In this document: piece after piece, positions 1-64,000 of the stretch
Layout: each line of letters starts with the position of its first letter
Position numbering within the stretch: position 1 is the stretch's first letter
Origin: an uncultured Bacteroidota bacterium
Lineage (GTDB): Bacteria; Bacteroidota; Bacteroidia; Bacteroidales; UBA12077
Assembly (NCBI GenBank): GCA_913055635.1
Contig: CAJXLK010000003.1
Coordinates: 77,959 to 141,958 of the forward strand
Reading direction: 5' to 3'
DNA length: 64,000 bases
Position numbers and translations under genes: made by a program
The notes under the pieces: generated by a model
The model's input: only the letters and a program-made list of their open reading frames with translations
What the model was told of the DNA's origin: nothing
The model's database searches: none

Positions 1-1113
1 TTGGAGAATGCGTTTTTGAAGGTGGAAGTCAATGACGATGGATCGCTGAACATCACCGATAAGAAGCAGGGTGTTACTTACAACCGCACCGGCTGGTTTT
101 ACGATGAGGGAGAAGCCGGGCAGGCCTGGATACATAAGAAGTATGGCCTGGAAGTCAACACCCTGGATACCAAAGCCCGTTGCACCCGGAGTTTTTCTTC
201 CCGGATGAAAAATGAGATCACCATAGAGCACAAAGTGGAACTTCCGGTGAACCTGGATGAAAGGGGCAAAGATCAGCCCCGGACAGCTACCACCCGCATT
301 GTCCTTCGCATTGCCCTGTTTGCAGATACCCCCTACCTCGAGATGAACGTGGAGGTAGATAACCACTCGGAAAGCCACCGCCTGCGAATGATGTTCCCCT
401 CTCGCCTGCAAGCCACCCACTCCTATGGCGAAGGCCAGTTTGATGTGGTGGCCCGTAGCCTCGAGCGGCCTGATACCTCCGATTGGGTGGAACAGCCAAT
501 GTATGATTTCCCCATGCACCATTTCGTCGATTTGACCGACGGAGATAAAGGCATGGCCGTTCTGGTGGATGGGCTGAAAGAATACGAGGTGCTGGACGAT
601 CAACACAACACCCTGGCCATTACCTTGCTGAGGGGTTTTGAGTATAAAATCAATCCGGCCGCCCCGCAGGATTATACCGATCAGAAGGGATCTCAGGTCT
701 TGGGGAAAACCTCTTACCGCCTGGCTTTTTACCCACATCCCGGCGATTGGCTACAGGGGCGGGTCTACCCCGAAGCCTTTGCCTTTAATTATCCCCTTCG
801 CCTGGCTCAGTCCGGGCCACTCTCTGGAGAGCAGGGCCCCGAGATTTCTTTTATGGAGGTAACCCCGGAGCACTTGGTGATCAGTACCCTGAAAAAACCG
901 GAAGATCCTGATTTCCCGGGTTTTGTGCTTCGCCTCTATAACCCCACCGATCAACAAGTCGATGGTAAAATTCAGCTGGGTGTCAAACCGGCCGATGTCT
1001 GGCAGGTTACCATGGAGGAAAAATTCATACAACGCCCTGCTGTCCATCACGATGGTACCATTCAGGTGCAAGCCGGTGCCAGGAAAATATTGACCTACAA
1101 AATCAAGTACTAA
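1..1113 (+). CDS. GH38 alpha-mannosidase-like enzyme, C-terminal part (5' end outside window)
   Basis: The reading frame is open from the first base, so the true start and the catalytic alpha/beta barrel lie upstream; what is seen is the last ~370 residues. These look like the GH38 C-terminal beta-sandwich region: a stretch of paired beta strands with a FPMHHFVDL segment (about residues 170-178) and a 'LAITLLRG' segment (about 206-213) that resembles the conserved LALTLLR-type motif of GH38 C domains. In this family the enzyme hydrolyses alpha-mannosidic linkages; some bacterial members act on mannosylglycerate. The catalytic residues cannot be checked here. Only 21 bases separate the stop from the next start, with an AAAGGGAG Shine-Dalgarno-like run, so it is probably co-transcribed with the GH94 gene. 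No signal peptide can be assessed. Confidence 0.75.
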   Translation: MENAFLKVEVNDDGSLNITDKKQGVTYNRTGWFYDEGEAGQAWIHKKYGLEVNTLDTKARCTRSFSSRMKNEITIEHKVELPVNLDERGKDQPRTATTRIVLRIALFADTPYLEMNVEVDNHSESHRLRMMFPSRLQATHSYGEGQFDVVARSLERPDTSDWVEQPMYDFPMHHFVDLTDGDKGMAVLVDGLKEYEVLDDQHNTLAITLLRGFEYKINPAAPQDYTDQKGSQVLGKTSYRLAFYPHPGDWLQGRVYPEAFAFNYPLRLAQSGPLSGEQGPEISFMEVTPEHLVISTLKKPEDPDFPGFVLRLYNPTDQQVDGKIQLGVKPADVWQVTMEEKFIQRPAVHHDGTIQVQAGARKILTYKIKY

Positions 1114-1134
1114 AAAACGAAAAAGGGAGCAACG

Positions 1135-3552
1135 ATGCTGAAAAACGATTATGGCTATTTGACCGAGGATCACAGGGAGTTTATCATAACCGACCCCCGG
1201 ACGCCCCGTCCGTGGTTCAACTATATCTGGAATGAGCAATACCATGGTTTGGTTTCGCATGGGGGGGGCGGATTTTCCTATTTGGAGAGCCCGCGGGATA
1301 ACCGCATTTCCCGTATGCGTTACAATACTTTGCCATGGGACCGCCCCGGGCGTTATATTTTTCTCCGAGATATGGACGATGGCGAATACTGGTCGCTCAG
1401 TTGGGCCCCCACCATTGAGAAAAATTATCAGACCTATGAAGGCCATATCGGACAGGGCTATACCACTATCGTGACCCGTTATAAAGGGATCCGGGCCGAG
1501 CTCACCTACTTTGTTCCCCGGGACAATAACAGCGAGATATGGAAAGTTCGGGTCCGGAATGAGGGCCATCGCAAACGGCACCTCCAGGTGTTTGCTTTTC
1601 AGGAGTTGATGATGGGCAATGCCATGAATGATTTGATCAATCAGCCCAATGACAAACATTTTACTGAGGTGCATTTCAACCGGGAAAAGCAGGTACTGGA
1701 AGCCACCCGCCGCTACTGGGTGCTTAACACCAAATCGGCCAGTGTGGAACAGCCCAACTTTTCCTGGCATTACTATGTGTATTTTACCATGAATCTGCCC
1801 ATCAAGGGTTTTGACAGCAGCCTGGAACAATTCATTGGTAAATGGCGTTCGGAGGCCAACCCGGAAGCTGTTGAAACCGGGCAGATGGGCAATACAGAAA
1901 TAACTGCCGGCGATCCCGTGGTGGCCCTTCAGAGTCAGCTCAGTATTGAACCTTCCGAAGAGCGTGATTTTGCCGTTTTCATGGGTATAGCCCCCAAGGG
2001 AAGGCAATCGGCTTATGATGAGTTGCGCATTGATCAATATAAAAGCAATGGATTTGTCCGGGAGAAGCTCGAGGAGGTTCAGGCCCACTGGGACCATCTA
2101 TTGTCGCACGTTAAGGCACAAACACCCGATGAGTCGTTCAATGCCATGATCAACGTATGGAATCAGTATCAGACGGCTGTTACCTTTGATATGGCAAGAA
2201 ATGCAGGGTATTACCATGGCGGGTTGCTTTTCGGAACCGGATTGCGCGATCAGTTCCAGGATATTTTGGGAATGGTCATTCCCCAGCCGCAACGGGTTAA
2301 AGAGCGTATCCTTCATGCCCTGCGCTATCAGTTTGAGGATGGTTCCACCCTGCATAACTTCTTTAAGCTTACCGGTCATGGGGAAAGAACCCACCATAGC
2401 GATACCCCGCTTTGGATCCCCTTTGGCCTGGTGGAATACCTGAACGAAACCGGCGATATGGAGATCCTCAATGAAACCGTTCCCTTTTATGACGGGGCAG
2501 AGGCAAGCGTCTATGAACATATGGTAAGGGCCCTGGATTTTGCCATCAGCGATACCACCGAACGCAAATTGCCCAAAATACGCAAAGGCGACTGGAACGA
2601 CACCCTCGACCACATCGGCCCGCAAGGCTACGGAGAAACCCTCTGGGGAGCGATGTTCCTGAATTATGTCCTGGACAAAACCTTTGAACTGCTCGATTAC
2701 ATGAACGATACCGATGTGGAGGAAAGGTGGTCCCAGGCCTATCAGGAAATTGCACGGGTCATCAATTCCATTGGATGGGACGGCCGTTGGTACGTAAGGG
2801 CTTTCTGTGACAATGGCGACGTGGTCGGATCAGACATTAAAAAACAGGGCAAATTGTTCATCAACACCCAGTCATGGGCCGTTATCTCCGGTATAGCCCC
2901 TGAAGAAAGGGCCAACATGGCCATCGACCAATGCTATACCAACCTGGAAAATAAAACCGGCATGCAGATTTGTTGGCCCCCCTATCGGGAAGTAGAGGAC
3001 GATATTGGCCTGATTTCACGCTGTGTGCCCGGGAAAAAAGAAAACGGGGCGGTCTTCAATCACGCTTCTGCCTGGTTTGTGCTGGCCTCGGTCATCAATG
3101 GGCGGATCGAAGACGCCTGGCGCATCTATCGCAAAATGATTCCTTTTAATTCTTCCGCCAAGGTGGGCCTCGATCGATACGATACCGAACCCTATGTCTA
3201 TTCCGAGTATGTAACCAGCCGGGAGCACGAAACAGAAGGTCAGGCTTCCCATTCCTGGCTGACCGGTTCCAGTGTATGGATGTACCGCATCGGGCTCGAC
3301 TGGATACTCGGCCTGCAAACTTCCCTCAAAGGCATTACAGTCAATCCCCACATTCCCGCCCAATGGGATCATGTGGAGGTGACCCGCAAATTCAGAGGCA
3401 AAACATTAAATATTTCCATTTCCAATCCTGACCAGGTGAATAGCGGAGTCAATCAGATGTGGGTGAACCAGCAAAAGTTTTCTTCCTCCTGGATCAACCC
3501 GGCCGATTATGAAGATTCGGTCCTGGACGTCCAGGTTGTATTGGGTTCATAA
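1135..3552 (+). CDS. GH94 family glycoside phosphorylase (cellobiose/chitobiose phosphorylase-like)
   Basis: An 805-residue protein, the usual length for GH94 enzymes, which phosphorolyse beta-linked disaccharides or oligosaccharides to a sugar-1-phosphate. The N-terminal beta-sandwich begins with the family-typical 'YGYLTEDHREFIITDPRTPRPW' style region, split here as YGYLTEDHREF (7-17) and TPRPWFNYIWN (about 23-33). The (alpha/alpha)6 barrel carries the KGDWND motif at residues 484-489, which holds the family's general acid aspartate. A HHSDTPLWIPFG segment lies around 422-433. There is no signal peptide, so it is cytoplasmic. Substrate cannot be decided from sequence: cellobiose, cellodextrin, chitobiose and beta-1,2- or beta-1,3-glucan phosphorylases all share the fold. 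The GH38-like gene immediately upstream suggests a beta-linked, mannose-containing oligosaccharide pathway, which is inference. Confidence 0.88.
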   Translation: MLKNDYGYLTEDHREFIITDPRTPRPWFNYIWNEQYHGLVSHGGGGFSYLESPRDNRISRMRYNTLPWDRPGRYIFLRDMDDGEYWSLSWAPTIEKNYQTYEGHIGQGYTTIVTRYKGIRAELTYFVPRDNNSEIWKVRVRNEGHRKRHLQVFAFQELMMGNAMNDLINQPNDKHFTEVHFNREKQVLEATRRYWVLNTKSASVEQPNFSWHYYVYFTMNLPIKGFDSSLEQFIGKWRSEANPEAVETGQMGNTEITAGDPVVALQSQLSIEPSEERDFAVFMGIAPKGRQSAYDELRIDQYKSNGFVREKLEEVQAHWDHLLSHVKAQTPDESFNAMINVWNQYQTAVTFDMARNAGYYHGGLLFGTGLRDQFQDILGMVIPQPQRVKERILHALRYQFEDGSTLHNFFKLTGHGERTHHSDTPLWIPFGLVEYLNETGDMEILNETVPFYDGAEASVYEHMVRALDFAISDTTERKLPKIRKGDWNDTLDHIGPQGYGETLWGAMFLNYVLDKTFELLDYMNDTDVEERWSQAYQEIARVINSIGWDGRWYVRAFCDNGDVVGSDIKKQGKLFINTQSWAVISGIAPEERANMAIDQCYTNLENKTGMQICWPPYREVEDDIGLISRCVPGKKENGAVFNHASAWFVLASVINGRIEDAWRIYRKMIPFNSSAKVGLDRYDTEPYVYSEYVTSREHETEGQASHSWLTGSSVWMYRIGLDWILGLQTSLKGITVNPHIPAQWDHVEVTRKFRGKTLNISISNPDQVNSGVNQMWVNQQKFSSSWINPADYEDSVLDVQVVLGS

Positions 3553-3564
3553 AAGTGGGTCAGT

Positions 3565-3647
3565 AAGCCGCCGCAGGTTTTAATCCATCCCGCCCGGTAT
3601 GGCCGGACAGGCCATATTGGCCGGATGAATATACCCTGTGGCGGCTT
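3565..3647 (+). terminator. Long imperfect stem-loop after the GH94 gene
   Basis: The arm AAGCCGCCGCAGG (3565-3577) pairs with CCTGTGGCGGCTT (3635-3647), 12 of 13 positions. The 57-base loop holds nested GGCC/GGCCGG repeats that could pair again. It starts about a dozen bases after the GH94 stop and is followed by CTGTTTTA, a weak T run. A role in termination or mRNA 3'-end protection is plausible but not proven. Confidence 0.4.
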
Positions 3648-3735
3648 CTGTTTTATACCCTCCAGAATTTACTCCTGCTTTTATCCTGGCTGGGCTGTCG
3701 TTTTTTTATTTTTGCGGGCGTCTGTAAAATGAAAA

Positions 3736-4263
3736 ATGTGTGATCCTATGACATCCTTGTTCATTGGCGATTCCATTACCGAAGGTTTTCCGGTTCAGGA
3801 ATTGTTGCCGGCGAAAAAAGTCATCAACCGTGGAATATCCGGTTCATCCAGCAGTGATATCCTGGAGCGCATGTCGTCCGAATGGTTAAAGGAAGATCCG
3901 GATCAGGTATTTATTTGTCTTGGAACCAACGACCTGGTTCGGGGTGCCGATGATGATTCCATCTCAGCCAACCTATCAGATATCATTACCCGGGTGGAAC
4001 AGTATAGTTCCCAAACTCCCCGCGTTTACCTGACTTCGTTGTTTCCCACCCATTCCGATCCCGTTCGCACCAACCAGCGGATTTATCACTTGAATACCAG
4101 GATACACCTGCTTTGTGAATACCATCAACATCATTATCTGCATCTGAACGTGTTTTTTCAGGATTTGAGCGGGCGGCTCAGAGAAGAACTGACCGATGAC
4201 GGGTTGCACCTGAACCGGCAAGGCTATGAATTGTGGGCCCGGCTGATAGAACCTTTGGTTTAA
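3736..4263 (+). CDS. SGNH/GDSL-type hydrolase (esterase/acetylhydrolase-like)
   Basis: A 175-residue single-domain SGNH hydrolase. Block I is FIGDSITEG with the nucleophile Ser13; an invariant-type Gly lies in NRGISGSS (block II); block III is GTND with the oxyanion Asn; block V is DGLHLN with Asp155 and His158 completing the triad. These enzymes remove acyl groups from lipids or carbohydrates. There is no signal peptide, so a cytoplasmic esterase or a carbohydrate acetyl-esterase is most likely. The first ATG at 3736 is used; a second in-frame ATG at 3748 (starting MTSLF) is equally possible and puts the GDS nearer the N-terminus as in many relatives. It is followed by a convergent gene (transketolase). 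Confidence 0.85.
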   Translation: MCDPMTSLFIGDSITEGFPVQELLPAKKVINRGISGSSSSDILERMSSEWLKEDPDQVFICLGTNDLVRGADDDSISANLSDIITRVEQYSSQTPRVYLTSLFPTHSDPVRTNQRIYHLNTRIHLLCEYHQHHYLHLNVFFQDLSGRLREELTDDGLHLNRQGYELWARLIEPLV

Positions 4264-4406
4264 CCCTTAAGTCGTGCCCCTTAACCTTTTTCTAAGTTTA
4301 GCGGCTCCTAGCCTTTAAGCTGTTCTTAGCGCTTGAACTGGTCTATAGGCTTAGGATGTTCTTAATACTTGGTCGCTTTCCTGGTTCTTAACCCCTTCGT
4401 TGCATG
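4264..4406. repeat. Degenerate short-repeat spacer rich in CTTAG/TTAAG words
   Basis: The gap between the two convergent genes holds many diverged copies of words such as CTTAAG, TTCTTAG, CTTAAC and CTTAGG spaced roughly 15-25 bases apart. Its texture resembles the better preserved array between nrfH and nrfA read on the other strand. No clean unit can be defined by eye. Confidence 0.3.
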
Positions 4407-6491
4407 TTAGTGTTGGCGGCTCATAAAATCCTCGATTTGGCTGACGATGTTTTCGGCGGTGTAACCGAATTCTTCGTCCAGTACTTCGGCAGGTGCCGAG
4501 TAGCCGAAGTGGTTCATTCCGAAGACTTCGCCACGACTTCCTACCAGGCCTTTAAGGGTAACGGGCAATCCGGCAGTCACTCCGAAAGCGGGCAGATCAT
4601 CGGGGATGACCCTTTTCTGGTACTCGAGGGGCTGGCTTCTGAACAGGCCTTCGGATATGGCTGAAACCAGCCGGGCATGGATGTGTTTGCGGTGGTCCAG
4701 GATTTTGGCCACTTCATAGAGCATATAGACTTCCGAGCCGTTGCCAATCAGCACCAGGTCGGGCTCTTTTTCGGGTTCGTAAAGGATATAGGCACCCTGG
4801 CTGGCCTTTTGTGCTTCTTCCAGGCGGGTTTGGTTGAATGCCGGAGGCAGGTCCCGTGTTTTTTGGCGGGTGAAGATCAGGGCAGTGGGGGTGCTTTGGT
4901 TTTCAAGTGCGATCTTCCAGGCGGTCACCGTTTCGGCTCCGTCGGCAGGTCTGAGGGCGGTAATGCTGTTTTGGCCCGAATGGTTGCGCACCTGTTCGAG
5001 CAATCGTATTTGAGCTTCCTGTTCGATGGGTTGGTGGGTGGGGCCATCTTCACCGACGCGGAAGGAGTCGTGCGACCAGATGTAGATGATGGGCAGTTCC
5101 ATAAGCGAGGCCATTCGTACGGCCGGCTTCATGTAATCGGAGAAGGCAAAGAAAGTGCCGCAAACCGGTATGATGCCGCCATGTAACGCCATGCCATTCA
5201 TCACCGCTGCCATGGACAATTCAGAAACCCCGGCGTTCAGAAAAGCCCCGGAAAAATTGCCTTTGACAAACGGGGTGGTCCCTTTCAGAAAACCCGCCGT
5301 CTGATCACTTCCACTTAAATCGGCCGAAGCCACCACCATGTTCTCAATCCGGTTCACCAGCCGGGAGAGAATGTATCCGGAGGCTTTGCGGGTTGAATCA
5401 TTTTCCGTGGGCCGCATGTTTTCCACGTCAAAGGCGGGCAGCTCCAGGCTCAAAAAACGCTGCAATTTTTTGCTCAGCTCAGGGTGTTCCTTTTCCCATT
5501 GTTTTTGAGCCGATCGGTGAAGTTGAACCTGTTGGCGTTTTTGTTCATTGATGTGATCGAAATAGGCTTTAACCTCTGGCAGGATGCGGAATGGATATTG
5601 GGGATCGCCACCGAGGCTGGCAATGGTTCTTTCGAATGAAGCCCCTGCCTTGCTTAGTGGCTTGCCGTGCAATTCAACCCGCTTTTCAAATGAGGAATCA
5701 TCCTTGGCCACGGCGCCCCTGCCCATGATCGTTTTGCCAATGATCAGGACAGGACGGTCTTCCTCCTCATTGGCGGCCTGCAAGGCCTGGCGGATCTGAT
5801 CGTGGTCATGCCCGTCAATACTTATAACCCGCCAGTTCCATGATTCATAGCGTTTGGCTGTGTTTTCCGTCGAAACCTCATTGGTGAAGGTCGACAACTG
5901 CACTTCGTTGGAATCATAAAACATGATCAGGTTGTTCAGGCCTAAGAAACCTGCCATGCGGGCTGCCCCATGCGATATTTCTTCCTGGATGCCCCCGTCT
6001 GAAATCAGGGTGTAGATCTTATGGCCCATCCATTCGCCAAAGCGACTTACCATGAATTTTTCGGCAATGGCAGCCCCTACTGCAAAAGCATGGCCCATGC
6101 CCAAGGGACCCGAGGTGTTCTCAACCCCCCGGAGAATATCTACTTCAGGATGTCCCGGAGTGGGGCTCTTGAGCTGACGAAACCCCTTGAGGTCCTCCAT
6201 CCCGTAAGTGCCCACCATTGAGAGGGTCGAATATAAAAGGGCCGAGAGATGGCCCGGATCAAGAAAAAAACGGTCGCGGAACGGCCAACCCATATCGTCG
6301 GGATCATATCTTAAAAATTCAGCATACAAGATATGCATGAAATCGGCAGCACTCATGGCCCCGCCGGGATGTCCCGACTGGGCCCGCTCTACCATTGCGG
6401 TGGAAAGAATCCTCAGGTTGTCGGAAACTTTTTGTGTGATGTCCGACTGTACAGTGGTTGTGGGCTGAAATTGACCGGAGCTTGAATACAT
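4407..6491 (-). CDS. tkt: Transketolase
   Basis: Thiamine-diphosphate enzyme of the non-oxidative pentose phosphate pathway, moving two-carbon units between ketose and aldose phosphates. From the N-terminus: ERAQSGHPGGAMSAADF (substrate/TPP entry), a GPLGMGHAFAVGAA segment, and the TPP-binding stretch SDGGIQEE...LNNLIMFYDSN. The middle domain has the GNFSGAFLNAGVSELSMAA stretch with the conserved catalytic-type glutamate. Next come FSDYMKPAVRMASLMELPIIYIWSHDS and a THQPIEQ motif, then the C-terminal regulatory-type domain. An ATG at 6491 gives 694 residues, close to the usual 660-700. A TTG at 6551 would add 20 residues without known homology, so the ATG is preferred. It stands alone between convergent and unrelated genes. 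A transaldolase partner is not in the window. Confidence 0.93.
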   Translation of the reverse strand: MYSSSGQFQPTTTVQSDITQKVSDNLRILSTAMVERAQSGHPGGAMSAADFMHILYAEFLRYDPDDMGWPFRDRFFLDPGHLSALLYSTLSMVGTYGMEDLKGFRQLKSPTPGHPEVDILRGVENTSGPLGMGHAFAVGAAIAEKFMVSRFGEWMGHKIYTLISDGGIQEEISHGAARMAGFLGLNNLIMFYDSNEVQLSTFTNEVSTENTAKRYESWNWRVISIDGHDHDQIRQALQAANEEEDRPVLIIGKTIMGRGAVAKDDSSFEKRVELHGKPLSKAGASFERTIASLGGDPQYPFRILPEVKAYFDHINEQKRQQVQLHRSAQKQWEKEHPELSKKLQRFLSLELPAFDVENMRPTENDSTRKASGYILSRLVNRIENMVVASADLSGSDQTAGFLKGTTPFVKGNFSGAFLNAGVSELSMAAVMNGMALHGGIIPVCGTFFAFSDYMKPAVRMASLMELPIIYIWSHDSFRVGEDGPTHQPIEQEAQIRLLEQVRNHSGQNSITALRPADGAETVTAWKIALENQSTPTALIFTRQKTRDLPPAFNQTRLEEAQKASQGAYILYEPEKEPDLVLIGNGSEVYMLYEVAKILDHRKHIHARLVSAISEGLFRSQPLEYQKRVIPDDLPAFGVTAGLPVTLKGLVGSRGEVFGMNHFGYSAPAEVLDEEFGYTAENIVSQIEDFMSRQH

Positions 6492-6692
6492 GAGTAGGTG
6501 GCTTTTGTTAACCACAAAATAATGGTTTTTCTCCTGATCGACAAAGAACAAAATCCATGTTAAAAGGCACTGTTTTCGAACGTTGGATCATCACACCATT
6601 TCCTATAACATGAATTTTATCAACATTTTTTGTTAATTGCAATCCCCATGTAATCCACTTTATGTAAGCATTTGGTAAGGGCGGCGAAAGGG

Positions 6693-7949
6693 TTACCGCC
6701 CCAGGTGTCTTCGTGCGTATGGCATCACATTGGCCGGGGGCCGGCGATGCTTTAACTCATCGGCCATAAAATTCATATACGGGGCGATGTGCCCGAAGAA
6801 ATGCTGATAGCCATTGCACAGGTAATTTAACCTTTTGCCTGGCTCATCCGTCTCGATGAGCCTGTTCTTGGGGCATCCGCCCCTGCATACCGGCCGGTAT
6901 CTGCATTTTTTGCACTTTTCTGGAAGATCCGATTCCTTCCTGAAACCAAAATTGATCTGCTGTTGCGATTTCATCAGATCGACCAGGGGCGTCTCGAGGA
7001 TGTTTCCCAGGTGGTTTTCATGATAGACAAAATGATCGCAGGAATAAAGGTCCCCATTGTGTTCGATAACCGCAGTATCCCCACATGTTCTGCCGAAAAC
7101 GCACAACCCCGGATTTTGATTGACCCAGTTGGCCAGGGTGGCATCAAAGATCTGTACATAGTGTTCTCCAACATCCCGGGTCACCCATTCGTCAAAGATC
7201 GTGGATAAAAACCGGCCATATTCCAAAGGGTTCGTTGACCATTCTGTAACCGTCCCGCTTGTGGAAGAATCAGGTGATATCATCCTCAGGGCCTGATTAT
7301 CTTTTGGTTCGGCCATTTGTTCTACAATGGGTATGAATTGCATGAACCGGCTGCCGATGGATTTGAGAAACCTGTATACCTCCAGCGGATGCTGGCTGTT
7401 GTGGTTGTGTACCGTGGTTAGGGTGTTGAACGAGGCATGATGCGCCTTAAGTCGTTCAATGCCCTTCATTACCCGTTGAAAAGTACCGTTTCCCCTTTTA
7501 TCCCGCCGGTAATGGTCGTGAAGCTGCCTTGGCCCGTCAATGGAAACCCCGACGAGAAAACCATTGGCAGCCAGAAATTGCCCCCAGTCATCATCCAATA
7601 ACGTGGCGTTGGTTTGAAGGGCATTTTCAATGGTCTGTCCCCGCTTTTGATACTTTTTTTGGTAGTAAAGGGCCTTTTCAAAGAATTCCTTCCCCAGTAA
7701 GGTCGGCTCTCCTCCCTGCCATACAAAGGTAACCACCGGTGAATCCTGACTCTTTAAATATTGCCGGGTGAACGACTCCAGGACTTCATCCGCCATCCTG
7801 AACGAGGCGGTTCCTTGATACAGTTTCTTCTTCTCCAGGTAATAGCAGTACGTACAGTCCAGGTTGCAGACCGGCCCCACCGGTTTGACCATCACATGAT
7901 ATACCGCAGTACCATACTTTTTGTGGGCTTCTATAAAGGAAACATCCAT
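6693..7949 (-). CDS. Radical SAM protein, anaerobic sulfatase-maturating enzyme type (SPASM)
   Basis: The radical-SAM CxxxCxxC motif is Cys28, Cys32, Cys35 in VCNLDCTYCYY, followed by a WQGGEPTLLG segment and NALQTNATLLDDDW, both hallmarks of anSME enzymes. The C-terminal SPASM region with auxiliary 4Fe-4S ligands is visible as CGDTAVIEHNGDLYSCDHF and CKKCRYRPVCRGGCPKNR. Family members convert an active-site Cys or Ser of a sulfatase to formylglycine without oxygen. At 418 residues it has the usual length. No sulfatase gene lies in this window, so its client is elsewhere, or it acts on another peptide. It is divergent from the ferredoxin genes; a ferredoxin could supply electrons for SAM cleavage (inference). 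Confidence 0.88.
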   Translation of the reverse strand: MDVSFIEAHKKYGTAVYHVMVKPVGPVCNLDCTYCYYLEKKKLYQGTASFRMADEVLESFTRQYLKSQDSPVVTFVWQGGEPTLLGKEFFEKALYYQKKYQKRGQTIENALQTNATLLDDDWGQFLAANGFLVGVSIDGPRQLHDHYRRDKRGNGTFQRVMKGIERLKAHHASFNTLTTVHNHNSQHPLEVYRFLKSIGSRFMQFIPIVEQMAEPKDNQALRMISPDSSTSGTVTEWSTNPLEYGRFLSTIFDEWVTRDVGEHYVQIFDATLANWVNQNPGLCVFGRTCGDTAVIEHNGDLYSCDHFVYHENHLGNILETPLVDLMKSQQQINFGFRKESDLPEKCKKCRYRPVCRGGCPKNRLIETDEPGKRLNYLCNGYQHFFGHIAPYMNFMADELKHRRPPANVMPYARRHLGR

Positions 7950-8156
7950 GCGGGATTTTTTTTAAACTGTCTCAAAGATACAAAATGTTCAGTAAGGGCC
8001 CTATCCGGGCCTTTTTTGACCTCCCCATGGAAGACAGCTCCCTCGGTCAAAGCCAATGATGTTGAACGATATGTTTGGGATTTTTTATTTGTTTGTGATT
8101 TTTTATTAATTTCGATTTCCAAAATTAGCGTTCACCCAATAGAAAAGCTGTTATTT

Positions 8157-8357
8157 ATGCCCATTGACCGGGTTTGGATTGAAGATGGATGCACGGCCTG
8201 TGGCATTTGTGAGGAAATTTGTCCCGAAGTCTTCGTCTTGGATGAGCGGGAAGAAGTAGCGGTGAGATCAGATGTAAACCTCAGTGCCTACGAAGAGGAG
8301 ATTAAGCAAGCCGCTGAGAGTTGTCCGGTTGATGCGGTGGTGGCTCAGGAAACCTGA
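8157..8357 (+). CDS. Single-cluster [4Fe-4S] ferredoxin, all-cysteine ligand type
   Basis: A 66-residue acidic ferredoxin starting MPIDRVWIEDGC. Ligands are Cys12, Cys15, Cys18 (CTACGIC) and a distant Cys56 (SCPVDA), as in Desulfovibrio-type one-cluster ferredoxins. Cys22 is at the position that forms a disulfide in some relatives, but its usual partner near residue 48 is Glu here, so it is unpaired. The ATG at 8157 was chosen because the frame upstream has no ferredoxin homology. It lies divergent from the radical SAM gene and 144 bases upstream of a paralogue of identical length. It is probably a soluble one-electron carrier for oxidoreductases or radical SAM enzymes. Confidence 0.88.
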   Translation: MPIDRVWIEDGCTACGICEEICPEVFVLDEREEVAVRSDVNLSAYEEEIKQAAESCPVDAVVAQET

Positions 8358-8501
8358 AAGGCGCTCCGGCTGGGGCAACCATACAGGGATGTGCCACCAC
8401 GCTGATTGAAATCATGCCTGTTATCAGGAGAACTTTTCGTTCTGTTATTTTTATATATGTAATTTTAACCTTAAACCTTCAATAAAGAAAGGAGTATTAC
8501 T

Positions 8502-8702
8502 ATGGCTATTAAAAAAGTATGGATTGAAGACGGTTGCATATCAGACGGTATATGCGAAGAAATTTGCCCTGATGTTTTTGCTATGGACGATGACGATCAG
8601 GCTTATGTAAAACCTGATGCTGATTTTAGCGCCAATGAAGAGTGCATAAAAGAAGCAGCAGAAGAGTGCCCCGCGGAAGTAATTCACTATGAAGAGGAGT
8701 AG
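8502..8702 (+). CDS. Single-cluster ferredoxin with Asp in place of the second cysteine ligand
   Basis: A 66-residue paralogue of the preceding ferredoxin (both contain VWIEDGC and ICEEICP). The cluster motif reads CISDGIC: Cys12, Asp15, Cys18 and distant Cys56. Cys22 and Cys48 could form a disulfide. This arrangement (Asp ligand plus a Cys pair) matches that known from Pyrococcus furiosus ferredoxin, where the Asp-ligated cluster converts readily between 3Fe and 4Fe forms. The gene has an unusually strong Shine-Dalgarno, AAAGGAG, seven bases before the ATG, suggesting high expression. It is followed by a good intrinsic terminator at 8764, so the transcript ends here. Confidence 0.9.
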   Translation: MAIKKVWIEDGCISDGICEEICPDVFAMDDDDQAYVKPDADFSANEECIKEAAEECPAEVIHYEEE

Positions 8703-8763
8703 TACACTCCCTCGTTGATGTTATCCTGCGAGGTAATTCAACCCTGCGTAAGGTAAAATTTGA

Positions 8764-8793
8764 GAGGTATCCCGCTTTGGATGCCTCTTTTTT
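8764..8793 (+). terminator. Rho-independent terminator after the ferredoxin gene
   Basis: The stem GAGGTATCC (8764-8772) pairs with GGATGCCTC (8779-8787) over nine positions (one G-T pair). The six-base loop is CGCTTT, and TTTTTT follows directly. It is 62 bases after the ferredoxin stop. Confidence 0.85.
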
Positions 8794-8993
8794 ATTTAAA
8801 TCCATTATAAATACTTCGTTTTTAATAGGAAGCCCCATCCCCTTAACCCCCATAATACCTAGCAAAGCACTTAAATCTTATTTCTGGTGAACCCGTTGAC
8901 GGGCCTCAAGCAAAACAGAGCGCCAAGGTTTCCATCTTGCAACGGACCATGATATTTCATAATTTAGATTGTTGGACTTTAAAGGCCGAAACT

Positions 8994-10349
8994 ATGAATA
9001 AGCATGTCCTTGCCCTTTTGATTATTCCTGCCGCCATGATTTTAACTTTCAGTTTTATGGTTCCTCCTAAAGAAGGGGGTAAGATGGGGGATTTTGAATA
9101 CAAGGATTTTGATAAACCCGATTATTGTGGTTCATGCCATGACGATTTTTATCAGCAGTGGACCCAGTCGATGATGTCGAAGGCCTACACGCATCACTGG
9201 GATGAGATTGAATATTTCAAGTTGGCAGTGCCCCATTCCAGGAAAGATCCGGAGATGGAGGGAGCTCATGAAGGCTGCAACGGTTGTCATGCCCCGCTGA
9301 GCTATATGGCCGGGGATGTTCCCCCGCCACGGCCGGAGGAGGGTTCACGGGCCAATGAATCGGTTTCCTGTGAAGTATGTCATTTGATTAAGGGCATCCG
9401 GGGCGATACGGCCTATAACCACAATTACATTGTTCAGCCCGGTTTCACCAAATACTCTTCCCGCAAGGGCGAAAAGAGTTCGCCGGAACACCAGATTCAG
9501 ACCACCGAACTGCACAGCAAGGCTAAGTTTTGCGGGATTTGTCACAATGAAAAGAGCCCCTATGGGGCCTGGGTCAAGAGTACCCAGCTGGAGTGGGAGA
9601 ACGGGCCCTATTCGGATGAAGGCGTTCAGTGCCAGGATTGCCATATGACTAAGGCCAAAACCAAAACGGCCAAGATGGGAGCCACATACGATGATGCCAA
9701 GCTTCATCTTTTCCATGGCGCCCACGATCCGGGCAAACTTAACGGTGTGGTCGAGTTGCGCGTTCATCCCAATACCCGCGAGGCCATGATGGGCGATCCG
9801 GTCAAATTCACCGTGGCGTTGTTCAATCAGAAGACCGGCCACAAATTCCCCACGGGCTCTGTAGAAGACCGGATCTTATGGCTTCATGTGGAGGCCAAAG
9901 ACTCGGAAGGCAATGTTTATCACCTGCCGGTGGATAAGAAAGGCTTCGACGGCGAGCAGTATACCATTGCCAGTGATGCCAAGGCTTATCAGGACATGGG
10001 GTTGCCCCTGGGTAAGGAAGATTTTGACGGGGTGCAGCGGGAAGATGTGCCCAACGGCGACCGCATTTTCCGCATGCCCTTCTTTGACCCGAAAGGCCGG
10101 ATGACCATCATGCAGTGGAACACCAAGTCAACCGGGGTCGATTACCGCATCGGCCCCCGCGAAACCAAACTGGAGACTTATACCTTTAATATTCCTTATG
10201 ATATTGCTCCCGGTGAACTGAAAGTGACCGCTGTGTTGAATTATCGCCTGCTGGTCAAACCCGTGGGCGAACTCCTGGATGTGCCCGAAGAAGAATACGC
10301 CGTCCACGAAATCAACCGGCATTCAACCCAGATAACCGTGATACCTTAG
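8994..10349 (+). CDS. Exported five-haem c-type cytochrome
   Basis: A 451-residue protein with five CxxCH haem-attachment motifs: CGSCH (45), CNGCH (95), CEVCH (126), CGICH (180) and CQDCH (213). It starts with a hydrophobic signal or anchor sequence, residues 4-22 (HVLALLIIPAAMILTFSFM). The haem-rich N-terminal half resembles cytochrome c554/multihaem families. The ~220-residue C-terminal half has no haem motifs and looks all-beta. The ATG at 8994 is chosen because it begins directly at the signal peptide; upstream in-frame ATG/TTG codons (8949, 8937) would place a cysteine-containing tail before it. It should act as a periplasmic electron carrier or reductase. The next gene encodes a haem-porin fusion, so it may donate to or accept from the outer membrane (inference). 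Confidence 0.85.
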   Translation: MNKHVLALLIIPAAMILTFSFMVPPKEGGKMGDFEYKDFDKPDYCGSCHDDFYQQWTQSMMSKAYTHHWDEIEYFKLAVPHSRKDPEMEGAHEGCNGCHAPLSYMAGDVPPPRPEEGSRANESVSCEVCHLIKGIRGDTAYNHNYIVQPGFTKYSSRKGEKSSPEHQIQTTELHSKAKFCGICHNEKSPYGAWVKSTQLEWENGPYSDEGVQCQDCHMTKAKTKTAKMGATYDDAKLHLFHGAHDPGKLNGVVELRVHPNTREAMMGDPVKFTVALFNQKTGHKFPTGSVEDRILWLHVEAKDSEGNVYHLPVDKKGFDGEQYTIASDAKAYQDMGLPLGKEDFDGVQREDVPNGDRIFRMPFFDPKGRMTIMQWNTKSTGVDYRIGPRETKLETYTFNIPYDIAPGELKVTAVLNYRLLVKPVGELLDVPEEEYAVHEINRHSTQITVIP

Positions 10350-10640
10350 ACAATGAGCAATAAACAATGAGCAATGAACACTGAGCAATGAGCAATGAAC
10401 AATTAGCAATAAGCAATAAACACTGAGCAATGAACACTGAACAATGGGCAATGAACGCTGAACAATGGGCAATGAGCAATTAGCAATGAACAATGAACTC
10501 TGAACAATGGGCAATGAACAATTAGCAATAAATACTGAGCAATGAACAATGAACAATGAACAAACAGCAATTCAATCATTATTCACTCATTCACTCATTT
10601 AATCATTATTCAATCATTTAATCATTCAATCATTAATTAT
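10350..10640. repeat. Heptanucleotide array (CAATGAA/CAATGAG type) with an opposite-sense right arm
   Basis: From the base after the cytochrome stop, about 210 bases are made of diverged heptamers such as GCAATGA, ACAATGA, ACACTGA and GCAATAA. About 75 further bases are built of TCATTCA/AATCATT words, which read as the opposite sense of the first arm. It ends a few bases before the ATG of the haem-porin gene. A frame running through it (reverse strand 10323-10556) only spells repeated VHCSLF/IVQ-type peptides and is not a gene. Confidence 0.85.
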
Positions 10641-10647
10641 ATCATCT

Positions 10648-11859
10648 ATGAAAAAAGCATTACTCATCACCCTATTCACCGTCATCGGGTCCATTTTATT
10701 GACCGAGCACTGTCAGGCGATTCCTGCCTTTGCCAGGAAATACCGGATCAGCTGCAACACCTGTCATTCACCGAGTGCACCCAAACTGAAGGATTTCGGC
10801 GATGATTTTGCCGGACAGGGCTTTAAGCTGGAGGAGTATGAATCACCTGGCTATTATGTGGATGCCGGCGACGAAAAACTTTCGTTGATTCGCGACTTTC
10901 CGCTGGCCGTAAGGTTGGATGGATTTGTTACCTACAACAACGGCAATGGCAAGAAAAGCGATTTTGGCGCTCCCTACCTGATGAAGCTGCTCTCGGGCGG
11001 GGAGATTTCTGAGCACCTCTCTTACTATTTTTATTTCTACATGAGTGAACGGGGCGAAATTGCCGGGGTAGAAGACGCCTACCTGATGTATGACAACCTG
11101 TTCAACTCTGAGCTGGACATTATGCTGGGCCAGTTCCAGGTGTCTGATCCCCTGTTCAAAAGGGAATTGCGGCTTTCACTGGAGGATTATGAATTGTATA
11201 CTTCACAGATTGGTCTTTCCAGGATAACCCTCAAATATGACAAGGGGGTGATGATGACCTACGGATTTGAAACCGGTACGGATGTGGTGTTCGAAGTGGT
11301 CAACGGCAATGGCATAGGCCATGCCGGTGATTTTCATATTTTCGACCAGGATAAGTACAAGGGTTATGCGGGGCGTATCTCACAGAACATCGGCAAGTAT
11401 TTGCGGGTAGGTGGTTTTGCCTATCTGGGCAAGGAACGCCAGGCCAACAACATGGATCAGTCCCTGACCAATGAGGTGCAGATCTTTGGCCCCGATTTCA
11501 CCCTCAACATCGATGACCGCTTTGAAGTCAACTATCAATATATGGTCCGCACCGACTCGGAGGTGTTTCCCGCCGGCAATGTGGCCCTGAATAATACCAT
11601 GGAAGATGTCAAAACCAGCGGTATGCTGGCCGAGGCCATTTACAGCCCGCAGGCTGCCCAGAGCGACTGGTACCTGCTGGGAATGTACAACAAGGTGGAA
11701 TCCGATTTTGACCCGGCCGACTACGAATCAGCTACTTTTCACATGGGTTATATGTTGCGAAGAAACGTCAGGCTGGCCGGCGAATACACCTATGTGATGA
11801 ACGGCCATACCGAGAGTGACTTTGGCCGCTTCAGCCTGGGCTTCATTTCCGCATTCTAG
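10648..11859 (+). CDS. Cyc2-like fused monohaem cytochrome-outer membrane porin
   Basis: 403 residues. The signal peptide is 1-24 (ends HCQA), and the mature N-terminus is IPAFARKYRISCNTCH with one CxxCH at 36-40. It is followed by APKLKDFGDDFAGQGF and then ~330 residues of alternating hydrophobic/polar strands ending in FSLGFISAF, a typical beta-barrel end with a C-terminal Phe. The 'FARK...CxxCH...P.L..FG..F...G' layout is that of the Cyc2 fused cytochrome-porin superfamily, whose studied members oxidise Fe(II) at the cell surface. Many anaerobes carry distant relatives of unknown function, so iron oxidation is not proven. It would sit in the outer membrane with a haem plug on one face. It is downstream of the five-haem cytochrome and near a VIT-type iron transporter. 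Confidence 0.72.
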   Translation: MKKALLITLFTVIGSILLTEHCQAIPAFARKYRISCNTCHSPSAPKLKDFGDDFAGQGFKLEEYESPGYYVDAGDEKLSLIRDFPLAVRLDGFVTYNNGNGKKSDFGAPYLMKLLSGGEISEHLSYYFYFYMSERGEIAGVEDAYLMYDNLFNSELDIMLGQFQVSDPLFKRELRLSLEDYELYTSQIGLSRITLKYDKGVMMTYGFETGTDVVFEVVNGNGIGHAGDFHIFDQDKYKGYAGRISQNIGKYLRVGGFAYLGKERQANNMDQSLTNEVQIFGPDFTLNIDDRFEVNYQYMVRTDSEVFPAGNVALNNTMEDVKTSGMLAEAIYSPQAAQSDWYLLGMYNKVESDFDPADYESATFHMGYMLRRNVRLAGEYTYVMNGHTESDFGRFSLGFISAF

Positions 11860-11870
11860 GGGAATAACCC

Positions 11871-11970
11871 TGGTTTTCGTTGAGTAAAATCAGCTCTGAA
11901 AAGACGACACGCTTATCGCTATCAGACTTCTTTATACTTCAGGAACTTTATGGTTATACCACTAGTTCAG
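11871..11970. repeat. Copy 1 of a 100-bp dispersed repeat (partner at 42861-42960)
   Basis: Aligns without gaps to 42861-42960 at about 79 of 100 positions, with blocks such as AGTAAAAT, TTTATACTTC and TTATGGTTATA shared. Both copies are intergenic and in the same orientation. No reading frame is conserved between them. Confidence 0.75.
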
Positions 11971-12190
11971 ATAAAACCTGTTCGCCTTTTTTCCGGATTC
12001 CTGTCCTGAGGCAGGAATCCTTCATTTTTACATTTTACTTTGCCTGGAGTTCCCCTGTAAGAAGTGGATGGTTCGTGCTTTTGACTTCAAAACAAAAGTT
12101 TGCAGGGGGCTTCCCGCTAAGGCCATACCTAAATACAGGACTCCATGTAAAACATCAATAATTTGAGCATGTTAAATAACCCTTATCACT

Positions 12191-12826
12191 ATGAACAAGA
12201 ATGCTGAATCTAAAAAAGATATACCCCGGGTTTATGACCAGATTGCTGAGGAATACCGCCATCGCATCACCCGGCCTACCGACTACATCAATTGTTTTAC
12301 GGCTTTTCTCCCGGATGGTGCCCGCATACTGGATGCCGGTTGTGGCATTGGCACGGATGCCGGCTATTTGAGCCAATCGGGTTATGAGGTTGCCGCCATA
12401 GACTTGTCCCGGGGCATGCTCGAAATAGCCCGTACTAACCATGAAGCGGCTGTTTTCTATGAGCAGGATCTGCGCTACCCCGATTTTAAACCCCATAGCT
12501 TTGACGGGATCATCGCTTCCTTTTCCCTGATTCATATCCCTAAAGGCCAAATCCCTGGTGTTTTGAAGAAATACCATGAATTGCTGGTGAACCGAGGAAT
12601 CCTCTTTCTGGCTATGCAGGCCGGAGAATCAAGGGAACTTTACCTTAAAGAGCCCTTTAAACCCGATGAAACAACCTTTTTGAATGTGGTTTCTGAAGAG
12701 GAGATCCTTCACCAGCTCCATCAGGCAGGTTTCGATGTGGTGGAACGCTACGAAAGGGATCCCGATGAGGACCAGGAATTCAACTTCACCAAATTGTTCC
12801 TGTTGGCCCGGAAAACGGAGAGCTGA
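12191..12826 (+). CDS. Class I SAM-dependent methyltransferase
   Basis: A 211-residue Rossmann-fold methyltransferase. Motif I is ILDAGCGIGTDAGYL (about residues 46-60), followed by VAAIDLS (post-I acidic residue) and then FDGIIASFSLIHIPK (motif II region with the usual 'hydrophobic-S-hydrophobic-H' step). The C-terminal segment FNVVSEEEILHQLHQAGFDVVERYERDP is the common substrate-cap end of this family. The substrate cannot be predicted. It is transcribed in the same direction as the flanking cytochrome and metal-transport genes but separated from both by more than 300 bases, so it is probably its own unit. Confidence 0.82.
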   Translation: MNKNAESKKDIPRVYDQIAEEYRHRITRPTDYINCFTAFLPDGARILDAGCGIGTDAGYLSQSGYEVAAIDLSRGMLEIARTNHEAAVFYEQDLRYPDFKPHSFDGIIASFSLIHIPKGQIPGVLKKYHELLVNRGILFLAMQAGESRELYLKEPFKPDETTFLNVVSEEEILHQLHQAGFDVVERYERDPDEDQEFNFTKLFLLARKTES

Positions 12827-12851
12827 GGGGCTGATAAGCTTAGCCCGGGTG

Positions 12852-12967
12852 CTTTTTGTTTTTCAGCCGCATAATCTAATTTTGTGTCAATGGAATGGAT
12901 GGCCCGGCGGGTTCGCCGATGACCATGTGGAGATTTTGTTTTTCACTCGCAAAACCTAATTTTATGG
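12852..12967 (+). promoter_or_regulatory. Duplicated Bacteroidota-type promoter-like box, 80 bp apart
   Basis: TTTG (12855-12858), an 18-base gap, then TAATTTTG (12877-12884) fits the -33 TTTG / -7 TAnnTTTG pattern of Bacteroidota promoters. A diverged second copy, TTTG (12935-12938), 18 bases, TAATTTTA (12957-12964), follows exactly 80 bases later. Both are on the coding strand of the iron transporter gene that begins at 13246. Confidence 0.4.
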
Positions 12968-13018
12968 CTCCCTTTGATGGATTCAAAGGCAAAGCATTCG
13001 CCCCGACCAACGGGCATG

Positions 13019-13200
13019 TGATTCCAGACGGTTATGAAGAATCCCATTTCGATGATCGACGCGCCAATTCCTCTGGATAGCCAGGTATGGATGATCCCAG
13101 ACGGCCGTGAATGATCTCGTCTTGATGATCGACGCGCGAACCATCGCGGCTAACCAGGTATGAATGATTCGGGACGGTCATGAATGATCTCATTCCCCGG
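13019..13200. repeat. Imperfect ~70-bp tandem repeat upstream of the metal transporter
   Basis: About two and a half diverged units. Each runs from 'ATTCCAGACGG' or 'ATCCCAGACGG' through 'GATGATCGACGCGC' to 'TAGCCAGGTATG' or 'TAACCAGGTATG'. The third unit is cut short near 13200. It spells no protein with recognisable features. Confidence 0.6.
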
Positions 13201-13245
13201 TCTAAAAACAATTGAAATTATTCAATCCGATAAAACCCAGCTTTC

Positions 13246-14124
13246 ATGAGTAAACAGGAATTAACCCCCGAACAGGTTGAAAACGTCAAGCAGTTTCAGA
13301 AAAACGAGATCACCGAATACCACATCTATAAGCGTCTGGCAAAGAGGATAAAGGGCGACAATGCCCGGGTAATTAAAGACATAGGGGAGGACGAGCTGAG
13401 GCATTACAATTTCTGGAAATCCTATAGCGGGGAGGAAGTGAAACCCAACCGGTGGAAGGTTTTTAAGTTTTATTGGATTACCCGGCTATTTGGTCTGACC
13501 TTTGGTATCAAGCTCATGGAAAACGGCGAACAGGGCGCCCAGGAGATGTACCAGGAGGCTACCCGTTATATACCGGAAGCCGAAAGCATTGTCAATGATG
13601 AAGACAGCCATGAGGAGAACCTGATTGGCATGATTCGCGAAAAACAGCTTGACTACGTAGGATCCATCGTGCTGGGCCTGAACGATGCTCTGGTTGAGCT
13701 GACAGGAGCCCTGGCCGGTTTGACCCTGGCCCTTCAGAAAACCCAGCTGATTGCCATTGCCGGTTTGATTACCGGCATTGCCGCTTCTTTTTCGATGGGC
13801 GCCTCCGAGTACCTGTCCAACAAATCGGAAGGGAAGGATTCGGAAGCATTGCCTTCCTCCCTTTATACCGGCTTTGCCTATATCATCACCGTCTTCATTT
13901 TGATATTGCCTTATCTGGTGCTTGAAAACTATTTCATATGCCTGGCTGTGACCCTTGCCCTGGCCATCCTGATCATCCTGTTCTTCAATTATTACATCTC
14001 AGTGGCCAAAGACATGAATTTTAAGAAACGCTTTCTGGAGATGGCCATCCTGAGCCTGGGTGTTGCTGCCCTGACCTTTGGCATCAGCTACTTCATCCGC
14101 CTGTTTTTTGGGGTGGACGTTTAG
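13246..14124 (+). CDS. Ferritin-like domain fused to VIT1/CCC1 metal transporter (MbfA/Er-VIT type)
   Basis: 292 residues. The N-terminal ~130 form a rubrerythrin/ferritin-like helical bundle with candidate iron ligands in KNEITEYHIYKRLA, GEDELRHYNFW and NDEDSHEENL. The C-terminal ~155 hold five hydrophobic helices typical of VIT1/CCC1 carriers, starting YVGSIVLGLNDALVELTGALAGLTLAL and SFSMGASEYLSNKSE. Proteins of this architecture sense cytosolic iron with the ferritin-like domain and move iron or manganese across the inner membrane, usually outwards. The location between a haem-porin and the nitrite reductase genes suggests iron balance for a haem-rich respiratory chain (inference). It is preceded by repeat DNA and a promoter-like duplication. 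Confidence 0.85.
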   Translation: MSKQELTPEQVENVKQFQKNEITEYHIYKRLAKRIKGDNARVIKDIGEDELRHYNFWKSYSGEEVKPNRWKVFKFYWITRLFGLTFGIKLMENGEQGAQEMYQEATRYIPEAESIVNDEDSHEENLIGMIREKQLDYVGSIVLGLNDALVELTGALAGLTLALQKTQLIAIAGLITGIAASFSMGASEYLSNKSEGKDSEALPSSLYTGFAYIITVFILILPYLVLENYFICLAVTLALAILIILFFNYYISVAKDMNFKKRFLEMAILSLGVAALTFGISYFIRLFFGVDV

Positions 14125-14546
14125 GACTTGTTTTAACGGGCGCTGTCCATTTATTGGTCATGCCACGGCCAGGCAATCTGTTTTACCCCAATTCAGGTTG
14201 CTGCTTGCATGCCGCTTTTTAACCCGGCCTTAGATGATTAGCGGGCTCTTCCGGTTCTTTTTTGTTTTTTTTGAATGCACTCCCATTGTATGCGAGCCGT
14301 TTATGCGATTGTTTGTATTTAGATTTTATTTAAATTATTCGAATTAAAGCAATTCAATTCCGAAATCCATCAATACGGCTTACATTTGAAAAAGAGGTGA
14401 GGGTCTTTTATGAATGTTGGATGCCTCTGAGGCCAATGCGCATCTTGAAGAAAATAAACTTTAGGTTAAGGAAGGTGCCTTGAGGGCCAAAAACTGAAAA
14501 GCTTAAGATTGTATAAAGCATAAGTCATTCAAGCAGCGCGTCTCTG
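14125..14546. other. 422-bp intergenic region upstream of nrfH
   Basis: AT-rich, with no credible gene. TACATTTG at 14381-14388 matches the Bacteroidota -7 element TAnnTTTG, but no TTTG lies at the expected distance upstream. No FNR/Crp-type TTGAT-N4-ATCAA palindrome was found by eye. Confidence 0.5.
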
Positions 14547-15137
14547 ATGAAAAGGGTGCTTTCCAAAATCAAGCCTCCGGATAAGTGGAAGTTGCCGGTC
14601 ATTATTATACTGGGGATCTTTGTCGGATTAACGGTATACATTTTTTATATTTCCAAGGCCCATTCCTATCTTTCAGACCGGCCTGAAGCATGTGTAAACT
14701 GCCACATCATGGCTCCCCAGTATGCCACCTGGTCGCACAGTGCCCATCGTGAGATCACCAACTGCAATTCCTGCCATGTTCCCCATGATCATTTTTTCAA
14801 TCATTACTATTTCAAGGCGAAAGATGGTATGCGCCATGCCACCCTGTTCACCTTGCGCAAAGAGCCTCAGGTGATAGAGATCAAGGAGGCCGGGGCAGAG
14901 GTGGTGCGGCAAAATTGTATTCGCTGCCATGAGCAGCTGATCAAAGATCCGGGGCTTCTGACTCAAAGAACCCATCATACCATTGAGCAACGAACCCGGC
15001 GCAAATGCTGGGAATGTCATCGCGAGGTACCTCATGGAAGAGAAAACAGTTTGTCCCTTACGCCTTTTGCGCGTGTTCCTGTTCCGCAAAGTCCCGTACC
15101 TGAATGGCTGAAGCGTATTATGGAGGAGCAGGAATGA
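14547..15137 (+). CDS. nrfH: NrfH, tetrahaem menaquinol dehydrogenase subunit of nitrite reductase
   Basis: A 196-residue NapC/NirT-family protein. It has an N-terminal membrane anchor (residues ~16-36, KLPVIIILGIFVGLTVYIFYI) and four haem motifs: CVNCH (49), CNSCH (73), CIRCH (124) and CWECH (154). The first is followed by Ile-Met, giving the CxxCHxM arrangement in which Met55 is the unusual haem ligand described for NrfH. It passes electrons from menaquinol to NrfA on the periplasmic side. The nrfA gene follows in the same direction but after 385 bases, which is long for this pair because a repeat array sits between them. The C-terminus (FARVPVPQSPVPEWLKRIMEEQE) is a polar tail. Confidence 0.93.
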   Translation: MKRVLSKIKPPDKWKLPVIIILGIFVGLTVYIFYISKAHSYLSDRPEACVNCHIMAPQYATWSHSAHREITNCNSCHVPHDHFFNHYYFKAKDGMRHATLFTLRKEPQVIEIKEAGAEVVRQNCIRCHEQLIKDPGLLTQRTHHTIEQRTRRKCWECHREVPHGRENSLSLTPFARVPVPQSPVPEWLKRIMEEQE

Positions 15138-15184
15138 TGTTCATTTTTGTTGTGATTTGCCCGGATGGGGATGGGGTCTTATGG

Positions 15185-15430
15185 GGCTTAATGGTCGGGT
15201 TAACAAACTTTTTAGCAAAAGGTTAAAAGGGGATATAGCAAGGGGATGAGCAAATGGCTTAGCAGTCAAAGTAGTGAACGGTTTAGCAAATGGCTAAGCA
15301 GTCGATATAGCAAGGGGTTTAACAAATGGTTTAGAAGAGAATCAGGCAAACGGTTCAGCAAATGGCTAAGCAGTCGATAAGGCAAACGCTTGAGCAAACG
15401 GTGCAACAGGGGATTTGGCAGACGGGTGTT
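15185..15430. repeat. Short-repeat array between nrfH and nrfA
   Basis: About 245 bases built from diverged units such as AGCAAATGGCTAAGCAGTCG, ATAGCAAGGGGTTTAACAAA and GGCAAACGGTTCAGCA. One 23-bp stretch is exactly repeated at 15285-15307 and 15357-15379, and a diverged copy begins near 15248. Frames through it spell only repeated LLNRLPYRLLSHLLN-type peptide on the reverse strand. Confidence 0.75.
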
Positions 15431-15522
15431 TGAGGTGGAGCCATATTGTGTTAAACGTTTAAGAAGGAGGATGAAATGGTCTTTTAGCAATTTATATCAT
15501 CAATCCGTTAAACATCATTGAT

Positions 15523-17031
15523 ATGAAATCTATTCGACAACTCATAAAGGAAAAGCCCTGGATAGGATGGTTGATTTTTTTGGTTACCGTTGTAGCGGTA
15601 TTTTTTCTGGGGCTGTTGTCTTCTTCCATCATGGAGAGGCGGGCTGAGGCCAATTTTGCTTATCAGCCCCAGGTTGATCATGGTCAGTGGGAACCCCGGA
15701 GTGAGATATGGGGAGAGAATTTTCCCCGGCAGTATGAGCGTTGGAAAGCCACCAAAGATACCTCTTTCCACACCAAGTACAACGGCAATGCGCCCATCGA
15801 TATGTTGAAACGCAATCCGCGGCTGGTGATCCTGTGGGCCGACTATGGCTTTTCCAAAGAGTATAATCAGTCGAAGGGGCATGCCTGGGCCATTCATGAC
15901 ATCCGCGATATATTAAGAACGGGTGCCCCGCTCGATGGTCGTAGCAGCCCGATGCCCAATACCTGCTGGACCTGTAAAAGTCCGGATGTACCGAGGGTAA
16001 TGAGTGAGATTGGGGCTGAAGCTTTTTATGAGGGTTCGTGGGAAGAACGCGGCCATCAGATTGTCAATCCCATTGGCTGTGCCGATTGTCATGAAGCGGA
16101 GACCATGAACCTGCATGTGCCCCGACCGGCCCTGGTGGAAGCCTTCAAACGCAACGGAAAGGATATAGAGGAAGCCACCCACCAGCAGATGCGCAGATAT
16201 GTCTGTGCCCAGTGCCATTCCGAGTACTATTTCAAGGGCGAGGGCAATTATTTGGTTTTCCCCTGGGATAAGGGCCGCGAAGTACAGGATATGGAAGCCT
16301 ACTATGACGAGCGCAATTTTTCGGACTGGACCCACGGCATCAGCAAAGCCCCGATGATTAAGGCTCAGCATCCCGATTTTGAGATTTTTATGCAGGGCAT
16401 CCATGCCGAACGCGGCCTGGCCTGCGCCGATTGCCACATGCCCTATACCAGCGAGGGAGGCCAGAAATTTACCGACCATAAAATTGTCTCCCCCCTCAAA
16501 TATATCGACAAAACCTGCCTGGTCTGTCACCAGGAGTCTGAAGAGGAGTTCCGGGAAAATGTGTATTCTCGTTTTGATAAAGTCAAAGCCAGCCAGTATG
16601 AACTGGAAAAGAAACTGGTGCATGCCCATTTTGAAGCTCAAAAGGCCTGGGAGTTGGGGGCCACCAAAGAACAGATGGAACCGGTCCTGATGGATATCCG
16701 CCATGCCCAGTGGCGCTGGGGTTATATTGCCAACAGCCATGGTGCTCCTTTCCACGCCCCCATTGAGTGCCTGCGGGTTTACAATACGGCCATCGGCATC
16801 GCCCAGGATGCCAGGCTGAAACTGTCGCGGATCCTCTCAAACCTGGGCTACAACAAGGAAGTACCCGTGCCTGATATTTCTACCAAGGCCAGGGCGCAAG
16901 AGGTGGTTGGCCTGGATATGGACAGGCTCGACCGGCAAAAGGAAAAATTCATCGATCAAGTGGTGCCGCAATGGGAGGAAAAAGCCCGGGAAAGGGAAAA
17001 AAATTACAATGTGAAAGAACTGGATAACTAA
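15523..17031 (+). CDS. nrfA: NrfA, pentahaem ammonia-forming cytochrome c nitrite reductase
   Basis: 502 residues, the usual length. An uncleaved or cleavable hydrophobic segment lies at residues 13-34. The active-site haem is held by the CxxCK motif CWTCK (148-152), diagnostic for NrfA, and four CxxCH motifs follow: 186, 228, 301 and 332. The KAPMIKAQHPDFE segment carries residues of the calcium/active-site region, and a conserved HGAPFHAP supplies distal haem ligands. It reduces nitrite to ammonia with six electrons in the periplasm, fed by NrfH. This supports nitrite respiration or detoxification coupled to menaquinol. The start ATG at 15523 has little Shine-Dalgarno signal; an AAGGAGG about 55 bases upstream belongs to the spacer. 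Confidence 0.95.
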   Translation: MKSIRQLIKEKPWIGWLIFLVTVVAVFFLGLLSSSIMERRAEANFAYQPQVDHGQWEPRSEIWGENFPRQYERWKATKDTSFHTKYNGNAPIDMLKRNPRLVILWADYGFSKEYNQSKGHAWAIHDIRDILRTGAPLDGRSSPMPNTCWTCKSPDVPRVMSEIGAEAFYEGSWEERGHQIVNPIGCADCHEAETMNLHVPRPALVEAFKRNGKDIEEATHQQMRRYVCAQCHSEYYFKGEGNYLVFPWDKGREVQDMEAYYDERNFSDWTHGISKAPMIKAQHPDFEIFMQGIHAERGLACADCHMPYTSEGGQKFTDHKIVSPLKYIDKTCLVCHQESEEEFRENVYSRFDKVKASQYELEKKLVHAHFEAQKAWELGATKEQMEPVLMDIRHAQWRWGYIANSHGAPFHAPIECLRVYNTAIGIAQDARLKLSRILSNLGYNKEVPVPDISTKARAQEVVGLDMDRLDRQKEKFIDQVVPQWEEKAREREKNYNVKELDN

Positions 17032-17169
17032 ACAAACCTGTACCAGAAACCTGCTCAACAGGGCTATGTATATGTTAAGCATGTGCCTTTTATGGCGGTC
17101 GTTCTGATAAGAATAGACTGTGGTGCAATGCGGTGCTGATTAATATACCTCAAAAAGTCGTTGCTCAAT

Positions 17170-17227
17170 GAAACCCGCGTGCATGGACTTAGACAGCAAG
17201 GCCAGGCATTAAACCTGCGGGTTCCAT
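17170..17227. repeat. 58-bp dispersed element with inverted ends, copy A
   Basis: Begins GAAACCCGC and ends GCGGGTTCCAT, so the ends are inverted repeats. The interior contains GGACTTAGACAGCAAGG. It resembles copies at 56577-56633 (about three quarters identical) and 33652-33714, with weaker ones at 53559-53618 and near 24990-25040. It lies between the convergent nrfA and tricorn-like genes. Confidence 0.65.
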
Positions 17228-17249
17228 TTTGAAGCTTTTGCTGAGCGGG

Positions 17250-20200
17250 TTAATCCTGCCGCATTTTTTTGCGGATCAGTTCGATGGCTTTCTGCAATTG
17301 AGGGTCGTTCCCTTGGAGGCGGTCCTTGAAGGTGTTGTTCACCCGAATATCGGGCTTCACGCCGGTCATTTCCAGGTCTTCCCCTTCCAGGGTATAGCAA
17401 CCCCAGGCCGGAAGCCGTGTATAGGAGCCATCCACCAGCCGTTTGCCGGAGGTGAAAATGATCCAGCGGTAGGTTTCCGTACCCACCACCGTACCCAGGT
17501 TGAGCGCTTTAAATCCGGCGGCGGTCATTTCAGCATCGCTCAGGCTGTGTTCATTGACCAGCATCACAATGGGTTTGCCGGAAGGGGCAAAATTGGGCTG
17601 GGGCTCCATGCTGCTTCCCCGGAATTTCCACTGCAGATAGGGCCGCTGGGAGAGGAACTGCAACACATCATCGTGTACATTCCCACCCCGATTATACCGC
17701 AGATCAAGGATTAACGCCTCCCGGTGCACCGTTTCAGTGGTCATCTCAATCAAAAACTCCTCCAGGCTGGAGGTGCCCATATCCTTCATATAAACATAAG
17801 CCACTTTGCCATCCGTTTGCTGATCCACTTTCTTCTGCTTTCGGGCAATCCATTCATCATAAAGCAGCCCGTTGAAGCGCCCCGATGAAATGGGATGCAC
17901 CTTCACCTGTAAACTATCTGTGCCCCGGGTGAAGGTCATGGTCATTTCCTGCGGGCGCTCGGCAAAACTGAAACATGCGTTTCGGTTTTGTTCAGGATGA
18001 ACCGGTTCGCCATTGACAGCCACCAGACGGTCGCCGGGTTCCAGCTTTCCGTCGGTCCGGTCCAGCGGCGATTGAGCTACGATCCGCTTTACCTGCCAGG
18101 GATGGTTCCGGTCAAAAACGATGCCGGTGGCCGCCGTCTCCAACGAATAATAAGTCTCTTCCTTTTCCCCCGAAGAATAAAAACCCAGGTGGGAGGCATT
18201 CAACTCACCCAGCATGTCGTTAAAAAGGGTGCGCAGGTTATCTCGGGTGCGCACATGGTCCAGGAAAACCTCATACTTCCGGCGCATCTGCTTCCAGTCA
18301 ACCCCGTGAAAATCTTTGTCGTAAAAGTTTTCCTGAAGAATGGCCCAGTTTTCATAGAACATCTGGTGAAATTCATGGGCCAGTTTTTTGCTGAAACCGT
18401 GTTGGATGTCCATTTTTTCCAGCTCGTTGCTGCCGGGTTTGATCTGGTGAATATTGCCTTCGGAAAGGGTATAATAGTTTTTTCGGGCTTTTACAATGCC
18501 CTCGAAATCCTGGTCGCTGATCTTATGGGTGGTGTTTTCGGCGAAAGGCTTGATTTCTTTTTTCCACAGTCCATAATCCCCGTCATGGGTTGAGCCGAAG
18601 AATACCAGGCTGTGGTCTTTTTTCCGGAACACATAGGGATTGAATTGTTCCGGGGCTTTAACTTCAAGTTGTTCCCATCGCCGGGAGAGTTGTTCCAAAT
18701 CCAGTTTGATTTCGGGATTGAGGCTGTCGTTTTGTTGGGGGTCTTCAAACATTTTTTGGTATTGATCGTATTCGAAGGCCTTTTGAAATTTATACAGGGG
18801 CAGGCGGTATATTCGGCTGTTCTCAGTGCCTCGTGGGAAGGCTGCCTGGTAGCGGTCGCTGGCCAGATAGATGTATTTGCCGTTGGGCGACCAGAATGGC
18901 TGACGTTCGGTGACCCCTGAGCGGGTGAGGTTGTATTTGTTCGCGTTGTTCAGGTTATAGATGAATACATCCTGTTCAAAATTGCGGTAGGCCGTATAGG
19001 TGATGAACTGATCATTGGGGCTGAAGCGGGGTCGGGAGCCCCTGAACCAGAAATCATCTTTGACCAGGAGCCGCGTATTGAAATCTTCCAGGTTCATCAG
19101 CATCAGGCTGTCTTTGCCCTGAATATAGGCCAGGCGGTTTCTTTCATGGTTCATCGACATCAGCCGGTGGGTGCTGGTTTTGTTGGTCAATTGGCGGGGG
19201 GCACTGCCCTTTGCTGCCGAGATGGTGAACAGGTTGGCCCAGCCCCGCTGGGTTTGGGTGAAGACCAGGTTTTTGCTGTCTTGCATCCATTTGACTTCAA
19301 TAACCCGTTCACGTGGATTGGTGCGGAGCTCACGGATGAACCTTCCTTTGTGGTCTGAAACAAAAAGCCGTCCCCGGGCTACAAATGCCAGCTTTTTGCC
19401 GTCAGGGGCCGCATCAAAGGCGGTGATGTTGCCTTTCACCTGGCAATCTTTGCTGGTAGTCAGCTCATCATGGCGGAGAAGGTCGACCGCCAGGGGCCGG
19501 GTTTGACCACTTGAGACATCGTATATATGGGGTTTGTAAGATTTGCAAAAAACGATTTTTTCTCCGTTGGCACTGACCCGGGGCCTGCCTATTGAAGCGG
19601 AAAAGCCGGTGAGCCGCTCCTTTCCCCCATCTTCGAGGGTGTAGAGGTTGTATTCGCCATTCCATCGATCGCTGGCGAAAAACACCTGCCCCTGCCGGTC
19701 AATGGTGGGCCATAAATCTTTTCCCTCAAAAGTGGTATGCTCACGGTACTTGTGTGTTTGCAGGTTGTAGGATTTAATGTCGGGATTGTGCGCACCCCGA
19801 TACTTTTTGCGCTGGGGAAAGCGATAGCTCTCCCATGATTCGGTGAAGTAGAATGTGCTGTCACCGGGATGAGGCGCCAGGTGATGGGGGGTGTTGAAAT
19901 AGTTGCTAAACATGCGCCGTGGCGTGGACCCTTCCCGCGCAACCTGGAAAGAGGCAAACTGGTTGTATCGCTCCGAGGTGAAATAAATGGTTTGACTGTC
20001 CCATGACCAGTTCTCCGGATGATCGGCGGCATCATGCCAGGTGAGCTGCCGGATCTCACCCCCTTCCACCGGCATGACATAAACATCGGCATTGCCGTTT
20101 TTGGTGGCTGAAAAGGCCAGCCATTGCCCATCCGGAGAAAAACACGCATGACTTTCAACCCCTTCCATAGCCGTTATCCGGTAGGCGTCTTCCTGGTTCA

Positions 20201-20366
20201 CCCCGGTGCGCCACAGATCATTTCCGTAGGTGAATACTACCGTCTCCCCATCCGGAGAAATGCTGGGATCGGTCATGAAGTGTATGTTGTTTTCGTTTTG
20301 AGCCTGGGTTGCCAGAGCCGCCATTAGCAACATCATGAGCCCGGCTGTAAAAGAGGGTGTTGTCAT
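17250..20366 (-). CDS. Exported tricorn-like S41 protease
   Basis: 1038 residues with an N-terminal signal peptide (1-22, ending ATQAQ). The first ~560 residues contain WD/PD40-type propeller blades (repeated SPDGETVVF, SPDGQWLAF, SANGEKIVF, SPNDQFITY and SPNGKYIYLASDR). A helical C1-like segment follows, then a PDZ domain around 770-830 (GIVFDRNHPWQVKRIV...LEPGDRLVAVNGEPV). The S41 catalytic core comes last. The nucleophile region NEHSLSDAEM sits about residue 950, in the position of the tricorn GSD serine. This is the periplasmic Bacteroidota form of tricorn protease, expected to cut peptides into small fragments. It stands alone, convergent with nrfA. Confidence 0.88.
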   Translation of the reverse strand: MTTPSFTAGLMMLLMAALATQAQNENNIHFMTDPSISPDGETVVFTYGNDLWRTGVNQEDAYRITAMEGVESHACFSPDGQWLAFSATKNGNADVYVMPVEGGEIRQLTWHDAADHPENWSWDSQTIYFTSERYNQFASFQVAREGSTPRRMFSNYFNTPHHLAPHPGDSTFYFTESWESYRFPQRKKYRGAHNPDIKSYNLQTHKYREHTTFEGKDLWPTIDRQGQVFFASDRWNGEYNLYTLEDGGKERLTGFSASIGRPRVSANGEKIVFCKSYKPHIYDVSSGQTRPLAVDLLRHDELTTSKDCQVKGNITAFDAAPDGKKLAFVARGRLFVSDHKGRFIRELRTNPRERVIEVKWMQDSKNLVFTQTQRGWANLFTISAAKGSAPRQLTNKTSTHRLMSMNHERNRLAYIQGKDSLMLMNLEDFNTRLLVKDDFWFRGSRPRFSPNDQFITYTAYRNFEQDVFIYNLNNANKYNLTRSGVTERQPFWSPNGKYIYLASDRYQAAFPRGTENSRIYRLPLYKFQKAFEYDQYQKMFEDPQQNDSLNPEIKLDLEQLSRRWEQLEVKAPEQFNPYVFRKKDHSLVFFGSTHDGDYGLWKKEIKPFAENTTHKISDQDFEGIVKARKNYYTLSEGNIHQIKPGSNELEKMDIQHGFSKKLAHEFHQMFYENWAILQENFYDKDFHGVDWKQMRRKYEVFLDHVRTRDNLRTLFNDMLGELNASHLGFYSSGEKEETYYSLETAATGIVFDRNHPWQVKRIVAQSPLDRTDGKLEPGDRLVAVNGEPVHPEQNRNACFSFAERPQEMTMTFTRGTDSLQVKVHPISSGRFNGLLYDEWIARKQKKVDQQTDGKVAYVYMKDMGTSSLEEFLIEMTTETVHREALILDLRYNRGGNVHDDVLQFLSQRPYLQWKFRGSSMEPQPNFAPSGKPIVMLVNEHSLSDAEMTAAGFKALNLGTVVGTETYRWIIFTSGKRLVDGSYTRLPAWGCYTLEGEDLEMTGVKPDIRVNNTFKDRLQGNDPQLQKAIELIRKKMRQD

Positions 20367-20690
20367 AGTCTTCTGATATTTAATGTTTTTTGTCTTTTGG
20401 GTTTTTGGAATTGTGCTTGAGTCAAAGCGATGTTTTGATGGGGCACTTTATATGAGTTTTTGATGGGACATTGTTAAGGTTGTGTTCGTGTCATAAAAGG
20501 GCGGGGTCGGCCCCGGTGTTGGGTGGGTTAGCCATTTGAATTTGTATTGCTTCTTCATTTTATCTAGGTTAGATGTGTTTTGGCAGGGGTGGTTTAAATC
20601 CGGATGGCTTATAATATGGTTCCCCGGGGAAGTGTTTGACAAATCGAATAAAAGTGATATTATCGGGTGAATGAATAAATTTTTGTTGTC
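20367..20690. other. Intergenic region between divergent protease and phosphatase genes
   Basis: 324 bases with no credible gene. The only signal noted is the promoter candidate at 20636-20663. Confidence 0.5.
20636..20663 (+). promoter_or_regulatory. Candidate sigma-70-like promoter for the small phosphatase
   Basis: TTGACA (20636-20641), a 16-base spacer and TATTAT (20658-20663) lie 27 bases before the ATG at 20691. The form is of the E. coli type rather than the Bacteroidota -33/-7 type, so it may be fortuitous. Confidence 0.3.
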
Positions 20691-21047
20691 ATGAAAAAAT
20701 CTGTTTACCTGTTTGTCTGTATGGCCAATATGCAGCGCAGCCCTACGGCCGAGACAGTTTGCAAAGGGTTGGCCCGGGAAAGCAACCTGCCGGTTGAATG
20801 TGTTTCGGCAGGACTTTCTCCAATGGCTGTACAGCCCGTTAACAAGGATTTGGTCCAAAAAGCCGATTTGATATTTGTGATGGAGCATTTTATGAAAGAG
20901 GTGATCATGCGCGATTATGATGTTGAAGCGGGGCGTATACTTGTTTTTAATATTCCCGATGTTTATGAGCAGGATGATCCGGTGCTGGTCAAACAACTGC
21001 GGGATGCCATGGAACCTTATTTCCGAAAGGGCGCGGAAGGATCATAA
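20691..21047 (+). CDS. Short low-molecular-weight protein tyrosine phosphatase-like protein
   Basis: 118 residues. It opens with the phosphate-binding loop VCMANMQRSPTAE: the CX5R motif is Cys10 to Arg16. An ADLIFVMEHFMKE segment and a C-terminal QDDP follow; the latter is a candidate for the general-acid loop. Classical LMW-PTPs have about 150 residues, so this is a compact form similar to those found in archaea and other environmental bacteria. It should dephosphorylate phosphotyrosine or related phospho-compounds in the cytoplasm. It is followed directly by five copies of the 17-bp palindrome. Confidence 0.75.
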   Translation: MKKSVYLFVCMANMQRSPTAETVCKGLARESNLPVECVSAGLSPMAVQPVNKDLVQKADLIFVMEHFMKEVIMRDYDVEAGRILVFNIPDVYEQDDPVLVKQLRDAMEPYFRKGAEGS

Positions 21048-21063
21048 ATTGACCCCGTAAACG

Positions 21064-21211
21064 ACCCCGCTTAGCGGGGTCGGAATGAACCCCGCTTAGC
21101 GGGGTCTAACCCGAAATGAACCCCGCTTAGCGGGGGTAGGAAGCGAGTGGGGTATGTATGACCCCGCTTAGCGGGGGTAAAACCAGGCGGTATGACCCCG
21201 CTTAGCGGGGT
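21064..21211. repeat. Cluster of five 17-bp palindromes (ACCCCGCTTAGCGGGGT family)
   Basis: Copies at 21064-21080, 21089-21105, 21120-21137, 21161-21178 and 21195-21211. All have the central TTA on the + strand, meaning the same orientation as the upstream gene. Two have one extra G in the right arm. Each forms a 7-bp stem with a 3-base loop, and several extend to GACCCC...GGGGTC. The spacers between copies are unrelated in length and sequence. Confidence 0.95.
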
Positions 21212-21320
21212 CGGACCAGGATGCCAACAATAATCCTTGGCCATGATTATGTTGGATTGATAAATAATCATTAACTTGAATGCTAAATGCCGTGATCATT
21301 TTGAATAAGCCTTTATACGA

Positions 21321-22403
21321 ATGAAGTATGCTGTAGATCTGGGCAGGCCTTTTGGAATAAGGGTATCGGTCCATTGGACTTTTTTGTTGATCATTGCCTG
21401 GGTGATTTTCATTGATCTCCAGCAAGGCCTTGATCTGCAACAAATTGTTTTTTCCGTGTTGTTTGTCCTGGCGATATTTGTGTGCGTGGTTTTGCATGAG
21501 CTTTCTCATTCACTGATGGCCCGGCGTTATGGGATCAACACCCGGAGCATCACCCTTTTGCCCATTGGCGGGGTGGCTGATCTGGAAAAGATGCCGGACG
21601 ATCCCCGGCAGGAGTTGGCTGTGTCTTTAGCCGGCCCCCTCATGAATATTGCCATCGCTTTGGTGCTTTGGCTGTTTTTGGCCATGACCGGTGGGCTTGA
21701 CTTTGAACCCTCCAATTTCCAGGAGATCAACCATTCCAATTTCCTGCTGATTTTGATGCTGGCCAATCTGATGCTGGCCCTGTTCAACCTGATACCGGCC
21801 TTTCCCATGGACGGCGGGCGGGTTTTCCGCTCCCTGCTCGCCCTTAAGATGGCACGCGACCAGGCCACCTATGTGGCCATGAACATTGGCAAGATGTTTG
21901 CCTTTTTTATTGCCCTTTGGGGCCTCTATACCAACCCTTTCCTGATTTTTATTGCCATTTTCATTTATATCGGGGCCCAGCGCGAATACGAGCTGGTGAA
22001 GTATTCTTCCGTCCTGGCTGGTTATACGGTTGAACATGTTTTGATGCATGAATACACCCCCCTGCATCCTGATGATCCCATCAGACGGGCCGTGGATATT
22101 CTGCTGGATGGCCCCGAACAACGCTTTATTGTCACGGAAGCCGGAAAAGTCCGGGGCATTCTTACCCGCAATGATATCATCCAGGGATTGACCCGCTATG
22201 ACCAGCAGGTGGCCATCCGTAATATTATGAACACCGGGGTGACCACTTTCTCCCATGATACGTCCCTGGAAAAGGCCTATGAGCAGATGAGAACCCAGCA
22301 AATCACCATGGCACCCGTATTAAAGGGTGAACAACTGGCCGGGATCATCGATATGGACAACATCAATGAATTCCTTATGGTCCGCAGGGCTCTGCGAAGA
22401 TGA
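21321..22403 (+). CDS. Site-2 protease family M50 metalloprotease with two CBS domains
   Basis: 360 residues. The N-terminal ~220 form a polytopic membrane zinc protease: HExxH is His59-Glu60-Leu-Ser-His63, and the third zinc ligand motif is FPMDGGRVFR with Asp164. The C-terminal ~130 residues are a CBS pair (VEHVLMHEYTPLHPDDPI..., IRNIMNTGVTTFSHDTS...). This is the SpoIVFB-like Rip3 architecture, in which the CBS domains may bind adenine nucleotides and control cleavage of membrane substrates, often anti-sigma factors. No anti-sigma factor is nearby. It begins about 110 bases after the palindrome cluster, probably with its own promoter. Confidence 0.9.
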   Translation: MKYAVDLGRPFGIRVSVHWTFLLIIAWVIFIDLQQGLDLQQIVFSVLFVLAIFVCVVLHELSHSLMARRYGINTRSITLLPIGGVADLEKMPDDPRQELAVSLAGPLMNIAIALVLWLFLAMTGGLDFEPSNFQEINHSNFLLILMLANLMLALFNLIPAFPMDGGRVFRSLLALKMARDQATYVAMNIGKMFAFFIALWGLYTNPFLIFIAIFIYIGAQREYELVKYSSVLAGYTVEHVLMHEYTPLHPDDPIRRAVDILLDGPEQRFIVTEAGKVRGILTRNDIIQGLTRYDQQVAIRNIMNTGVTTFSHDTSLEKAYEQMRTQQITMAPVLKGEQLAGIIDMDNINEFLMVRRALRR

Positions 22404-22693
22404 TCAACCCTTTCAAAGCGGATGAACCCTTGCAAAAGGTCTGGAAAGCGTCAATCTTCAAATTTGGGGTGGATTCAACCACCATCATCCACTGGCAGGG
22501 TTTACCCGCTCCGATATAAACCATCGCATTTTTCCTACAAAATATCCGGCTCCTGTTTTTGATTTAACAGCTAAACTTGCTATCTTGCTGATTTAGACAT
22601 TGCCCGTTCCATCCCGTGCGCGTGTCATTTACTTCGGGGGTATGGAAAGGAACAAAAACGGACAAAAATCTATTAAAACCTAAATATTACAAT

Positions 22694-23902
22694 ATGAGCA
22701 ACCTGAACCGAAGAGCCTTTTTGAAGACCTCAGTTCTTGGAGCTGCTGGTGCTTTTGTTGCCAACCGCCTGACCGGTGCCGAAAAGATTACACCGGTTGG
22801 CCGGGAGATGCAAAAGGGAAAAGTCATTAAACGGCAGTTGGGCAATACCGATATTGAACTGCCCATTGTCAGTTATGGGGTAATGGAGGCGAAAAATCCC
22901 AGCCTGATCAAGGCCGCTATGGAAACCGGTTTCCAGCATTTCGACACCGCCCATGTCTATCAGCGCGGCAACAATGAAAAAATGCTGGGAAAGGTCCTGA
23001 AGGAGTATCCCCGCAAATCGTTCACCATTGCTACAAAAGTGCCACCCGAGGAAAAAGACCGGGAAACGGGCCATCTGAAAAGCGGAACCACCAAGAAAGC
23101 TTTTCTCGATAAGCTCGATATCAGCCTGGAGCGGTTGCAAATGGATTATGTCGACATCCTTTACGTGCACAGCATTTCAGCCAGGCAGGCGGCCCTTTAT
23201 GAGCCCATCCTCGATGCCCTGAAAACAGCCAAGAAGCAGGGGAAAGCCCGCTATATCGGCCTTTCTACCCATAAAAATGAACCCGAAGTCATCCAGGCTG
23301 CCATCGATAGTGGTGTGTATGAGGTGATTCTGACGGCTTACAATTTTAAACAGGACCACCGCGATCAAATGAATAAGATGATCGCCAAAGCTGCCGACGC
23401 CGGGATCGGTATTGTGGGGATGAAATCCATGGCCGGGGGAAGCCTGGGGAAAGATGCCGATAAACCGGTGGATTTCAAGGCAGCCCTGAAATGGGTGCTC
23501 AATAATCCCAATGTCCATACCACCATTCCGGGGATCATCAATTTTGAGCACCTCCGTCAAAATTTCTCGGTTATGGAGCATCTGGAACTGACCCCGGAGG
23601 AAGAGCGCTTCCTTTCCATGGCTTCCGCAGAAAAAGGTTTGTATTGCAATGGATGTGAAACCTGTAAGGCGGAATGCCGCAAAAACCTGCCCATCCCTGA
23701 AATGATGCGGGCTTATATGTATGCCTATGGATACCGGGAAATGAAAAAGGCCAAACAAGTTCTCCAGGAGCATGACATCCGCGATAACCCCTGCAGCGAT
23801 TGTTCCATCTGTACGGCAAGGTGTGTTAAGGGATTTGACGTTCCTTCCAAATTGGCCGATATCAGCCGGATATCAAAAATGCCTGATGATTTCCTTGTTT
23901 AA
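22694..23902 (+). CDS. Tat-exported aldo/keto reductase with two C-terminal Fe-S motifs
   Basis: 402 residues. It starts with a twin-arginine signal, NRRAFLKTSVLGAAGAF (residues 4-20). The aldo/keto reductase TIM barrel shows FDTAHVYQ (Asp and Tyr of the tetrad), ATKVPPE (Lys) and YVDILYVHS (His). The C-terminal ~80 residues carry two CxxCxxCxxxC groups, CNGCETCKAEC and CSDCSICTARC, typical of the ferredoxin-like tail in this subfamily. It probably works in or across the periplasm as a redox enzyme of unknown substrate. ATG 22694 is chosen because it starts the Tat signal; a GTG upstream is not supported. It is followed by a small exported protein 18 bases later, likely co-transcribed. Confidence 0.87.
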   Translation: MSNLNRRAFLKTSVLGAAGAFVANRLTGAEKITPVGREMQKGKVIKRQLGNTDIELPIVSYGVMEAKNPSLIKAAMETGFQHFDTAHVYQRGNNEKMLGKVLKEYPRKSFTIATKVPPEEKDRETGHLKSGTTKKAFLDKLDISLERLQMDYVDILYVHSISARQAALYEPILDALKTAKKQGKARYIGLSTHKNEPEVIQAAIDSGVYEVILTAYNFKQDHRDQMNKMIAKAADAGIGIVGMKSMAGGSLGKDADKPVDFKAALKWVLNNPNVHTTIPGIINFEHLRQNFSVMEHLELTPEEERFLSMASAEKGLYCNGCETCKAECRKNLPIPEMMRAYMYAYGYREMKKAKQVLQEHDIRDNPCSDCSICTARCVKGFDVPSKLADISRISKMPDDFLV

Positions 23903-23920
23903 TCCAAATTGATTGAGACC

Positions 23921-24790
23921 ATGAACCGACAACTATTTAAACATGCCTTGTTTGTAAGCCTTGCCCTTTTGGTCATCGCGGCCCATTCAGCCCGCGGGGA
24001 TGAGAAAAAGGAAAGGCTTTTTCCCGCCATGGATGGCTGGGAACTGCAAATAGGCGATAAGGTTTATAACCCCGGTAACCTGTGGAATATCATCAACGGG
24101 GCGGCCGATGCCTATCTGAGCTATGACTTTCAAAAGTTATATACGGCCGAATATTTCAATGACCAGGATCAGCGCCTGAAAGTCTATGTCTTTCAGCACA
24201 GCAGCCCGACCAATGCTTTTGGGATCTACTCCCAGGAAAGAAATCCCGATTATGATTTTGTCTCAGTAGGGGCCCAGGGCTTCAAAGATCAGTACGCCTA
24301 TTATTTTATTACCGGACCTTACTATGTCCAAATATCCACCAATGCTGAAAAGATGGGTTCGGCCATGGATAAGTTGGCCCGGCAAATCGACCACAAACTG
24401 AATACATCGGATCAGTTGCCCGGGCAGCTTGAGCTGTTGCCCCAAAAAGGGAGAATGAAGAATACAGAAAAATACATCGCAGCCAATTATATGGGTTACA
24501 GCTATCTGAAGTCTGCCTATGTGGCCGATTATAAGCGTAAAGACCAGCGTTTTAAGGTCTTCGTCCTGGCTCCCGACAGCCAGCAATCGGCCGGCGACAT
24601 GCTTTCCCGTTACCTGGATTTTTTGGAGCATCCAAAGGACAAAAGACACCAGGATGTCATCCAGGTGGAAGATCCCTATAACGGCAGCATCTGGCTTTAT
24701 CCCCATGATAACTATCTGGCCGGTGTCATTGGCGGCAATGAGGAATTGAAAAAACAATACATCGAGCTGCTTAAAGCAAATCTCAAATAG
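23921..24790 (+). CDS. Exported DUF6599-like protein
   Basis: 289 residues starting at ATG 23921, with a signal peptide of about 26 residues (ALFVSLALLVIAAHSARG). The mature part contains two similar halves: a YNPGNLWNIINGAADAYLSYDF segment near 50-70 and a YMGYSYLKSAYVADYKRKDQRFKVFVL segment further on. This matches what I remember of DUF6599 proteins, which have no assigned function. It follows the Tat-exported aldo/keto reductase by 18 bases, so the two probably form an operon and act together in the periplasm. This assignment is by recollection of the family pattern, not by a search. Confidence 0.65.
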   Translation: MNRQLFKHALFVSLALLVIAAHSARGDEKKERLFPAMDGWELQIGDKVYNPGNLWNIINGAADAYLSYDFQKLYTAEYFNDQDQRLKVYVFQHSSPTNAFGIYSQERNPDYDFVSVGAQGFKDQYAYYFITGPYYVQISTNAEKMGSAMDKLARQIDHKLNTSDQLPGQLELLPQKGRMKNTEKYIAANYMGYSYLKSAYVADYKRKDQRFKVFVLAPDSQQSAGDMLSRYLDFLEHPKDKRHQDVIQVEDPYNGSIWLYPHDNYLAGVIGGNEELKKQYIELLKANLK

Positions 24791-25141
24791 TTTTACTATC
24801 TTTATCATTGCCTTTGTTTTTTTAGCTTTTTTGCACTTTTGGGCTGATGTTTACCATGCTGCTTTAGTTGGGGTGCGGAAGTAAACCCGCATTTAGGTGC
24901 CCGCCTGAAAAGGAAGGGGACTATGTAGGTGGTTTCCTTGATGAGGCAGTCGTCAACAATGAGTGGATGTTCCCCGGTCTTTAGATGGTGCCTGCTGCAT
25001 GGAGGAACCTGGCAACAAGGATATGAATGAAACAGGTGCTCTTTATTGAGTGACAAGAATTAGTTCAAGGGTGGGTTAAGCAATCAATTGTGAATTCAGT
25101 TTGACAGGTTCATCCCTTTTTATCAATACTTTATCCGTATA
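24791..25141. other. 351-bp intergenic region upstream of the debranching enzyme
   Basis: No credible gene. A weak, diverged member of the 58-bp dispersed family lies around 24990-25040 (TGCATGGAGGAACCTGGCAA followed by CAAGGATATGAA). Confidence 0.45.
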
Positions 25142-28100
25142 ATGGGGCAAGCAGAATTGATACAAACACCACAGCCCGGTACCTATCATATTTACCGGGA
25201 GGGAGATTTTTTGGACATTACCCTGAGGGTACCTTCTCACTGGCAGGGGCGGGCTTATCTGCGCACCAGCTTGTTTGCCCCGAAACATAAGTTGCGTGAA
25301 ATCATCGATTATACGGAGCAGGGTTCTCCCAGGCGTTTCCAGGAATGGGGCGATTTTCAGATGCAGCGCGAGGGCTCGGATACCTTTGTCATCTCTGTTC
25401 CCCTGGTGAGTGTGGGATTTTTTGAAGCGAAAGCTTTTTTCCTGCCTGAAGGCGAATATGAGCCCGTGTGGCCCGGGGGCGATAACCTTTTTGTCAAGAT
25501 TGAACCGGCCGATTCGGTCATCAGCAATTCTATCTATTCGGCATTTGTGCGGCTTTTCATAGGCGAGCAGGCCATAAGCCATATCCGCAGGGAGCTTGGC
25601 CAGTTGGGCGATGTTAAGAACAAGGACTATGCCCTTATTCCCGATTCAGGAAAATTCAGAGATTTAGCCCAACAGGTCGACTTCATCGTTGATACCCTGG
25701 GCTTTGACATCATTATGCTGCTGCCGGTTCATCCTACCCCCACCACCTATGCCCGGATGGGCTTGTTTGGCAGCCCCTATGCCGCCCTGGATTTTATGAA
25801 TGTTGATCCGGCCCTGGCTGAGTTTGATAAGCTAACCACCCCCATGGAACAGTTTGGTGAATTGATTGATGCGGTTCATGCCAAGCATGCCCGGATTTTT
25901 ATGGATATTCCGGTCAACCACACCGGCTGGGCCTCACAGCTTCAGGTGCACCATCCGGAATATTTCGTCAAATCTTCCTCGGGAAAATTTGTCTCACCCG
26001 GTGCATGGGGTGTAACATGGAGCGATTTGGCCAAGCTTGATTATGACCAGCCCGGGCTTTGGCGATATATGGCCGAGGTGTTCCTGTTCTGGTGCAGTAA
26101 AGGGGTGGACGGTTTCCGTTGCGACGCCGGTTATATGATCCCTCCCGAAGCCTGGCTCTATATCACTGCCCGGGTGAAAAGGGAATATCCCTCCACCATC
26201 TTCCTGCTCGAAGGCTTGGGCGGTAAGGTTTCCACCACCGAGAAGTTGCTCACCGAATGCAACCTGGATTGGGCCTATTCCGAGATGTTTCAAAATTATG
26301 ACCAGGGCCAGATGGAATGGTATATTGACGAATATGCCCGCACAACTTTCTCCAAAGGGCCCCTGGTGAATTTCTCCGAGACCCATGATAACAATCGCCT
26401 GGCGGCTGTCTCCCATGATTTCTCCCGTCTGCGCAACGCCCTGACGGCCCTTCTCTCCGATACCGGAACTTTTGGCATGTCTTGCGGGGTGGAATGGTTT
26501 GCCCATGAAAAAATCGATGTGCACCGCCTAACCAGTATGAATTGGGGCAATCCGGATAACCAGATCTCCTGGATCCGAAAACTCAACAACATCATTAAAA
26601 CCCATCCGGCTTTTCAAGCCGGCAGTTCGCTTGAAAAAATTCATACCAGCCATACCAACAGCATTGCCTATAAGCGCTATTCACCCGATAAAAAGCATAC
26701 CCTGATCATCCTGGCCAATCTGAATGACCAGCCCAACGAACTGTTTGTCGACATCCGCTACAGCCGCGAAATGTATGAAAATTCGCAGGATTTGCTCTCT
26801 GGAGAGGACCTGGTCTGGAAAAACTGGGGCAATGAGTTTCGCATTCAACTCAAACCCCATCAGGTGGCTGCCGTTTGTAGTGATCCTTCCTATCACCGCC
26901 AGGTGGTCGACCAGCGGGTGGATGCTTTTATTAGAAAGACCAAATCAGAGCGGCTTCTTAAGCTGCAGGTAATGAAACTCTTCCTCTCTGATGGTTACGA
27001 GCTTTCAGAGCAATGGGTGGAAGAGCGCACGGGTGAGTTTGAAGCAGACCCCTATGGCTTTTTCTTTGCCCATTTCACCCGGCGGCCTCCCGTGGTGCAA
27101 TGGTCGCATCCGCGCGATGTCCGACGCATGGTGATCGTGCCATCCGGCACACCGGTGATGGTAATGGCCGGCCATTATTTTCGTTTCCGCATACGCAATA
27201 CCGCCAAGGTCATTGAGCATGGGGAGGGGTTTTACCTGCGCGAGGGTCAATACGTGTCCATCATACCGCCCGGGGTTTTTGATACTCCGAACCACAGGTA
27301 TTATCTGGAGATTGAAGTGTATGACGGGGAAAGCGTCAGGCGTGATACGGGACATTTGATGGTGGCCTCAGCGGGTATGTTTGACCTGCAGGAAACCTTT
27401 CACCGGGATGCTATCCGGAAGGATCCAGCACTTTGCGCCCTCTCGGTCAATGAGGGCGGAGGTGTCAGCATTGCCCGGGGCGCCTTTTCTGCCTTGCAAA
27501 GCAAATATGATGGGTTGATTGCCGCCAATCTGAACCCGGGTCATCCTGAAGACCGTTATATTATGCTGACCCGCCTGCGGGGATGGGCCGTCTGTAAAGG
27601 TTTTTCACGAGCCCTGGGCCCTGAGTATCAGCACCGTTTTGTCCACCGCGATAATACCACCCAATACTACTTTGAAATGCCTGCTGGCGGAGGTTTATTC
27701 ATTCCCCTTTGGTTAACAATGGATTATGATCACAGCGCCGATCATTTGCGCCTGGTCGTTAAGCGTGAGGCATCGGCCAACGCCTCCACCCCCGCCGATG
27801 ATGTGCCGGTGAAGGTGATTCTGCGGCCCGATATGGAAAGCCGAAACCACCATCATCTGACCAAGGCTTTTACCGGTCCTGAACAGGACTGGCCCAACCG
27901 GATACAGGAGCACTCCGGGGGCTTTGTCTTTGACCGGGAGGATAAAAAGTTGCGGGTGGAGCTTGCCCCGGGCCAATTTGTCCGGGAAGATGAATGGCAG
28001 TATATGGTTAACCGGCCGCTGGAGGTGGAAAGAGGCATGGATGGCAATGGCGATTTGTACAGTCCGGGGTATTTCCGTGTGGATCTCACCGGCGGCCAGC

Positions 28101-29434
28101 AAGCCGTGATGGAGGCTGTTGTCGAGACTGAAGCCATGGAACCTGCCCATTCGCCTTCGGAAACGACCCAAACGGCTGATGTATCGACCAGCGATGATGG
28201 CAAAGATATAGCGGGCTTGTTGGCCCGGGGAATTCGCCAGTTCATGGTACGCCGCAACAGCAATCAAACTGTTATTGCCGGTTTCCCCTGGTTTTTGGAT
28301 TGGGGCCGCGACACCCTGATATGCCTGCGGGGCCTCATTGCCGCCGGTTACGATCAGGCGGCTGAAAATATCCTTGCCGGCTTCGCTTCTTTTGAAGACC
28401 GGGGTACCCTGCCCAACGTGCTTCATGGAGCAGATATTTCCAACCGCGATACCTCCGATGCCCCCCTGTGGTTCATAGCCGCTGTTCGTGCCCTTTACCG
28501 GAAAAAAGGCAAACCCCTGCTGGACAAGGATGTGGGCGGAAGAACCCTTCATCAGGTGATCACCTCCATCATCCTTCATTACCAGGAGGGTACCCCCAAC
28601 GGCATTCAGATGGACCCGGAAAGCGGGCTGATATACAGCCCCACCCATTTCACCTGGATGGATACCAATTATCCGGCCGGAACCCCCCGGCAGGGTTATC
28701 CCGTCGAGATACAGGCCTTGTGGCATCATGCCCTGGTTTTTCTTTCCGAATTGGAGCAGCCGCCGCAGCAGTGGGAAGCTCTTGCCCGAAAGGTTCAGCA
28801 ATCCATGGTTCAGTATTTTAAGATGCCCAATCCCGATACCTTGTCGGCCGGGGGGTATTTTTTATCCGACTGTCTGCATGCACAGTCTTTCGTGCCCGCC
28901 CATCAGGCCACCCCGGACGACCATATCCGCCCCAATCAGCTTTTTGCCATTACCCTGGGGGCCATTGATGACCCCGACCTGATGGCTGGCATCGTGGCCG
29001 TTGCCGAAGAGCTGGTCATTCCCGGGGCCATCCGCAGCCTGGCCGACCGCCCCGTTCAATACCCCCTGGCTGTCCATCACCGGGGCCAGCTGCTGAACAA
29101 CCCCCATCATCCCTATCAGGGCCACTATTCAGGCGATGAAGACTGGCAACGCAAACCGGCCTATCACAATGGCACCGCCTGGACATGGCCTCTGCCTTCC
29201 TACTGCGAAGCCCTGTGGATTACCTATGGCCACCAGGCCCGACAAAGAGGCGCCGATATCCTCTCGGCCTCCATCCAAACGTTTAACCACGGCTGTATTG
29301 GCCATTTACCCGAACTCCTCGATGGCAATTATCCCCATCATCAGAAGGGTTGCTTTGCCCAGGCATGGGGGATAACAGAGTTCTTCCGCGTCGCCCGCCT
29401 GCTCGGTCTATTCCCTGAAGACTACCCCGCTTAG
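25142..29434 (+). CDS. Bifunctional glycogen debranching enzyme, GH13 fused to GH133
   Basis: 1430 residues, no signal peptide. The N-terminal half has the GH13 alpha-amylase barrel with all catalytic motifs: DIPVNHTG, GVDGFRCDAG (nucleophile Asp328), FLLEGLGG (acid/base Glu357) and FSETHDNN (Asp416). The C-terminal ~380 residues are an amylo-alpha-1,6-glucosidase domain (GH133) with FPWFLDWGRDTLICLRGL, the WGRD at 1054-1057. This puts 4-alpha-glucanotransferase-like and glucosidase activities in one chain, like the eukaryotic debranching enzyme of similar size. It would trim limit dextrins left by glycogen phosphorylase. The stop codon TAG lies inside a 17-bp palindrome, so the protein ends EDYPA. 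It heads the glycogen block. Confidence 0.88.
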   Translation: MGQAELIQTPQPGTYHIYREGDFLDITLRVPSHWQGRAYLRTSLFAPKHKLREIIDYTEQGSPRRFQEWGDFQMQREGSDTFVISVPLVSVGFFEAKAFFLPEGEYEPVWPGGDNLFVKIEPADSVISNSIYSAFVRLFIGEQAISHIRRELGQLGDVKNKDYALIPDSGKFRDLAQQVDFIVDTLGFDIIMLLPVHPTPTTYARMGLFGSPYAALDFMNVDPALAEFDKLTTPMEQFGELIDAVHAKHARIFMDIPVNHTGWASQLQVHHPEYFVKSSSGKFVSPGAWGVTWSDLAKLDYDQPGLWRYMAEVFLFWCSKGVDGFRCDAGYMIPPEAWLYITARVKREYPSTIFLLEGLGGKVSTTEKLLTECNLDWAYSEMFQNYDQGQMEWYIDEYARTTFSKGPLVNFSETHDNNRLAAVSHDFSRLRNALTALLSDTGTFGMSCGVEWFAHEKIDVHRLTSMNWGNPDNQISWIRKLNNIIKTHPAFQAGSSLEKIHTSHTNSIAYKRYSPDKKHTLIILANLNDQPNELFVDIRYSREMYENSQDLLSGEDLVWKNWGNEFRIQLKPHQVAAVCSDPSYHRQVVDQRVDAFIRKTKSERLLKLQVMKLFLSDGYELSEQWVEERTGEFEADPYGFFFAHFTRRPPVVQWSHPRDVRRMVIVPSGTPVMVMAGHYFRFRIRNTAKVIEHGEGFYLREGQYVSIIPPGVFDTPNHRYYLEIEVYDGESVRRDTGHLMVASAGMFDLQETFHRDAIRKDPALCALSVNEGGGVSIARGAFSALQSKYDGLIAANLNPGHPEDRYIMLTRLRGWAVCKGFSRALGPEYQHRFVHRDNTTQYYFEMPAGGGLFIPLWLTMDYDHSADHLRLVVKREASANASTPADDVPVKVILRPDMESRNHHHLTKAFTGPEQDWPNRIQEHSGGFVFDREDKKLRVELAPGQFVREDEWQYMVNRPLEVERGMDGNGDLYSPGYFRVDLTGGQQAVMEAVVETEAMEPAHSPSETTQTADVSTSDDGKDIAGLLARGIRQFMVRRNSNQTVIAGFPWFLDWGRDTLICLRGLIAAGYDQAAENILAGFASFEDRGTLPNVLHGADISNRDTSDAPLWFIAAVRALYRKKGKPLLDKDVGGRTLHQVITSIILHYQEGTPNGIQMDPESGLIYSPTHFTWMDTNYPAGTPRQGYPVEIQALWHHALVFLSELEQPPQQWEALARKVQQSMVQYFKMPNPDTLSAGGYFLSDCLHAQSFVPAHQATPDDHIRPNQLFAITLGAIDDPDLMAGIVAVAEELVIPGAIRSLADRPVQYPLAVHHRGQLLNNPHHPYQGHYSGDEDWQRKPAYHNGTAWTWPLPSYCEALWITYGHQARQRGADILSASIQTFNHGCIGHLPELLDGNYPHHQKGCFAQAWGITEFFRVARLLGLFPEDYPA

Positions 29435-29517
29435 CGGGGTAAGCTACGAAGACCACCCCGCTTAAAAATAACCCCCGCTTAGCGGGGTAAAAAAAATATC
29501 ACCCCGCTTAGCGGGGT
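29424..29517. repeat. Palindrome cluster overlapping the debranching-enzyme stop codon
   Basis: Full copies at 29424-29440 (contains the stop codon 29432-29434), 29471-29488 and 29501-29517, plus a half copy ACCCCGCTTA at 29455-29464. All have TTA centres on the + strand. The remaining ~300 bases to the next gene are AT-rich and hold no gene. Confidence 0.95.
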
Positions 29518-29814
29518 TACAAACCACTTAACTCCGATTTAACCCAACCCCGTTCAAATTCAAACCCACCTACCCAAAAGCACTCCGCAGGGTTATCTAT
29601 AACGGGGTTATGTGCTGGAGAACCATAAACCAAAAAAATTCATTTTCAGGTCAAAAAAAATCTCCGATTTCTTAATAGTTAAAAAATATTGTCTTAATTT
29701 TATGCCTGCTTTTCTCCATTAATTTTGTTTCCGATCCTCTTTGCCGGACCTTGATTCTGCTTCTTGCAGGAATACTCGTAATCCTTGATTATTGACTATA
29801 AAATTTATTAAAAG

Positions 29815-30114
29815 ATGCGTACACCAACAAAAACCAAAACCAGCACAAAAGTTGCTCGTAAGCGGGTTACTTTCCGGCTGAAAGCACAGCCGGGCAGCGA
29901 TGTTTATTTAGCCGGTGATTTTAACAATTGGGACCCCACCAGCCGGAAAATGAAAGATAAAGACCACAGTGGCAATTATACCCTTACCATGCTGCTTAAG
30001 CCGGGAGAATACCAGTATAAATTTATTATTGACGGCCACTGGAGCATTGATCCTGAATGCGAAGATTGGGTGCCCAATTCGATGGGCTCTTTGAACAGTT
30101 TGATGATTGTCTGA
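29815..30114 (+). CDS. Stand-alone glycogen-binding module (CBM48/AMPK-beta-like)
   Basis: 99 residues: a basic, Thr/Lys-rich tail (1-18) and one CBM48-type beta-sandwich. The residues that bind glycogen in the AMPK beta subunit are all present: Trp39 in FNNWDP, Lys69 in YQYKF, Trp76 in DGHWSIDP and Asn94 in GSLNSL. There is no catalytic domain. It lies between the debranching enzyme and glycogen phosphorylase, so it likely tethers enzymes or other partners to the glycogen granule, or regulates granule shape (inference). It is one of the few small proteins here with a clear ligand-binding prediction. Confidence 0.85.
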   Translation: MRTPTKTKTSTKVARKRVTFRLKAQPGSDVYLAGDFNNWDPTSRKMKDKDHSGNYTLTMLLKPGEYQYKFIIDGHWSIDPECEDWVPNSMGSLNSLMIV

Positions 30115-30570
30115 TCCGGTATCCTCCCACCCAATTGCTCCTGCCCGCATTTTTGGTGTGGGTAGGTTCATGTGTTTATGTTGTGGCTGTTTTAAATTCT
30201 GAAATCTGATCTTTAATTAAGCCAGGGTAAGAGGTTATTGAAACCGCCATTCAATCCGCGTGCATTTGAATGTGTTTTTTTTGAGCCCATTGGATGCGGG
30301 TTCAACCCCAAAATGGTGCTATGTTCCTGAAACATGGAGGCACTATTGTTCACGAAAAATTTGGGTTTTTCTCAAAAAACCCGGATCCTCCCAAGGATCT
30401 TGGGATAATATAGGCGATTTTTTTGATACCTCAGCCCATTTTTGTACCTTACTTATCCCGATGTTCTTTTAGGGTTTTTACAGGTCGGTTCGGGCGTTGC
30501 CATTTTGTGCGAATATCCGGGTGCTCATCTCCAGCGAGCCTTCATTTGTGGAACCTACATGCGGTGAATC
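30115..30570. other. Intergenic region between the CBM gene and the repeat block
   Basis: Part of a 741-bp gap. A possible imperfect stem-loop follows the CBM stop (CCTCCCACCCAA near 30121 against TTGGTGTGGGTAGG near 30153-30166). No T tract and no gene were seen. Confidence 0.4.
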
Positions 30571-30571
30571 T

Positions 30572-30757
30572 GCTTTCGTGCCTCCGCTAAGCGGGGTAGT
30601 GGTTCAATGAGTTGACGACCTCGGAGATCGCTTTCGTGCCTCCGCTAAGCGGGGTAGTGGTTCAATGAGTTGACGACCTCGGAGATCGCTTTCGTGAACC
30701 CCGCTAAGCGGGGTAGTGGTTAAGCGGGGTAGTATTTTAGGTGCCCCGCTAGGGGGG
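30572..30757. repeat. 58-bp tandem repeat containing the palindrome in reverse orientation
   Basis: A 58-bp unit beginning GCTTTCGTG starts at 30572, 30630 and 30688. The first two units are identical, and the third is cut short. Each unit carries one palindrome: 30581-30597 and 30639-30655 (imperfect left arm CCTCCGC) and 30698-30714 (perfect), all with TAA centres on the + strand. A half copy near 30720 and a degraded copy at 30742-30757 follow. Confidence 0.92.
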
Positions 30758-30812
30758 ATAGTGGTTCAAGGATATTTTTATTTTAACAGTGAAAACAACG
30801 TTTGGGATTGAT

Positions 30813-30820
30813 TAACTTTG
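30813..30820 (+). promoter_or_regulatory. Candidate -7 promoter element upstream of glgP
   Basis: TAACTTTG fits the Bacteroidota -7 consensus TAnnTTTG and lies 35 bases before the glgP ATG. No convincing -33 TTTG is at the expected spacing. Confidence 0.35.
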
Positions 30821-30855
30821 CAGGTTATTGTTTTTTATTTTTTCAATGATGAGAT

Positions 30856-33417
30856 ATGCATAAACTGAAGATTTTTAATGTAGCGCCCAAGATTCCGGAA
30901 AACATCAAATTTCTTGAAAAACTCTCAAGGAATCTTTGGTGGACGTGGAGTTCCAATGCGCAGAATTTGTTCCGCAGGATCCAGCCTTCGTTGTGGTATG
31001 AATGCGAGCGCAATCCCATGGCCCTGTTGCTTTCGGTAAGCCAGGAACGGCTGGAGGAACTCTCTAATGATGAAGGCTTTGTTCAGCACTTGAATGAGGT
31101 TAAATATCAATTTGAATCTGATGTAGAGCAACCAAGGTCCAAAGCTGATCAACAGGGATGTGTGGCTTATTTTTCCCTGGAGTACGGACTGCATGAAAGC
31201 ATCCGTACTTATTCTGGTGGATTGGGCGTTTTGGCCGGTGATCATTTAAAGACCGCTTCTGATCTGGATATGTGTTTGAACGGGGTGGGATTGTTTTACC
31301 GGGAAGGCTATTTCCGCCAGCATTTGAATAATGAAGGCTGGCAGGAAGAGAGCTATCCGGCCAATATGCTTCAACATATGCCTTTTCAGAGGGTCATTGA
31401 TTCTTCGGGCAAAGATTTGATAGTGCGGGTGAACCTGCCGGATGGGTTGTTGAAAGCAGCTGTATGGCAGGTTGATGTAGGACGTACGAAGTTGTATCTG
31501 TTGGATGCCAACATACCGGACAACAAACCGGAACACCGCGAAATCACTTCCCGTTTATATGGAGGCGATCGGAAGATGCGTCTGCGGCAGGAGTTGCTCT
31601 TGGGCATTGGGGGATTTGCCGCCCTTACTCAAATGGGCCTTGAACCCAAAATCTGTCACATCAATGAGGGGCATGCGGCCTTTTTGAATATTGCCCGGTT
31701 GAATCATATTGTACAACAACATGGCATCAGCCTGGATGAGGCCTTACAATTGGTGCCAAGAACCAAGGTTTTCACCACCCACACCCCGGTGCCGGCGGGA
31801 CATGAATCCTTTAAGATCGATCTTTTACGGCCGCATCTGGAGGCAGTGATGGAAGAATTTGCCCTCGAGGTCAATGATGTTTTTTCTCTGGCCCAGGTTG
31901 AAGAGCCGGAAGAGACCGAGCAGGATGATCAAAAGGAGATGTCCATGACGATTTTGGGCTTGCGCACCTCCTCTTTTTCCAATGGTGTCAGCGAACTGCA
32001 CGGAAAGGTATCAAGGGATATGTGGTCGCACCTTTGGCCCAATCATGCGGTGGAGGAAACTCCGATACATCATATCACCAATGGGGTGCATCTATTGAGC
32101 TGGATCAGTGAGGAGATTGCCTCCCTTTTGGAGCGATACATCGGCAGCGGCTGGGATCACGGGCTGTTTAACGGCGGTGAAATACGCGCGCTCGATGGAA
32201 TACCCGCTGAAGAGCTCTGGCATGCCCATGAGATAGCCGGATCGCGCATGATCGCCACCGTTCGAAGAAGGTTGCAGGAATCCCTCAAGGCCAATAAAGC
32301 CCCGGGTTATGAAATCTCTAAGGCCGAAAACGTACTGGACAACAATACCCTGACCATAGGGTTTGCCCGGCGCTTTGCTACCTATAAACGGGCTACCCTG
32401 ATATTGCACGATATAGAAAGGCTGAAGCGTTTGATCACCAATGATGAACAGCCCATTCAGCTTGTCTTTGCCGGAAAAGCCCATCCGGCCGACGAAGGCG
32501 GAAAGAAGCTGATCCAGCAGCTCTATAACCTCTCCAAGGATCCCGAAATGGGCAACCGGATCGTTTTCCTCGAAGATTATGACATGTTTGTGGCCGAACG
32601 TATGGTCCAGGGAGTGGATGTTTGGCTGAATAACCCCAGACGGCCCAGGGAAGCCAGCGGAACTTCCGGAATGAAGGCCGCCCTCAACGGGGCCATCAAC
32701 TTTAGCGTGCTTGATGGCTGGTGGGCTGAAGCCTATAATGGAAAAAACGGATGGTCCATCGGCAACGGTGAAGTCTATGATGACCTGAATTATCAGGACC
32801 ACATCGAAGCCCAGTACCTCTATAATACCCTGGAAAATGAAATCATTCCCCTCTATTACCAGAACAAAAGCGGTAACATCCCCGAAGAGTGGGTCACCAA
32901 AATGAAGGAGTCCATTAAAACAATCCTTTCTTATTATTCCAGTCACCGCATGGTCAAGGAGTATCTGGATTATACCTATATGCCCGGGGTGAAAAATTAT
33001 GACATGCTCTCGGCCAATAATTATGCCCAGGCCAAAGAATATGCCCGGCGCCATACAAATCTTAAGGAACACTGGGATAATATCAAGATCTACCCCCCAA
33101 AAGCCGACAGCGATTTAAGTTCCCTTCGGGTGGGCGACCGGTTTAAGGTTATGGCAAAAGTTTTTCTGGGCAGCATTTCCCCCGAATCGGTCGATCTGGA
33201 AGTATACTATGGCCCGGTTGGCCCGATGAATGTTATTGAGCAGTCCAATAGCATCCAGATGGATCTTGTTGAGCGGAAAGAAAAGGGGTATTATCATTAT
33301 GCCAGTGAGATTGAATGTGACACCGCCGGCAGGTATGGGTTTACCGTGCGGGCCGTGCCGAAAGACCGGGTTTGGAAGAATATCATGCCGGGAATGGTGA
33401 CCTGGGCGGAGATATGA
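30856..33417 (+). CDS. glgP: Alpha-glucan (glycogen) phosphorylase, GT35
   Basis: 853 residues, the shorter bacterial/archaeal type with the N-terminal LWWTWSSNAQNLFRRI region (about residues 27-42). The pyridoxal-phosphate lysine is Lys607 in GTSGMKAALNG. Other family signatures are EYGLHESIRTYSGGLGVLAGDHLK and FTTHTPVPAGHE. It releases glucose-1-phosphate from glycogen chain ends in the cytoplasm. It sits between the CBM module and GlgA; with the debranching enzyme it forms the degradation arm of the locus. A 375-base gap to glgA suggests a separate transcript or internal promoter. The ~90-residue C-terminal segment is beta-rich, as in relatives. Confidence 0.95.
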   Translation: MHKLKIFNVAPKIPENIKFLEKLSRNLWWTWSSNAQNLFRRIQPSLWYECERNPMALLLSVSQERLEELSNDEGFVQHLNEVKYQFESDVEQPRSKADQQGCVAYFSLEYGLHESIRTYSGGLGVLAGDHLKTASDLDMCLNGVGLFYREGYFRQHLNNEGWQEESYPANMLQHMPFQRVIDSSGKDLIVRVNLPDGLLKAAVWQVDVGRTKLYLLDANIPDNKPEHREITSRLYGGDRKMRLRQELLLGIGGFAALTQMGLEPKICHINEGHAAFLNIARLNHIVQQHGISLDEALQLVPRTKVFTTHTPVPAGHESFKIDLLRPHLEAVMEEFALEVNDVFSLAQVEEPEETEQDDQKEMSMTILGLRTSSFSNGVSELHGKVSRDMWSHLWPNHAVEETPIHHITNGVHLLSWISEEIASLLERYIGSGWDHGLFNGGEIRALDGIPAEELWHAHEIAGSRMIATVRRRLQESLKANKAPGYEISKAENVLDNNTLTIGFARRFATYKRATLILHDIERLKRLITNDEQPIQLVFAGKAHPADEGGKKLIQQLYNLSKDPEMGNRIVFLEDYDMFVAERMVQGVDVWLNNPRRPREASGTSGMKAALNGAINFSVLDGWWAEAYNGKNGWSIGNGEVYDDLNYQDHIEAQYLYNTLENEIIPLYYQNKSGNIPEEWVTKMKESIKTILSYYSSHRMVKEYLDYTYMPGVKNYDMLSANNYAQAKEYARRHTNLKEHWDNIKIYPPKADSDLSSLRVGDRFKVMAKVFLGSISPESVDLEVYYGPVGPMNVIEQSNSIQMDLVERKEKGYYHYASEIECDTAGRYGFTVRAVPKDRVWKNIMPGMVTWAEI

Positions 33418-33792
33418 TCGGTTCTGTGAAAAACTTTATGGCTGTAGGTTTTAGCCATGTCCGCAGTTGCTTTTGGCTTCGCGGAAACTTTGGCTCAAAG
33501 CCATTTTTTGCTTTGCATGGATATTCATAATGGCATGTATCACACCTGACTTTTCTCCGGTGAAGATTTAGCCACATGCTGCCATTGCTTATCAATGGAT
33601 TGATTTGCAATGGTATAATGTGTTTTTCCTTTGAACCCGTGTACATTACTTGAAACAAAACAGGGGGGAGGCACTGGCTTTTACAACAAAACGCTGCAAA
33701 ACATGCGGGTTCCATGGCAGAGGTTACCTAGACCAACGAATCATATGTTATTATTATACTGAAATACAAACTGTTAATTGAATTTTATTCGA
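33418..33792. other. 375-bp intergenic region between glgP and glgA, containing a dispersed repeat (copy B)
   Basis: The segment 33652-33714 ends ACATGCGGGTTCCAT and contains TTTTACAACAAAACGC, matching the right half of the 58-bp dispersed family. The left end is diverged. No gene or clear promoter was seen. Confidence 0.55.
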
Positions 33793-35346
33793 ATGAACGA
33801 ATATCTCCAACAGCAAGTTCGAGCAAAAGACAGAGCGCCTCAGAAGTTGAGGAATCCACGGATATTGATCATCACCCCGGAGATTACTTATCTTCCCCGG
33901 GGAATGGGAAATATGGCCAATGTTTTAACCGCCAAGGCCGGAGGTATGGCGGATGTTTCCGCTTCGCTGGTCTCTGAACTCTACAGCCTTGGGGCGGACG
34001 TTCATGTGGCCCTGCCCCATTACCGGCGGATGTTTAACATTGACATCGGCCAGCTCATCAGCGATGAATTGCGTATTTTCCAGGAAAAACTGCCGGATTC
34101 GCGGATTCATCTGGCTGAAGACCGCATTTTTTATTACCGCGATTCCATTTACAGTGGTTATGGGGAGGAAGCAGCCAATATTTCCCTGGCTTTTCAGCGG
34201 GAAGCCATCAACAACATCATCACCACCGTCAAGCCTGATTTGATTCATTGCAATGACTGGATGACAGGTTTGATACCTGCCATGGCCAGGCGCCGGGCCA
34301 TTCCTTGTTTGTTCACCATTCATAATATCCACACCCAGAAGATCAGCCTGGCCCACATTGAAGATCGGGGCATTGATGCGGCTGAATTCTGGCAAAACCT
34401 TTACTTTAGCTGGCCCCCTGCTAACTACGAGGAGAGCCGCGAGCGCAACCTGGTCGATTTGCTGGCCAGTGGCATCTTTGGCGCGCACTTTATCAATACG
34501 GTCAGTCCAACCTTTTTGCGTGAGATCACCGATGGATGGCATAATTTTGTTCCGGATCCGATCCGCCAGGAGATCATTAACAAGGAACATGCCGGTTGTG
34601 CTTTTGGCATCACCAATGCCCCGGATAAGGTCTTTAATCCCGAAGAGGATCCCAATCTTGAGTTTCACTACAGCTATGATGCCCCCATGAAAAACAAGAC
34701 CCGCAACAAAACCGTGCTGCAGAAAAAGCTCGGGCTCAGTGAGGATCCCGAGGCGCCTTTGTTTTTCTGGCCTTCCCGGCTCGACCCGGTCCAAAAAGGC
34801 TGTGACCTGCTGGCCCATGTGCTGTATCACCTGGTGGCTTCCTATCACGAGGATAACCTGCAAATGGTTTTTGTGGCCAATGGCAGCTACCAGGAAGTGT
34901 TTCGTAATATTGTGCGGTTTCACGACCTGTTCGACCGTGTAGCGGTATCTGCCTTCGATGAGAAGCTTTCCCATCAGGCTTATGCCGCCAGTGATTTTGT
35001 GCTGATGCCTTCCAAATTTGAACCCTGTGGATTGCCTCAAATGATCGGGGCTCTGTTTGGCAGTTTGCCCGTAGCCTTCGATACCGGTGGGCTCCATGAT
35101 ACCGTGGAACACCTCAATGTGGAGGAAAACCGTGGCAATGGCTTCTTGTTTGAGGTTTTTGATGCCGGAGGGCTGGAATGGGCTGTCGATCAGGCTATGC
35201 AGTTTTTCCATTCTTCACCCGAAATCAAAGGGCAACAGATTTCCCGCATCATGAAGGAAAGCCGCGAGCAGTTTAACCTGTCTCAAACCGCACATAAATA
35301 CATCAGCCTCTACGAAAAAATGTTGCATCGACCCCTGGTCGTATAA
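33793..35346 (+). CDS. glgA: Glycogen synthase, GT5
   Basis: 517 residues from the ATG at 33793 (an upstream in-frame TTG at 33778 adds only five residues). The N-terminal Rossmann domain carries the sugar-nucleotide motif KAGGMADV (KxGG type), then HCNDWMTGLIP and FTIHNIH. The C-terminal domain has FWPSRLDPVQKG and the SKFEPCGLPQ loop with the conserved glutamate. GT5 enzymes extend alpha-1,4-glucan chains from ADP- or UDP-glucose; donor choice cannot be read here, and no glgC (ADP-glucose pyrophosphorylase) is in the window. It is followed by glgB after 157 bases, probably one transcript. Confidence 0.94.
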   Translation: MNEYLQQQVRAKDRAPQKLRNPRILIITPEITYLPRGMGNMANVLTAKAGGMADVSASLVSELYSLGADVHVALPHYRRMFNIDIGQLISDELRIFQEKLPDSRIHLAEDRIFYYRDSIYSGYGEEAANISLAFQREAINNIITTVKPDLIHCNDWMTGLIPAMARRRAIPCLFTIHNIHTQKISLAHIEDRGIDAAEFWQNLYFSWPPANYEESRERNLVDLLASGIFGAHFINTVSPTFLREITDGWHNFVPDPIRQEIINKEHAGCAFGITNAPDKVFNPEEDPNLEFHYSYDAPMKNKTRNKTVLQKKLGLSEDPEAPLFFWPSRLDPVQKGCDLLAHVLYHLVASYHEDNLQMVFVANGSYQEVFRNIVRFHDLFDRVAVSAFDEKLSHQAYAASDFVLMPSKFEPCGLPQMIGALFGSLPVAFDTGGLHDTVEHLNVEENRGNGFLFEVFDAGGLEWAVDQAMQFFHSSPEIKGQQISRIMKESREQFNLSQTAHKYISLYEKMLHRPLVV

Positions 35347-35503
35347 AACCATTGACGAGGTTCTAAATGTATGGTTGACCATTATATTGGTATGGAAGTG
35401 ATCAATGAACCATTTAAAGAATGATCCCCTTCTTCGCCATTGAAAAATCAACCAACATTTAGCTTTGAATCTAACATTCAGCGTTTAACCAAAATATTTT
35501 GCT

Positions 35504-37486
35504 TTGAAAAGAAAAATCCAATTAACTGAAGATCCTTATCTGAGGCCCTACCTTGACCTGATCGAGTCGCGCAAAAAAAAGACCGAGCAAACCCGTGATC
35601 AACTGACCCAGGGGAAGATGTCCCTGAGCGATTTTGCTTCTGCACATGAGTATTATGGACTTCACTTGCGTGATGATGGCTGGGTTTTCCGGGAGTGGGC
35701 CCCCAATGCCCGAAAAATATACCTGATTGGCGATTTTTCGGGCTGGGCCTGCCGTGAAGAGTTCAGTCTCTCGCGCCTGAATGATCAAGGCGACTGGGAG
35801 ATTACTTTTCCCGCCGATCGGCTCAACGACCATGACCTTTACCGGCTGAGGATTTTCTGGGATGGAGGGGAAGGCGACCGCATCCCGGCCTACGCCCGTC
35901 GAGTGGTAAAGGATGAGGATAGTGGTATTTTTAACGCCCAGGTATGGCTCAGCACCTACCACTGGCAAAATCCCGATTTTGAAAACCGCCATCCCTTCCT
36001 CAAGATCTATGAGGCCCATGTGGGCATGTCCTCCGAGGAAGGACGCATTGCTTCCTACGACGATTTTCGCCTCAATGTGCTTCCCCGCATTGAAAAAGCC
36101 GGTTACAATACCATCCAACTGATGGCCGTTCAGGAGCATCCCTATTATGCGTCTTTCGGCTATCATGTGGCCAATTTTTTTGCCCCTTCCTCCCGGTTTG
36201 GGACCCCCCAACAGCTGAAACGCCTGATTGATGAAGCACACCAGCGAAATATCGCTGTGATCATCGACCTGGTCCATTCCCATAGTGTAAAGAACGAGGT
36301 CGAAGGTTTATCAAAGTTTGACGGGACGGAATACCAGTATTTTCATGGGGGTTCCCGGGGCTATCATGTGGCCTGGGATTCGCGTTGTTTTGATTACGGG
36401 AAAATTCCCGTGCTCCATTTTCTCCTGTCCAATACCCGCTACTGGCTGGATGAATTCAACGTCGACGGGTTTCGCTTCGACGGCATCACCAGCATGTTGT
36501 ACCTGCATCATGGGGTGGGGTATACTTTTACTTCCTATGATGATTATTTCAACCACCATGTGGATACCGATGCCTATGTTTATCTTTCCCTGGCCAATGA
36601 AGTGATTCACCAGGTCAAGTCTACGGCCGTCACCATTGCCGAGGATATCAGCGGCATGCCGGGCCTGGCTTATCCCAACGACCAGGGAGGGGCTGGTTTT
36701 GATTATCGCCAGGCCATGGGGGTGAGCGATTACTGGTTTAAGATGCTCAAAGATATGCGGGATGAAGACTGGAATATGGATGGGCTGTGGCATGAGCTGA
36801 CCAATAAACGGCCGGAAGAATCAACCATCAGCTACGTGGAATGCCATGATCAGTCGCTGGTCGGGGGCAAGACCCTGATTTTTGAGTTGGCCGACAAGGA
36901 GATGTATACCGATATGATCCGTTCCACCCGCAATATCATCATCGAGCGGGCTGTTGCCCTGCACAAGATGGCCCGCCTGGCCACCTTTGCCACTGCTTTT
37001 GGGGGCTACCTGAATTTTATGGGCAACGAATTTGGCCATCCCGAATGGGTCGATTTTCCCCGTGAGGGCAATAACTGGTCTTACCACTATAGCCGCCGCC
37101 AGTGGAGCCTCAGGGATGATCAACAGCTGATCTATTACGCCCTGGGCGAATTTGACCGCGATATGATGCAGCTTGAAGACCGGGAGTTGCATGGCTCCTT
37201 TCCCGAACCCCTTTACCGCCACAATGACGATAAAGTGCTGGCCTTTAGAAGAGGCAGGTATATGGTGATTTTGAACTTTCATCCCCAGCGCTCACTGGAG
37301 GATTACCCCATCCCTGCCTGGACCCCGGGCAAGTTTAAACTGCTTTTGGATACCGATCAACCCGTTTACAACGGATTTAACCGGATCGAGCCTGATCAGG
37401 AATACTTCACCCTTGAAGGCGACCACCCTTACATTCAGGTTTATCTGCCCAATCGCTGCGGGTTGGTCTTGGAATATCAGGGCTAG
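35504..37486 (+). CDS. glgB: 1,4-alpha-glucan branching enzyme, GH13 (eukaryotic-like subfamily)
   Basis: 660 residues. It starts at TTG (35504), because the family-typical DPYLRPYLDLI segment begins at residue 10 and the next Met is residue 39. The N-terminal CBM48-like domain includes FREWAPNARKIYLIGDFSGW. The barrel has GFRFDGITSM (nucleophile Asp326), TIAEDISGMPGL (acid/base Glu380) and YVECHDQSL (Asp449). FGYHVANFFAPSSRFG is the region before the second motif. It transfers chain segments to form alpha-1,6 branches. The sequence style (DPYLRPY, GNEFGHPEWVDFPREGN) is that of the GH13_8 eukaryotic-type group common in Bacteroidota rather than the E. coli type. Confidence 0.94.
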   Translation: MKRKIQLTEDPYLRPYLDLIESRKKKTEQTRDQLTQGKMSLSDFASAHEYYGLHLRDDGWVFREWAPNARKIYLIGDFSGWACREEFSLSRLNDQGDWEITFPADRLNDHDLYRLRIFWDGGEGDRIPAYARRVVKDEDSGIFNAQVWLSTYHWQNPDFENRHPFLKIYEAHVGMSSEEGRIASYDDFRLNVLPRIEKAGYNTIQLMAVQEHPYYASFGYHVANFFAPSSRFGTPQQLKRLIDEAHQRNIAVIIDLVHSHSVKNEVEGLSKFDGTEYQYFHGGSRGYHVAWDSRCFDYGKIPVLHFLLSNTRYWLDEFNVDGFRFDGITSMLYLHHGVGYTFTSYDDYFNHHVDTDAYVYLSLANEVIHQVKSTAVTIAEDISGMPGLAYPNDQGGAGFDYRQAMGVSDYWFKMLKDMRDEDWNMDGLWHELTNKRPEESTISYVECHDQSLVGGKTLIFELADKEMYTDMIRSTRNIIIERAVALHKMARLATFATAFGGYLNFMGNEFGHPEWVDFPREGNNWSYHYSRRQWSLRDDQQLIYYALGEFDRDMMQLEDRELHGSFPEPLYRHNDDKVLAFRRGRYMVILNFHPQRSLEDYPIPAWTPGKFKLLLDTDQPVYNGFNRIEPDQEYFTLEGDHPYIQVYLPNRCGLVLEYQG

Positions 37487-37530
37487 ACCGCTTCGGCTTT
37501 CTTTGCCGGATAATTCGGCTTCCCCTTGAA
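37483..37530 (-). pseudogene. Short echo of the symporter C-terminus overlapping the glgB stop
   Basis: Read on the reverse strand this segment spells FKGKPNYPAKKAEAV-stop. The real symporter gene just downstream (37573-38871) ends EGDLNYPPKKTKAA-stop. The shared pattern G-x-x-N-Y-P-x-K-K-x-x-A and the matching stop suggest a leftover of a tandem duplicate or a repeated gene end. Only 16 codons remain. Confidence 0.45.
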
Positions 37531-37572
37531 CCTGGCCAGCTTATACCTGGCCCATTGGAACGGTTGAACTCG

Positions 37573-38871
37573 TCAGGCGGCTTTGGTTTTTTTCGGTGGA
37601 TAATTCAGGTCGCCTTCTGTCTTGGAAACGATGGTGGATATGGTTGAATCGCCGGTGATATTGACTACCGTGCGAAGCATATCCAGCGGCCGGTCAATGC
37701 CCAGTATCAGTGCCAGCCCCGCTGCAGGCAATCCTACACTGGAGAGGACGATCACCAGCATGATGATGCTTCCCCCGGGTACGCCCGGTGTACCGATGGA
37801 GGAGAGGGTGGCCGTCAGCACAATGGTCACCTGTTGGGCCAGGGTCAAATCAAGGCCGAAAACCTGGGCGATGAAGACTGCTGCAATGGCCTGATAACAG
37901 GAGGTGCCGTCCATGTTGATGGTGACCCCGATGGGCAGCACGAAATTGGAAACGGTTTTGGAAACCCCCAGCTCGTTTTGAGTCTGACGCATGGTCACCG
38001 GCAGGGTGGCCGCACTACTGCTGGTGGTGAAGGCAAACATCTGGGCCGGGAAGATGGCCCGGAAAAAATGCCCATACCTGACCCCCGCTATGATCCTTAT
38101 GAAGAAGGGATATACCAGGAAGATGATCAACGCCAGCCCCAGAATCACCGTACCGGCATAATTGGCCAGTGCCACAAACAAATCCGAATCCCCCGAAAAT
38201 TCAACGATCAGTGCCGCCAATAGGGCGAAAACCCCATAGGGCGCAAAGGCCATGATGAAATCAATGATCTTCAATATCACCTCGTTGATCCCGTCGAAGA
38301 AGTCTTTGACCGTCTGAATGTTTTTCGTGGGAATCATCACCATGGCAATGGCAAAAAGAATGGCAAAAAAGATGATCTGAAGCATGTTCCGGTTGTTGGA
38401 GGCGGCATTGACGATGTTGTCCGGAACCATGTCAACCAAAAACTGCAGGGGCGACTGCTCCTGGACTTTTTCGGCGGAAATCTTTTTTTCCTTGATGTCC
38501 ACTTCATAGCGTTCCTGCAGTTCGGTCTGTTTTTCCTCGGGGAAGGTATCGCCGGGTTGAACCATATTAACCAGCCCCAGCCCAAGAGAAGTGGCAATCA
38601 GGGTAGAAACCAGATATAGGCCGATGGTTTTAAGGCCCATTCGGGATAACCTTGAGATGTCGGTCAGGCTGGAAATGCCTTTTACCAGGGATACGAAGAT
38701 CAGGGGAACGGCGATCAGCTTGAGCAGATCCAAAAAGATGGTCCCGAAAGGCTTGATCCAGTCAAGGGTAAATTCTTTTAATCCGGTAAAAACTGCAATC
38801 AGGCCCCATATTACACCCAGGACCATTCCAAGTATGATCTTCGCCCACAGGGGAATGCGTTTAAGGTTCAT
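37573..38871 (-). CDS. Dicarboxylate/amino acid:cation symporter (DAACS, GltP/DctA-like)
   Basis: 432 residues with about eight membrane helices and the two re-entrant loops of the glutamate-transporter fold. The serine-rich motif is TTSSSAATLPVT. The signature TM7 NMDG motif is in GVTINMDGTSCYQA. The HP2/TM8 region shows SSIGTPGVPGG and a DRPLDMLRTVVNITGDSTIS stretch with conserved Asp/Asn substrate residues. It imports glutamate, aspartate or C4-dicarboxylates with Na+ or H+. It is in the middle of the glycogen block but on the opposite strand, with no obvious functional tie. An insertion of charged residues (about 115-145: EEKQTELQERYEVDIKEKK) sits in the TM3-TM4 loop, as in several relatives. 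Confidence 0.92.
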   Translation of the reverse strand: MNLKRIPLWAKIILGMVLGVIWGLIAVFTGLKEFTLDWIKPFGTIFLDLLKLIAVPLIFVSLVKGISSLTDISRLSRMGLKTIGLYLVSTLIATSLGLGLVNMVQPGDTFPEEKQTELQERYEVDIKEKKISAEKVQEQSPLQFLVDMVPDNIVNAASNNRNMLQIIFFAILFAIAMVMIPTKNIQTVKDFFDGINEVILKIIDFIMAFAPYGVFALLAALIVEFSGDSDLFVALANYAGTVILGLALIIFLVYPFFIRIIAGVRYGHFFRAIFPAQMFAFTTSSSAATLPVTMRQTQNELGVSKTVSNFVLPIGVTINMDGTSCYQAIAAVFIAQVFGLDLTLAQQVTIVLTATLSSIGTPGVPGGSIIMLVIVLSSVGLPAAGLALILGIDRPLDMLRTVVNITGDSTISTIVSKTEGDLNYPPKKTKAA

Positions 38872-38935
38872 AAGGCTGGTTTTTGATTGATTTTGCCACC
38901 AAAAATATAATAATCGTTGGAATAATCATATTTTA

Positions 38936-39256
38936 ACCCCGCTTAGCGGGGTCATCTTTCCGGAACCCAACCCCGCTTGAGTCCAACCCTTAGCGGGGAG
39001 CTTAAAATTTAGACCCCGCTTAATTTAGACCCCGCTTAGCGGGGTCGGGTCCCGGTAAAGGCAGGTTAATAAAACTCTGTTTAATAACCCTCGCTAATTG
39101 GAGTTGGATGGCAGGGGTATAAACTTATCCTGCTTAGGGGCCTGTCTTACCAGTCCGCTAAGCGGGGTGTTCGGAAAAGCAACCCCGCTTAAAAAGCTAC
39201 CCCGCTAAGCGGGGTCATGAGAAGCGGGATTGTTATCGCACCCCGCTAAGCGGGGT
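38936..39256. repeat. Palindrome cluster with an orientation switch between symporter and glucokinase genes
   Basis: Full copies with TTA centre on +: 38936-38952 and 39029-39045. Full copies with TAA centre on +: 39152-39168 (imperfect), 39199-39215 and 39240-39256 (contains the ppgK stop). Half copies: ACCCCGCTTA at 39013-39022 and ACCCCGCTT at 39182-39190. One copy from 38969 is split by about 12 extra bases between its arms. The orientation flips near 39100. Confidence 0.93.
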
Positions 39257-40043
39257 CATGTTCGGGGTCTTCGGCCGGGGCTGTTTCCTGCTGAATTTCA
39301 ATCGCTTCTACTGCCGCGCCAATGATCCCTGCGTGGTTCTGTAAGTAGGCTGGCAGAACCCGGGTTTTGACTTTGTGGAGATAAGATTCGTATTTTTCAA
39401 ATTTTTTGCTGGCTCCCCCGCCTATGATGATCAATTCAGGATAAAAAAGTTTTTCCAGGTGATGGAGGTATTTGCCGAAACGCTTGGCCCATTTCTTCCA
39501 GCTCAGGTCTTCTTTTTTCCGGGTGGCATCGGAGGCCCATTTTTCGGCAATTTTATTCTTATAGTGAAGGTGGCCCAGCTCGGTGTTGGGCAGCAACACC
39601 CCGTTGGTAAAAAGGGCTGTGCCCAGGCCGCTGCCTACGGTAACCATCAGGCCCACGCCTCTGAGGTCCTTGCCGTGGCCAAATCGCATTTCGGCCAGCC
39701 CAGCCGCATCAGCATCGTTGATGACCGTCGTCTCGCACCCGGTGGCTTCCTTCAGCAAGGCCGGCACATCGGTTCCGATCCAGCTTTTGTCTATGTTGGC
39801 CGCTTTTTGAACAATTCCCGCCTGTACCGGGGCCGGCATGGCCAAGCCGATCCTGCCTTGATAGTTAAAATGCTCTGCAATGTGCTTAATGGTTTGAGCA
39901 ACTGCAAACGTGGTGGAAGGCTCAGGCGTTTGAATGCGGTGACGCTCAGTGGTCAGCTCTCCTGTGCGGGTGTCTATTAAAGCACCCTTGATGCCTGAAC
40001 CGCCAAAATCAATGCCCAAGCGAACATATTCCTGGTTTGACAT
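39246..40043 (-). CDS. ppgK: Polyphosphate glucokinase (ROK family)
   Basis: 265 residues. The N-terminal phosphate motif is [42 protein letters not shown] and the [31 protein letters not shown] segments are close to actinobacterial polyphosphate glucokinases. PKTELGH-type zinc motifs of ordinary ROK kinases are replaced by the PNTELGHL form. It phosphorylates glucose using inorganic polyphosphate (and possibly ATP), yielding glucose-6-phosphate. Next to the glycogen genes, it would recapture the free glucose set free by the debranching glucosidase. Its stop TAG is inside a 17-bp palindrome; the protein ends EHDPA. Confidence 0.88.
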
Positions 40044-40198
40044 AACGATTGATGTTGTTTAGACGTTGGAAATTTATAAAATTTATCCAACCGATCTGGA
40101 ATGTTGGCCCTTTAAATTATTTACCTTTTTTTAAGATGGTGAACCCCCCTGCCGGTCAGCGTATTGATCTTTTACTGGATTTTACCGGTGAACCTTTC

Positions 40199-42562
40199 TC
40201 AGGCTGATTGGTGACCGAGGGTGTCAGTGATCTTCTCCCTGATTTTTTCCGGGGTGATCGGCTTGGCCAGGTATCCGGCAAATCCGGCATCAAGCACTTT
40301 TTCCCGGTCGTTGGCCATGGCATAAGCTGTTTGGGCTATAAAGGGTAAATTCGGCTTTTTTGCGGTTATCTGCCTGAAAACCTCCATTCCGTTCATATCG
40401 GGTAGTTTAAGGTCGAGCAGTACCAGGTCCACCTGGTGGTTCAGGCAGAAGCGGATGGTTTCCTCGCCGTGGCTCAGATGGTGGAGGGTAAAGTGAAATC
40501 CTTCAATTTTCAGTGACCGCATTAGTTCTTTTATGTATACCGCATTAATGGGATCATCCTCGACCAGCAATACGTGATGGGTCTTGTTGGAGTGGATTTT
40601 TGCTTCCTGCTGTTCTTTTTGGCTTTCAGTATTCCGGGAAAGGGGTTGAGTGAGGGGGATGGTGAATTCAAACTTTGATCCTTCACCCGGCTGGGAATTC
40701 ACCCAAATTTCTCCGCCCAGGAGTTCGGCAAGGCCTTTGGAAATGGACAATCCCAGACCGGTGCCCTGTTGGTTGGGATTGGGCTGATTGGAGCTATCTA
40801 CCTGGGAGAACCGTTCGAATATCTGATCCTGTTTGGCTTTTGGAATGCCCTTTCCGCTATCCTCCACATAAAAATGCAGTTGTTGACCTTCCACTGTATA
40901 GCCAAATGTGACCCTGCCCTGGCGGGTGAATTTAAAGGCATTGGTCAGCAGGTTGTTGAGTATTTGTTGAAGCTTGGTCTTGTCGGTGGTGATGTAACTG
41001 GCTTCATCGTTCAGCCCGTTGCGGCAGGCAAAGTCAATTTTGTTTTCCCGCCCCCCGGGGGTATACAGGGTATAGGTTTCGTTCATCATCTGGTTCAGCG
41101 AAAAGGTTTGGTGGTTCACCTTTTGCTGGCCGCTCTCGAGCTTGGCGATGTCGATGATGTCATTGATCAGGCCGAGCAGCTGGTTGGCTGAATTGTTGAT
41201 GATATTAAGGAATTCCTGGCGTTTTTCTTCGCTCACCTGTTTGCGCTTGAGCATACTGGCAAATCCAATGATGCCATTCAGCGGGGTTCGGATTTCGTGG
41301 CTCATATTGGCCAGAAAGGCCGATTTCATGCGATCGTTCTCCTCTGCTTTTTGTTTGGCCTGAACCAGCAGTTCTTCGGCATGCTTACGATCACTCACAT
41401 CTCGGGCTACCGCAAGTACGGAGGTCAGCTCATCCTGATGGTCATATAAAGGGCTTACTGTGATTTCAACACTTACCCGTTGCTCCTGCCGGTTGATGAT
41501 TTCCATTTCGTAGACATCCCCTTCACCGTCATTTTTAAGGTTTTCAATGATCCTGCGGGCTTTTTGATGATATTCGGGGGCCAGTATATCGGTAAAATGG
41601 AGTGAATCGGCAGCCTGCCCGCCAAATCCGGTCATCTCCCTGGCTTTTTTATTGCTGTCCTGATGATAGCCGTCGGGATTTACCAGGAAGATGGCATCTT
41701 CAGCGCGATTAAAGATGCTGCGGAACTTACGCTCATTGCTCCGTAGCAAACGCTCGGCCATTTTGCGGTTGCTCACGTCTTTTGAAATGGCTATGAAACC
41801 GATGGCCCTTCCACTTGCATCATTCAGCCTGCTTACAGAGGCCTCAATATCGATCAACCGCCCCTGCCCGGTTTGAATCCGGTAACCAATGTTTTTAACC
41901 GTTCCCTCATTTACCACCCGGTTCATGTACTTAATCGCGATGTCCCGGTCTTCATGATAAATCAGATTGAAGACATTGTAGCCGATCAGTTGGGCCTCAT
42001 TTTCCGATTCATACATGCGCAGGGTTTGCTGGTTGCAATAGGTGATGGTCCCCTGTAAATCGCTGATAACAATGGAATCGGGTGAAGATTGAATGATCTT
42101 TTTCAGGGCTTCAGCATAACGGTCGCCCTTTGTACTGGGTATCTGATGAAGGTCGGGAAATTCCTGTTGCCTTTCCTCTGTTTCATCGCGCGAGACCAAC
42201 TCATCGCTCCCTTCTGCCTCCTTGCTGAAGGTGCCTTTTAAACCCTTTTTATGATCGTTGACGGTGAGATGCTGGATTTTCCACTTGAGCTGCCCTCCAT
42301 CGCTGCAGCTGATATACCCCTGCTGTACTTCATTGCCCCCGGGAAAGCTTGATATGGCATGATGCAGCTTGCCTGCGGCTTTATCCGCCTCACCAGGCAA
42401 CACCTGCTTCGGATCGGTATGCTTTAATGGACGGGCATAGTTAAAAAGCTTGCGGAAGGCCTGGTTCGTGGCAATGATTTGTTTTTCCGCATTCAGAATC
42501 ATGGTGGCTTTTTCATGCGTCTCCACCATGCTTTTGAGTAAATCTATCCCGGTTGAACTCAA
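40199..42562 (-). CDS. Soluble hybrid histidine kinase with three PAS domains
   Basis: 787 residues, no membrane segment. Domain order: PAS (~10-75), PAS (~150-265, with IVISDLQGTITYCNQQTLRMY), PAS (~275-390), HisKA (~412-478, phospho-accepting His422 in MSHEIRTPLNG), HATPase (~520-635; DSGKGIPKAKQDQIF and GTGLGLSIS boxes), and a C-terminal receiver (~660-780; LLVEDDPINAVYI and LVLLDLKLPD). It is a multi-step phosphorelay kinase whose signal is probably read by the PAS domains. No partner is adjacent. The given start is TTG; an ATG 11 codons later (42529) is possible. Confidence 0.9.
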   Translation of the reverse strand: MSSTGIDLLKSMVETHEKATMILNAEKQIIATNQAFRKLFNYARPLKHTDPKQVLPGEADKAAGKLHHAISSFPGGNEVQQGYISCSDGGQLKWKIQHLTVNDHKKGLKGTFSKEAEGSDELVSRDETEERQQEFPDLHQIPSTKGDRYAEALKKIIQSSPDSIVISDLQGTITYCNQQTLRMYESENEAQLIGYNVFNLIYHEDRDIAIKYMNRVVNEGTVKNIGYRIQTGQGRLIDIEASVSRLNDASGRAIGFIAISKDVSNRKMAERLLRSNERKFRSIFNRAEDAIFLVNPDGYHQDSNKKAREMTGFGGQAADSLHFTDILAPEYHQKARRIIENLKNDGEGDVYEMEIINRQEQRVSVEITVSPLYDHQDELTSVLAVARDVSDRKHAEELLVQAKQKAEENDRMKSAFLANMSHEIRTPLNGIIGFASMLKRKQVSEEKRQEFLNIINNSANQLLGLINDIIDIAKLESGQQKVNHQTFSLNQMMNETYTLYTPGGRENKIDFACRNGLNDEASYITTDKTKLQQILNNLLTNAFKFTRQGRVTFGYTVEGQQLHFYVEDSGKGIPKAKQDQIFERFSQVDSSNQPNPNQQGTGLGLSISKGLAELLGGEIWVNSQPGEGSKFEFTIPLTQPLSRNTESQKEQQEAKIHSNKTHHVLLVEDDPINAVYIKELMRSLKIEGFHFTLHHLSHGEETIRFCLNHQVDLVLLDLKLPDMNGMEVFRQITAKKPNLPFIAQTAYAMANDREKVLDAGFAGYLAKPITPEKIREKITDTLGHQSA

Positions 42563-43401
42563 TTTCTTCTTGTTAGAAAATGGTGTATCCTCTGTTGTGC
42601 AAATCCTCAGGAGAAATTTATCCTGATCACAAGCCCTGCAATCCCGTTTTAAAATGCTCCGGTTGAATAACCTGACCTTTGAACCCTCATGCTTTATTAA
42701 TGGGTCTCATCTGAAGGTTCCCGAAAGTGGCTTTCTTATCCCAATAACCTTTGTTATACGAATGATGAACATTTATGTTCTAAAATAGCAGCTCTTTTTG
42801 TATAATTGTTTGTATGGTGTCAATCCCAATAATGCCTATCCTTTTGCTAGTGAACCCACCTCGATTTTGTTCAGTAAAATCGGCTCTAAAAAGATGACAT
42901 ACTCATCACCATGAGACTTATTTATACTTCAGAAATTTTATGGTTATAACACAAGTTGCTGTTATCATGCTTCCATCTTAAGGTATTTGTTATAAAAACC
43001 CCGGAGTTTACAAAAATTATAATTAGTTGGTATATGGAAATGGAGTGGAAGCATGATTTTGGTCATCGGTGATTTTACGGACATTTTGATCCACCAAAGT
43101 GTGGGAGGGGTCATCTTCCTGAAAAAAGGGGTTATCTTCCTGCCCGGGAGGCAGGCTGGGGGGATTATCGGGGCAAGCCTGGGAGGGTATTTTAACTCAT
43201 TTCAAATTAGCGATGAACTAAAAAACAGGGGCGGGCAAAGGTTGTAAGTTTTGTTAAAAATCCTGATTTTTAGGTATTGAAAAGGACATGGGTCGATTTC
43301 CGAACACAAATAAGTAAAAAAAGGTTTTATGGCGGTGCATTCGGCAATATTTAAAGGAAGTTTGATAGAATACTAATGACAAGGGGATTGAAGGTTTTAC
43401 G
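42563..43401. other. 839-bp intergenic region with copy 2 of the 100-bp dispersed repeat
   Basis: 42861-42960 is the partner of 11871-11970 (about 79 of 100 positions, no gaps, same orientation). The rest is AT-rich with no credible gene; a 64-codon frame at 43053-43247 has no ribosome-binding signal or recognisable features. Confidence 0.6.
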
Positions 43402-45327
43402 ATGAAAGGGATGAATAAATTTGATAAATCGATGGATATACAACGGGAGCATAAAGACATTCGGGAGGGGGTTTCTTTGGAAACGGGTCAGCAAGGGATG
43501 TCGCCTATGAAGATGGCTGGCTACTGCCGCCATTATGCCATGTGCAAAATTGACTTTTTGGAAACCGGGGTTTGTGCGCCTGGTTTGCGTCATGGTTTTG
43601 TCAGCTATTATCCGCAGGGTCGGATGGATTTGTATGCGGCGCTTCAGCGGGGTAAGGTTTCCCTGACCCGTGGAGCGGTTCACATTGCTGAGACCTGCAA
43701 TCTGTGTGGCAAGTGTGATTATCAGTGCCATTTTGTTACGGAGATGCGGCCCTTGAGGGTCATGGAAGCGCTCCGGCAGTATGTAGAAGCAAACCGTAAT
43801 CATATAGAGGAAGGTGCTGCGGTGGATGCGGTTTACGAGGGTTTGGCCGCCATAGTTGGAGCGGAATGGTGCAGCCGGGATCCTGCCATATGTGTAGCTT
43901 ATAGCTCAGATCCGGGTCCGGCCACCCCACAGACCCTGCCGTCTTATGTTGCCTTGCCGGGCAACCGACAAGAGGTTGCTGCCATCATGAAGCTGTGCCA
44001 GCAGGAGGGATTGGGTTTTGCCGTTCGGGGCAATGGTTCCAGCGTAATGGGGTTTGTGATGAGCCATGACCTGGTGTTGGATATGTCACGGATGAAAAAG
44101 GCGGAGGTGGATTCCGGAAGGGGTTTGATCCGTCTTGGCGCCGGGGTTACGGCTTATGAAGCCCAGAAAAAGGCTTATGAACATGGCTGCCGGGTTCAGG
44201 CCGCTGAGCCCTCGGCGATGATTTGCGCCAATTTAATGTGTTCGGGCATCTTCTCCACCTATTCGCATGCTTTTGGAATGGGTGCTCAGAATGTGGTGGA
44301 TGCCGAGTTTGTTGATCCCCACGGCCGTATTTTCAGGCTCAGCGAAAAGGATGCTCCCAATCTCTTTGCCTATCAGCAGCGGGAGGTTGAGCTACCCGGG
44401 ATATGTACGGAGGTGGCCTATAAGATGTATCCCCGATTGCCTGATGAACGCGGTTTTCTGGTGCCCTTCGATCATTTTGACACTGCCCTGGCTTTTATCC
44501 GTGAAGCAGGGCAAAGGCGGATCGGCCTTGCCGCCGGCCTGTTGGGGGGTGCATACCTCTCTACCTTTTTGACCCCCACCTCTCAAATGGCCCAGCGCAT
44601 TAAGGATGTGCTGCACCGACAAATGGGCATTTCCTTCTTGGTTCAAATGATCGGGGACCAGTACAATGAGGATGCCGTACGAAAAATGGGATACCCGGTG
44701 ATCTCCCAGCGCATCTTCCGTACCCTTATGCTTTCCCTGCCCAGCCTTGGCGAAAATGAGGTTTTGATTCATATGAACGAAATGATGCCCGGGGCTTCCT
44801 TTCACGATCTCCTGTCCGATAAGAAAATGGAACCTTTGTTGGAAACAATCCTTCAACCCGACGCCCAAAGTATAGCCGATGCCGTGCCCGGCGATCTGTC
44901 CGATTTTTATTACCGCCTTTATCAGGATCCGCGGATGACAGATCTGGTATGGCTGAATGATTTTAGAATCATTAGCTCCCGGATGGGGCGCGAGAAGCAT
45001 GTGGTGGCCTGGATCGTCTATGTGCCCCTTGATCCCCCCGGGGTGGTCAAAGCCATCAACGCTGATTTTGATGCCATTGCAGCAAAGTGGAACATTAAAC
45101 ATGATTATGGCTTTATTACACCGGTCGATTTTGGCAAAAGAGCCGTCTTCGAGTATGATTATTACCTTGACCAGCAGGATGAGGATGAACGCATGCGTAT
45201 GCTGCAGGCGATGAAAGAAACGGCCGGGATGATTGGGCGTTATGCCGGCGAATATGATTCGGTACGGTGGATCAAGCATACCCTTTATCAGGGTTTTGCC
45301 CGGATGGAGAACCTGCTGTATACCTGA
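43402..45327 (+). CDS. FAD-linked oxidase with N-terminal Fe-S motif (GlcD/lactate dehydrogenase-like)
   Basis: 641 residues. The N-terminal ~120 residues contain one full CxxCxxCxxxC set, CNLCGKCDYQC (Cys99, 102, 105, 109), plus Cys42, Cys48 and Cys58 in an unusual CRHYAMC...GVC arrangement. Residues ~180-360 are a PCMH/VAO FAD domain: VALPGNRQEVAAIMKLCQQEG, FAVRGNGSSVMGFVMSHDLVLDMSRM and LIRLGAGVTAYEAQKKAYEHG. The C-terminal part is the substrate cap of FAD-linked oxidases, ending WIKHTLYQGFARMEN. It probably oxidises a 2-hydroxy acid or similar compound and passes electrons through the Fe-S centre. Having the Fe-S region before the FAD domain is the reverse of the common GlcD-GlcF fusions. 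It lies 65 bp or more from its neighbours. Confidence 0.8.
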   Translation: MKGMNKFDKSMDIQREHKDIREGVSLETGQQGMSPMKMAGYCRHYAMCKIDFLETGVCAPGLRHGFVSYYPQGRMDLYAALQRGKVSLTRGAVHIAETCNLCGKCDYQCHFVTEMRPLRVMEALRQYVEANRNHIEEGAAVDAVYEGLAAIVGAEWCSRDPAICVAYSSDPGPATPQTLPSYVALPGNRQEVAAIMKLCQQEGLGFAVRGNGSSVMGFVMSHDLVLDMSRMKKAEVDSGRGLIRLGAGVTAYEAQKKAYEHGCRVQAAEPSAMICANLMCSGIFSTYSHAFGMGAQNVVDAEFVDPHGRIFRLSEKDAPNLFAYQQREVELPGICTEVAYKMYPRLPDERGFLVPFDHFDTALAFIREAGQRRIGLAAGLLGGAYLSTFLTPTSQMAQRIKDVLHRQMGISFLVQMIGDQYNEDAVRKMGYPVISQRIFRTLMLSLPSLGENEVLIHMNEMMPGASFHDLLSDKKMEPLLETILQPDAQSIADAVPGDLSDFYYRLYQDPRMTDLVWLNDFRIISSRMGREKHVVAWIVYVPLDPPGVVKAINADFDAIAAKWNIKHDYGFITPVDFGKRAVFEYDYYLDQQDEDERMRMLQAMKETAGMIGRYAGEYDSVRWIKHTLYQGFARMENLLYT

Positions 45328-45492
45328 TGATATCAAATTGAGTGATGGTCTGCGTTATGATGTGGGTTGAAAATTCGCATGTAAAAATGGGTTTCAAGCC
45401 TCTTTGGGAATATTTTCAGGTTTTTTTGAGTGGAATGGATGGGGATCGAGATTTGCAATTGAGTGTCTGTCAATTTGAGATAGGGCTAAACG

Positions 45493-46172
45493 ATGTCTTT
45501 ATTTTTGATTACCGGTGCCACCGGTTTACTGGGATCACATATTGCTGCAGCCCTTTTGCAGGGAGGTTATCCTGTGGTGGCCCTTGCCAGGGGCAAAAAT
45601 GGTTTAAGTGGCGAGCAACGGGTGCTGCGTCTTAAAACCCTGTGGCTGCTCAAAAAAATGTTGCTCGACGAACTGCGTTCAGGGGGGCAGAGGGCGAAAG
45701 AATTGGGGTTTTTCAATATCCTCAGGATCAATTGTTTATGCCGATTTCCATCGAAAAGGCCCCGAATGGCGGAATCAACCTGATCCCCGTCGATTACTTC
45801 ACCCGAGCCTTCCTGGCTTTATTCGGCCGCAAAGTCAACCACTCTGTCTATCACATTACCAACGCCCGAAGCGCTCCAATGGACGAGATGATCGCTTATA
45901 CCAGCCGTTTTTTCCAACTCACAGGCCTCCGGACAATCATTCCCCTGCCCGGTCAAAACCCATCGCGCAATGTCCTGGAAAGCCTTTTGGATAAATACCT
46001 GGGTGAATACAATCCCTATCTCCGCGATGAAAGGGTTTTTAATATGCATACCGCCAGAAGGTGCCTCGAAAAGGAAGAGATTCGGTGCCCCGATATGAAT
46101 TATCCGCAGTTCGAAAACGTGATGCAGTATGCCCTTCAAACCAACTGGGGCAAACAAATCGGTTTTGATTAA
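45493..46172 (+). pseudogene. Decayed SDR/thioester-reductase-like gene with internal deletion and frameshift
   Basis: The start (ATG 45493) encodes a clear NAD(P)-binding N-terminus, LITGATGLLGSHIAAALLQGG, then VALARGKNG. From about 45700 the homology continues in another frame: LFMPISIEKAPNGGINLIPVDYFTRAFLALFGR, then HSVYHITNARSAPM, the C-terminal half of extended SDRs of the thioester reductase type, ending at 46172. The central ~130 residues with the catalytic YxxxK are missing, and the two parts are out of frame. Full-length relatives would need about 1.1 kb, whereas 0.68 kb remain. The gene is therefore almost certainly dead. It lies upstream of an acyltransferase and DUF6320-like gene with which it may once have worked. 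Confidence 0.78.
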
Positions 46173-46289
46173 ACCCGTGCAATGAGCCTTCGTCTTGGGT
46201 CATCCCCCGGCCATTTGCCGGTTAGGTTCTGATCCCGGTCTCTTCCAAATTCCCGGGCCCTTCATGCTACTTAATTGATAACTTTTGTC

Positions 46290-46297
46290 TAATTTTG
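46290..46297 (+). promoter_or_regulatory. Candidate -7 promoter element for the AI-2E-type permease
   Basis: TAATTTTG matches TAnnTTTG and lies 22 bases before the ATG at 46320. TTGATAACTTTTG upstream offers only a poorly spaced -33 element. Confidence 0.35.
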
Positions 46298-46319
46298 AAT
46301 TTCAACTGATTAATTTTAT

Positions 46320-47468
46320 ATGAACCACTCCGCAGGTACCCTTCAACGCGTAGCCTACTTTCTGATCGTGGCTGTTATTACCGTTTATATTTTGATCATC
46401 GGCCAGTTTATTATTGTTCCCATGATCTTTGCCGCCCTGTTGTCGATTATGGTTCAGCCCCTTTGCAATTTCCTGGAAAGGTACATCAAATGGAAGGTTC
46501 CTGCGATATTGCTTTCGTTTTTGGCCCTTTTAATCCCGGCAACCGGCATCATCATGTTTTTTTCCTATCAGATGGGCGAGGTGATCCGCAACATGCCAGC
46601 GATAACTGAAAACCTGCAGCATACCTCAGATTTTGTCTTTAACTGGTTGAATGATACGTTTGGCATCACCCGGGCCCAGACCTGGGAATGGCTGCGGTCG
46701 AATTTTTCAAAAGTACTGGATTCTCCGCTTCAATTTTTTCGGGGCGGGCTGACTTCCTCCACCGCCTTTTTGATCAATTTGTTCATGGTTTTGATTTTCA
46801 TGTTTTTCTTTCTGTTGTATCGGGGAGGCATTAAAAATTTTATCCTGCTTCAGTTTAAGCGGGATACGCGCAGACAGGGAGAAGAAATTCTTTTCCAGAT
46901 CCAGCATTTGGTGCGCCGTTATTTATATGGGTTGTTGAGTGTGATCGTTATCCTGGCCGTGCTTAACAGCATTGGATTGTTGATCATCGGGGTGGGGTAT
47001 GCTGTTTTCTGGGCCAGTCTGGCTGCTTTTCTGAGCATTATTCCGTATATAGGAACCACCCTGGGTGGCCTGCTGCCTTTTATGTACAGCTTTGCCACTG
47101 CTTCTGACTGGTGGCAACCGGTGGCTGTGGTGGGTCTTTATTTTGGCGTCCAGCAGATCGAGGGCAACCTGATCACCCCTTATGTGGTGGGTTCCAACGT
47201 GAAGATCAATCCTTTTTTTGCCATCATCTCCCTGCTTGTCGGTGGGGTTATATGGGGGCTTGCCGGTATTGTGCTGGGAATTCCCATTGCTGCCATTGTG
47301 AAACTGATCTTTGACCATGTGGATGCCCTCAAACCCGTAGGGGCATTGATGAGCAGAGACCTCCACGAGAAGGATGAGGAATTTCTTCAAAAATGGGATG
47401 ATGAGCGTTACCGCCTTTCCAGCATTTTCAGGAGTGAGAAAGAGGGGGATAGATCCAGTGGCCAATGA
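46320..47468 (+). CDS. AI-2E family transporter (PerM/TqsA-like membrane protein)
   Basis: 382 residues with seven to eight membrane helices. The paired N-terminal helices (VAYFLIVAVITVYILIIGQFIIVPMIFAALLSIMVQPL) are followed by a soluble helical segment (~90-150) and a C-terminal helix bundle. The signatures FLSIIPYIGTTLGGLLP and GNLITPYVVGSNVKINPFFAIISLLVGG are typical of the family. Members are described as exporters of the autoinducer AI-2 or as Na+(Li+)/H+ antiporters, so the substrate is open. The C-terminal tail (DLHEKDEEFLQKWDDERYRLSSIF) is cytoplasmic and charged. It appears to be a single-gene unit between the dead SDR and the acyltransferase. Confidence 0.9.
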   Translation: MNHSAGTLQRVAYFLIVAVITVYILIIGQFIIVPMIFAALLSIMVQPLCNFLERYIKWKVPAILLSFLALLIPATGIIMFFSYQMGEVIRNMPAITENLQHTSDFVFNWLNDTFGITRAQTWEWLRSNFSKVLDSPLQFFRGGLTSSTAFLINLFMVLIFMFFFLLYRGGIKNFILLQFKRDTRRQGEEILFQIQHLVRRYLYGLLSVIVILAVLNSIGLLIIGVGYAVFWASLAAFLSIIPYIGTTLGGLLPFMYSFATASDWWQPVAVVGLYFGVQQIEGNLITPYVVGSNVKINPFFAIISLLVGGVIWGLAGIVLGIPIAAIVKLIFDHVDALKPVGALMSRDLHEKDEEFLQKWDDERYRLSSIFRSEKEGDRSSGQ

Positions 47469-47567
47469 CAAAGTCACCGACCGGCAAAGAAGTGTCAAAA
47501 TTACGGGGGTGTCTTAAAAGTCTTTATCAGGATAAAATTAGGGGATTAACTTTTTAACCCTGTTTTA

Positions 47568-48878
47568 ATGGAAGAACCAACACACATGCGGCAGCAAGTG
47601 ATCCGTGATTTTTGGCTTCGCCTGGACAACGCCGCCAAGATGTATCCGGCCATTTTGAACAAGGAATTTACCACGGTATTTCGGCTGTCCGCCGTGTTGA
47701 AACAGCCGGTTCAGATTCGTCCTTTTTTAAGGGCGGTGGCCCAGGTGGAACAACGGTTCCCTTACTATAAGATGCGTTTGAGGCGTGGTTTTTTCTGGTA
47801 TTATCTGGAGCACAACAGCATTCCGGTTCATGTGCAACCCGATCATGGGGCTCTTTGTCGGGGGTTTCAGAAATTTGGCGACCACGGCTTGCTGTTCAGG
47901 ATATTGGTGCGGGGAGGTACGATCAGTGTAGAATTTTCACACATTCTGACCGATGGAAAAGGCGCCCTGGAGTTTCTCAAGTCCTTGTTGGTGACCTATT
48001 TTTCGCAGACGGGCATTTCCATACCTGCCTCGCTGGGGTATCTTCAACCTGAAACGCCGATATCCGGACAGGAGCTGGAGGATTCCTTTCAGCGTTATTT
48101 TCAGAAGGACCTTCCTGATATGGGTCCGATGAGCCGGGCTTTTCACCTGCCCCTGAAGCTGCCCCGACCCGCTACCTTCAATGTGATGACCGTGTCCCTG
48201 CCCATGGATAAGATCAAGGAGCAAGCCGGCCACCGGAGAGTCAGCATTACCGAGTATTTGATATCGGCCTACTTATGCGCCCTGCAAAGGGTTTACCAGA
48301 ACCTCGATCGCCCCCACCAGCGCAGACAAAACAAGGTCTTACGCATCCAGGTGCCCGTCGATTTGCGCCGGATATTCCCTTCGCTCTCCATGCGCAATTT
48401 TACCCTTTTCGTCTTGCCTGAAATCGACCTGCGCCTGGGATATTATTATTTCGATGAAATTGTTAAAAAAGTCCACCACCAAATGGAACTGGAGAAGGAT
48501 AAAAAGGTGATCAGCCAAACCATTTCTAGAAATGTGGGCAGCGAGAAAGATCAGGTATTGCGGAGCGTACCCCTTTTTATTAAACGTTTGATCCTACAAA
48601 CCCAGTATTATTCAAGGGGCGCCAACCTCTACAGCGGAGAGCTCACCAACCTGGGCAAAATCGATCTGACCCGCCCGCTTAATGATTGGATCGAGGCCTT
48701 TGCCTTTATCCCTCCTCCTCCCAACCGCGCATTGAAAGTCGACTGCGGAGTGATTGGCTTCCGGGATCAACTGATGTTGAGTTTCGCAAATATCACCCGA
48801 TCTCAAAGCCTGGAAACAGCCTTTTTGAATGTTTTAAACCAGGATGGGATCCCCTTTGAAATCCGGAACATTTTTTAA
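47568..48878 (+). CDS. Condensation-domain-like (alcohol) acyltransferase
   Basis: 436 residues of the BAHD/condensation superfamily. The catalytic HxxxDG motif is His125-Ile-Leu-Thr-Asp129-Gly in SVEFSHILTDGKGALEFL. A FPSLSMRNFTLFV segment near 280-292 resembles the second conserved loop of alcohol acetyltransferase-like proteins. These enzymes move acyl groups onto alcohols, amines or lipids; the substrate is unknown. It is followed after only five bases by a zinc-ribbon membrane protein, a pairing I recall from other Firmicutes and Bacteroidota genomes. The decayed SDR upstream may have been a third member. A start at ATG 47586 (six codons later) is possible. Confidence 0.75.
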   Translation: MEEPTHMRQQVIRDFWLRLDNAAKMYPAILNKEFTTVFRLSAVLKQPVQIRPFLRAVAQVEQRFPYYKMRLRRGFFWYYLEHNSIPVHVQPDHGALCRGFQKFGDHGLLFRILVRGGTISVEFSHILTDGKGALEFLKSLLVTYFSQTGISIPASLGYLQPETPISGQELEDSFQRYFQKDLPDMGPMSRAFHLPLKLPRPATFNVMTVSLPMDKIKEQAGHRRVSITEYLISAYLCALQRVYQNLDRPHQRRQNKVLRIQVPVDLRRIFPSLSMRNFTLFVLPEIDLRLGYYYFDEIVKKVHHQMELEKDKKVISQTISRNVGSEKDQVLRSVPLFIKRLILQTQYYSRGANLYSGELTNLGKIDLTRPLNDWIEAFAFIPPPPNRALKVDCGVIGFRDQLMLSFANITRSQSLETAFLNVLNQDGIPFEIRNIF

Positions 48879-48883
48879 AATAG

Positions 48884-49612
48884 ATGTTTATGATCTGCAA
48901 AAACTGTGGCGTTGAGCTGGAAGAGCATATGAATTACTGTCCTTTGTGCGGGCATCCGGTGGAAAAAGGTCCTATGAAATCGCCTGAACCCGTGAAGGTG
49001 GAGGGTGAGACGGGTGAAAACCGTACTTATTCCAGGATGTGGCAGTTGAACATCATGCAAAAACGAAAACTGATCTGGGAAGTCATTACCCTGGTCGTGC
49101 TTTCAGGAATCCTGGCCGTGACCCTGCTGAACTTCATTTTCGACCAAAGCATTACATGGTCAGTTTATCCATTGATTTTTGGTTTGGGCATTTTTGCTTA
49201 CGCTTCGGCTTTTACTTTTTTGTATGGGAAAAGGTGGTGGCAAACCCTCTCCAGCTTGATGATCACCTTTTTAATCCTGTTTTTTGCCGATTATGCCGAT
49301 GCCCGGATCGAATGGGCTTTCGACCTGGCCCTGCCCCTGGAATTGGCACTTTACATAACAGGCCTTGTGCTGTATTTCGCTGCAAGAAAAAGCCAACACC
49401 TTGGTTTTAATCTGATTGCCTATGTCTTTATCGCCATGGCATTCTTGCTGATCATGATCGAGGGGATCCTTTCTTTGCATCGCCACCAATATCTGGCGCT
49501 TGACTGGAGCCTCATCGTGCTGATCTCTGTCATTCCCGTGGCAGCAGTGCTGCTTTACATCCATTTCCGTTTAAGGACAAATCCGGACCTGAAGAAATTT
49601 TTTCACATCTGA
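48884..49612 (+). CDS. Zinc-ribbon membrane protein, DUF6320-like
   Basis: 242 residues. The N-terminus is a zinc ribbon with Cys5, Cys8, Cys19 and Cys22 (CKNCGVELEEHMNYCPLCG). A ~40-residue linker follows, then six hydrophobic helices beginning at LIWEVITLVVLSGILAVTLL. The C-terminal tail is short (RLRTNPDLKKFFHI). This matches the DUF6320 pattern as I remember it; function is unknown. The start is five bases after the acyltransferase stop, so the two are translationally close and probably co-expressed. A second ATG two codons in (48890) is equally acceptable and still keeps all four cysteines. Confidence 0.75.
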   Translation: MFMICKNCGVELEEHMNYCPLCGHPVEKGPMKSPEPVKVEGETGENRTYSRMWQLNIMQKRKLIWEVITLVVLSGILAVTLLNFIFDQSITWSVYPLIFGLGIFAYASAFTFLYGKRWWQTLSSLMITFLILFFADYADARIEWAFDLALPLELALYITGLVLYFAARKSQHLGFNLIAYVFIAMAFLLIMIEGILSLHRHQYLALDWSLIVLISVIPVAAVLLYIHFRLRTNPDLKKFFHI

Positions 49613-49866
49613 GGGCTCTTCCCAGAATATACCGGAAACTACTGGAGATTGCTGTAAATCACCGGAATCCACCGGAAATGATGGAAAAGTATTTAACGGG
49701 GCGTCTGAAAAGGCTTGATAAGTAGGCTTATATATTAATTGCCATGGCCTGTTCACAATAGGAATGGGCATTGACATTTTGGAGCGTTTGGATATATCTG
49801 AGGGGGAGATTTTATGACAATCAACCCCGATTTAGAATTTAACCAAACAACCCGTATTGAACATCA

Positions 49867-50232
49867 TCAAAGATAAAGGTTGATTTTTTGTTCCAGTTCG
49901 TCGATGTCGATGGGTTTTCTCAGGTAATCATTGGCGCCAAGTTCCATGGCTCTTTTTTCGGATTCGCTGTCCTGCAGGGCCGTTAAGGCGATAACCGGGA
50001 CATTTTGGGTTTGTTCATCCTTTTTGATCCGGGAAAGAAATTCAAAGCCATCAAGGGCTGGCATCATCAGATCCAGAACAATCAAGTCGATGCTGTTGTC
50101 ATATAAAGTCTGAAGGGCTTTCTGGCTGTCGCTTTCCAGGATGTAGTCAATGGCGCTGTTGTCTTCAAAAATAGACTGTACAAGGAAAAGCGAAGTTTCC
50201 GAATCGTCTACCACAAGTATTCGCCGGGCCAT
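49867..50232 (-). CDS. Single-domain response regulator (receiver only)
   Basis: 121 residues, a complete CheY-like fold. The acidic pocket is in ILVVDDSETS. The phospho-accepting Asp is in LIVLDLMMPALDGFEFL. Thr/Ser is in VIALTALQDS and the conserved Lys in NDYLRKPIDIDEL. There is no output domain, so it works by protein contact or as a phosphate shuttle in a phosphorelay. It is close to the Crp-type regulator and two hybrid kinases, any of which could be a partner (inference). It is divergent from the Crp gene. Confidence 0.92.
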   Translation of the reverse strand: MARRILVVDDSETSLFLVQSIFEDNSAIDYILESDSQKALQTLYDNSIDLIVLDLMMPALDGFEFLSRIKKDEQTQNVPVIALTALQDSESEKRAMELGANDYLRKPIDIDELEQKINLYL

Positions 50233-50342
50233 ATGAATGAAGGGTTTTAGGGTTTACTGGTTATGGTTGACACAAAAATAGGAAAAGTAAGATCATGTGC
50301 TCGATTTTTTTTATATTACTCTCGAATAATTTGACTCGACAA

Positions 50343-50508
50343 ACAGGTATGTTGACCTGGAAAAGAATTTGAACAGGCAGAACTGTTGACCTGGAAAATG
50401 ATGCATACAGGCAGGTCGTTGATTATAAGAGTGCTTTTTACAGGCAGATATGTTGATTTGGAAAAGGATTTTTACAGGCAGATATATTGACCAGGAAAAG
50501 GATTTATT
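50343..50508 (+). repeat. Five ~34-bp direct repeats ending at the Crp/Fnr gene start codon
   Basis: Units start at 50343, 50373, 50407, 50440 and 50474 (lengths 30, 34, 33, 34 and 35) and share ACAGGCAGATATGTTGACC then TGGAAAAGGATTT. The third is the most diverged. The last unit ends exactly one base before the ATG at 50509 and includes the GGAAAAGGA Shine-Dalgarno-like run, so the ribosome-binding region itself is repeated upstream. Confidence 0.9.
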
Positions 50509-51186
50509 ATGAGCAATGGTAAGGTACCGGACTGCCGTGATATCTGGCATGAGATGGGATTGACCCCTGAAGAGAAACAGCAGGTTGAGGACAACAGCAA
50601 CGAGGTGGTTTATTCGGCCGGTGAAACGATCATCAAACAGGGCACGTTTGCCTCGCACATTTTTGTTTTAAAAACGGGTTTGGCCAAAGTGGTCAGGGAA
50701 GGGGAGAATAACAAACGGCTGGCATACAGTCTCCTTGCTCCACCCGCTTTTTTTGGTTTTTCAGCTTTGCAGGCCGAATATTTTTATTTTGGAGTGGAAG
50801 CCATGAAAGATGCTTCTATTTGTCAGATCCGCAAGGAAATGATCAATGGAATCATTGATCATAACCCCAAGGCGAACCGTTATTACCGGGATTGGTGTGG
50901 CCGCCAGAACCGCGAGTTGTTTACCAAGCTGGAGATTACCAGCACAAGGAACAACCATGGGAAACTGGCTTCCACGCTTTATAGCTTGTGCGGGGAAAAA
51001 TATGAAAAGGAGGGGGTTTTTGAGGTCATTACCCGGAGGGATTTGGCTGAGCTGGCCTCTATATCCCGTGAAAGCGCCAACAAGATTCTGAAGGAGCTTG
51101 AGAATGACCGCATCATCGAGATCAACCAGCGCAGCATTGAGATCAGAAAACCGGAACTGCTTCGGCGGTTGAGCCTGATTGGCTGA
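50509..51186 (+). CDS. Crp/Fnr family transcription regulator
   Basis: 225 residues. The N-terminal cyclic-nucleotide-binding-like beta roll is ~30-120 (VVYSAGETIIKQGTFASHIFVLKTGLAKVV). A dimerisation helix follows, then a C-terminal winged helix ~150-215 with the recognition segment ITRRDLAELASISRESANKILKELENDRIIEI. It has no FNR-type N-terminal cysteine cluster, so it does not look like a 4Fe-4S oxygen sensor, and the cNMP pocket arginine is not obvious. Its promoter region consists of five ~34-bp repeats, which may be operator sites. It could control anaerobic respiration genes in the window, but that is inference. Confidence 0.92.
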   Translation: MSNGKVPDCRDIWHEMGLTPEEKQQVEDNSNEVVYSAGETIIKQGTFASHIFVLKTGLAKVVREGENNKRLAYSLLAPPAFFGFSALQAEYFYFGVEAMKDASICQIRKEMINGIIDHNPKANRYYRDWCGRQNRELFTKLEITSTRNNHGKLASTLYSLCGEKYEKEGVFEVITRRDLAELASISRESANKILKELENDRIIEINQRSIEIRKPELLRRLSLIG

Positions 51187-51282
51187 GGTTTTTTAAGGTT
51201 ACTGTATACGGGAATCATTAAGCAGGAAACTGGATGTAGTAATGAAGGTTGTTTGGCGATGTTTGCTGTTCCTGTTGAAAAT

Positions 51283-53544
51283 TTAAAGAAGGTGTTTTAA
51301 GAGGGTTTTAATCAGGTCTTTTTGATCGATGGGTTTGGCAATATAGTCGTTGCATCCGGCCTGCAGGGATTGATTCCGATCTTCCTGCATGGCATAGGCC
51401 GTTTGCGCGATGATGGGCAACCTGATGTCTTTTTCCCTTATCCGGCGAATGATTTCCAGGCCTTTGACATCGGGCAACCGCAAATCCATCAGGATGAGAT
51501 CGATTTGTGGGTTTTGGCTGAGTTGTTTGATCACTTCACCCCCCCGCTGACACATCAGGATATGGGCATCGGTGGTTTGTAAAAGTTCCTGCAGATAGGT
51601 CTGGTTCACCGGGTCATCTTCAACCAACAGAATGGTTTTGTCTGACCAGTCGGGCTGCAACTGTTCTTTTTCGTGTTCGGCTTCATCAACCGCTCCGCCA
51701 CGGCTCTCTACCGGCAGGGTGAAGTAAAAAGTGGTGCCCCGTTGGGGTTGCGATTCGAGCCATATCTTTCCCCCCATCATCTCCACCAGGCTTCGGGTAA
51801 TGGTTAGGCCCAGTCCGGTGCCCCCATATTCAGGGTGAATGGGATCGCCGGCCTGTTCAAAACGACTGAAAACCTGGTCAACTTTTTCTTTGGGAATGCC
51901 GATCCCGGTGTCTGAGACGTAAAACAAAAGGGTGCCCGCGTCTTTTTGTTTGTAGCCAAAGCGGATGCTCCCTTTCTCGGTAAATTTAACGGCATTGCCC
52001 AACAGGTTGAAAAGGATTTGTTTGAGGCGGTTCACGTCGGCTGTGATCCATGAATCTTCTCGGGGCTGTCCCTGTTCGAGGTAAAGGGAGATGTGGTTTT
52101 TGTTTTTATGATGCATTTCGGCCTTATGGGTGTCGTAGAGCTGATTCAGCATGTCGTTCAGACAAAAAGGAGCAGGGCTGAGGGTTAACTGGTCGGCTTC
52201 TATCTTGGAGACATCCACAATGTCATTGATGATTTGAAGCAGGTGGCGGGAAGAATCATGGATGATGTCGAGGAATTTTTTGAGTTCTCCGGGGCCATAC
52301 TGTTTTTTTTGCAGCATGCTGGCAAATCCCATGATGCCATTCATGGGGGTTCGAATTTCATGGCTCATATTGGCCAGGAAGGTGGATTTGAGGCGATCGC
52401 TTTCTTCGGCTTTTTTCTTGGCTTTTTCCAGCTCTACTTTTTGTGCCCCCAGGCGTTGATTGATCTGCTTCAGCTCGTCATTGGAAACCCGCAACTCTTC
52501 TTCGGCGGCTCTTAATTCACGGTTTTTCTGGTGAAGGACCTCTTCCGCCATCTTTCGCTCGGTGATGTCGGTCATGAGGCCTTCCAGGTGTGTCTCGCCC
52601 GGATTGCGTGAGGGGACCATTCGTCCCTGTTCCCATATCCAACGCTCATTCCCCTTGCGGGTGTGAATCCGGTATGTGATCTGGAAAGGCTGGTTTTTTT
52701 TGAGGGCCTTTTGAACGCTTTGCCACACATGTTCCCGATCATCAGGATGGATCAGATCTTCATACATGATGTGGCCCTGGACGATCTCTTCAGGTTTGTA
52801 GCCGGTTAATCCGGTGCATCCCTCACTGATGAACTCCATGGGCCAACCCCGCTCGTTGCTGCAACGATAAGCCATGCCCGGGAGATTTTTCATCAGGATA
52901 CTGAGCTTGCGGTGATTCTCATAAAACTCATCTTCCCTTTCCCGCAGTTCGCTGACATTGCTGATGACACATATTACCCCCCGAGGCGCCCCCTCTTGAT
53001 CCAGATAACGATAGTAAAGGTGCTCCAGGTACACCTCTTTGCCACTGGGCTGTTGGTAAGAAGCCGTTACCTTGCGCATTTCTCCACTCAGGGCCTGCTC
53101 TATATGCCGGGTGATCTCCCGGTCGAAAAAAGGCCGCTCCTGCCACTGTGACACCGGCGTGCCCACCAGCTGGTGATGGCTGGTGTGATGAAATTCCAAA
53201 AAAGCCTGGTTGGCATAGAGAAAATGATGGTCCTTGTCGGCTGCAAATGCCGGTTCATCAAGCTGATGCAGAGAGGCCATCGCCATGCCAAAAGCCGACA
53301 GCTCCTGATAAGACGCCAGGGCCTTTCTTAAAGCCTGGTTCTCTCTGACCAGTTGTTCATAGGAGGGGGAATCCATTATTTCAGGGTTTTGGGGGCTCTG
53401 CAACAGGAAATCCCTGCTACCGACAACAGACTGCCCTTTCTTAAAGCTATCGTTTGCTAAAATATAAAGATTTTCATCCAAATCATGAGGCCGAGTGAAT
53501 ATTATGCCCAAGATTTTGTTTTTATTGGGCGAACCATTTGTCAT
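51283..53544 (-). CDS. Soluble hybrid histidine kinase with two PAS domains
   Basis: 753 residues from ATG 53544. Domain order: PAS (~75-180, FAADKDHHFLYANQAFLEFH), PAS fold 3 (~215-325), a coiled-coil linker (~325-385, HQKNRELRAAEEELRVSNDELKQIN), HisKA (His395 in MSHEIRTPMNGIMGFASML), HATPase (~490-605; DTGIGIPKEKVDQVFSRF and GTGLGLTITRSL), and receiver (~635-750; ILLVEDDPVNQTYL and LILMDLRLPD). There is no membrane segment. It is close in design to the kinase at 40199-42562, and the two are likely paralogues. Convergent with the Crp-type regulator gene, it may act with the lone receiver. Confidence 0.92.
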   Translation of the reverse strand: MTNGSPNKNKILGIIFTRPHDLDENLYILANDSFKKGQSVVGSRDFLLQSPQNPEIMDSPSYEQLVRENQALRKALASYQELSAFGMAMASLHQLDEPAFAADKDHHFLYANQAFLEFHHTSHHQLVGTPVSQWQERPFFDREITRHIEQALSGEMRKVTASYQQPSGKEVYLEHLYYRYLDQEGAPRGVICVISNVSELREREDEFYENHRKLSILMKNLPGMAYRCSNERGWPMEFISEGCTGLTGYKPEEIVQGHIMYEDLIHPDDREHVWQSVQKALKKNQPFQITYRIHTRKGNERWIWEQGRMVPSRNPGETHLEGLMTDITERKMAEEVLHQKNRELRAAEEELRVSNDELKQINQRLGAQKVELEKAKKKAEESDRLKSTFLANMSHEIRTPMNGIMGFASMLQKKQYGPGELKKFLDIIHDSSRHLLQIINDIVDVSKIEADQLTLSPAPFCLNDMLNQLYDTHKAEMHHKNKNHISLYLEQGQPREDSWITADVNRLKQILFNLLGNAVKFTEKGSIRFGYKQKDAGTLLFYVSDTGIGIPKEKVDQVFSRFEQAGDPIHPEYGGTGLGLTITRSLVEMMGGKIWLESQPQRGTTFYFTLPVESRGGAVDEAEHEKEQLQPDWSDKTILLVEDDPVNQTYLQELLQTTDAHILMCQRGGEVIKQLSQNPQIDLILMDLRLPDVKGLEIIRRIREKDIRLPIIAQTAYAMQEDRNQSLQAGCNDYIAKPIDQKDLIKTLLKHLL

Positions 53545-53914
53545 TCATCCCACCCCATGAAAGCCTGGATGCAGGAACCTGCGCAACAAAGCAGTGCATA
53601 AAAGCATGCGGATTGAATAAGCCATGCCGCTAGGCAGCATTTTGTGGTTCAGCATTCCATTTTTGCAACATTCGGTTTTTCAGCATTCCGTTCAAATGTC
53701 CAATTAAAGATTCATCCTGAAGAGAAGGGCATCACCTGAAATCCGTTGCTGTGTCGCTGGCTGGGGATACCCCGTTTTCAGGATGAACGGGAGAAAATTT
53801 AAAGGAGGAGGAAAAAGCAACCTGATCCTGCCCGAAATGACCGTTTCTGAGTTTATCCCTGCAGTTTGAAAGTTGGATTTTGTCATTCCGTTGGCGGATC
53901 AGGTTGCTGGATAA
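53545..53914. other. 370-bp intergenic region with a diverged 58-bp dispersed element (copy D)
   Basis: 53559-53618 starts GAAAGCCTGGATGCAGG, contains GCGCAACAAAGCAG and ends AGCATGCGGATTGAAT, a degenerate member of the family seen at 17170 and 56577. Two short CAGCATTCC words follow. No gene was seen. Confidence 0.45.
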
Positions 53915-56128
53915 TCAGAAGTTTTCAAAATTTTGATCTTCATGATCCTGGTTGCCGGAAAGGTTTAGGTTTACACCCTTCTGGCCGTGGGTGTTGCTGT
54001 TATGGGCCTGGTTGTATTGGGATGGTTGTTTTTGCGTGTTTGTTGATGCCTGATGTGCAGATGGGTTGGCTGCAGGCTGTTTCTGCCCCGTTTGATTTGG
54101 CTTCTGTCCGGTTTGATGTTGTTGATTAGCCGGTTGCTGTTTGTCGGCTGTTCCGGGTTGAGCCTGGCCGGTTTGTTTTTGTCCACCTGTTTGTTTAGCA
54201 ACTGTTCCAAATGTGGAACCCGCGCTTAAGCTTTCCTGGTTGTTGACCTTAAAAAATGCCACGGTTTGGCTCAGCTGTTCAGCCTGGCTCGAGAGCTCCT
54301 CTGCACTGGTGGCCAGCTCTTCGGAGGAAGCGGCATTTTGCTGGGTGACCTGGTTGAGCTGTTGAATGGCATTGTTCACCTGATCGGCGCCACTGCTCAT
54401 TTCACTGCTGGCACTGGTGATCTCTTTGACCAGCTGAGAGGTTTTCTCAATTTCAGGAACCAGCTGCTCCAGTTTGTTGCCGGCATCTTCGGATATTTGG
54501 ACGCCTTCTTTGGATTTCTGATCGATTTCATCAGCCGCCTCGGACGAGCGTTCGGCCAGCTTGCGGACTTCAGAAGCCACTACGGCAAAGCCTTTGCCGT
54601 GCTCACCTGCCCGGGCTGCTTCCACCGCAGCATTCAGAGCCAGCAGGTTGGTCTGGTAGGCAATGTCATTGATGATGGAGATCTTCTCGGCAATCTCTTT
54701 CATCGAACTGGCTGATTTCTGGGTGGCATCATTCCCCTCGCGGATGCCATCACTCGCCTTGCTGGTGATTTTTTCCGTCTCCTTGGCATTGTCGGAATTC
54801 TGTTGAATGTTTGAGACCATCTGTTCCATCGAGGAAGAAACCTCTTCGGTCGAGGAGGCCTGTTCACTGGCGCCCTGGGAGAGTTGCTGCGAACTTGAGC
54901 TGACCTGTTCACTGGCCGAGGTGATGCTGCGGGCCCCGGTTTTGATGTTTTCGACAATCTCCCGGAGCTTATCGACCATCTGATCAACCGCTTCACTCAG
55001 TTCACCAATCTCATCATTGCGGCGGATGTTCGATTCAACCTCCAGATCCCCGTTGGCCACTTTTTGGGTGATTTCCTTCAGATCCTTCAGCGGGCTGATC
55101 ATGCGGTTAACGAAGAATACCAGTATCCCAATGCCCAGTACCGTTAATATCAGCCCAATGATGATTTCATTGCGCATCAATTGATTGGCATCTTTTACAA
55201 TCAGCCCCCGCGGAATGCTTACCCGGACCTGCCAGGGGGTATTGGTCTGGCCCAGTTCCATGGGGACAAAAACCTTCAACTTGTTGTTGTGGTTCCACAT
55301 TTGCTGGCGGCCATCCTGGAGGGCTTGCATCTGCTGGGACGCCTGTTGGTATTTCTGGGTGATTTTTTTACCCAGAAGATCCGGGTTGTTAGAGTTGGCC
55401 ACATATTTTCCATTGTTGGAGACCACTGCCAGGCCGGCCTGGCCCTGATAAAGGTCATGCTTGTTGACCATACTCTGTACAAAATCAACGGCATAGTCAA
55501 CCCCGGTGATGCCATAAAAAACCCCGTTGTGCATGATCGGAGTCACCAACGAAACCATCAGCACTTCCTCTGATCCCACTTCATAATAAAAGGGATCAAG
55601 TACCACTTCATTCCTCCGCTTTTTGGGCAATTGATAATAAGCCCCTGCTCCCGCTTTTTGATAATCCTTCAGTGGCTCAAGACTGATCTGGCCGTTGGCG
55701 TTGCGTACCCAGTAAGGAATGAAACGCCCCGTTTCATCATGGCCCCGGGTGTTCCTGTATTTTTGGTCCATCCCGTCAAAGGCATTGGACTCCCATCCGG
55801 TGTAAACCCCCAAAAAATCCTCATTTTTCCTGATGAACGACTCCAGCATGCCATTGACCTGCCGGCGCGACAACTGGAGCGAATCCCTTGCCTTAATTGC
55901 TGAAAAACTCTGAGCCAATGCCCTCGATTCATCCAGGGCATGCTCCAGTTCTGCCTTTACCTTTCCTGCATAATCCTTGGCCGATTCTACCGCCAGCTCC
56001 TCCGCATCCTGAACCGATTTTTGACGGGTCTCCATTGAACTGTAGGCAATCAATATCCCGGCGATGAGCAGAATGCCCACACCTACCACTAAACCTAACT
56101 TCTGACTGATCGATCGATGTTTTTTCAT
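53915..56128 (-). CDS. Methyl-accepting chemotaxis protein with Cache sensor and C-terminal pentapeptide
   Basis: 737 residues from ATG 56128. TM1 is ~8-28, a large periplasmic Cache-type sensor follows to ~320 (includes [39 protein letters not shown]), then TM2 at ~322-345 and HAMP. The cytoplasmic coiled-coil hairpin has the conserved tip [40 protein letters not shown]. After it comes an ~90-residue Gln/Asn/Thr/Pro-rich linker ending NFENF. That end fits the x-[HFYW]-x2-[HFYW] pentapeptide that tethers CheR/CheB in other receptors. No che or flagellar genes are in the window, so the output is unknown. Confidence 0.92.
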
Positions 56129-56140
56129 AATGGTTAACAA

Positions 56141-56819
56141 TTACTCGTTTTATGCATTTTTTCCGTTACCCGTATACGTCTATTCGGTCTTGAGTTTGGA
56201 TCCTGCCGCCTGTAAATTGTCTTCGGAACTAAGTATTCTGAGCTGATCAGAAAGTAAAATTACCCGTTTTGGTTTATGTGTCAGATTATTAATGTATTAT
56301 GAAAGAGGCCCTGCTTTTGGCTTTTCCACCCGGGTTGATCCGGATTTTACTATTTCGCTGAAATTATGTGCAATATATGGGTTTCAAAGCCAACCGAACA
56401 AATCGTTTGATCCGTCAAAATATAGCAACCTCATGAAACCATGCGCGTAGGTATTAACCGACTGTAGATTTATGTCGTTGTTTTGTTCTGATCCTTCGGG
56501 CAATGGTTGGGCCGATGCATAGCACAGATTTATCTGGTAATTGTCTGTAAGATTTTTAAGAAAGAAAAAGACGGATGAAACCTGCATCCAAGGACTTACA
56601 CAACAAGGACATGATTATTCATGCAGGTTCCATACGGCCAATATATTAACAAAAAAAATAACCGTATGAAAAGGAAGGATAGAGACCGCTCTTATAAATG
56701 GAATTATTAATGAGTCAGGGCATACGTTGAGGCAAGATGATCCTGAGGGGAACTTCTATAAACACAAATACCTATTGTTTTCTGTATTGATTTGAAATAT
56801 TTAATGATTCGGGTAACCT
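56141..56819. other. 679-bp intergenic region with the best-preserved 58-bp dispersed element (copy C)
   Basis: 56577-56633 begins GAAACCTGC, contains GGACTTACACAACAAGGAC and ends TGCAGGTTCCAT, so its ends are inverted repeats. It matches 17170-17227 at about three quarters of positions. The rest shows no gene. Confidence 0.6.
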
Positions 56820-58250
56820 ATGAAGTCGATCTTTAAGAAGCTCTTTTTTTACAAAATTGATCCCCTGCAAGATTATGAATCGGTTTTAAACCGGGTGATT
56901 GGCTGGATACTGATCATATTGGTTGTTATTGGGGTTCCGGCTGTGACCATTGGCGTTGTGGAGGCTTTAAGGCTTGGTCAGACCGGTGCCGCCCTGGTCT
57001 ATTCCGCCCTTTTTACCCCGATGTTGGTGATGGCTTTGTTGAGAAACAGGATCAATTACCGGATAAAGGCAGGGGTGACCCTCTCCTGTTTGTATCTGCT
57101 GGCCTTACATAATATGGTTCTTTATGGATTCAGCGGGGCCGGTATTCCGCTTTTCCTGACCGTCATCATTCTGGTAACCATGTTTTTTGGTTTTCAGGCC
57201 GGTCTGTTCACCATTGGGTTGACTTTGCTTCCCGCTTTAGTGATCGCTTATTTGATGGTGAACGGGCAATTAAGTGTAACGGTCGATTTGAAAGCCATTA
57301 CCCAATTGCCTGTTTCGTGGATAACCGCCCTATCCATCCTTTTCTTTTTGGGGGTGCTGGTGGTGATGAGTTACAGCTTTGTACAACAGAATCTGTTCGA
57401 TACCATCCGCCTCACCCGAAGACAGGCCCAGGCCCTGCGCCAATCCAATCAAAAACTGATCCGGGAGATTCGTGAGAAAGAGGCCATCGAGCAGAACCTG
57501 AAAAAAGCCAAGGAAAAGGCCGAGGAAAGCGACCGGCTGAAGTCAGCTTTTCTGGCCAATATGAGCCACGAGATCAGAACCCCCATGAACGGTGTGATGG
57601 GTTTTGCCCATTTGTTGGAGAATCCGGATCTGGACCGGGCTACCCGGATCCAGTATGCAGAGATCATTCAGCAAAGCGGCCAGCGGATGCTTGATTTCAT
57701 CAACAGCCTGTTGGACATTGCTATGATTGAATCCGGCCAAACCAGCCTGCATTATAAGGAAACCTCTGTTAATGCCCTGCTTGATGACCTTTATTCGCTT
57801 TTCAAACCAGAAGCCGAGAAAAAGAATCTTCGTCTCAACTACCACAACAATTTGCCTCCTGAGGCCGATTATATTTATGCCGATTCGGCCAAGCTCAACC
57901 AGATCATGGCCAATTTGCTGCAAAACGCCATTAAGTTTACCCGTCAAGGTGAAATTGTTTTTGGATGCGAAAAAGGCACCCAGGGCATTCAGTTTTTTGT
58001 AAGCGATACCGGGGTAGGCATTTGCAGGGATATGCAGGATAAGGTATTCGAGGAGTTTCGGCAGGCGGGTATGAATTATACCCGAGAAGACGAGGGGGCC
58101 GGCCTGGGTTTGAGTATCTCAAAGGCCTATGTGGAGATGATGGGCGGAAAGATGTGGGTTCATTCAGAACCGGGTGAAGGCAGCATTTTTTATTTTTCCC
58201 TCGATTCAACGGTGGCTGAGCCGGCTTCCTATTCCACCAATACCGGTTAA
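56820..58250 (+). CDS. Membrane histidine kinase
   Basis: 476 residues. The N-terminal ~190 hold six or so membrane helices (VIGWILIILVVIGVPAVTIGVVEAL, then LVYSALFTPMLVMALL, and others up to ILFFLGVLVVMSYSF). A coiled coil (~195-240, RRQAQALRQSNQKLIREIREKEAIEQNLKKAKEKAEESDRL as separate heptads) leads to HisKA with His250 in MSHEIRTPMNGVMGFAHLL. The HATPase domain follows, with DTGVGICRDMQDKVFEEFRQAG and GAGLGLSISKAYVEMMGG. There is no receiver domain, unlike the two soluble hybrid kinases nearby. The signal is probably read in the membrane. It is monocistronic by position, with a repeat array downstream. Confidence 0.9.
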   Translation: MKSIFKKLFFYKIDPLQDYESVLNRVIGWILIILVVIGVPAVTIGVVEALRLGQTGAALVYSALFTPMLVMALLRNRINYRIKAGVTLSCLYLLALHNMVLYGFSGAGIPLFLTVIILVTMFFGFQAGLFTIGLTLLPALVIAYLMVNGQLSVTVDLKAITQLPVSWITALSILFFLGVLVVMSYSFVQQNLFDTIRLTRRQAQALRQSNQKLIREIREKEAIEQNLKKAKEKAEESDRLKSAFLANMSHEIRTPMNGVMGFAHLLENPDLDRATRIQYAEIIQQSGQRMLDFINSLLDIAMIESGQTSLHYKETSVNALLDDLYSLFKPEAEKKNLRLNYHNNLPPEADYIYADSAKLNQIMANLLQNAIKFTRQGEIVFGCEKGTQGIQFFVSDTGVGICRDMQDKVFEEFRQAGMNYTREDEGAGLGLSISKAYVEMMGGKMWVHSEPGEGSIFYFSLDSTVAEPASYSTNTG

Positions 58251-58391
58251 CCAACATTTAGCGTTTAACCTGCATTGATAGGGGGGAGCTCAGTTCAGGC
58301 TTCTCTCTTTGAGGGAATGATGATGGAGGGTGATGTTTTTTTATTGATGCGGCATTGTCCCTATTGAAAGGCTTCTTTGTTTTATTTTCTG

Positions 58392-58580
58392 CCCTCCTTT
58401 GTATTTTGACCCTTCTTTATATTTCGGCTCCTCTTTTTTTCGGCCCTCCTTTGTATTTTGACCCTTCTTTATATTTCGGCTCCTCTTTTTTTCGGCCCTC
58501 CTTTGTATTTTGGCTCCTCTTTATTTCGGCCCCCCTTTGTATTTCGGCCCTTCTTTATTTCGGCCTTCTTTGTATACCCC
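58392..58580. repeat. 52-bp pyrimidine-rich tandem repeat
   Basis: Two identical 52-base units, 58392-58443 and 58444-58495, begin CCCTCCTTTGTATTTTGACC. A third, shortened and diverged unit starts at 58496 and degrades into ~27-base sub-repeats (TTCGGCCC..CTTTGTATTTCGG) up to about 58580. It sits between the membrane kinase and menG. Frames through it spell only repeated FISAPLYFG-type peptide. Confidence 0.92.
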
Positions 58581-58746
58581 TTCTTGAACCCATTTTTCTC
58601 AAGGCTCCGAATATTTGGATTTGTTATTTGGAAGGCTTTTGAGGGGTATTTCCCCGAGGAAGGAAGGTATAAATTATATTCCGGCTCGTTTTTACTGGGG
58701 AAAGTGCTGGGAATGATTATCTTTGACGCTAAATAACAGGCAATTC

Positions 58747-59490
58747 ATGCATTCGATTTCTAATTCGGGACCAAAAGATGCTACAAACGGGAGAAAGCCT
58801 TTACAGAAGATGTTTGGCCGGGTTCCCCGTCATTATGATTTTTTGAACCGTTTGTTGACTTTCCGTCTGGATGAACATTGGCGCAACAAGGCGGTAGGTC
58901 GGATTCTCTCGGATGATCCTGTCAGGGTGATGGATCTGGGCACGGGCACGGGAGATATGGCGGTTCGGTTGGCCCGTAAAAGGCCTGGCATGGAGGTGGT
59001 GGGCTATGATTTCAGTGCTCCAATGCTGGAAGTGGCCCGCCGGAAGGCCAGGCGGTATGGACTGAATAACCTGCAGTTTATCGAAGGCAATGCGGCCCGC
59101 ATGCCTTTTGAAGAAGCAAGCTTTGATGTGGTTGGTATATCTTTTGCCTTTCGCAACATTACCTTTAAGAATCCTCATACCCGGTATTACCTGAGCGAAA
59201 CCCTCCGTACCCTCAAGCCAGGGGGGCGGTTTGTGATTGTTGAGACCAGTCAGTCCCGGTCACCGCTTATGCGTTATCTTTTTCACCAGTACTTCAGGCT
59301 GGTGGTTTCCGGCCTGGGAGGTTATATATCCGGGGCCAGGGGAGCCTATCACTATCTGGCCTATTCGGCGCGGCATTTTTATACCCGCGAAGGGCTCACC
59401 GACCTACTTCTGCGGCAAGGCTTCATCGATATCCGCCATCAACCCCTTTTCTTTGGCGTTGCTGCCATCACCACTGCCACCAAACCTTGA
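58747..59490 (+). CDS. menG: Demethylmenaquinone methyltransferase
   Basis: 247 residues from ATG 58747. The UbiE/MenG signature MFGRVPRHYDFLNRLLTFRLDEHWR is at the N-terminus (about 22-46). Motif I is VMDLGTGTGDMAVRLARK. The family-specific ISFAFRNITFKNP is the UbiE 'FGxRN' region. ETLRTLKPGGRFVIVETSQ and the YLAYSARHFYTREGLTDLL C-terminal region follow. It adds the last methyl group in menaquinone synthesis, the quinone that would feed NrfH here. In this phylum it is commonly annotated ubiE or menG. A TTG 24 bases upstream is a weaker start. Confidence 0.93.
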   Translation: MHSISNSGPKDATNGRKPLQKMFGRVPRHYDFLNRLLTFRLDEHWRNKAVGRILSDDPVRVMDLGTGTGDMAVRLARKRPGMEVVGYDFSAPMLEVARRKARRYGLNNLQFIEGNAARMPFEEASFDVVGISFAFRNITFKNPHTRYYLSETLRTLKPGGRFVIVETSQSRSPLMRYLFHQYFRLVVSGLGGYISGARGAYHYLAYSARHFYTREGLTDLLLRQGFIDIRHQPLFFGVAAITTATKP

Positions 59491-59723
59491 TCTGATTAAA
59501 TCGCTCCAGCGCTTTCCCTTCCGGGCTTTTTCCCTGGAACAATCGTTCCCCTGTTGTGGTTGCCTTCACTTGCGCTAATAGGTTGTTTCGGGTTTTGGAA
59601 TATTTTTGTATGCGCCGGTGTTTTGTTTTTCGGTTCTTTACCTGCTGTTGGTTGGCCGTTTTGTTGAGATGCGCATCTCGCATAAGCTAAAGAGGGCCTT
59701 AGCCTTCCTTTGCCGCTTGATGG

Positions 59724-62147
59724 CTATTCTTCCCTCAGGATGCTGGCCGGGTCGGCTCGTCCTGCCCGCAGGGTCTGGTAGGCCAGGATGATTCCGGTCA
59801 CCAACAGGGCCGCCATTCCGGCTGCGATGAAGATCCACAGCGCCAGGTGGGTTTTGTAAACATAGTTGTTCAGCCAGTTCTTCATCACCCAATAGGCCAG
59901 AGGCCAGGCCAGCAGGTTGGAGATGATGATCCAGCGGCTGAATTCGCCGGACAATAAGGAGGCAATGTGGCGGGTGTTGGCGCCCATGGCTTTGCGGATG
60001 CCGATTTCCCGCATCCTTCGGTCAACACTGAAGGCAGCCAGCCCAAACAATCCCAGCAGAGAAAGGAATATGGCCAGGACGGTGAAAAGCGTTACCACTT
60101 GCTTGACCTTCTGTTCCCCCCGGTAGAGGTTTTCAAATTTCTGATCCATAAATGCAAGCCGGAAAGGCCAGTCAGGGGCTGCTTGCTGCCAGGCACCCCG
60201 CAGCTTGTTCACCGTAGCCTCCAGGTCACTGCTCTGGAGTTTGACCACAATCTCAGGATAACAGGAAGGATAGCTGTTGTGTTCCATGATGAAGGCAAGA
60301 GGGGGCATTTTGCGCTCCATCGACAAAAAGTGGATGTCCTTGACGATCCCGATGATTTGCTTCTTCTTGTTTTGATAAAAACCGGTGAGGGTTTTTCCCA
60401 TCGGATTATCCAGACCAAGGTGCCGGGCTGCCGTTTCATTGAGAACCACCCCCTGTTTGGCTTCCCCTTTAAAGTCTTTTGTAAATCCGTGGCCTTTGAA
60501 CACCGTGGCGCCTACCGTTTCGAAATAACCGTAGTTGACGCTGATCAGTCCGAGTTGCTTTCCTTTGCCGGAGGATCCCAGGGATTTGAGCCGGGTAAAA
60601 TTGTTGATTGGGTGGGGTGGGGCACTAAAAGTGGAGGATAGGCGGCGCACTTCCGGATAATTATTGATTTGGCTGGTGAACGCTTCAAAGCGGCTGCCCA
60701 TTTGTTTGTTGTAAGGGTTTTTGATGATGGCAACCTGTTCCTGCTTTACGCCCAGGTTTTTATTTTGAATGAAGTGGATCTGTTGGTGTACTACGATCGC
60801 TGCGATGATCAAAAAGACGGATATGGCGAATTGAAGCAGCACCAGAAGTTGTCTGAATTTCAGGGTGCCCCGGGCGTTGTTTTTGCCCTTTTTACCCGGG
60901 CCGGTCCATGGGCCCATGGACCCTTTCATGACCGAAAGCGGCCGGGTTTTGGAGAGCAGCAAGGCGGGGTAGCTTCCTGCAAACAGGCCCATGAGCAGGA
61001 TGATTCCGGCAATGGCTGCAATGAAACCCGGGTTTTTCCAAATGCCTGTTCCCAGGCTTTTCCCGGCCAGTTGGTTGAACCAGGGCAGGGCCAGCTGCGT
61101 CACCAGGATGGCCCCTGCAGCTGCCATCACGGTGAAAACAAATGATTCGCCCAGAAACTGCCAAAGGATTTTGCCCCGGCTCGCCCCAACTACCTTTCGC
61201 ATGCCCGTTTCCTTCGCCCGGATGCTCATCCGGGCAGTGCTTAGGTTCATATAGTTGAATCCGCCAATGATCAGGATGAATACCGCCAGCACCGAAAAGC
61301 CATATACCACCCTGGCATTGCTGTGGCGGGCCATGTCGTATTCAAGATCCGATGAATGCAGGTAGATTTGGCTCAACGGCTGCAGGTCCAGGTTAAACGC
61401 TTCGGCGGATCTTTCACCCCTTTGATCAAAATACAGCCGGTTGATGATCTTTTCTGCCGCCCGCGGATTGGCCCCTTCTTTGAGCTTGAGGTAAAAGTAG
61501 CTGGCCTGAAATCCCCAATGGGTATAGGCCATTTTATTTTGTTGTTTGATGCTGGAGAGCGAGGCCAGAAAGTTGACCTGAAGATGGCTCTGCTCGGGAA
61601 AAGGCTTCAGTATGCCGGTAATTTCATATTGCTGGTTTTGATCCACCCGGAGGGTTTGACCGATGGGGTTGGCCTGACCAAAATATTTTTTGGCCATTTG
61701 GGGGGTGATCACCATTTTATAGGGACCAGCCAAAGCTTCACCGGGATTGCCGGTGATCAACTCCAGCGAGAGGATCCGGAACATTTCAGGTGACGTATAA
61801 TGGATGGAGGGTTCGGCAAACAGTTGGTTTTCATGGCGAACCACCGGATTGCGATCGCGGTAAAAAGAAGCCAAAGATTCAACCTGGGGTACCTTTTCCT
61901 GCAGATGCTCCTCCAGAATACCCGGCAGGTTCGCTCCCCCTCCGTTGCCTTCTTTATAATCCTTGATGATCCGGTAAACCCGTTCACTATCCTTGTGGAA
62001 GGCATCGTAGCGAAGCTCATCCTGTACATAGAGGAAGATGATCAGAAAACTGGCCAGGCCAATGGTCAGGCCCAAAAGGTTAATCACGGAAAACAACCGG
62101 TGGCGGCTGATGTTCCTGAGACTGGCTTTGATGTAATGTTTGAGCAT
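59724..62147 (-). CDS. ABC transporter permease of the MacB/FtsX type
   Basis: 807 residues. The family opening LKHYIKASLRNISRHRLFSVINLLGLTIGLASFLIIFLYV gives TM1. Then come a MacB-type periplasmic core (~45-270), three helices with the FtsX pattern (~285-420, including RAKETGMRKVVGASRGKILWQFLGES), a second periplasmic core and final helices with MREIGIRKAMGANTRHIASLLSGEF. This double-module form is very common in Bacteroidota. Members work without a dedicated substrate prediction, as mechanotransmission or efflux components, with an ATPase partner. No ATPase gene is adjacent, so the partner is encoded elsewhere. Confidence 0.92.
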   Translation of the reverse strand: MLKHYIKASLRNISRHRLFSVINLLGLTIGLASFLIIFLYVQDELRYDAFHKDSERVYRIIKDYKEGNGGGANLPGILEEHLQEKVPQVESLASFYRDRNPVVRHENQLFAEPSIHYTSPEMFRILSLELITGNPGEALAGPYKMVITPQMAKKYFGQANPIGQTLRVDQNQQYEITGILKPFPEQSHLQVNFLASLSSIKQQNKMAYTHWGFQASYFYLKLKEGANPRAAEKIINRLYFDQRGERSAEAFNLDLQPLSQIYLHSSDLEYDMARHSNARVVYGFSVLAVFILIIGGFNYMNLSTARMSIRAKETGMRKVVGASRGKILWQFLGESFVFTVMAAAGAILVTQLALPWFNQLAGKSLGTGIWKNPGFIAAIAGIILLMGLFAGSYPALLLSKTRPLSVMKGSMGPWTGPGKKGKNNARGTLKFRQLLVLLQFAISVFLIIAAIVVHQQIHFIQNKNLGVKQEQVAIIKNPYNKQMGSRFEAFTSQINNYPEVRRLSSTFSAPPHPINNFTRLKSLGSSGKGKQLGLISVNYGYFETVGATVFKGHGFTKDFKGEAKQGVVLNETAARHLGLDNPMGKTLTGFYQNKKKQIIGIVKDIHFLSMERKMPPLAFIMEHNSYPSCYPEIVVKLQSSDLEATVNKLRGAWQQAAPDWPFRLAFMDQKFENLYRGEQKVKQVVTLFTVLAIFLSLLGLFGLAAFSVDRRMREIGIRKAMGANTRHIASLLSGEFSRWIIISNLLAWPLAYWVMKNWLNNYVYKTHLALWIFIAAGMAALLVTGIILAYQTLRAGRADPASILREE

Positions 62148-62322
62148 CCCGGGGAATTTTTGGGGTTTGGCGTATCAACTGAAGTATTCCCAAAGACGCT
62201 CATCTTATCTGACTGCTGCACCAGATTTTTGGCTGCCAGCGATTTTTTTGCCCGATCCTTGTGCCTTGATCACCGGCTTTTTCTGTCCTGTCTTTCCTCC
62301 ACTCCCGTTTCAGAATGAAACA

Positions 62323-62510
62323 ACTCCCTTCTCCATCCTTCCTTCTACTCCCTCCTTCCTTCTTCTCTCCCTACTTCTTTTCTCCTTACTTCTCCTCTCC
62401 TTACTCCCTTCTTCTCTCCTTACTCCCTACTTCTTCTTCCTACTTCTTCTCTCCTTACTCCCTACTTCTTTACTCCCTACTTCTTTACTCCCTACTTCTT
62501 CTTCGCTTCT
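62323..62510. repeat. Pyrimidine-tract array overlapping a methyltransferase stop codon
   Basis: About 190 bases of almost pure C/T on the + strand, built from TACTCCCTACTTCTT-type units. Three identical 15-base units lie at 62456-62470, 62471-62485 and 62486-62500. The stop codon of the reverse-strand gene (62492-62494) is inside the last perfect unit. Confidence 0.9.
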
Positions 62511-63319
62511 CCCACGAAAATGAAGTATTTGCGGCGTTTGTTCAACAGCAGGATGTTGATCTTCACCTGCATAAATATAAAAATTTTGAATTTCAGATAG
62601 TTGAACCAGGAGCTGAAATTTCTCCTTGAAATCCAATGCCCGAAACCTTTGTAGCCTTTTTTGATCGACTCGGTGATGTCTTCCTTTCGGTTGACCACCA
62701 GGTTGTTTTCCTCGAAGGTTTTCATATAGTGGCTTTCGGTCCAGTGGTGGAAGTTCATCTTTCTCTTCCAGCGCTCGAGGATGCCGCGGTGCTGGTAGGA
62801 ACGGGAAAGGATGTCGGCAATCAGAAAAGTTCCGTTGGGCTTAAGTACCCGATGAATCTCCTGCATGAATTTGTGCTTTTCCGGGTAGTGGAAGGCGCTT
62901 TCAATGCACAACAACACATCCACTGAATCATCGGCGATTTTTTCCAGTTGCTGGGCATCATCCACCATGAATTCCAGGTTGTGGTGGGAGCCGTTGATGG
63001 AATGGGCCAGCTCGATGTTGTTTGAGTTGATATCCACCCCGGTCATTTGGGCCGGATTGTAGTTTTCATAGATGTAAAGGCTCTGAGTGCCATTTCCACA
63101 GCCCACTTCCAGAACATTCTGGTTATCCAGCTTCTCCACATGCGACAAACAGTGACGGGTCAGATTGACCTGTCGATCTTCCAGTGATTCATTATGCTGC
63201 CTGAAAAAGGGGTAATGCAACATGAGCAGCTTGCGGAACAACTGCCGGTAGGTCTGGTTGATCGAATGGTAGTAATCCTGCGTGGAGTTTCCTGTTTCTA
63301 TGAGCGTTGAGTTTGCCAT
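62492..63319 (-). CDS. Class I SAM-dependent methyltransferase (sterol/MMT-like group)
   Basis: 275 residues. Motif I is VLEVGCGNGTQSLYI (~68-82), followed by MTGVDINSNNIELA. The VDVLLCIESAFHYPEKHKFMQEIHRVLKPNGTFLIADI stretch is typical of small-molecule methyltransferases of the phosphoethanolamine/sterol/mycinamicin type. The basic C-terminal region (KFKIFIFMQVKINILLLNKRRKYFIF) is unusual and could sit at the membrane. The last residues (AKKK) and the stop codon come from the pyrimidine-tract array, so the natural C-terminus may have been trimmed or altered by the repeat. The substrate is unknown. Confidence 0.82.
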   Translation of the reverse strand: MANSTLIETGNSTQDYYHSINQTYRQLFRKLLMLHYPFFRQHNESLEDRQVNLTRHCLSHVEKLDNQNVLEVGCGNGTQSLYIYENYNPAQMTGVDINSNNIELAHSINGSHHNLEFMVDDAQQLEKIADDSVDVLLCIESAFHYPEKHKFMQEIHRVLKPNGTFLIADILSRSYQHRGILERWKRKMNFHHWTESHYMKTFEENNLVVNRKEDITESIKKGYKGFGHWISRRNFSSWFNYLKFKIFIFMQVKINILLLNKRRKYFIFVGEAKKK

Positions 63320-63765
63320 AAAAAATTGTCTTAATTTGTGGGTGGCAAAACTATAAAAATTATGAGATGACCAAGCCTTCTTTAAGGGTCAGTTAACCAG
63401 TGTGTTATTTATAATTGGTCTTTGGAATGCCCGTAAAGGGTTGAATTCATGTGGTGGTCTTGCTTTTGTAGGTGTTTGTCTGAAATTGGGGTCGATTTTA
63501 ATTTTTATTGTATCTATATTGTTCATAAATAATTATTTGGGGTTGCTTTTGCCGAAGGTTATCTTCTGAGGGGTTGGGTTGTTAGAAATTAAAAACCGGA
63601 GCTAATCCTTATCATTAGCAGGATTGTCGGCCCGGTGATATATCTCACCTTTAAAAATTTAATGCTTCTATTTAGTATCCGCTTATGGTTCGGATTTATT
63701 GAGCGCCAATAGAGGCTTTTTCAGTCTTTTCCTCCTCAACCCTATGATGAGGGTGTGGATTTTCT
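63320..63765. other. 446-bp intergenic region
   Basis: AT-rich, flanked by the starts/ends of two reverse-strand genes. It should contain the promoter of the methyltransferase gene, but no convincing -33/-7 pair was identified. No gene was seen. Confidence 0.45.
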
Positions 63766-63782
63766 ACCCCGCTAAGCGGGGT
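63766..63782. repeat. Single 17-bp palindrome supplying a histidine kinase stop codon
   Basis: ACCCCGCTAAGCGGGGT on the + strand (TTA centre in the sense of the reverse-strand gene). The stop TAG of the kinase is 63774-63772. On the + strand it is followed by a run of seven T (63782-63788), so in that direction it has terminator form. Confidence 0.95.
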
Positions 63783-64000
63783 TTTTTTCAGCAAACCAGA
63801 GCGAAAAAACCGAGCCTTTATTTGGTTCGGAATGTACCGTAACCTGGCCGTCGTGTTGGTGCATGATCTGGCGGCATAGGCTGAGACCAATGCCGGAGCC
63901 ACTTTTTTTGGTGGAATAAAAGGGGATGAAGACCTTTTCCAGGTCATTTGGCTCCAAACCCTTGCCATTGTCAGCGATATCAATCCGCAGGTGGCTGTTT
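63772..64000 (-). CDS. Histidine kinase C-terminal fragment (5' end beyond window)
   Basis: The reverse-strand frame is open to the window edge. The 75 visible residues are the end of a HATPase domain: IADNGKGLEPNDLEKVFIPF (G1 and F boxes), then KKSGSGIGLSLCRQIMHQHDG (G2 box) and SEPNKGSVFSLWF. The kinase core upstream, including the phospho-accepting histidine, is out of view. The layout (KKSGSGIGL) resembles NtrY/AtoS-like kinases. The protein ends AEKNPA, where the last two residues and the stop come from the 17-bp palindrome. Confidence 0.85.
   Translation of the reverse strand, partial: NSHLRIDIADNGKGLEPNDLEKVFIPFYSTKKSGSGIGLSLCRQIMHQHDGQVTVHSEPNKGSVFSLWFAEKNPA

Follow-up and report, generated by a model that had tools for sequence, protein, structure and literature searches.

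A haem-bearing porin of the Cyc2 superfamily and its pentahaem cytochrome partner: a probable electron conduit in an uncultured Bacteroidota bacterium

The closest described relatives of the porin analysed here are the Cyc2 proteins, among them Mariprofundus Cyc2PV-1, Acidithiobacillus ferrooxidans Cyc2 and Leptospirillum Cyt572. In the passages of PMC8406198 that set out the superfamily, its members carry the motif AXPXFAR[Q/K][T/Y] ahead of a CXXCH haem site and PXL four residues past it, are at least 365 aa long and combine an N-terminal cytochrome with a 16-strand porin, for which OprO and OprP are given as templates. In metagenomes, Cyc2-like genes are used to flag iron oxidation (FeGenie). 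The initial annotation of this DNA had considered a Cyc2-like electron route notable in a Bacteroidota. Matched by phylum name, published surveys speak against this, as they already report Cyc2 homologues in metagenome-assembled genomes of Bacteroidota, KSB1, Calditrichota, Krumholzibacteriota and Acidobacteriota (PMC9769843, where cluster III takes in approximately 75% of all homologues) and of Planctomycetota and KSB1 (PMC10732223). A further survey reports genes for iron oxidation in Ignavibacteriales and Zixibacteria; Cluster 3 was the dominant Cyc2 type at most of its sites (PMC8478452).

Two other kinds of system resemble parts of the locus. In MtrCAB, MtoAB and OmcB-type conduits the genes of a porin and a multihaem cytochrome are adjacent; in MtrAB and MtoAB the barrel is haem-less, has approximately 26 strands and is partnered by a decahaem cytochrome. 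The ExtKL/PHC family of Geobacter and cable bacteria, described in PMC11976967, and cytochrome c552 of Thermochromatium tepidum have five haems, a c552-like fold and an Ig-like domain. Geobacter ExtKL is encoded beside the porin ExtI; when ExtI is lost, selenite and tellurite reduction falls, and ExtI is described as haem-less (PMC5877670). Searches of open-licence literature found no paper that pairs a Cyc2 protein with a pentahaem cytochrome or that proposes ligation of the Cyc2 haem by the N-terminus. The window, which is the whole stretch of DNA analysed (64,000 nt), carries a porin gene and a cytochrome gene that share features with each of these systems (Table 1).

Table 1. Coordinates of the porin, its parts and the neighbouring features within the window.
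Feature	Position	Strand	Remarks
Pentahaem c-type cytochrome, ExtKL/c552-like, PHC family, upstream partner	8994..10349	+	Five CxxCH; C-terminal Ig-like region
Array of 14-nt repeat ACAATGAGCAATGA, approximately 16 copies	10350..10571	.	Between cytochrome and porin genes
Monohaem 16-strand outer-membrane porin (predicted), Cyc2 superfamily	10648..11859	+	403 aa
Signal peptide, residues 1-24, predicted cleavage after Ala24	10648..10719	+	-1 residue A/G/S in 117/117 homologues (rule of thumb)
Predicted mature N-terminus IPAFARKYRIS-CNTCH, Cyc2 motif and haem site	10720..10767	+	Published motif AXPXFAR[Q/K][T/Y]
Sixteen predicted beta strands of the barrel, residues 87-402	10906..11853	+	AlphaFold model; VIA-align Z approximately 24 to porins
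VIT1-domain protein	13246-14124		58 bits; rubrerythrin match below cut-off
NrfH, quinol-side tetrahaem cytochrome	14547..15137	+	TIGR03153, 168 bits, cut-off 134
NrfA, ammonia-forming nitrite reductase	15523..17031	+	NF008339, 640 bits, cut-off 595

The porin and its relationship to Cyc2

The porin has the published Cyc2 layout. A24-I-P-A-F-A-R-K-Y32 precedes the haem site C36NTCH40, P45-K46-L47 follows four residues past it, then comes FGDDFAGQG, and the chain, longer than the 365 aa minimum, ends in Phe. The ORF is a genuine conserved gene: a single tblastn scan over genome contigs (E<=1e-3) yielded at least 412 relatives. The best 80 of these were retained as loci; their best-segment identity to the porin was 43 to 81% and nearly all were full length. 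Profile scans of the protein gave no Pfam or NCBIfam family above cut-off. Its sole Pfam row, Ski7, was below cut-off and was dismissed as spurious. Six further haem-barrel proteins were scanned and had no Pfam or NCBIfam family either (one row, far under cut-off).

An AlphaFold model was made from an alignment, A2, of 56 family members selected by hand from 81. The model (pLDDT 81, pTM 0.79) predicted a closed barrel of exactly 16 strands. It grouped with 16-strand porins in Foldseek and VIA-align, with Z scores of 24.7 to Omp32, 24.2 to OprP (2o4v) and 23.9 to OprO (4rjw). The haem domain was the weakest modelled part, with residues 20-36, 44-52 and 65-74 under pLDDT 50. Matches of the porin or its haem domain to the solved structures 8yts, 3h34 and 6x89 had E values of approximately 0.1 or worse and were attributed to chance. 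Structure searches with the porin and the haem domain found no solved structure of a Cyc2 haem.

By sequence criteria and predicted fold the porin is a member of the Cyc2 superfamily, in its own clade and with its own partner. A tree was constructed from 48 rows selected from the fetched sequences, with proteobacterial plasmid genes as stand-ins for characterised Cyc2. The porin clade (24 rows) formed a single group with support of 100/99, and the ARQT-type proteins of Chlorobiaceae, Ignavibacteria and proteobacterial plasmids formed another (100/96). A third type, ARKY, from Chlorobiaceae and locus L123, was nearer the porin clade yet not monophyletic. Profile comparison aligned the porin clade with the other haem barrels over the haem domain and first strands only (hhalign probability 98.7 and 99.1). 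In single comparisons the porin matched an Ignavibacteria protein (L121) at E 9e-13 and a Caballeronia plasmid protein (L124) at 1e-8. Judged by sequence, the clade is well delimited and distinct from the Cyc2-type proteins obtained from Chlorobi, Ignavibacteria and Proteobacteria, which are stand-ins and not characterised Cyc2.

The initial annotation had read the protein as Cyc2-like, with a signal peptide, PAFARK, CxxCH, a barrel and a terminal Phe. This layout was borne out, the predicted fold has the closed barrel of 16 strands that was expected of it, and profile and pairwise comparison support homology of the haem domain to Cyc2-type proteins. In the comparisons with the stand-ins nothing placed the protein among non-Cyc2 barrels, though as a whole it lies in a separate clade and not within the stand-ins.

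Haem-barrel genes are frequent in Chlorobiaceae, where 59 of 81 genomes carried one to five of them (for example L130-L159). They fall into two or more distinct types, ARQT and ARKY among them. Those scanned had no Pfam or NCBIfam family. On plasmid CP084173.1 of Acidithiobacillus ferrooxidans a Cyc2-type gene (L126, 2890-4257) is annotated as hypothetical and adjoins a transposase gene.

The pentahaem partner and the distribution of the pair

The CxxCH motifs of the upstream cytochrome start at 9126, 9276, 9369, 9531 and 9630. Its AlphaFold model had a pLDDT of 88.5; the cytochrome alignment, A5, held 52 of 57 partner proteins. The best solved match was the penta-haem c552 of Thermochromatium tepidum (5ze8; E 1.1e-18, TM 0.61/0.71), and the C-terminus was an all-beta region with weak Ig-like matches. 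The protein thus has the five haems, c552-like fold and, weakly, the Ig-like domain of the pentahaem family. It differs from ExtKL in scoring 55.7 bits against model NF040886, far below the curated cut-off of 250, in having no selenocysteine seen in its gene and in being paired with a haem-bearing porin. Five His residues outside the CxxCH motifs (67, 81, 166, 238 and 244) were conserved in the haem region, in 52, 49, 52, 52 and 52 of 52 sequences, a pattern suggestive of bis-His coordination at all five haems.

The first haem motif of the partner cytochromes was CX3CH in 29 of 64 proteins and CX2CH in the other 35, while the remaining four sites were always CX2CH. Examples of this variation are found in L026 (6642-7985) and L034 (6629-7987). 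Partners that seemed to have four haems were rejected as such, the uncounted site being this CX3CH. In four of 68 partner proteins the first site was missing, the ORF being cut short by a contig end or starting late.

The relationship to ExtKL raises the possibility of a substrate channel coupled to a periplasmic reductase. The porin would admit an oxyanion such as selenite, tellurite or nitrite, the pentahaem cytochrome would reduce it, and the porin haem would gate or stabilise the barrel. The role of ExtI in selenite and tellurite reduction, the phosphate and other anion porins among the best matches of the barrel, and a first haem motif that varies as a differently constrained site might are in its favour. 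The ExtKL score is nevertheless far under the family cut-off, ExtI is described as haem-less, and the strictly retained haem domain of the porin is left unexplained. With a conserved His as candidate second ligand for each of the five haems, the cytochrome also has no obvious open active site. This explanation is considered unlikely.

Of 117 loci with the porin gene, 114 had the cytochrome gene directly upstream of it in the same orientation (some loci being one genome represented twice), as did 78 of the best 80 of the at least 412 relatives. Two of the three exceptions were short of space at a contig end. The third, L109 (1492-2637), is a true solo and the sole porin of the clade found without the cytochrome; a histidine kinase gene lies upstream instead, and this one locus counts against the conduit explanation. 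Four loci that appeared partnerless (L051, L070, L090 and L091) had the partner, hidden by shadow ORFs or an assembly gap. The gap between the two genes was mostly -4 to 36 nt in relatives and 298 nt in the window, where the repeat array may have spread into the operon recently. Any other neighbouring gene recurred in 8 of 86 loci at most. The near-obligate pentahaem partner, which the initial annotation had not recognised as such, is read as the hallmark of the clade and as what sets it apart. Next to the Cyc2-type genes of six proteobacterial plasmids lie small c-type cytochromes, with a HiPIP beside one of these genes, whereas the porin has the upstream pentahaem cytochrome. The pair likewise differs from Mtr-type complexes, since the predicted barrel has 16 strands and one haem with a pentahaem partner, no multihaem wire threads a large haem-less barrel and no extracellular cytochrome was seen beside the porin.

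The best 80 porin loci span at least nine phylum-level names: Bacteroidota, Ignavibacteria, Zixibacteria, KSB1, Aminicenantes, Acidobacteria, Calditrichota, Krumholzibacteriota and Glassbacteria. Tangfeifania diversioriginum DSM 27063 (L020) is a named isolate carrying the porin. Among 395 genomes sampled from the phylum, 27 had a full-length porin and 26 a full-length cytochrome, all 26 within the 27 (Fisher p 8e-40, with no correction for shared ancestry). In five more genomes the cytochrome had no better than weak matches. Nine of 98 relative genomes, the window's own included, passed E<=0.001 for the porin, three of them by weak partial matches only. The six full-length carriers comprised four of five genomes in the genus, none of 20 in the sister genus and two of 73 in other families of the order. 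In the fifth genus member, G003, the porin was not found, but its assembly also ends inside NrfA at a contig edge. Such patchy occurrence of the pair in the order is consistent with its transfer as a unit. It could be taken to mean that the protein is an ordinary porin with a vestigial or structural haem and that the pairing reflects co-transfer and not joint function. This is very improbable, as the haem motif and mature N-terminus are fixed across the nine or more phylum-level names and the pairing is too strict for chance.

The mature N-terminus and haem ligation

The mature N-terminus was compared in 117 homologues of three classes, namely the 56 of alignment A2, 24 of 25 from a profile search, 27 of ARQT type and 10 hand-picked members of the third class. 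L100 was dropped for an in-frame TGA, and L128, L148 and L159 were excluded from the count as they gave no usable ORF. The pattern used required Pro at +2, Phe or Tyr at +4 and Ala or Ser at +5, left -1 and -3 free and tolerated various spacings. Ahead of x-P-x-[F/Y] the residue was Ala in 110, Ser in four and Gly in three homologues, the Ala of the A2 members not being independent evidence at -1 because these were fetched partly by the pattern AIPAFARK. The -3 residue was small or aliphatic. The first haem Cys was residue 12 of the predicted mature chain in all 117, that is, 11 after the new N-terminus, and signal-peptide lengths varied. The -1 and -3 residues, and this constant spacing despite varying signal peptides, are consistent with cleavage just ahead of the Cyc2 motif. 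The predicted free chain begins x-P-x-[F/Y]-[A/S] in all three classes, whose barrels differ.

Within the porin clade the proximal His (80/80) was the sole His in columns of at least 85% His. Met202 was the sole Met in columns of at least 85% Met (70/80; in the 56-row alignment the remainder were Leu, Ile or Val). The alignments of the other two classes had no invariant His or Met besides the proximal His. Lys48 and Lys113 were invariant in the porin clade.

In cytochrome f the N-terminal amine serves as a haem ligand. The mature chain of that protein begins YPIFAQ (PDB chain 6rqf_K), compared with IPAFAR in the porin, so that both start X-P-X-F-A. The likeness is claimed for the chain start alone, the haem Cys of cytochrome f being residue 21, 20 on from the N-terminus, and not residue 12. 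The parallel is suggestive only, with the alpha-amine of residue 1 as a candidate distal ligand of the porin haem. The invariant Lys48 would be the obvious rival ligand. The alpha-amine is put forward as sixth ligand because the predicted mature N-terminus lies at a fixed spacing and no class has a strictly conserved distal His or Met.

A broader proposal would take the Cyc2 motif as the mature N-terminus and the residue-1 alpha-amine as the sixth haem ligand throughout the superfamily. In this clade the haem would connect to a pentahaem relay of its own, and the resulting conduit would differ in type from Mtr-type complexes as well as from canonical Cyc2 chains. Taken as a whole, this proposal is speculative and more probably wrong than right. 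The N-terminal-amine idea renders Cyc2 haem ligation directly testable.

Electron transfer and genome context

The porin and the pentahaem cytochrome probably form a two-part electron conduit across the outer membrane. The strict pairing, the barrel model with its porin matches, the c552-like fold, the five conserved His of the cytochrome and the confinement of clustered CxxCH motifs to this locus favour this explanation. The poorly modelled haem domain and an NrfA association that shrinks within one family count against it. Electron conduction is the likely role of the porin, as the initial annotation had suggested. The single-haem domain would lie at, or plug, the periplasmic mouth of the barrel, and the pentahaem cytochrome would contact it directly, serving in the periplasm as its own relay. 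From outside, a small soluble redox partner would reach the haem via the pore and exchange electrons with it; candidates are Fe2+/Fe3+ or a chelate, a quinone and a humic. The pentahaem wire would in turn exchange electrons with the quinone pool, in this genus most simply via the NrfH and NrfA of the same locus. The evidence leans slightly towards outward flow that reduces an extracellular acceptor. The relay appears to be bis-His, which implies a low potential, whereas the plasmid Cyc2-type genes adjoin small c-type cytochromes and, once, a HiPIP. A solid acceptor would be hard to reach, as no gene for an extracellular cytochrome was found beside the porin in the locus neighbourhood.

If the clade uses a low-potential pentahaem relay, perhaps outward, some published iron-oxidation calls merit re-examination, the phyla concerned being Bacteroidota, Ignavibacteria, Zixibacteria, KSB1, Aminicenantes and Calditrichota. 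The type of the neighbouring cytochrome would then be a simple genomic rule to distinguish both kinds of protein.

Iron oxidation by the pair is one among several possibilities. The porin haem could take electrons from dissolved Fe(II) and pass them through the pentahaem cytochrome to NrfA or another reductase, giving nitrite-dependent iron oxidation. The porin has every testable published sequence feature of Cyc2, and the passages of PMC8406198 on a Cluster 1 Cyc2 report biochemically demonstrated Fe(II) oxidation. NrfHA lies with the pair on one strand in the four genus genomes that carry it, and NrfH follows the porin immediately in G001 and G004. Nitrite is a candidate electron sink because the window genome has NrfA and no haem-copper oxidase was found in it at E 1e-20, cytochrome bd being present. 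The lack of that oxidase is not general to carriers, since of 31 it was absent only from the window genome and G001. Against Fe(II) oxidation, the porin is in its own clade, distant from the Cyc2-type proteins obtained, and the barrels do not align by profile past the first strands. The relay looks bis-His and not high-potential, and the function of Cyc2 Cluster 3 homologues is termed most uncertain by their authors.

Iron had also been read from the neighbouring genes. The five-CxxCH protein, the VIT1-domain protein, NrfH and NrfA were all confirmed beside the porin, but the ferritin-like part of the VIT1-domain protein, a rubrerythrin match, fell below cut-off. The VIT gene, with a methyltransferase gene, lies between the porin and NrfH solely in the window and G002, two of the four genus genomes with the pair, and it was rejected as an iron clue. 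With the VIT gene not conserved, the NrfHA link conserved in this genus only and a partner that appears bis-His, the iron reading is weak, and Fe(II) oxidation by the pair is possible but rather doubtful.

NrfA was present in 21 of 27 porin genomes and in 5 of 20 without porin (47 genomes, p 0.0004), the latter 20 being hand-picked among genomes with weak matches and not random. Within one family the counts were 10 of 13 with porin and 3 of 7 without (p 0.17), and the association may be due to shared ancestry. In-frame TGA codons of NrfA in G269 and G351 were stops at gene ends and were discarded as signs of recoding. The NrfA homologues of these two genomes (L164 and L165) have CMHCH or CLHCH as first motif, compared with the CxxCK active-site motif in the NrfA of the window.

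The window genome is 99.3% complete. Its only clusters of three or more close CxxCH motifs were in the pentahaem cytochrome, NrfH and NrfA, by a pattern search that overlooks CX3CH and spacings over 300 nt. An anaerobic sulfatase maturase is encoded at 6693-7949 (NF010308, above cut-off), which is in keeping with a polysaccharide-degrading anaerobe and not a lithotroph. In G064, a relative from the same order, two very large multihaem genes (L013, 1106-5760) lie approximately 5.7 kb from the pair, beside a FAD/ferredoxin-type oxidoreductase.

Follow-up and report, generated by a model that had tools for sequence, protein, structure and literature searches.

A dispersed 17-bp palindrome supplies the stop codons of unrelated genes in an uncultured Bacteroidales species

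Results and discussion

In an 853-kb sample of the genome of an uncultured Bacteroidales species, eight genes unrelated to one another have their stop codons inside copies of a single 17-bp palindrome, ACCCCGCTTAGCGGGGT. All eight stops are located at offset 8 of the element, in one sense, and are spelled Pro-Ala-TAG. The element is probably a REP-like, non-coding dispersed palindrome that has expanded in one species, and the center of which replaces a native stop codon located just downstream, in the one frame that is permitted. A copy positioned just upstream of a native stop, with the frame CCC-GCT-TAG, would cause translation to end in the loop of the hairpin, and the protein would gain the residues Pro-Ala.

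Copies of the palindrome in the window

The window, which is the whole analyzed stretch of 64,000 nucleotides, contains ACCCCGCTTAGCGGGGT at 17 places when up to three mismatches are allowed, whereas dinucleotide shuffles give 0.11 matches on average. Only the central base of the element departs from perfect palindromy, and the sense of the element is therefore given solely by the T or A at that position. The corresponding RNA is predicted to fold into a 7-bp hairpin with a GC-rich stem and a three-base loop, and the predicted folding energy of -12 kcal/mol is the same for the T- and A-centered senses.

Three of the 17 copies provide Pro-Ala-TAG, and the other 14 supply no stop codon. The palindrome at 29424-29440 on the plus strand contains the TAG (29432-29434) that terminates a GH13/GH133-type glycogen debranching enzyme with GDE_C, GDE_N, and alpha-amylase domains (25142-29434, plus strand), the sequence of which ends in FPEDYPA. 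Two more plus-strand palindromes are located 3' of this gene at 29472-29517 (29472-29488 and 29501-29517), and they are preceded, near 29455, by the half copy ACCCCGCTTA followed by AAAAT. The palindrome at 39240-39256 on the minus strand gives the stop (39248-39246) of a polyphosphate--glucose phosphotransferase of the ROK family (39246-40043, minus strand; NF045942, 311 bits against a cut-off of 250), which is a polyphosphate glucokinase ending in EHDPA. The remaining palindromes of the cluster at the end of this gene are spread over 38936-39215, starting at 38936 (+), 39029 (+), 39152 (-), and 39199 (-), with half copies near 38971, 39014, and 39183. A single minus-strand copy at 63766-63782 gives the stop (63774-63772) of a 457-residue histidine kinase ending in FAEKNPA. 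The window contains the 3' part of the kinase gene (63772-64000, minus strand), which was called on the contig and extends past the right end of the window; the complete gene was taken from the genome.

Among the copies that supply no stop codon are the five palindromes of a plus-strand cluster at 21064-21211 (21064, 21089, 21120, 21161, and 21195), the first of which lies 16 nt past the stop of the open reading frame 20691-21047 and has the same sense. Three minus-strand palindromes (30581-30714) are located in an intergenic region inside a 58-bp tandem repeat (30572-30721). A tandem repeat of 52 bp occupies another intergenic gap, at 58380-58575.

Expansion in one species and organization of clusters

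The expansion of the palindrome is a species-level feature of one uncultured Bacteroidales species or its immediate lineage. The 15-bp core CCCCGCTNAGCGGGG has 540 exact occurrences in the 4.08-Mb metagenome-assembled genome. Of 38 relatives searched, including four congeners, a single congener contains it, with two occurrences, and the remaining 37 relatives have none. A 13-bp core occurs 548 times in the host genome and at most 11 times in any of 392 other Bacteroidales genomes. The counts in relatives therefore assign the expansion to the host species or its immediate lineage. A viral carrier was considered and rejected: the only matches in 2.9 million viral contigs were 18 scattered single ones, none of them in a cluster, a pattern suggestive of chance.

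The copies form clusters of up to eight, and 44 clusters are distributed over 399 gaps of at least 50 bp, which corresponds to approximately one gap in nine. Neighboring copies mostly have the same orientation (85 of 103 adjacent pairs, with 15 in the +- and 3 in the -+ arrangement), and the spacing between them peaks at about 24-32 bp. Within the clusters, half copies are repeated along with spacer sequence, such as TATCTACCCCCGCTTATCTACCCCCGCTTA, and this repetition points to local slippage as the probable source of the clusters. The palindrome has thus often been amplified locally, along with flanking spacer; that it is mobile or template-copied is the simplest account of its spread.

The GC-rich 7-bp stem with its triloop, placed after genes, resembles an intrinsic transcription terminator that overlaps stop codons by coincidence, and a few copies are accompanied by T-runs, for example that at 39215-39199 (-). 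However, only 13 of the 146 sampled copies have five or more consecutive T within the 12 nt that follow the stem in the sense orientation (8 on the other side), and the terminator reading was rejected for most copies on this ground. Furthermore, a terminator does not require a fixed 17-bp sequence limited to one species, nor clusters of up to eight copies. It is therefore very improbable that the elements are terminators.

Sister species have other palindromes built around the core GCTTAGC, almost all of which are intergenic. The congener G003 has the 25-bp double palindrome AGCGCTTAGCGC(A/T)GCGCTAAGCGCT, and the congener G002 has ACCCCTTAGCGG / CCGCTTAGCGG variants. Intergenic examples from the two congeners are at 100-165 and 570-590 of locus L171 and at 15776-15833 of contig C9 of G002. 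The sample of a further congener, G001, contains essentially no palindromes with the GCTTAGC core. The region downstream of hcp carries three different palindrome versions in three species, and the genus offers three species with different versions for comparison.

Stop codons supplied by the palindrome

The 853-kb sample used for the gene tallies represents 21% of the genome, and its genes were called with a home-made hexamer coding model. The palindrome is nearly excluded from coding sequence: coding calls cover 82-89% of the sample, yet 128 of the 146 sampled copies are intergenic. The stop codons of nine called genes touch a copy, and in eight of these the stop is inside it, so that at least five genes outside the window end in the palindrome like the three within it. 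The eight genes encode a DnaE-type polymerase, a PepD-like peptidase, the debranching enzyme, the polyphosphate glucokinase, the histidine kinase, an NAD-synthase-like protein, an Hcp-like protein, and a TetR-type regulator; the names were assigned by resemblance, except for the debranching enzyme and the glucokinase, which are profile-based.

Proteins ending in Pro-Ala-stop are encoded by 9 of the 576 genes of the sample, and all of them derive from the element. Eight are formed by full copies and one by the half copy ACCCCGCTTAA, which ends the gene at 148215-149195 of contig C2 as Pro-Ala-TAA. Pro-Arg-TAA, which could be formed by a reverse-sense copy, was found in none of the 576 genes. 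Eight of the nine open reading frames that enter a copy belong to one of the six possible classes of sense and frame (P = 4.6e-6 for that class), which exceeds the overlap with stop codons expected by chance for an element near gene ends. Only one of the nine is read through, whereas two thirds would be expected (P = 0.001). The read-through case involves a C-terminal, reverse-sense copy, and the other intragenic calls look like misplaced starts or a tiny open reading frame.

The preliminary description of this DNA had reported that the palindromes at 29424, 39240, and 63766 give Pro-Ala-TAG to three unrelated genes, with the element in the same sense each time. The coordinates and stops are correct, and the common sense extends to all eight genes of the sample. 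The observation was understated, in that 14 of the 17 copies in the window provide no stop and at least five genes beyond the window have the same type of ending. Its suggestion that a mobile or templated palindrome installs termination codons has stood in part: the element is dispersed, evidently mobile, and located at gene ends in one sense and frame. By contrast, the installation of stops does not appear to be its purpose, because only about 8 of the 146 sampled copies supply one, most copies are located in intergenic clusters, and Pro-Ala-TAG simply results from reading the palindrome in one of its three sense frames (CCC-GCT-TAG).

The single offset and single sense, without exceptions among genes with a stop inside a copy, together with the TGA- or TAA-like triplets that often precede the copies, could also be produced by a mobilizing enzyme that recognizes the stop codon or the termination context and inserts the element in one sense. 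Nevertheless, downstream copies are found at varying distances from stops (5-16 nt and beyond), many clusters are located in gaps without a nearby stop, and we know of no enzyme that inserts at stop codons in this way. Such targeted insertion is the least probable of the explanations considered here. According to the favored explanation, that of a REP-like non-coding repeat, new copies would enter gene ends, and those that are read through or garble the C-terminus would be lost. Copies whose stop falls only a few codons from the native position may be nearly neutral and therefore retained.

Comparison with orthologs and removal of the element

Congener orthologs of the debranching enzyme, the Hcp-like protein, the PepD-like peptidase, the glucokinase, and the NAD-synthase-like protein have other end residues and no palindrome at that position. 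The preliminary description would have been refuted by orthologs that have the same end residues but no palindrome; the congener orthologs do not end in Pro-Ala. Their C-termini are located about five residues or less from the position in the host, except for the glucokinase, the tail of which varies in length. The debranching enzyme ends in FPQLR or FPGMNR in congeners and in FPEDYPA in the host; the corresponding ends are AMLQ, AMLA, or AMA and AMLNPA for the hcp product, and IPAEQ or IPADK and IPGEEAPA for the PepD-like peptidase. A dispersed repeat therefore rewrites the ends of ordinary housekeeping proteins, as seen against orthologs that lack the element.

In silico deletion of the 15-bp core from hcp results in AMLK-TAG, which matches the AMLQ, AMLA, and AMA of the congeners, and deletion of the core together with a duplicated TA from the debranching enzyme gene results in ED-TAA. 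No one deletion length from 14 to 18 bp consistently places a stop directly at the junction in the six remaining genes. Restoration of the native stop by such a deletion was therefore rejected as a general rule, being neat only for hcp and the debranching enzyme. With the element taken out, most of these six genes do not run straight into a native stop, a point against the view that copies were cleanly inserted next to intact native stops.

Position and sense of copies relative to stop codons

Copies of the palindrome crowd directly downstream of stop codons. The distance to the stop is 16 nt or less for 21 of the 41 stop-facing cluster ends, compared to 8.9 +/- 2.0 expected when the position of each cluster is shifted inside the gap that contains it. 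A start codon lies within the same distance of only two cluster ends. Copies located within 16 nt of a stop have the same sense in 20 of 20 genes, including all 11 copies that are wholly downstream and have no coding role, whereas the ratio of same to opposite sense is 6:7 at 17-100 nt (Fisher P = 0.0004). Several of the opposite cases at 17-100 nt have a degraded same-sense copy closer to the stop. Replication strand was rejected as the cause of the bias: genes of both strands within the same contigs carry same-sense copies, and the bias therefore follows transcription or translation.

Neutral retention does not account for why no reverse-sense copy lies 16 nt or less from a stop. The strict sense bias would instead agree with a selected combined stop-and-hairpin signal, which the preliminary description had offered as its second possibility. 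The hairpin, with the loop UUA in the mRNA sense, would act on the terminating ribosome or protect the 3' end of the mRNA, and supplying the stop itself would be the tightest form of that arrangement. E. coli REPs located 15 nt or less from a stop have been reported to stall the terminating ribosome and reduce expression (Liang 2015, cited in PMC12306157), and the 16-nt reach of the sense bias described here is close to this limit. The related palindromes downstream of hcp in two congeners also speak for a signal. However, the two senses have equal predicted energy, and hairpin strength therefore cannot choose between them and was rejected as the cause of the bias. Moreover, half of the stop-facing clusters start more than 16 nt from the stop, and cluster density is about equal in divergent and tandem gaps. 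A signal that would give stop-proximal copies their uniform sense has a small but appreciable chance of being the correct explanation.

If the palindrome is a REP-like non-coding repeat, the bias within 16 nt may arise at the RNA level, through the 3' end of the mRNA or the ribosome that is terminating, as has been proposed for E. coli REPs, or alternatively strand-specific insertion tied to transcription. A bolder and rather doubtful extension is that the central base is read out: only the T-centered form would be tolerated or useful within 16 nt past a stop or in the stop itself, and a lineage-specific stop-hairpin signal would have been spread by a mobile palindrome, with each species having its own version around the shared GCTTAGC. 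The two forms, which differ by one central base, provide a clean natural case for studying why REP-like repeats crowd in one direction at stops.

Comparison with known palindromic repeats

Similar to the REPs of E. coli, Pseudomonas, and other bacteria, the element is a short, high-copy palindrome that is intergenic, clustered, and often species-specific. The features of REPs in the broad sense, namely more than 100 copies, palindromic sequence, and intergenic location, are found here as 540 cores and 128 of 146 intergenic copies. REPs are located less than 20 bp from the 3' ends of genes (PMC3733652), and a comparable proximity is seen here, where 21 of 41 stop-facing cluster ends are no more than 16 nt from a stop and 8.9 are expected. 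REPs include GTAG- and CGTC-tagged super-families, and the termini of REPs with the GTAG tag "often provide" adjacent open reading frames with a TAG stop (PMC3733652). The supply of stops by a dispersed palindrome is therefore an already known phenomenon, as is the crowding directly past stop codons. Nine 50-kb stretches of E. coli MG1655 contain an example: the open reading frame of mutT is terminated by the GTAG of a REP. In the same stretches, REPs located 16 nt or less from the end of an open reading frame lean towards GTAG-first (7:3), unlike those at greater distance (7:20; P = 0.023), a comparison subject to the caveats of linked copies and simple calls of open reading frames.

Unlike the tagged REPs, the flanks of the 146 copies contain no GTAG or CGTC tag, and only a C directly after the element is frequent (53%). 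The element is 17 bp with a three-base loop, and the loop of the hairpin, rather than a tag at one end, supplies the stop. In BIMEs the copies alternate in orientation at regular spacing, whereas neighboring copies of this element mostly point the same way. What is new here is the element family, its lack of a tag, the position of the stop in the hairpin loop, and how strictly the sense bias is kept; no description of the family was found in the literature searched.

Palindromic elements of Rickettsia (RPE) are repeats located within reading frames that add residues to proteins. The palindrome described here also adds residues to proteins; however, its copies are nearly absent from genes, and they end open reading frames instead of being read through.

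RAYT-associated REPs have been described (PMC2817692); in such systems the rayt gene lies between two inverted copies. No complete RAYT was found in this genome. A lead to the mover of the palindrome is provided by an incomplete REP-type tyrosine transposase (NF047646, E = 7e-6) on contig C51 of the host genome G000 (minus strand, 1-230 of locus L067). The fragment comprises the N-terminal 75 residues, is cut off by the contig end, and starts approximately 250 bp from a palindrome cluster (480-580 of L067). The adjacency is weak evidence, because about one gap in nine holds a cluster. The fragment is the only trace of a Y1 transposase in the genome, where no complete transposase was found, and no Y1 transposase was detectable in G002 and G003, the congeners with related palindromes. 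TnpA-REP subclass 2.6 of Bacteroidetes is flanked by "atypical secondary structures" (PMC6006769). A possible parallel is the C51 fragment, a 75-residue piece of a REP-type transposase near a palindrome cluster.

Other repeats of the genome

A second dispersed intergenic repeat, AATGCCTGCCCCG..., is present at positions 9054, 19842, 28995, and 38099 of contig C1 of G000 and elsewhere. It often has the arms CCCCGCT...AGCGGGG around a longer loop and is possibly a relative of the palindrome. The genome has a further repeat type in the form of arrays of AGTAGGGAGTAA/TTACTCCCTACT units, found in the window at 62345-62502; all are outside genes, and the 12-mer of the arrays has 42 copies in the 853-kb sample. 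A degenerate 7-bp array (ACAATGA) at 10350-10571 of the window starts at the base directly following the stop of the open reading frame 8994-10349 and fills the gap.
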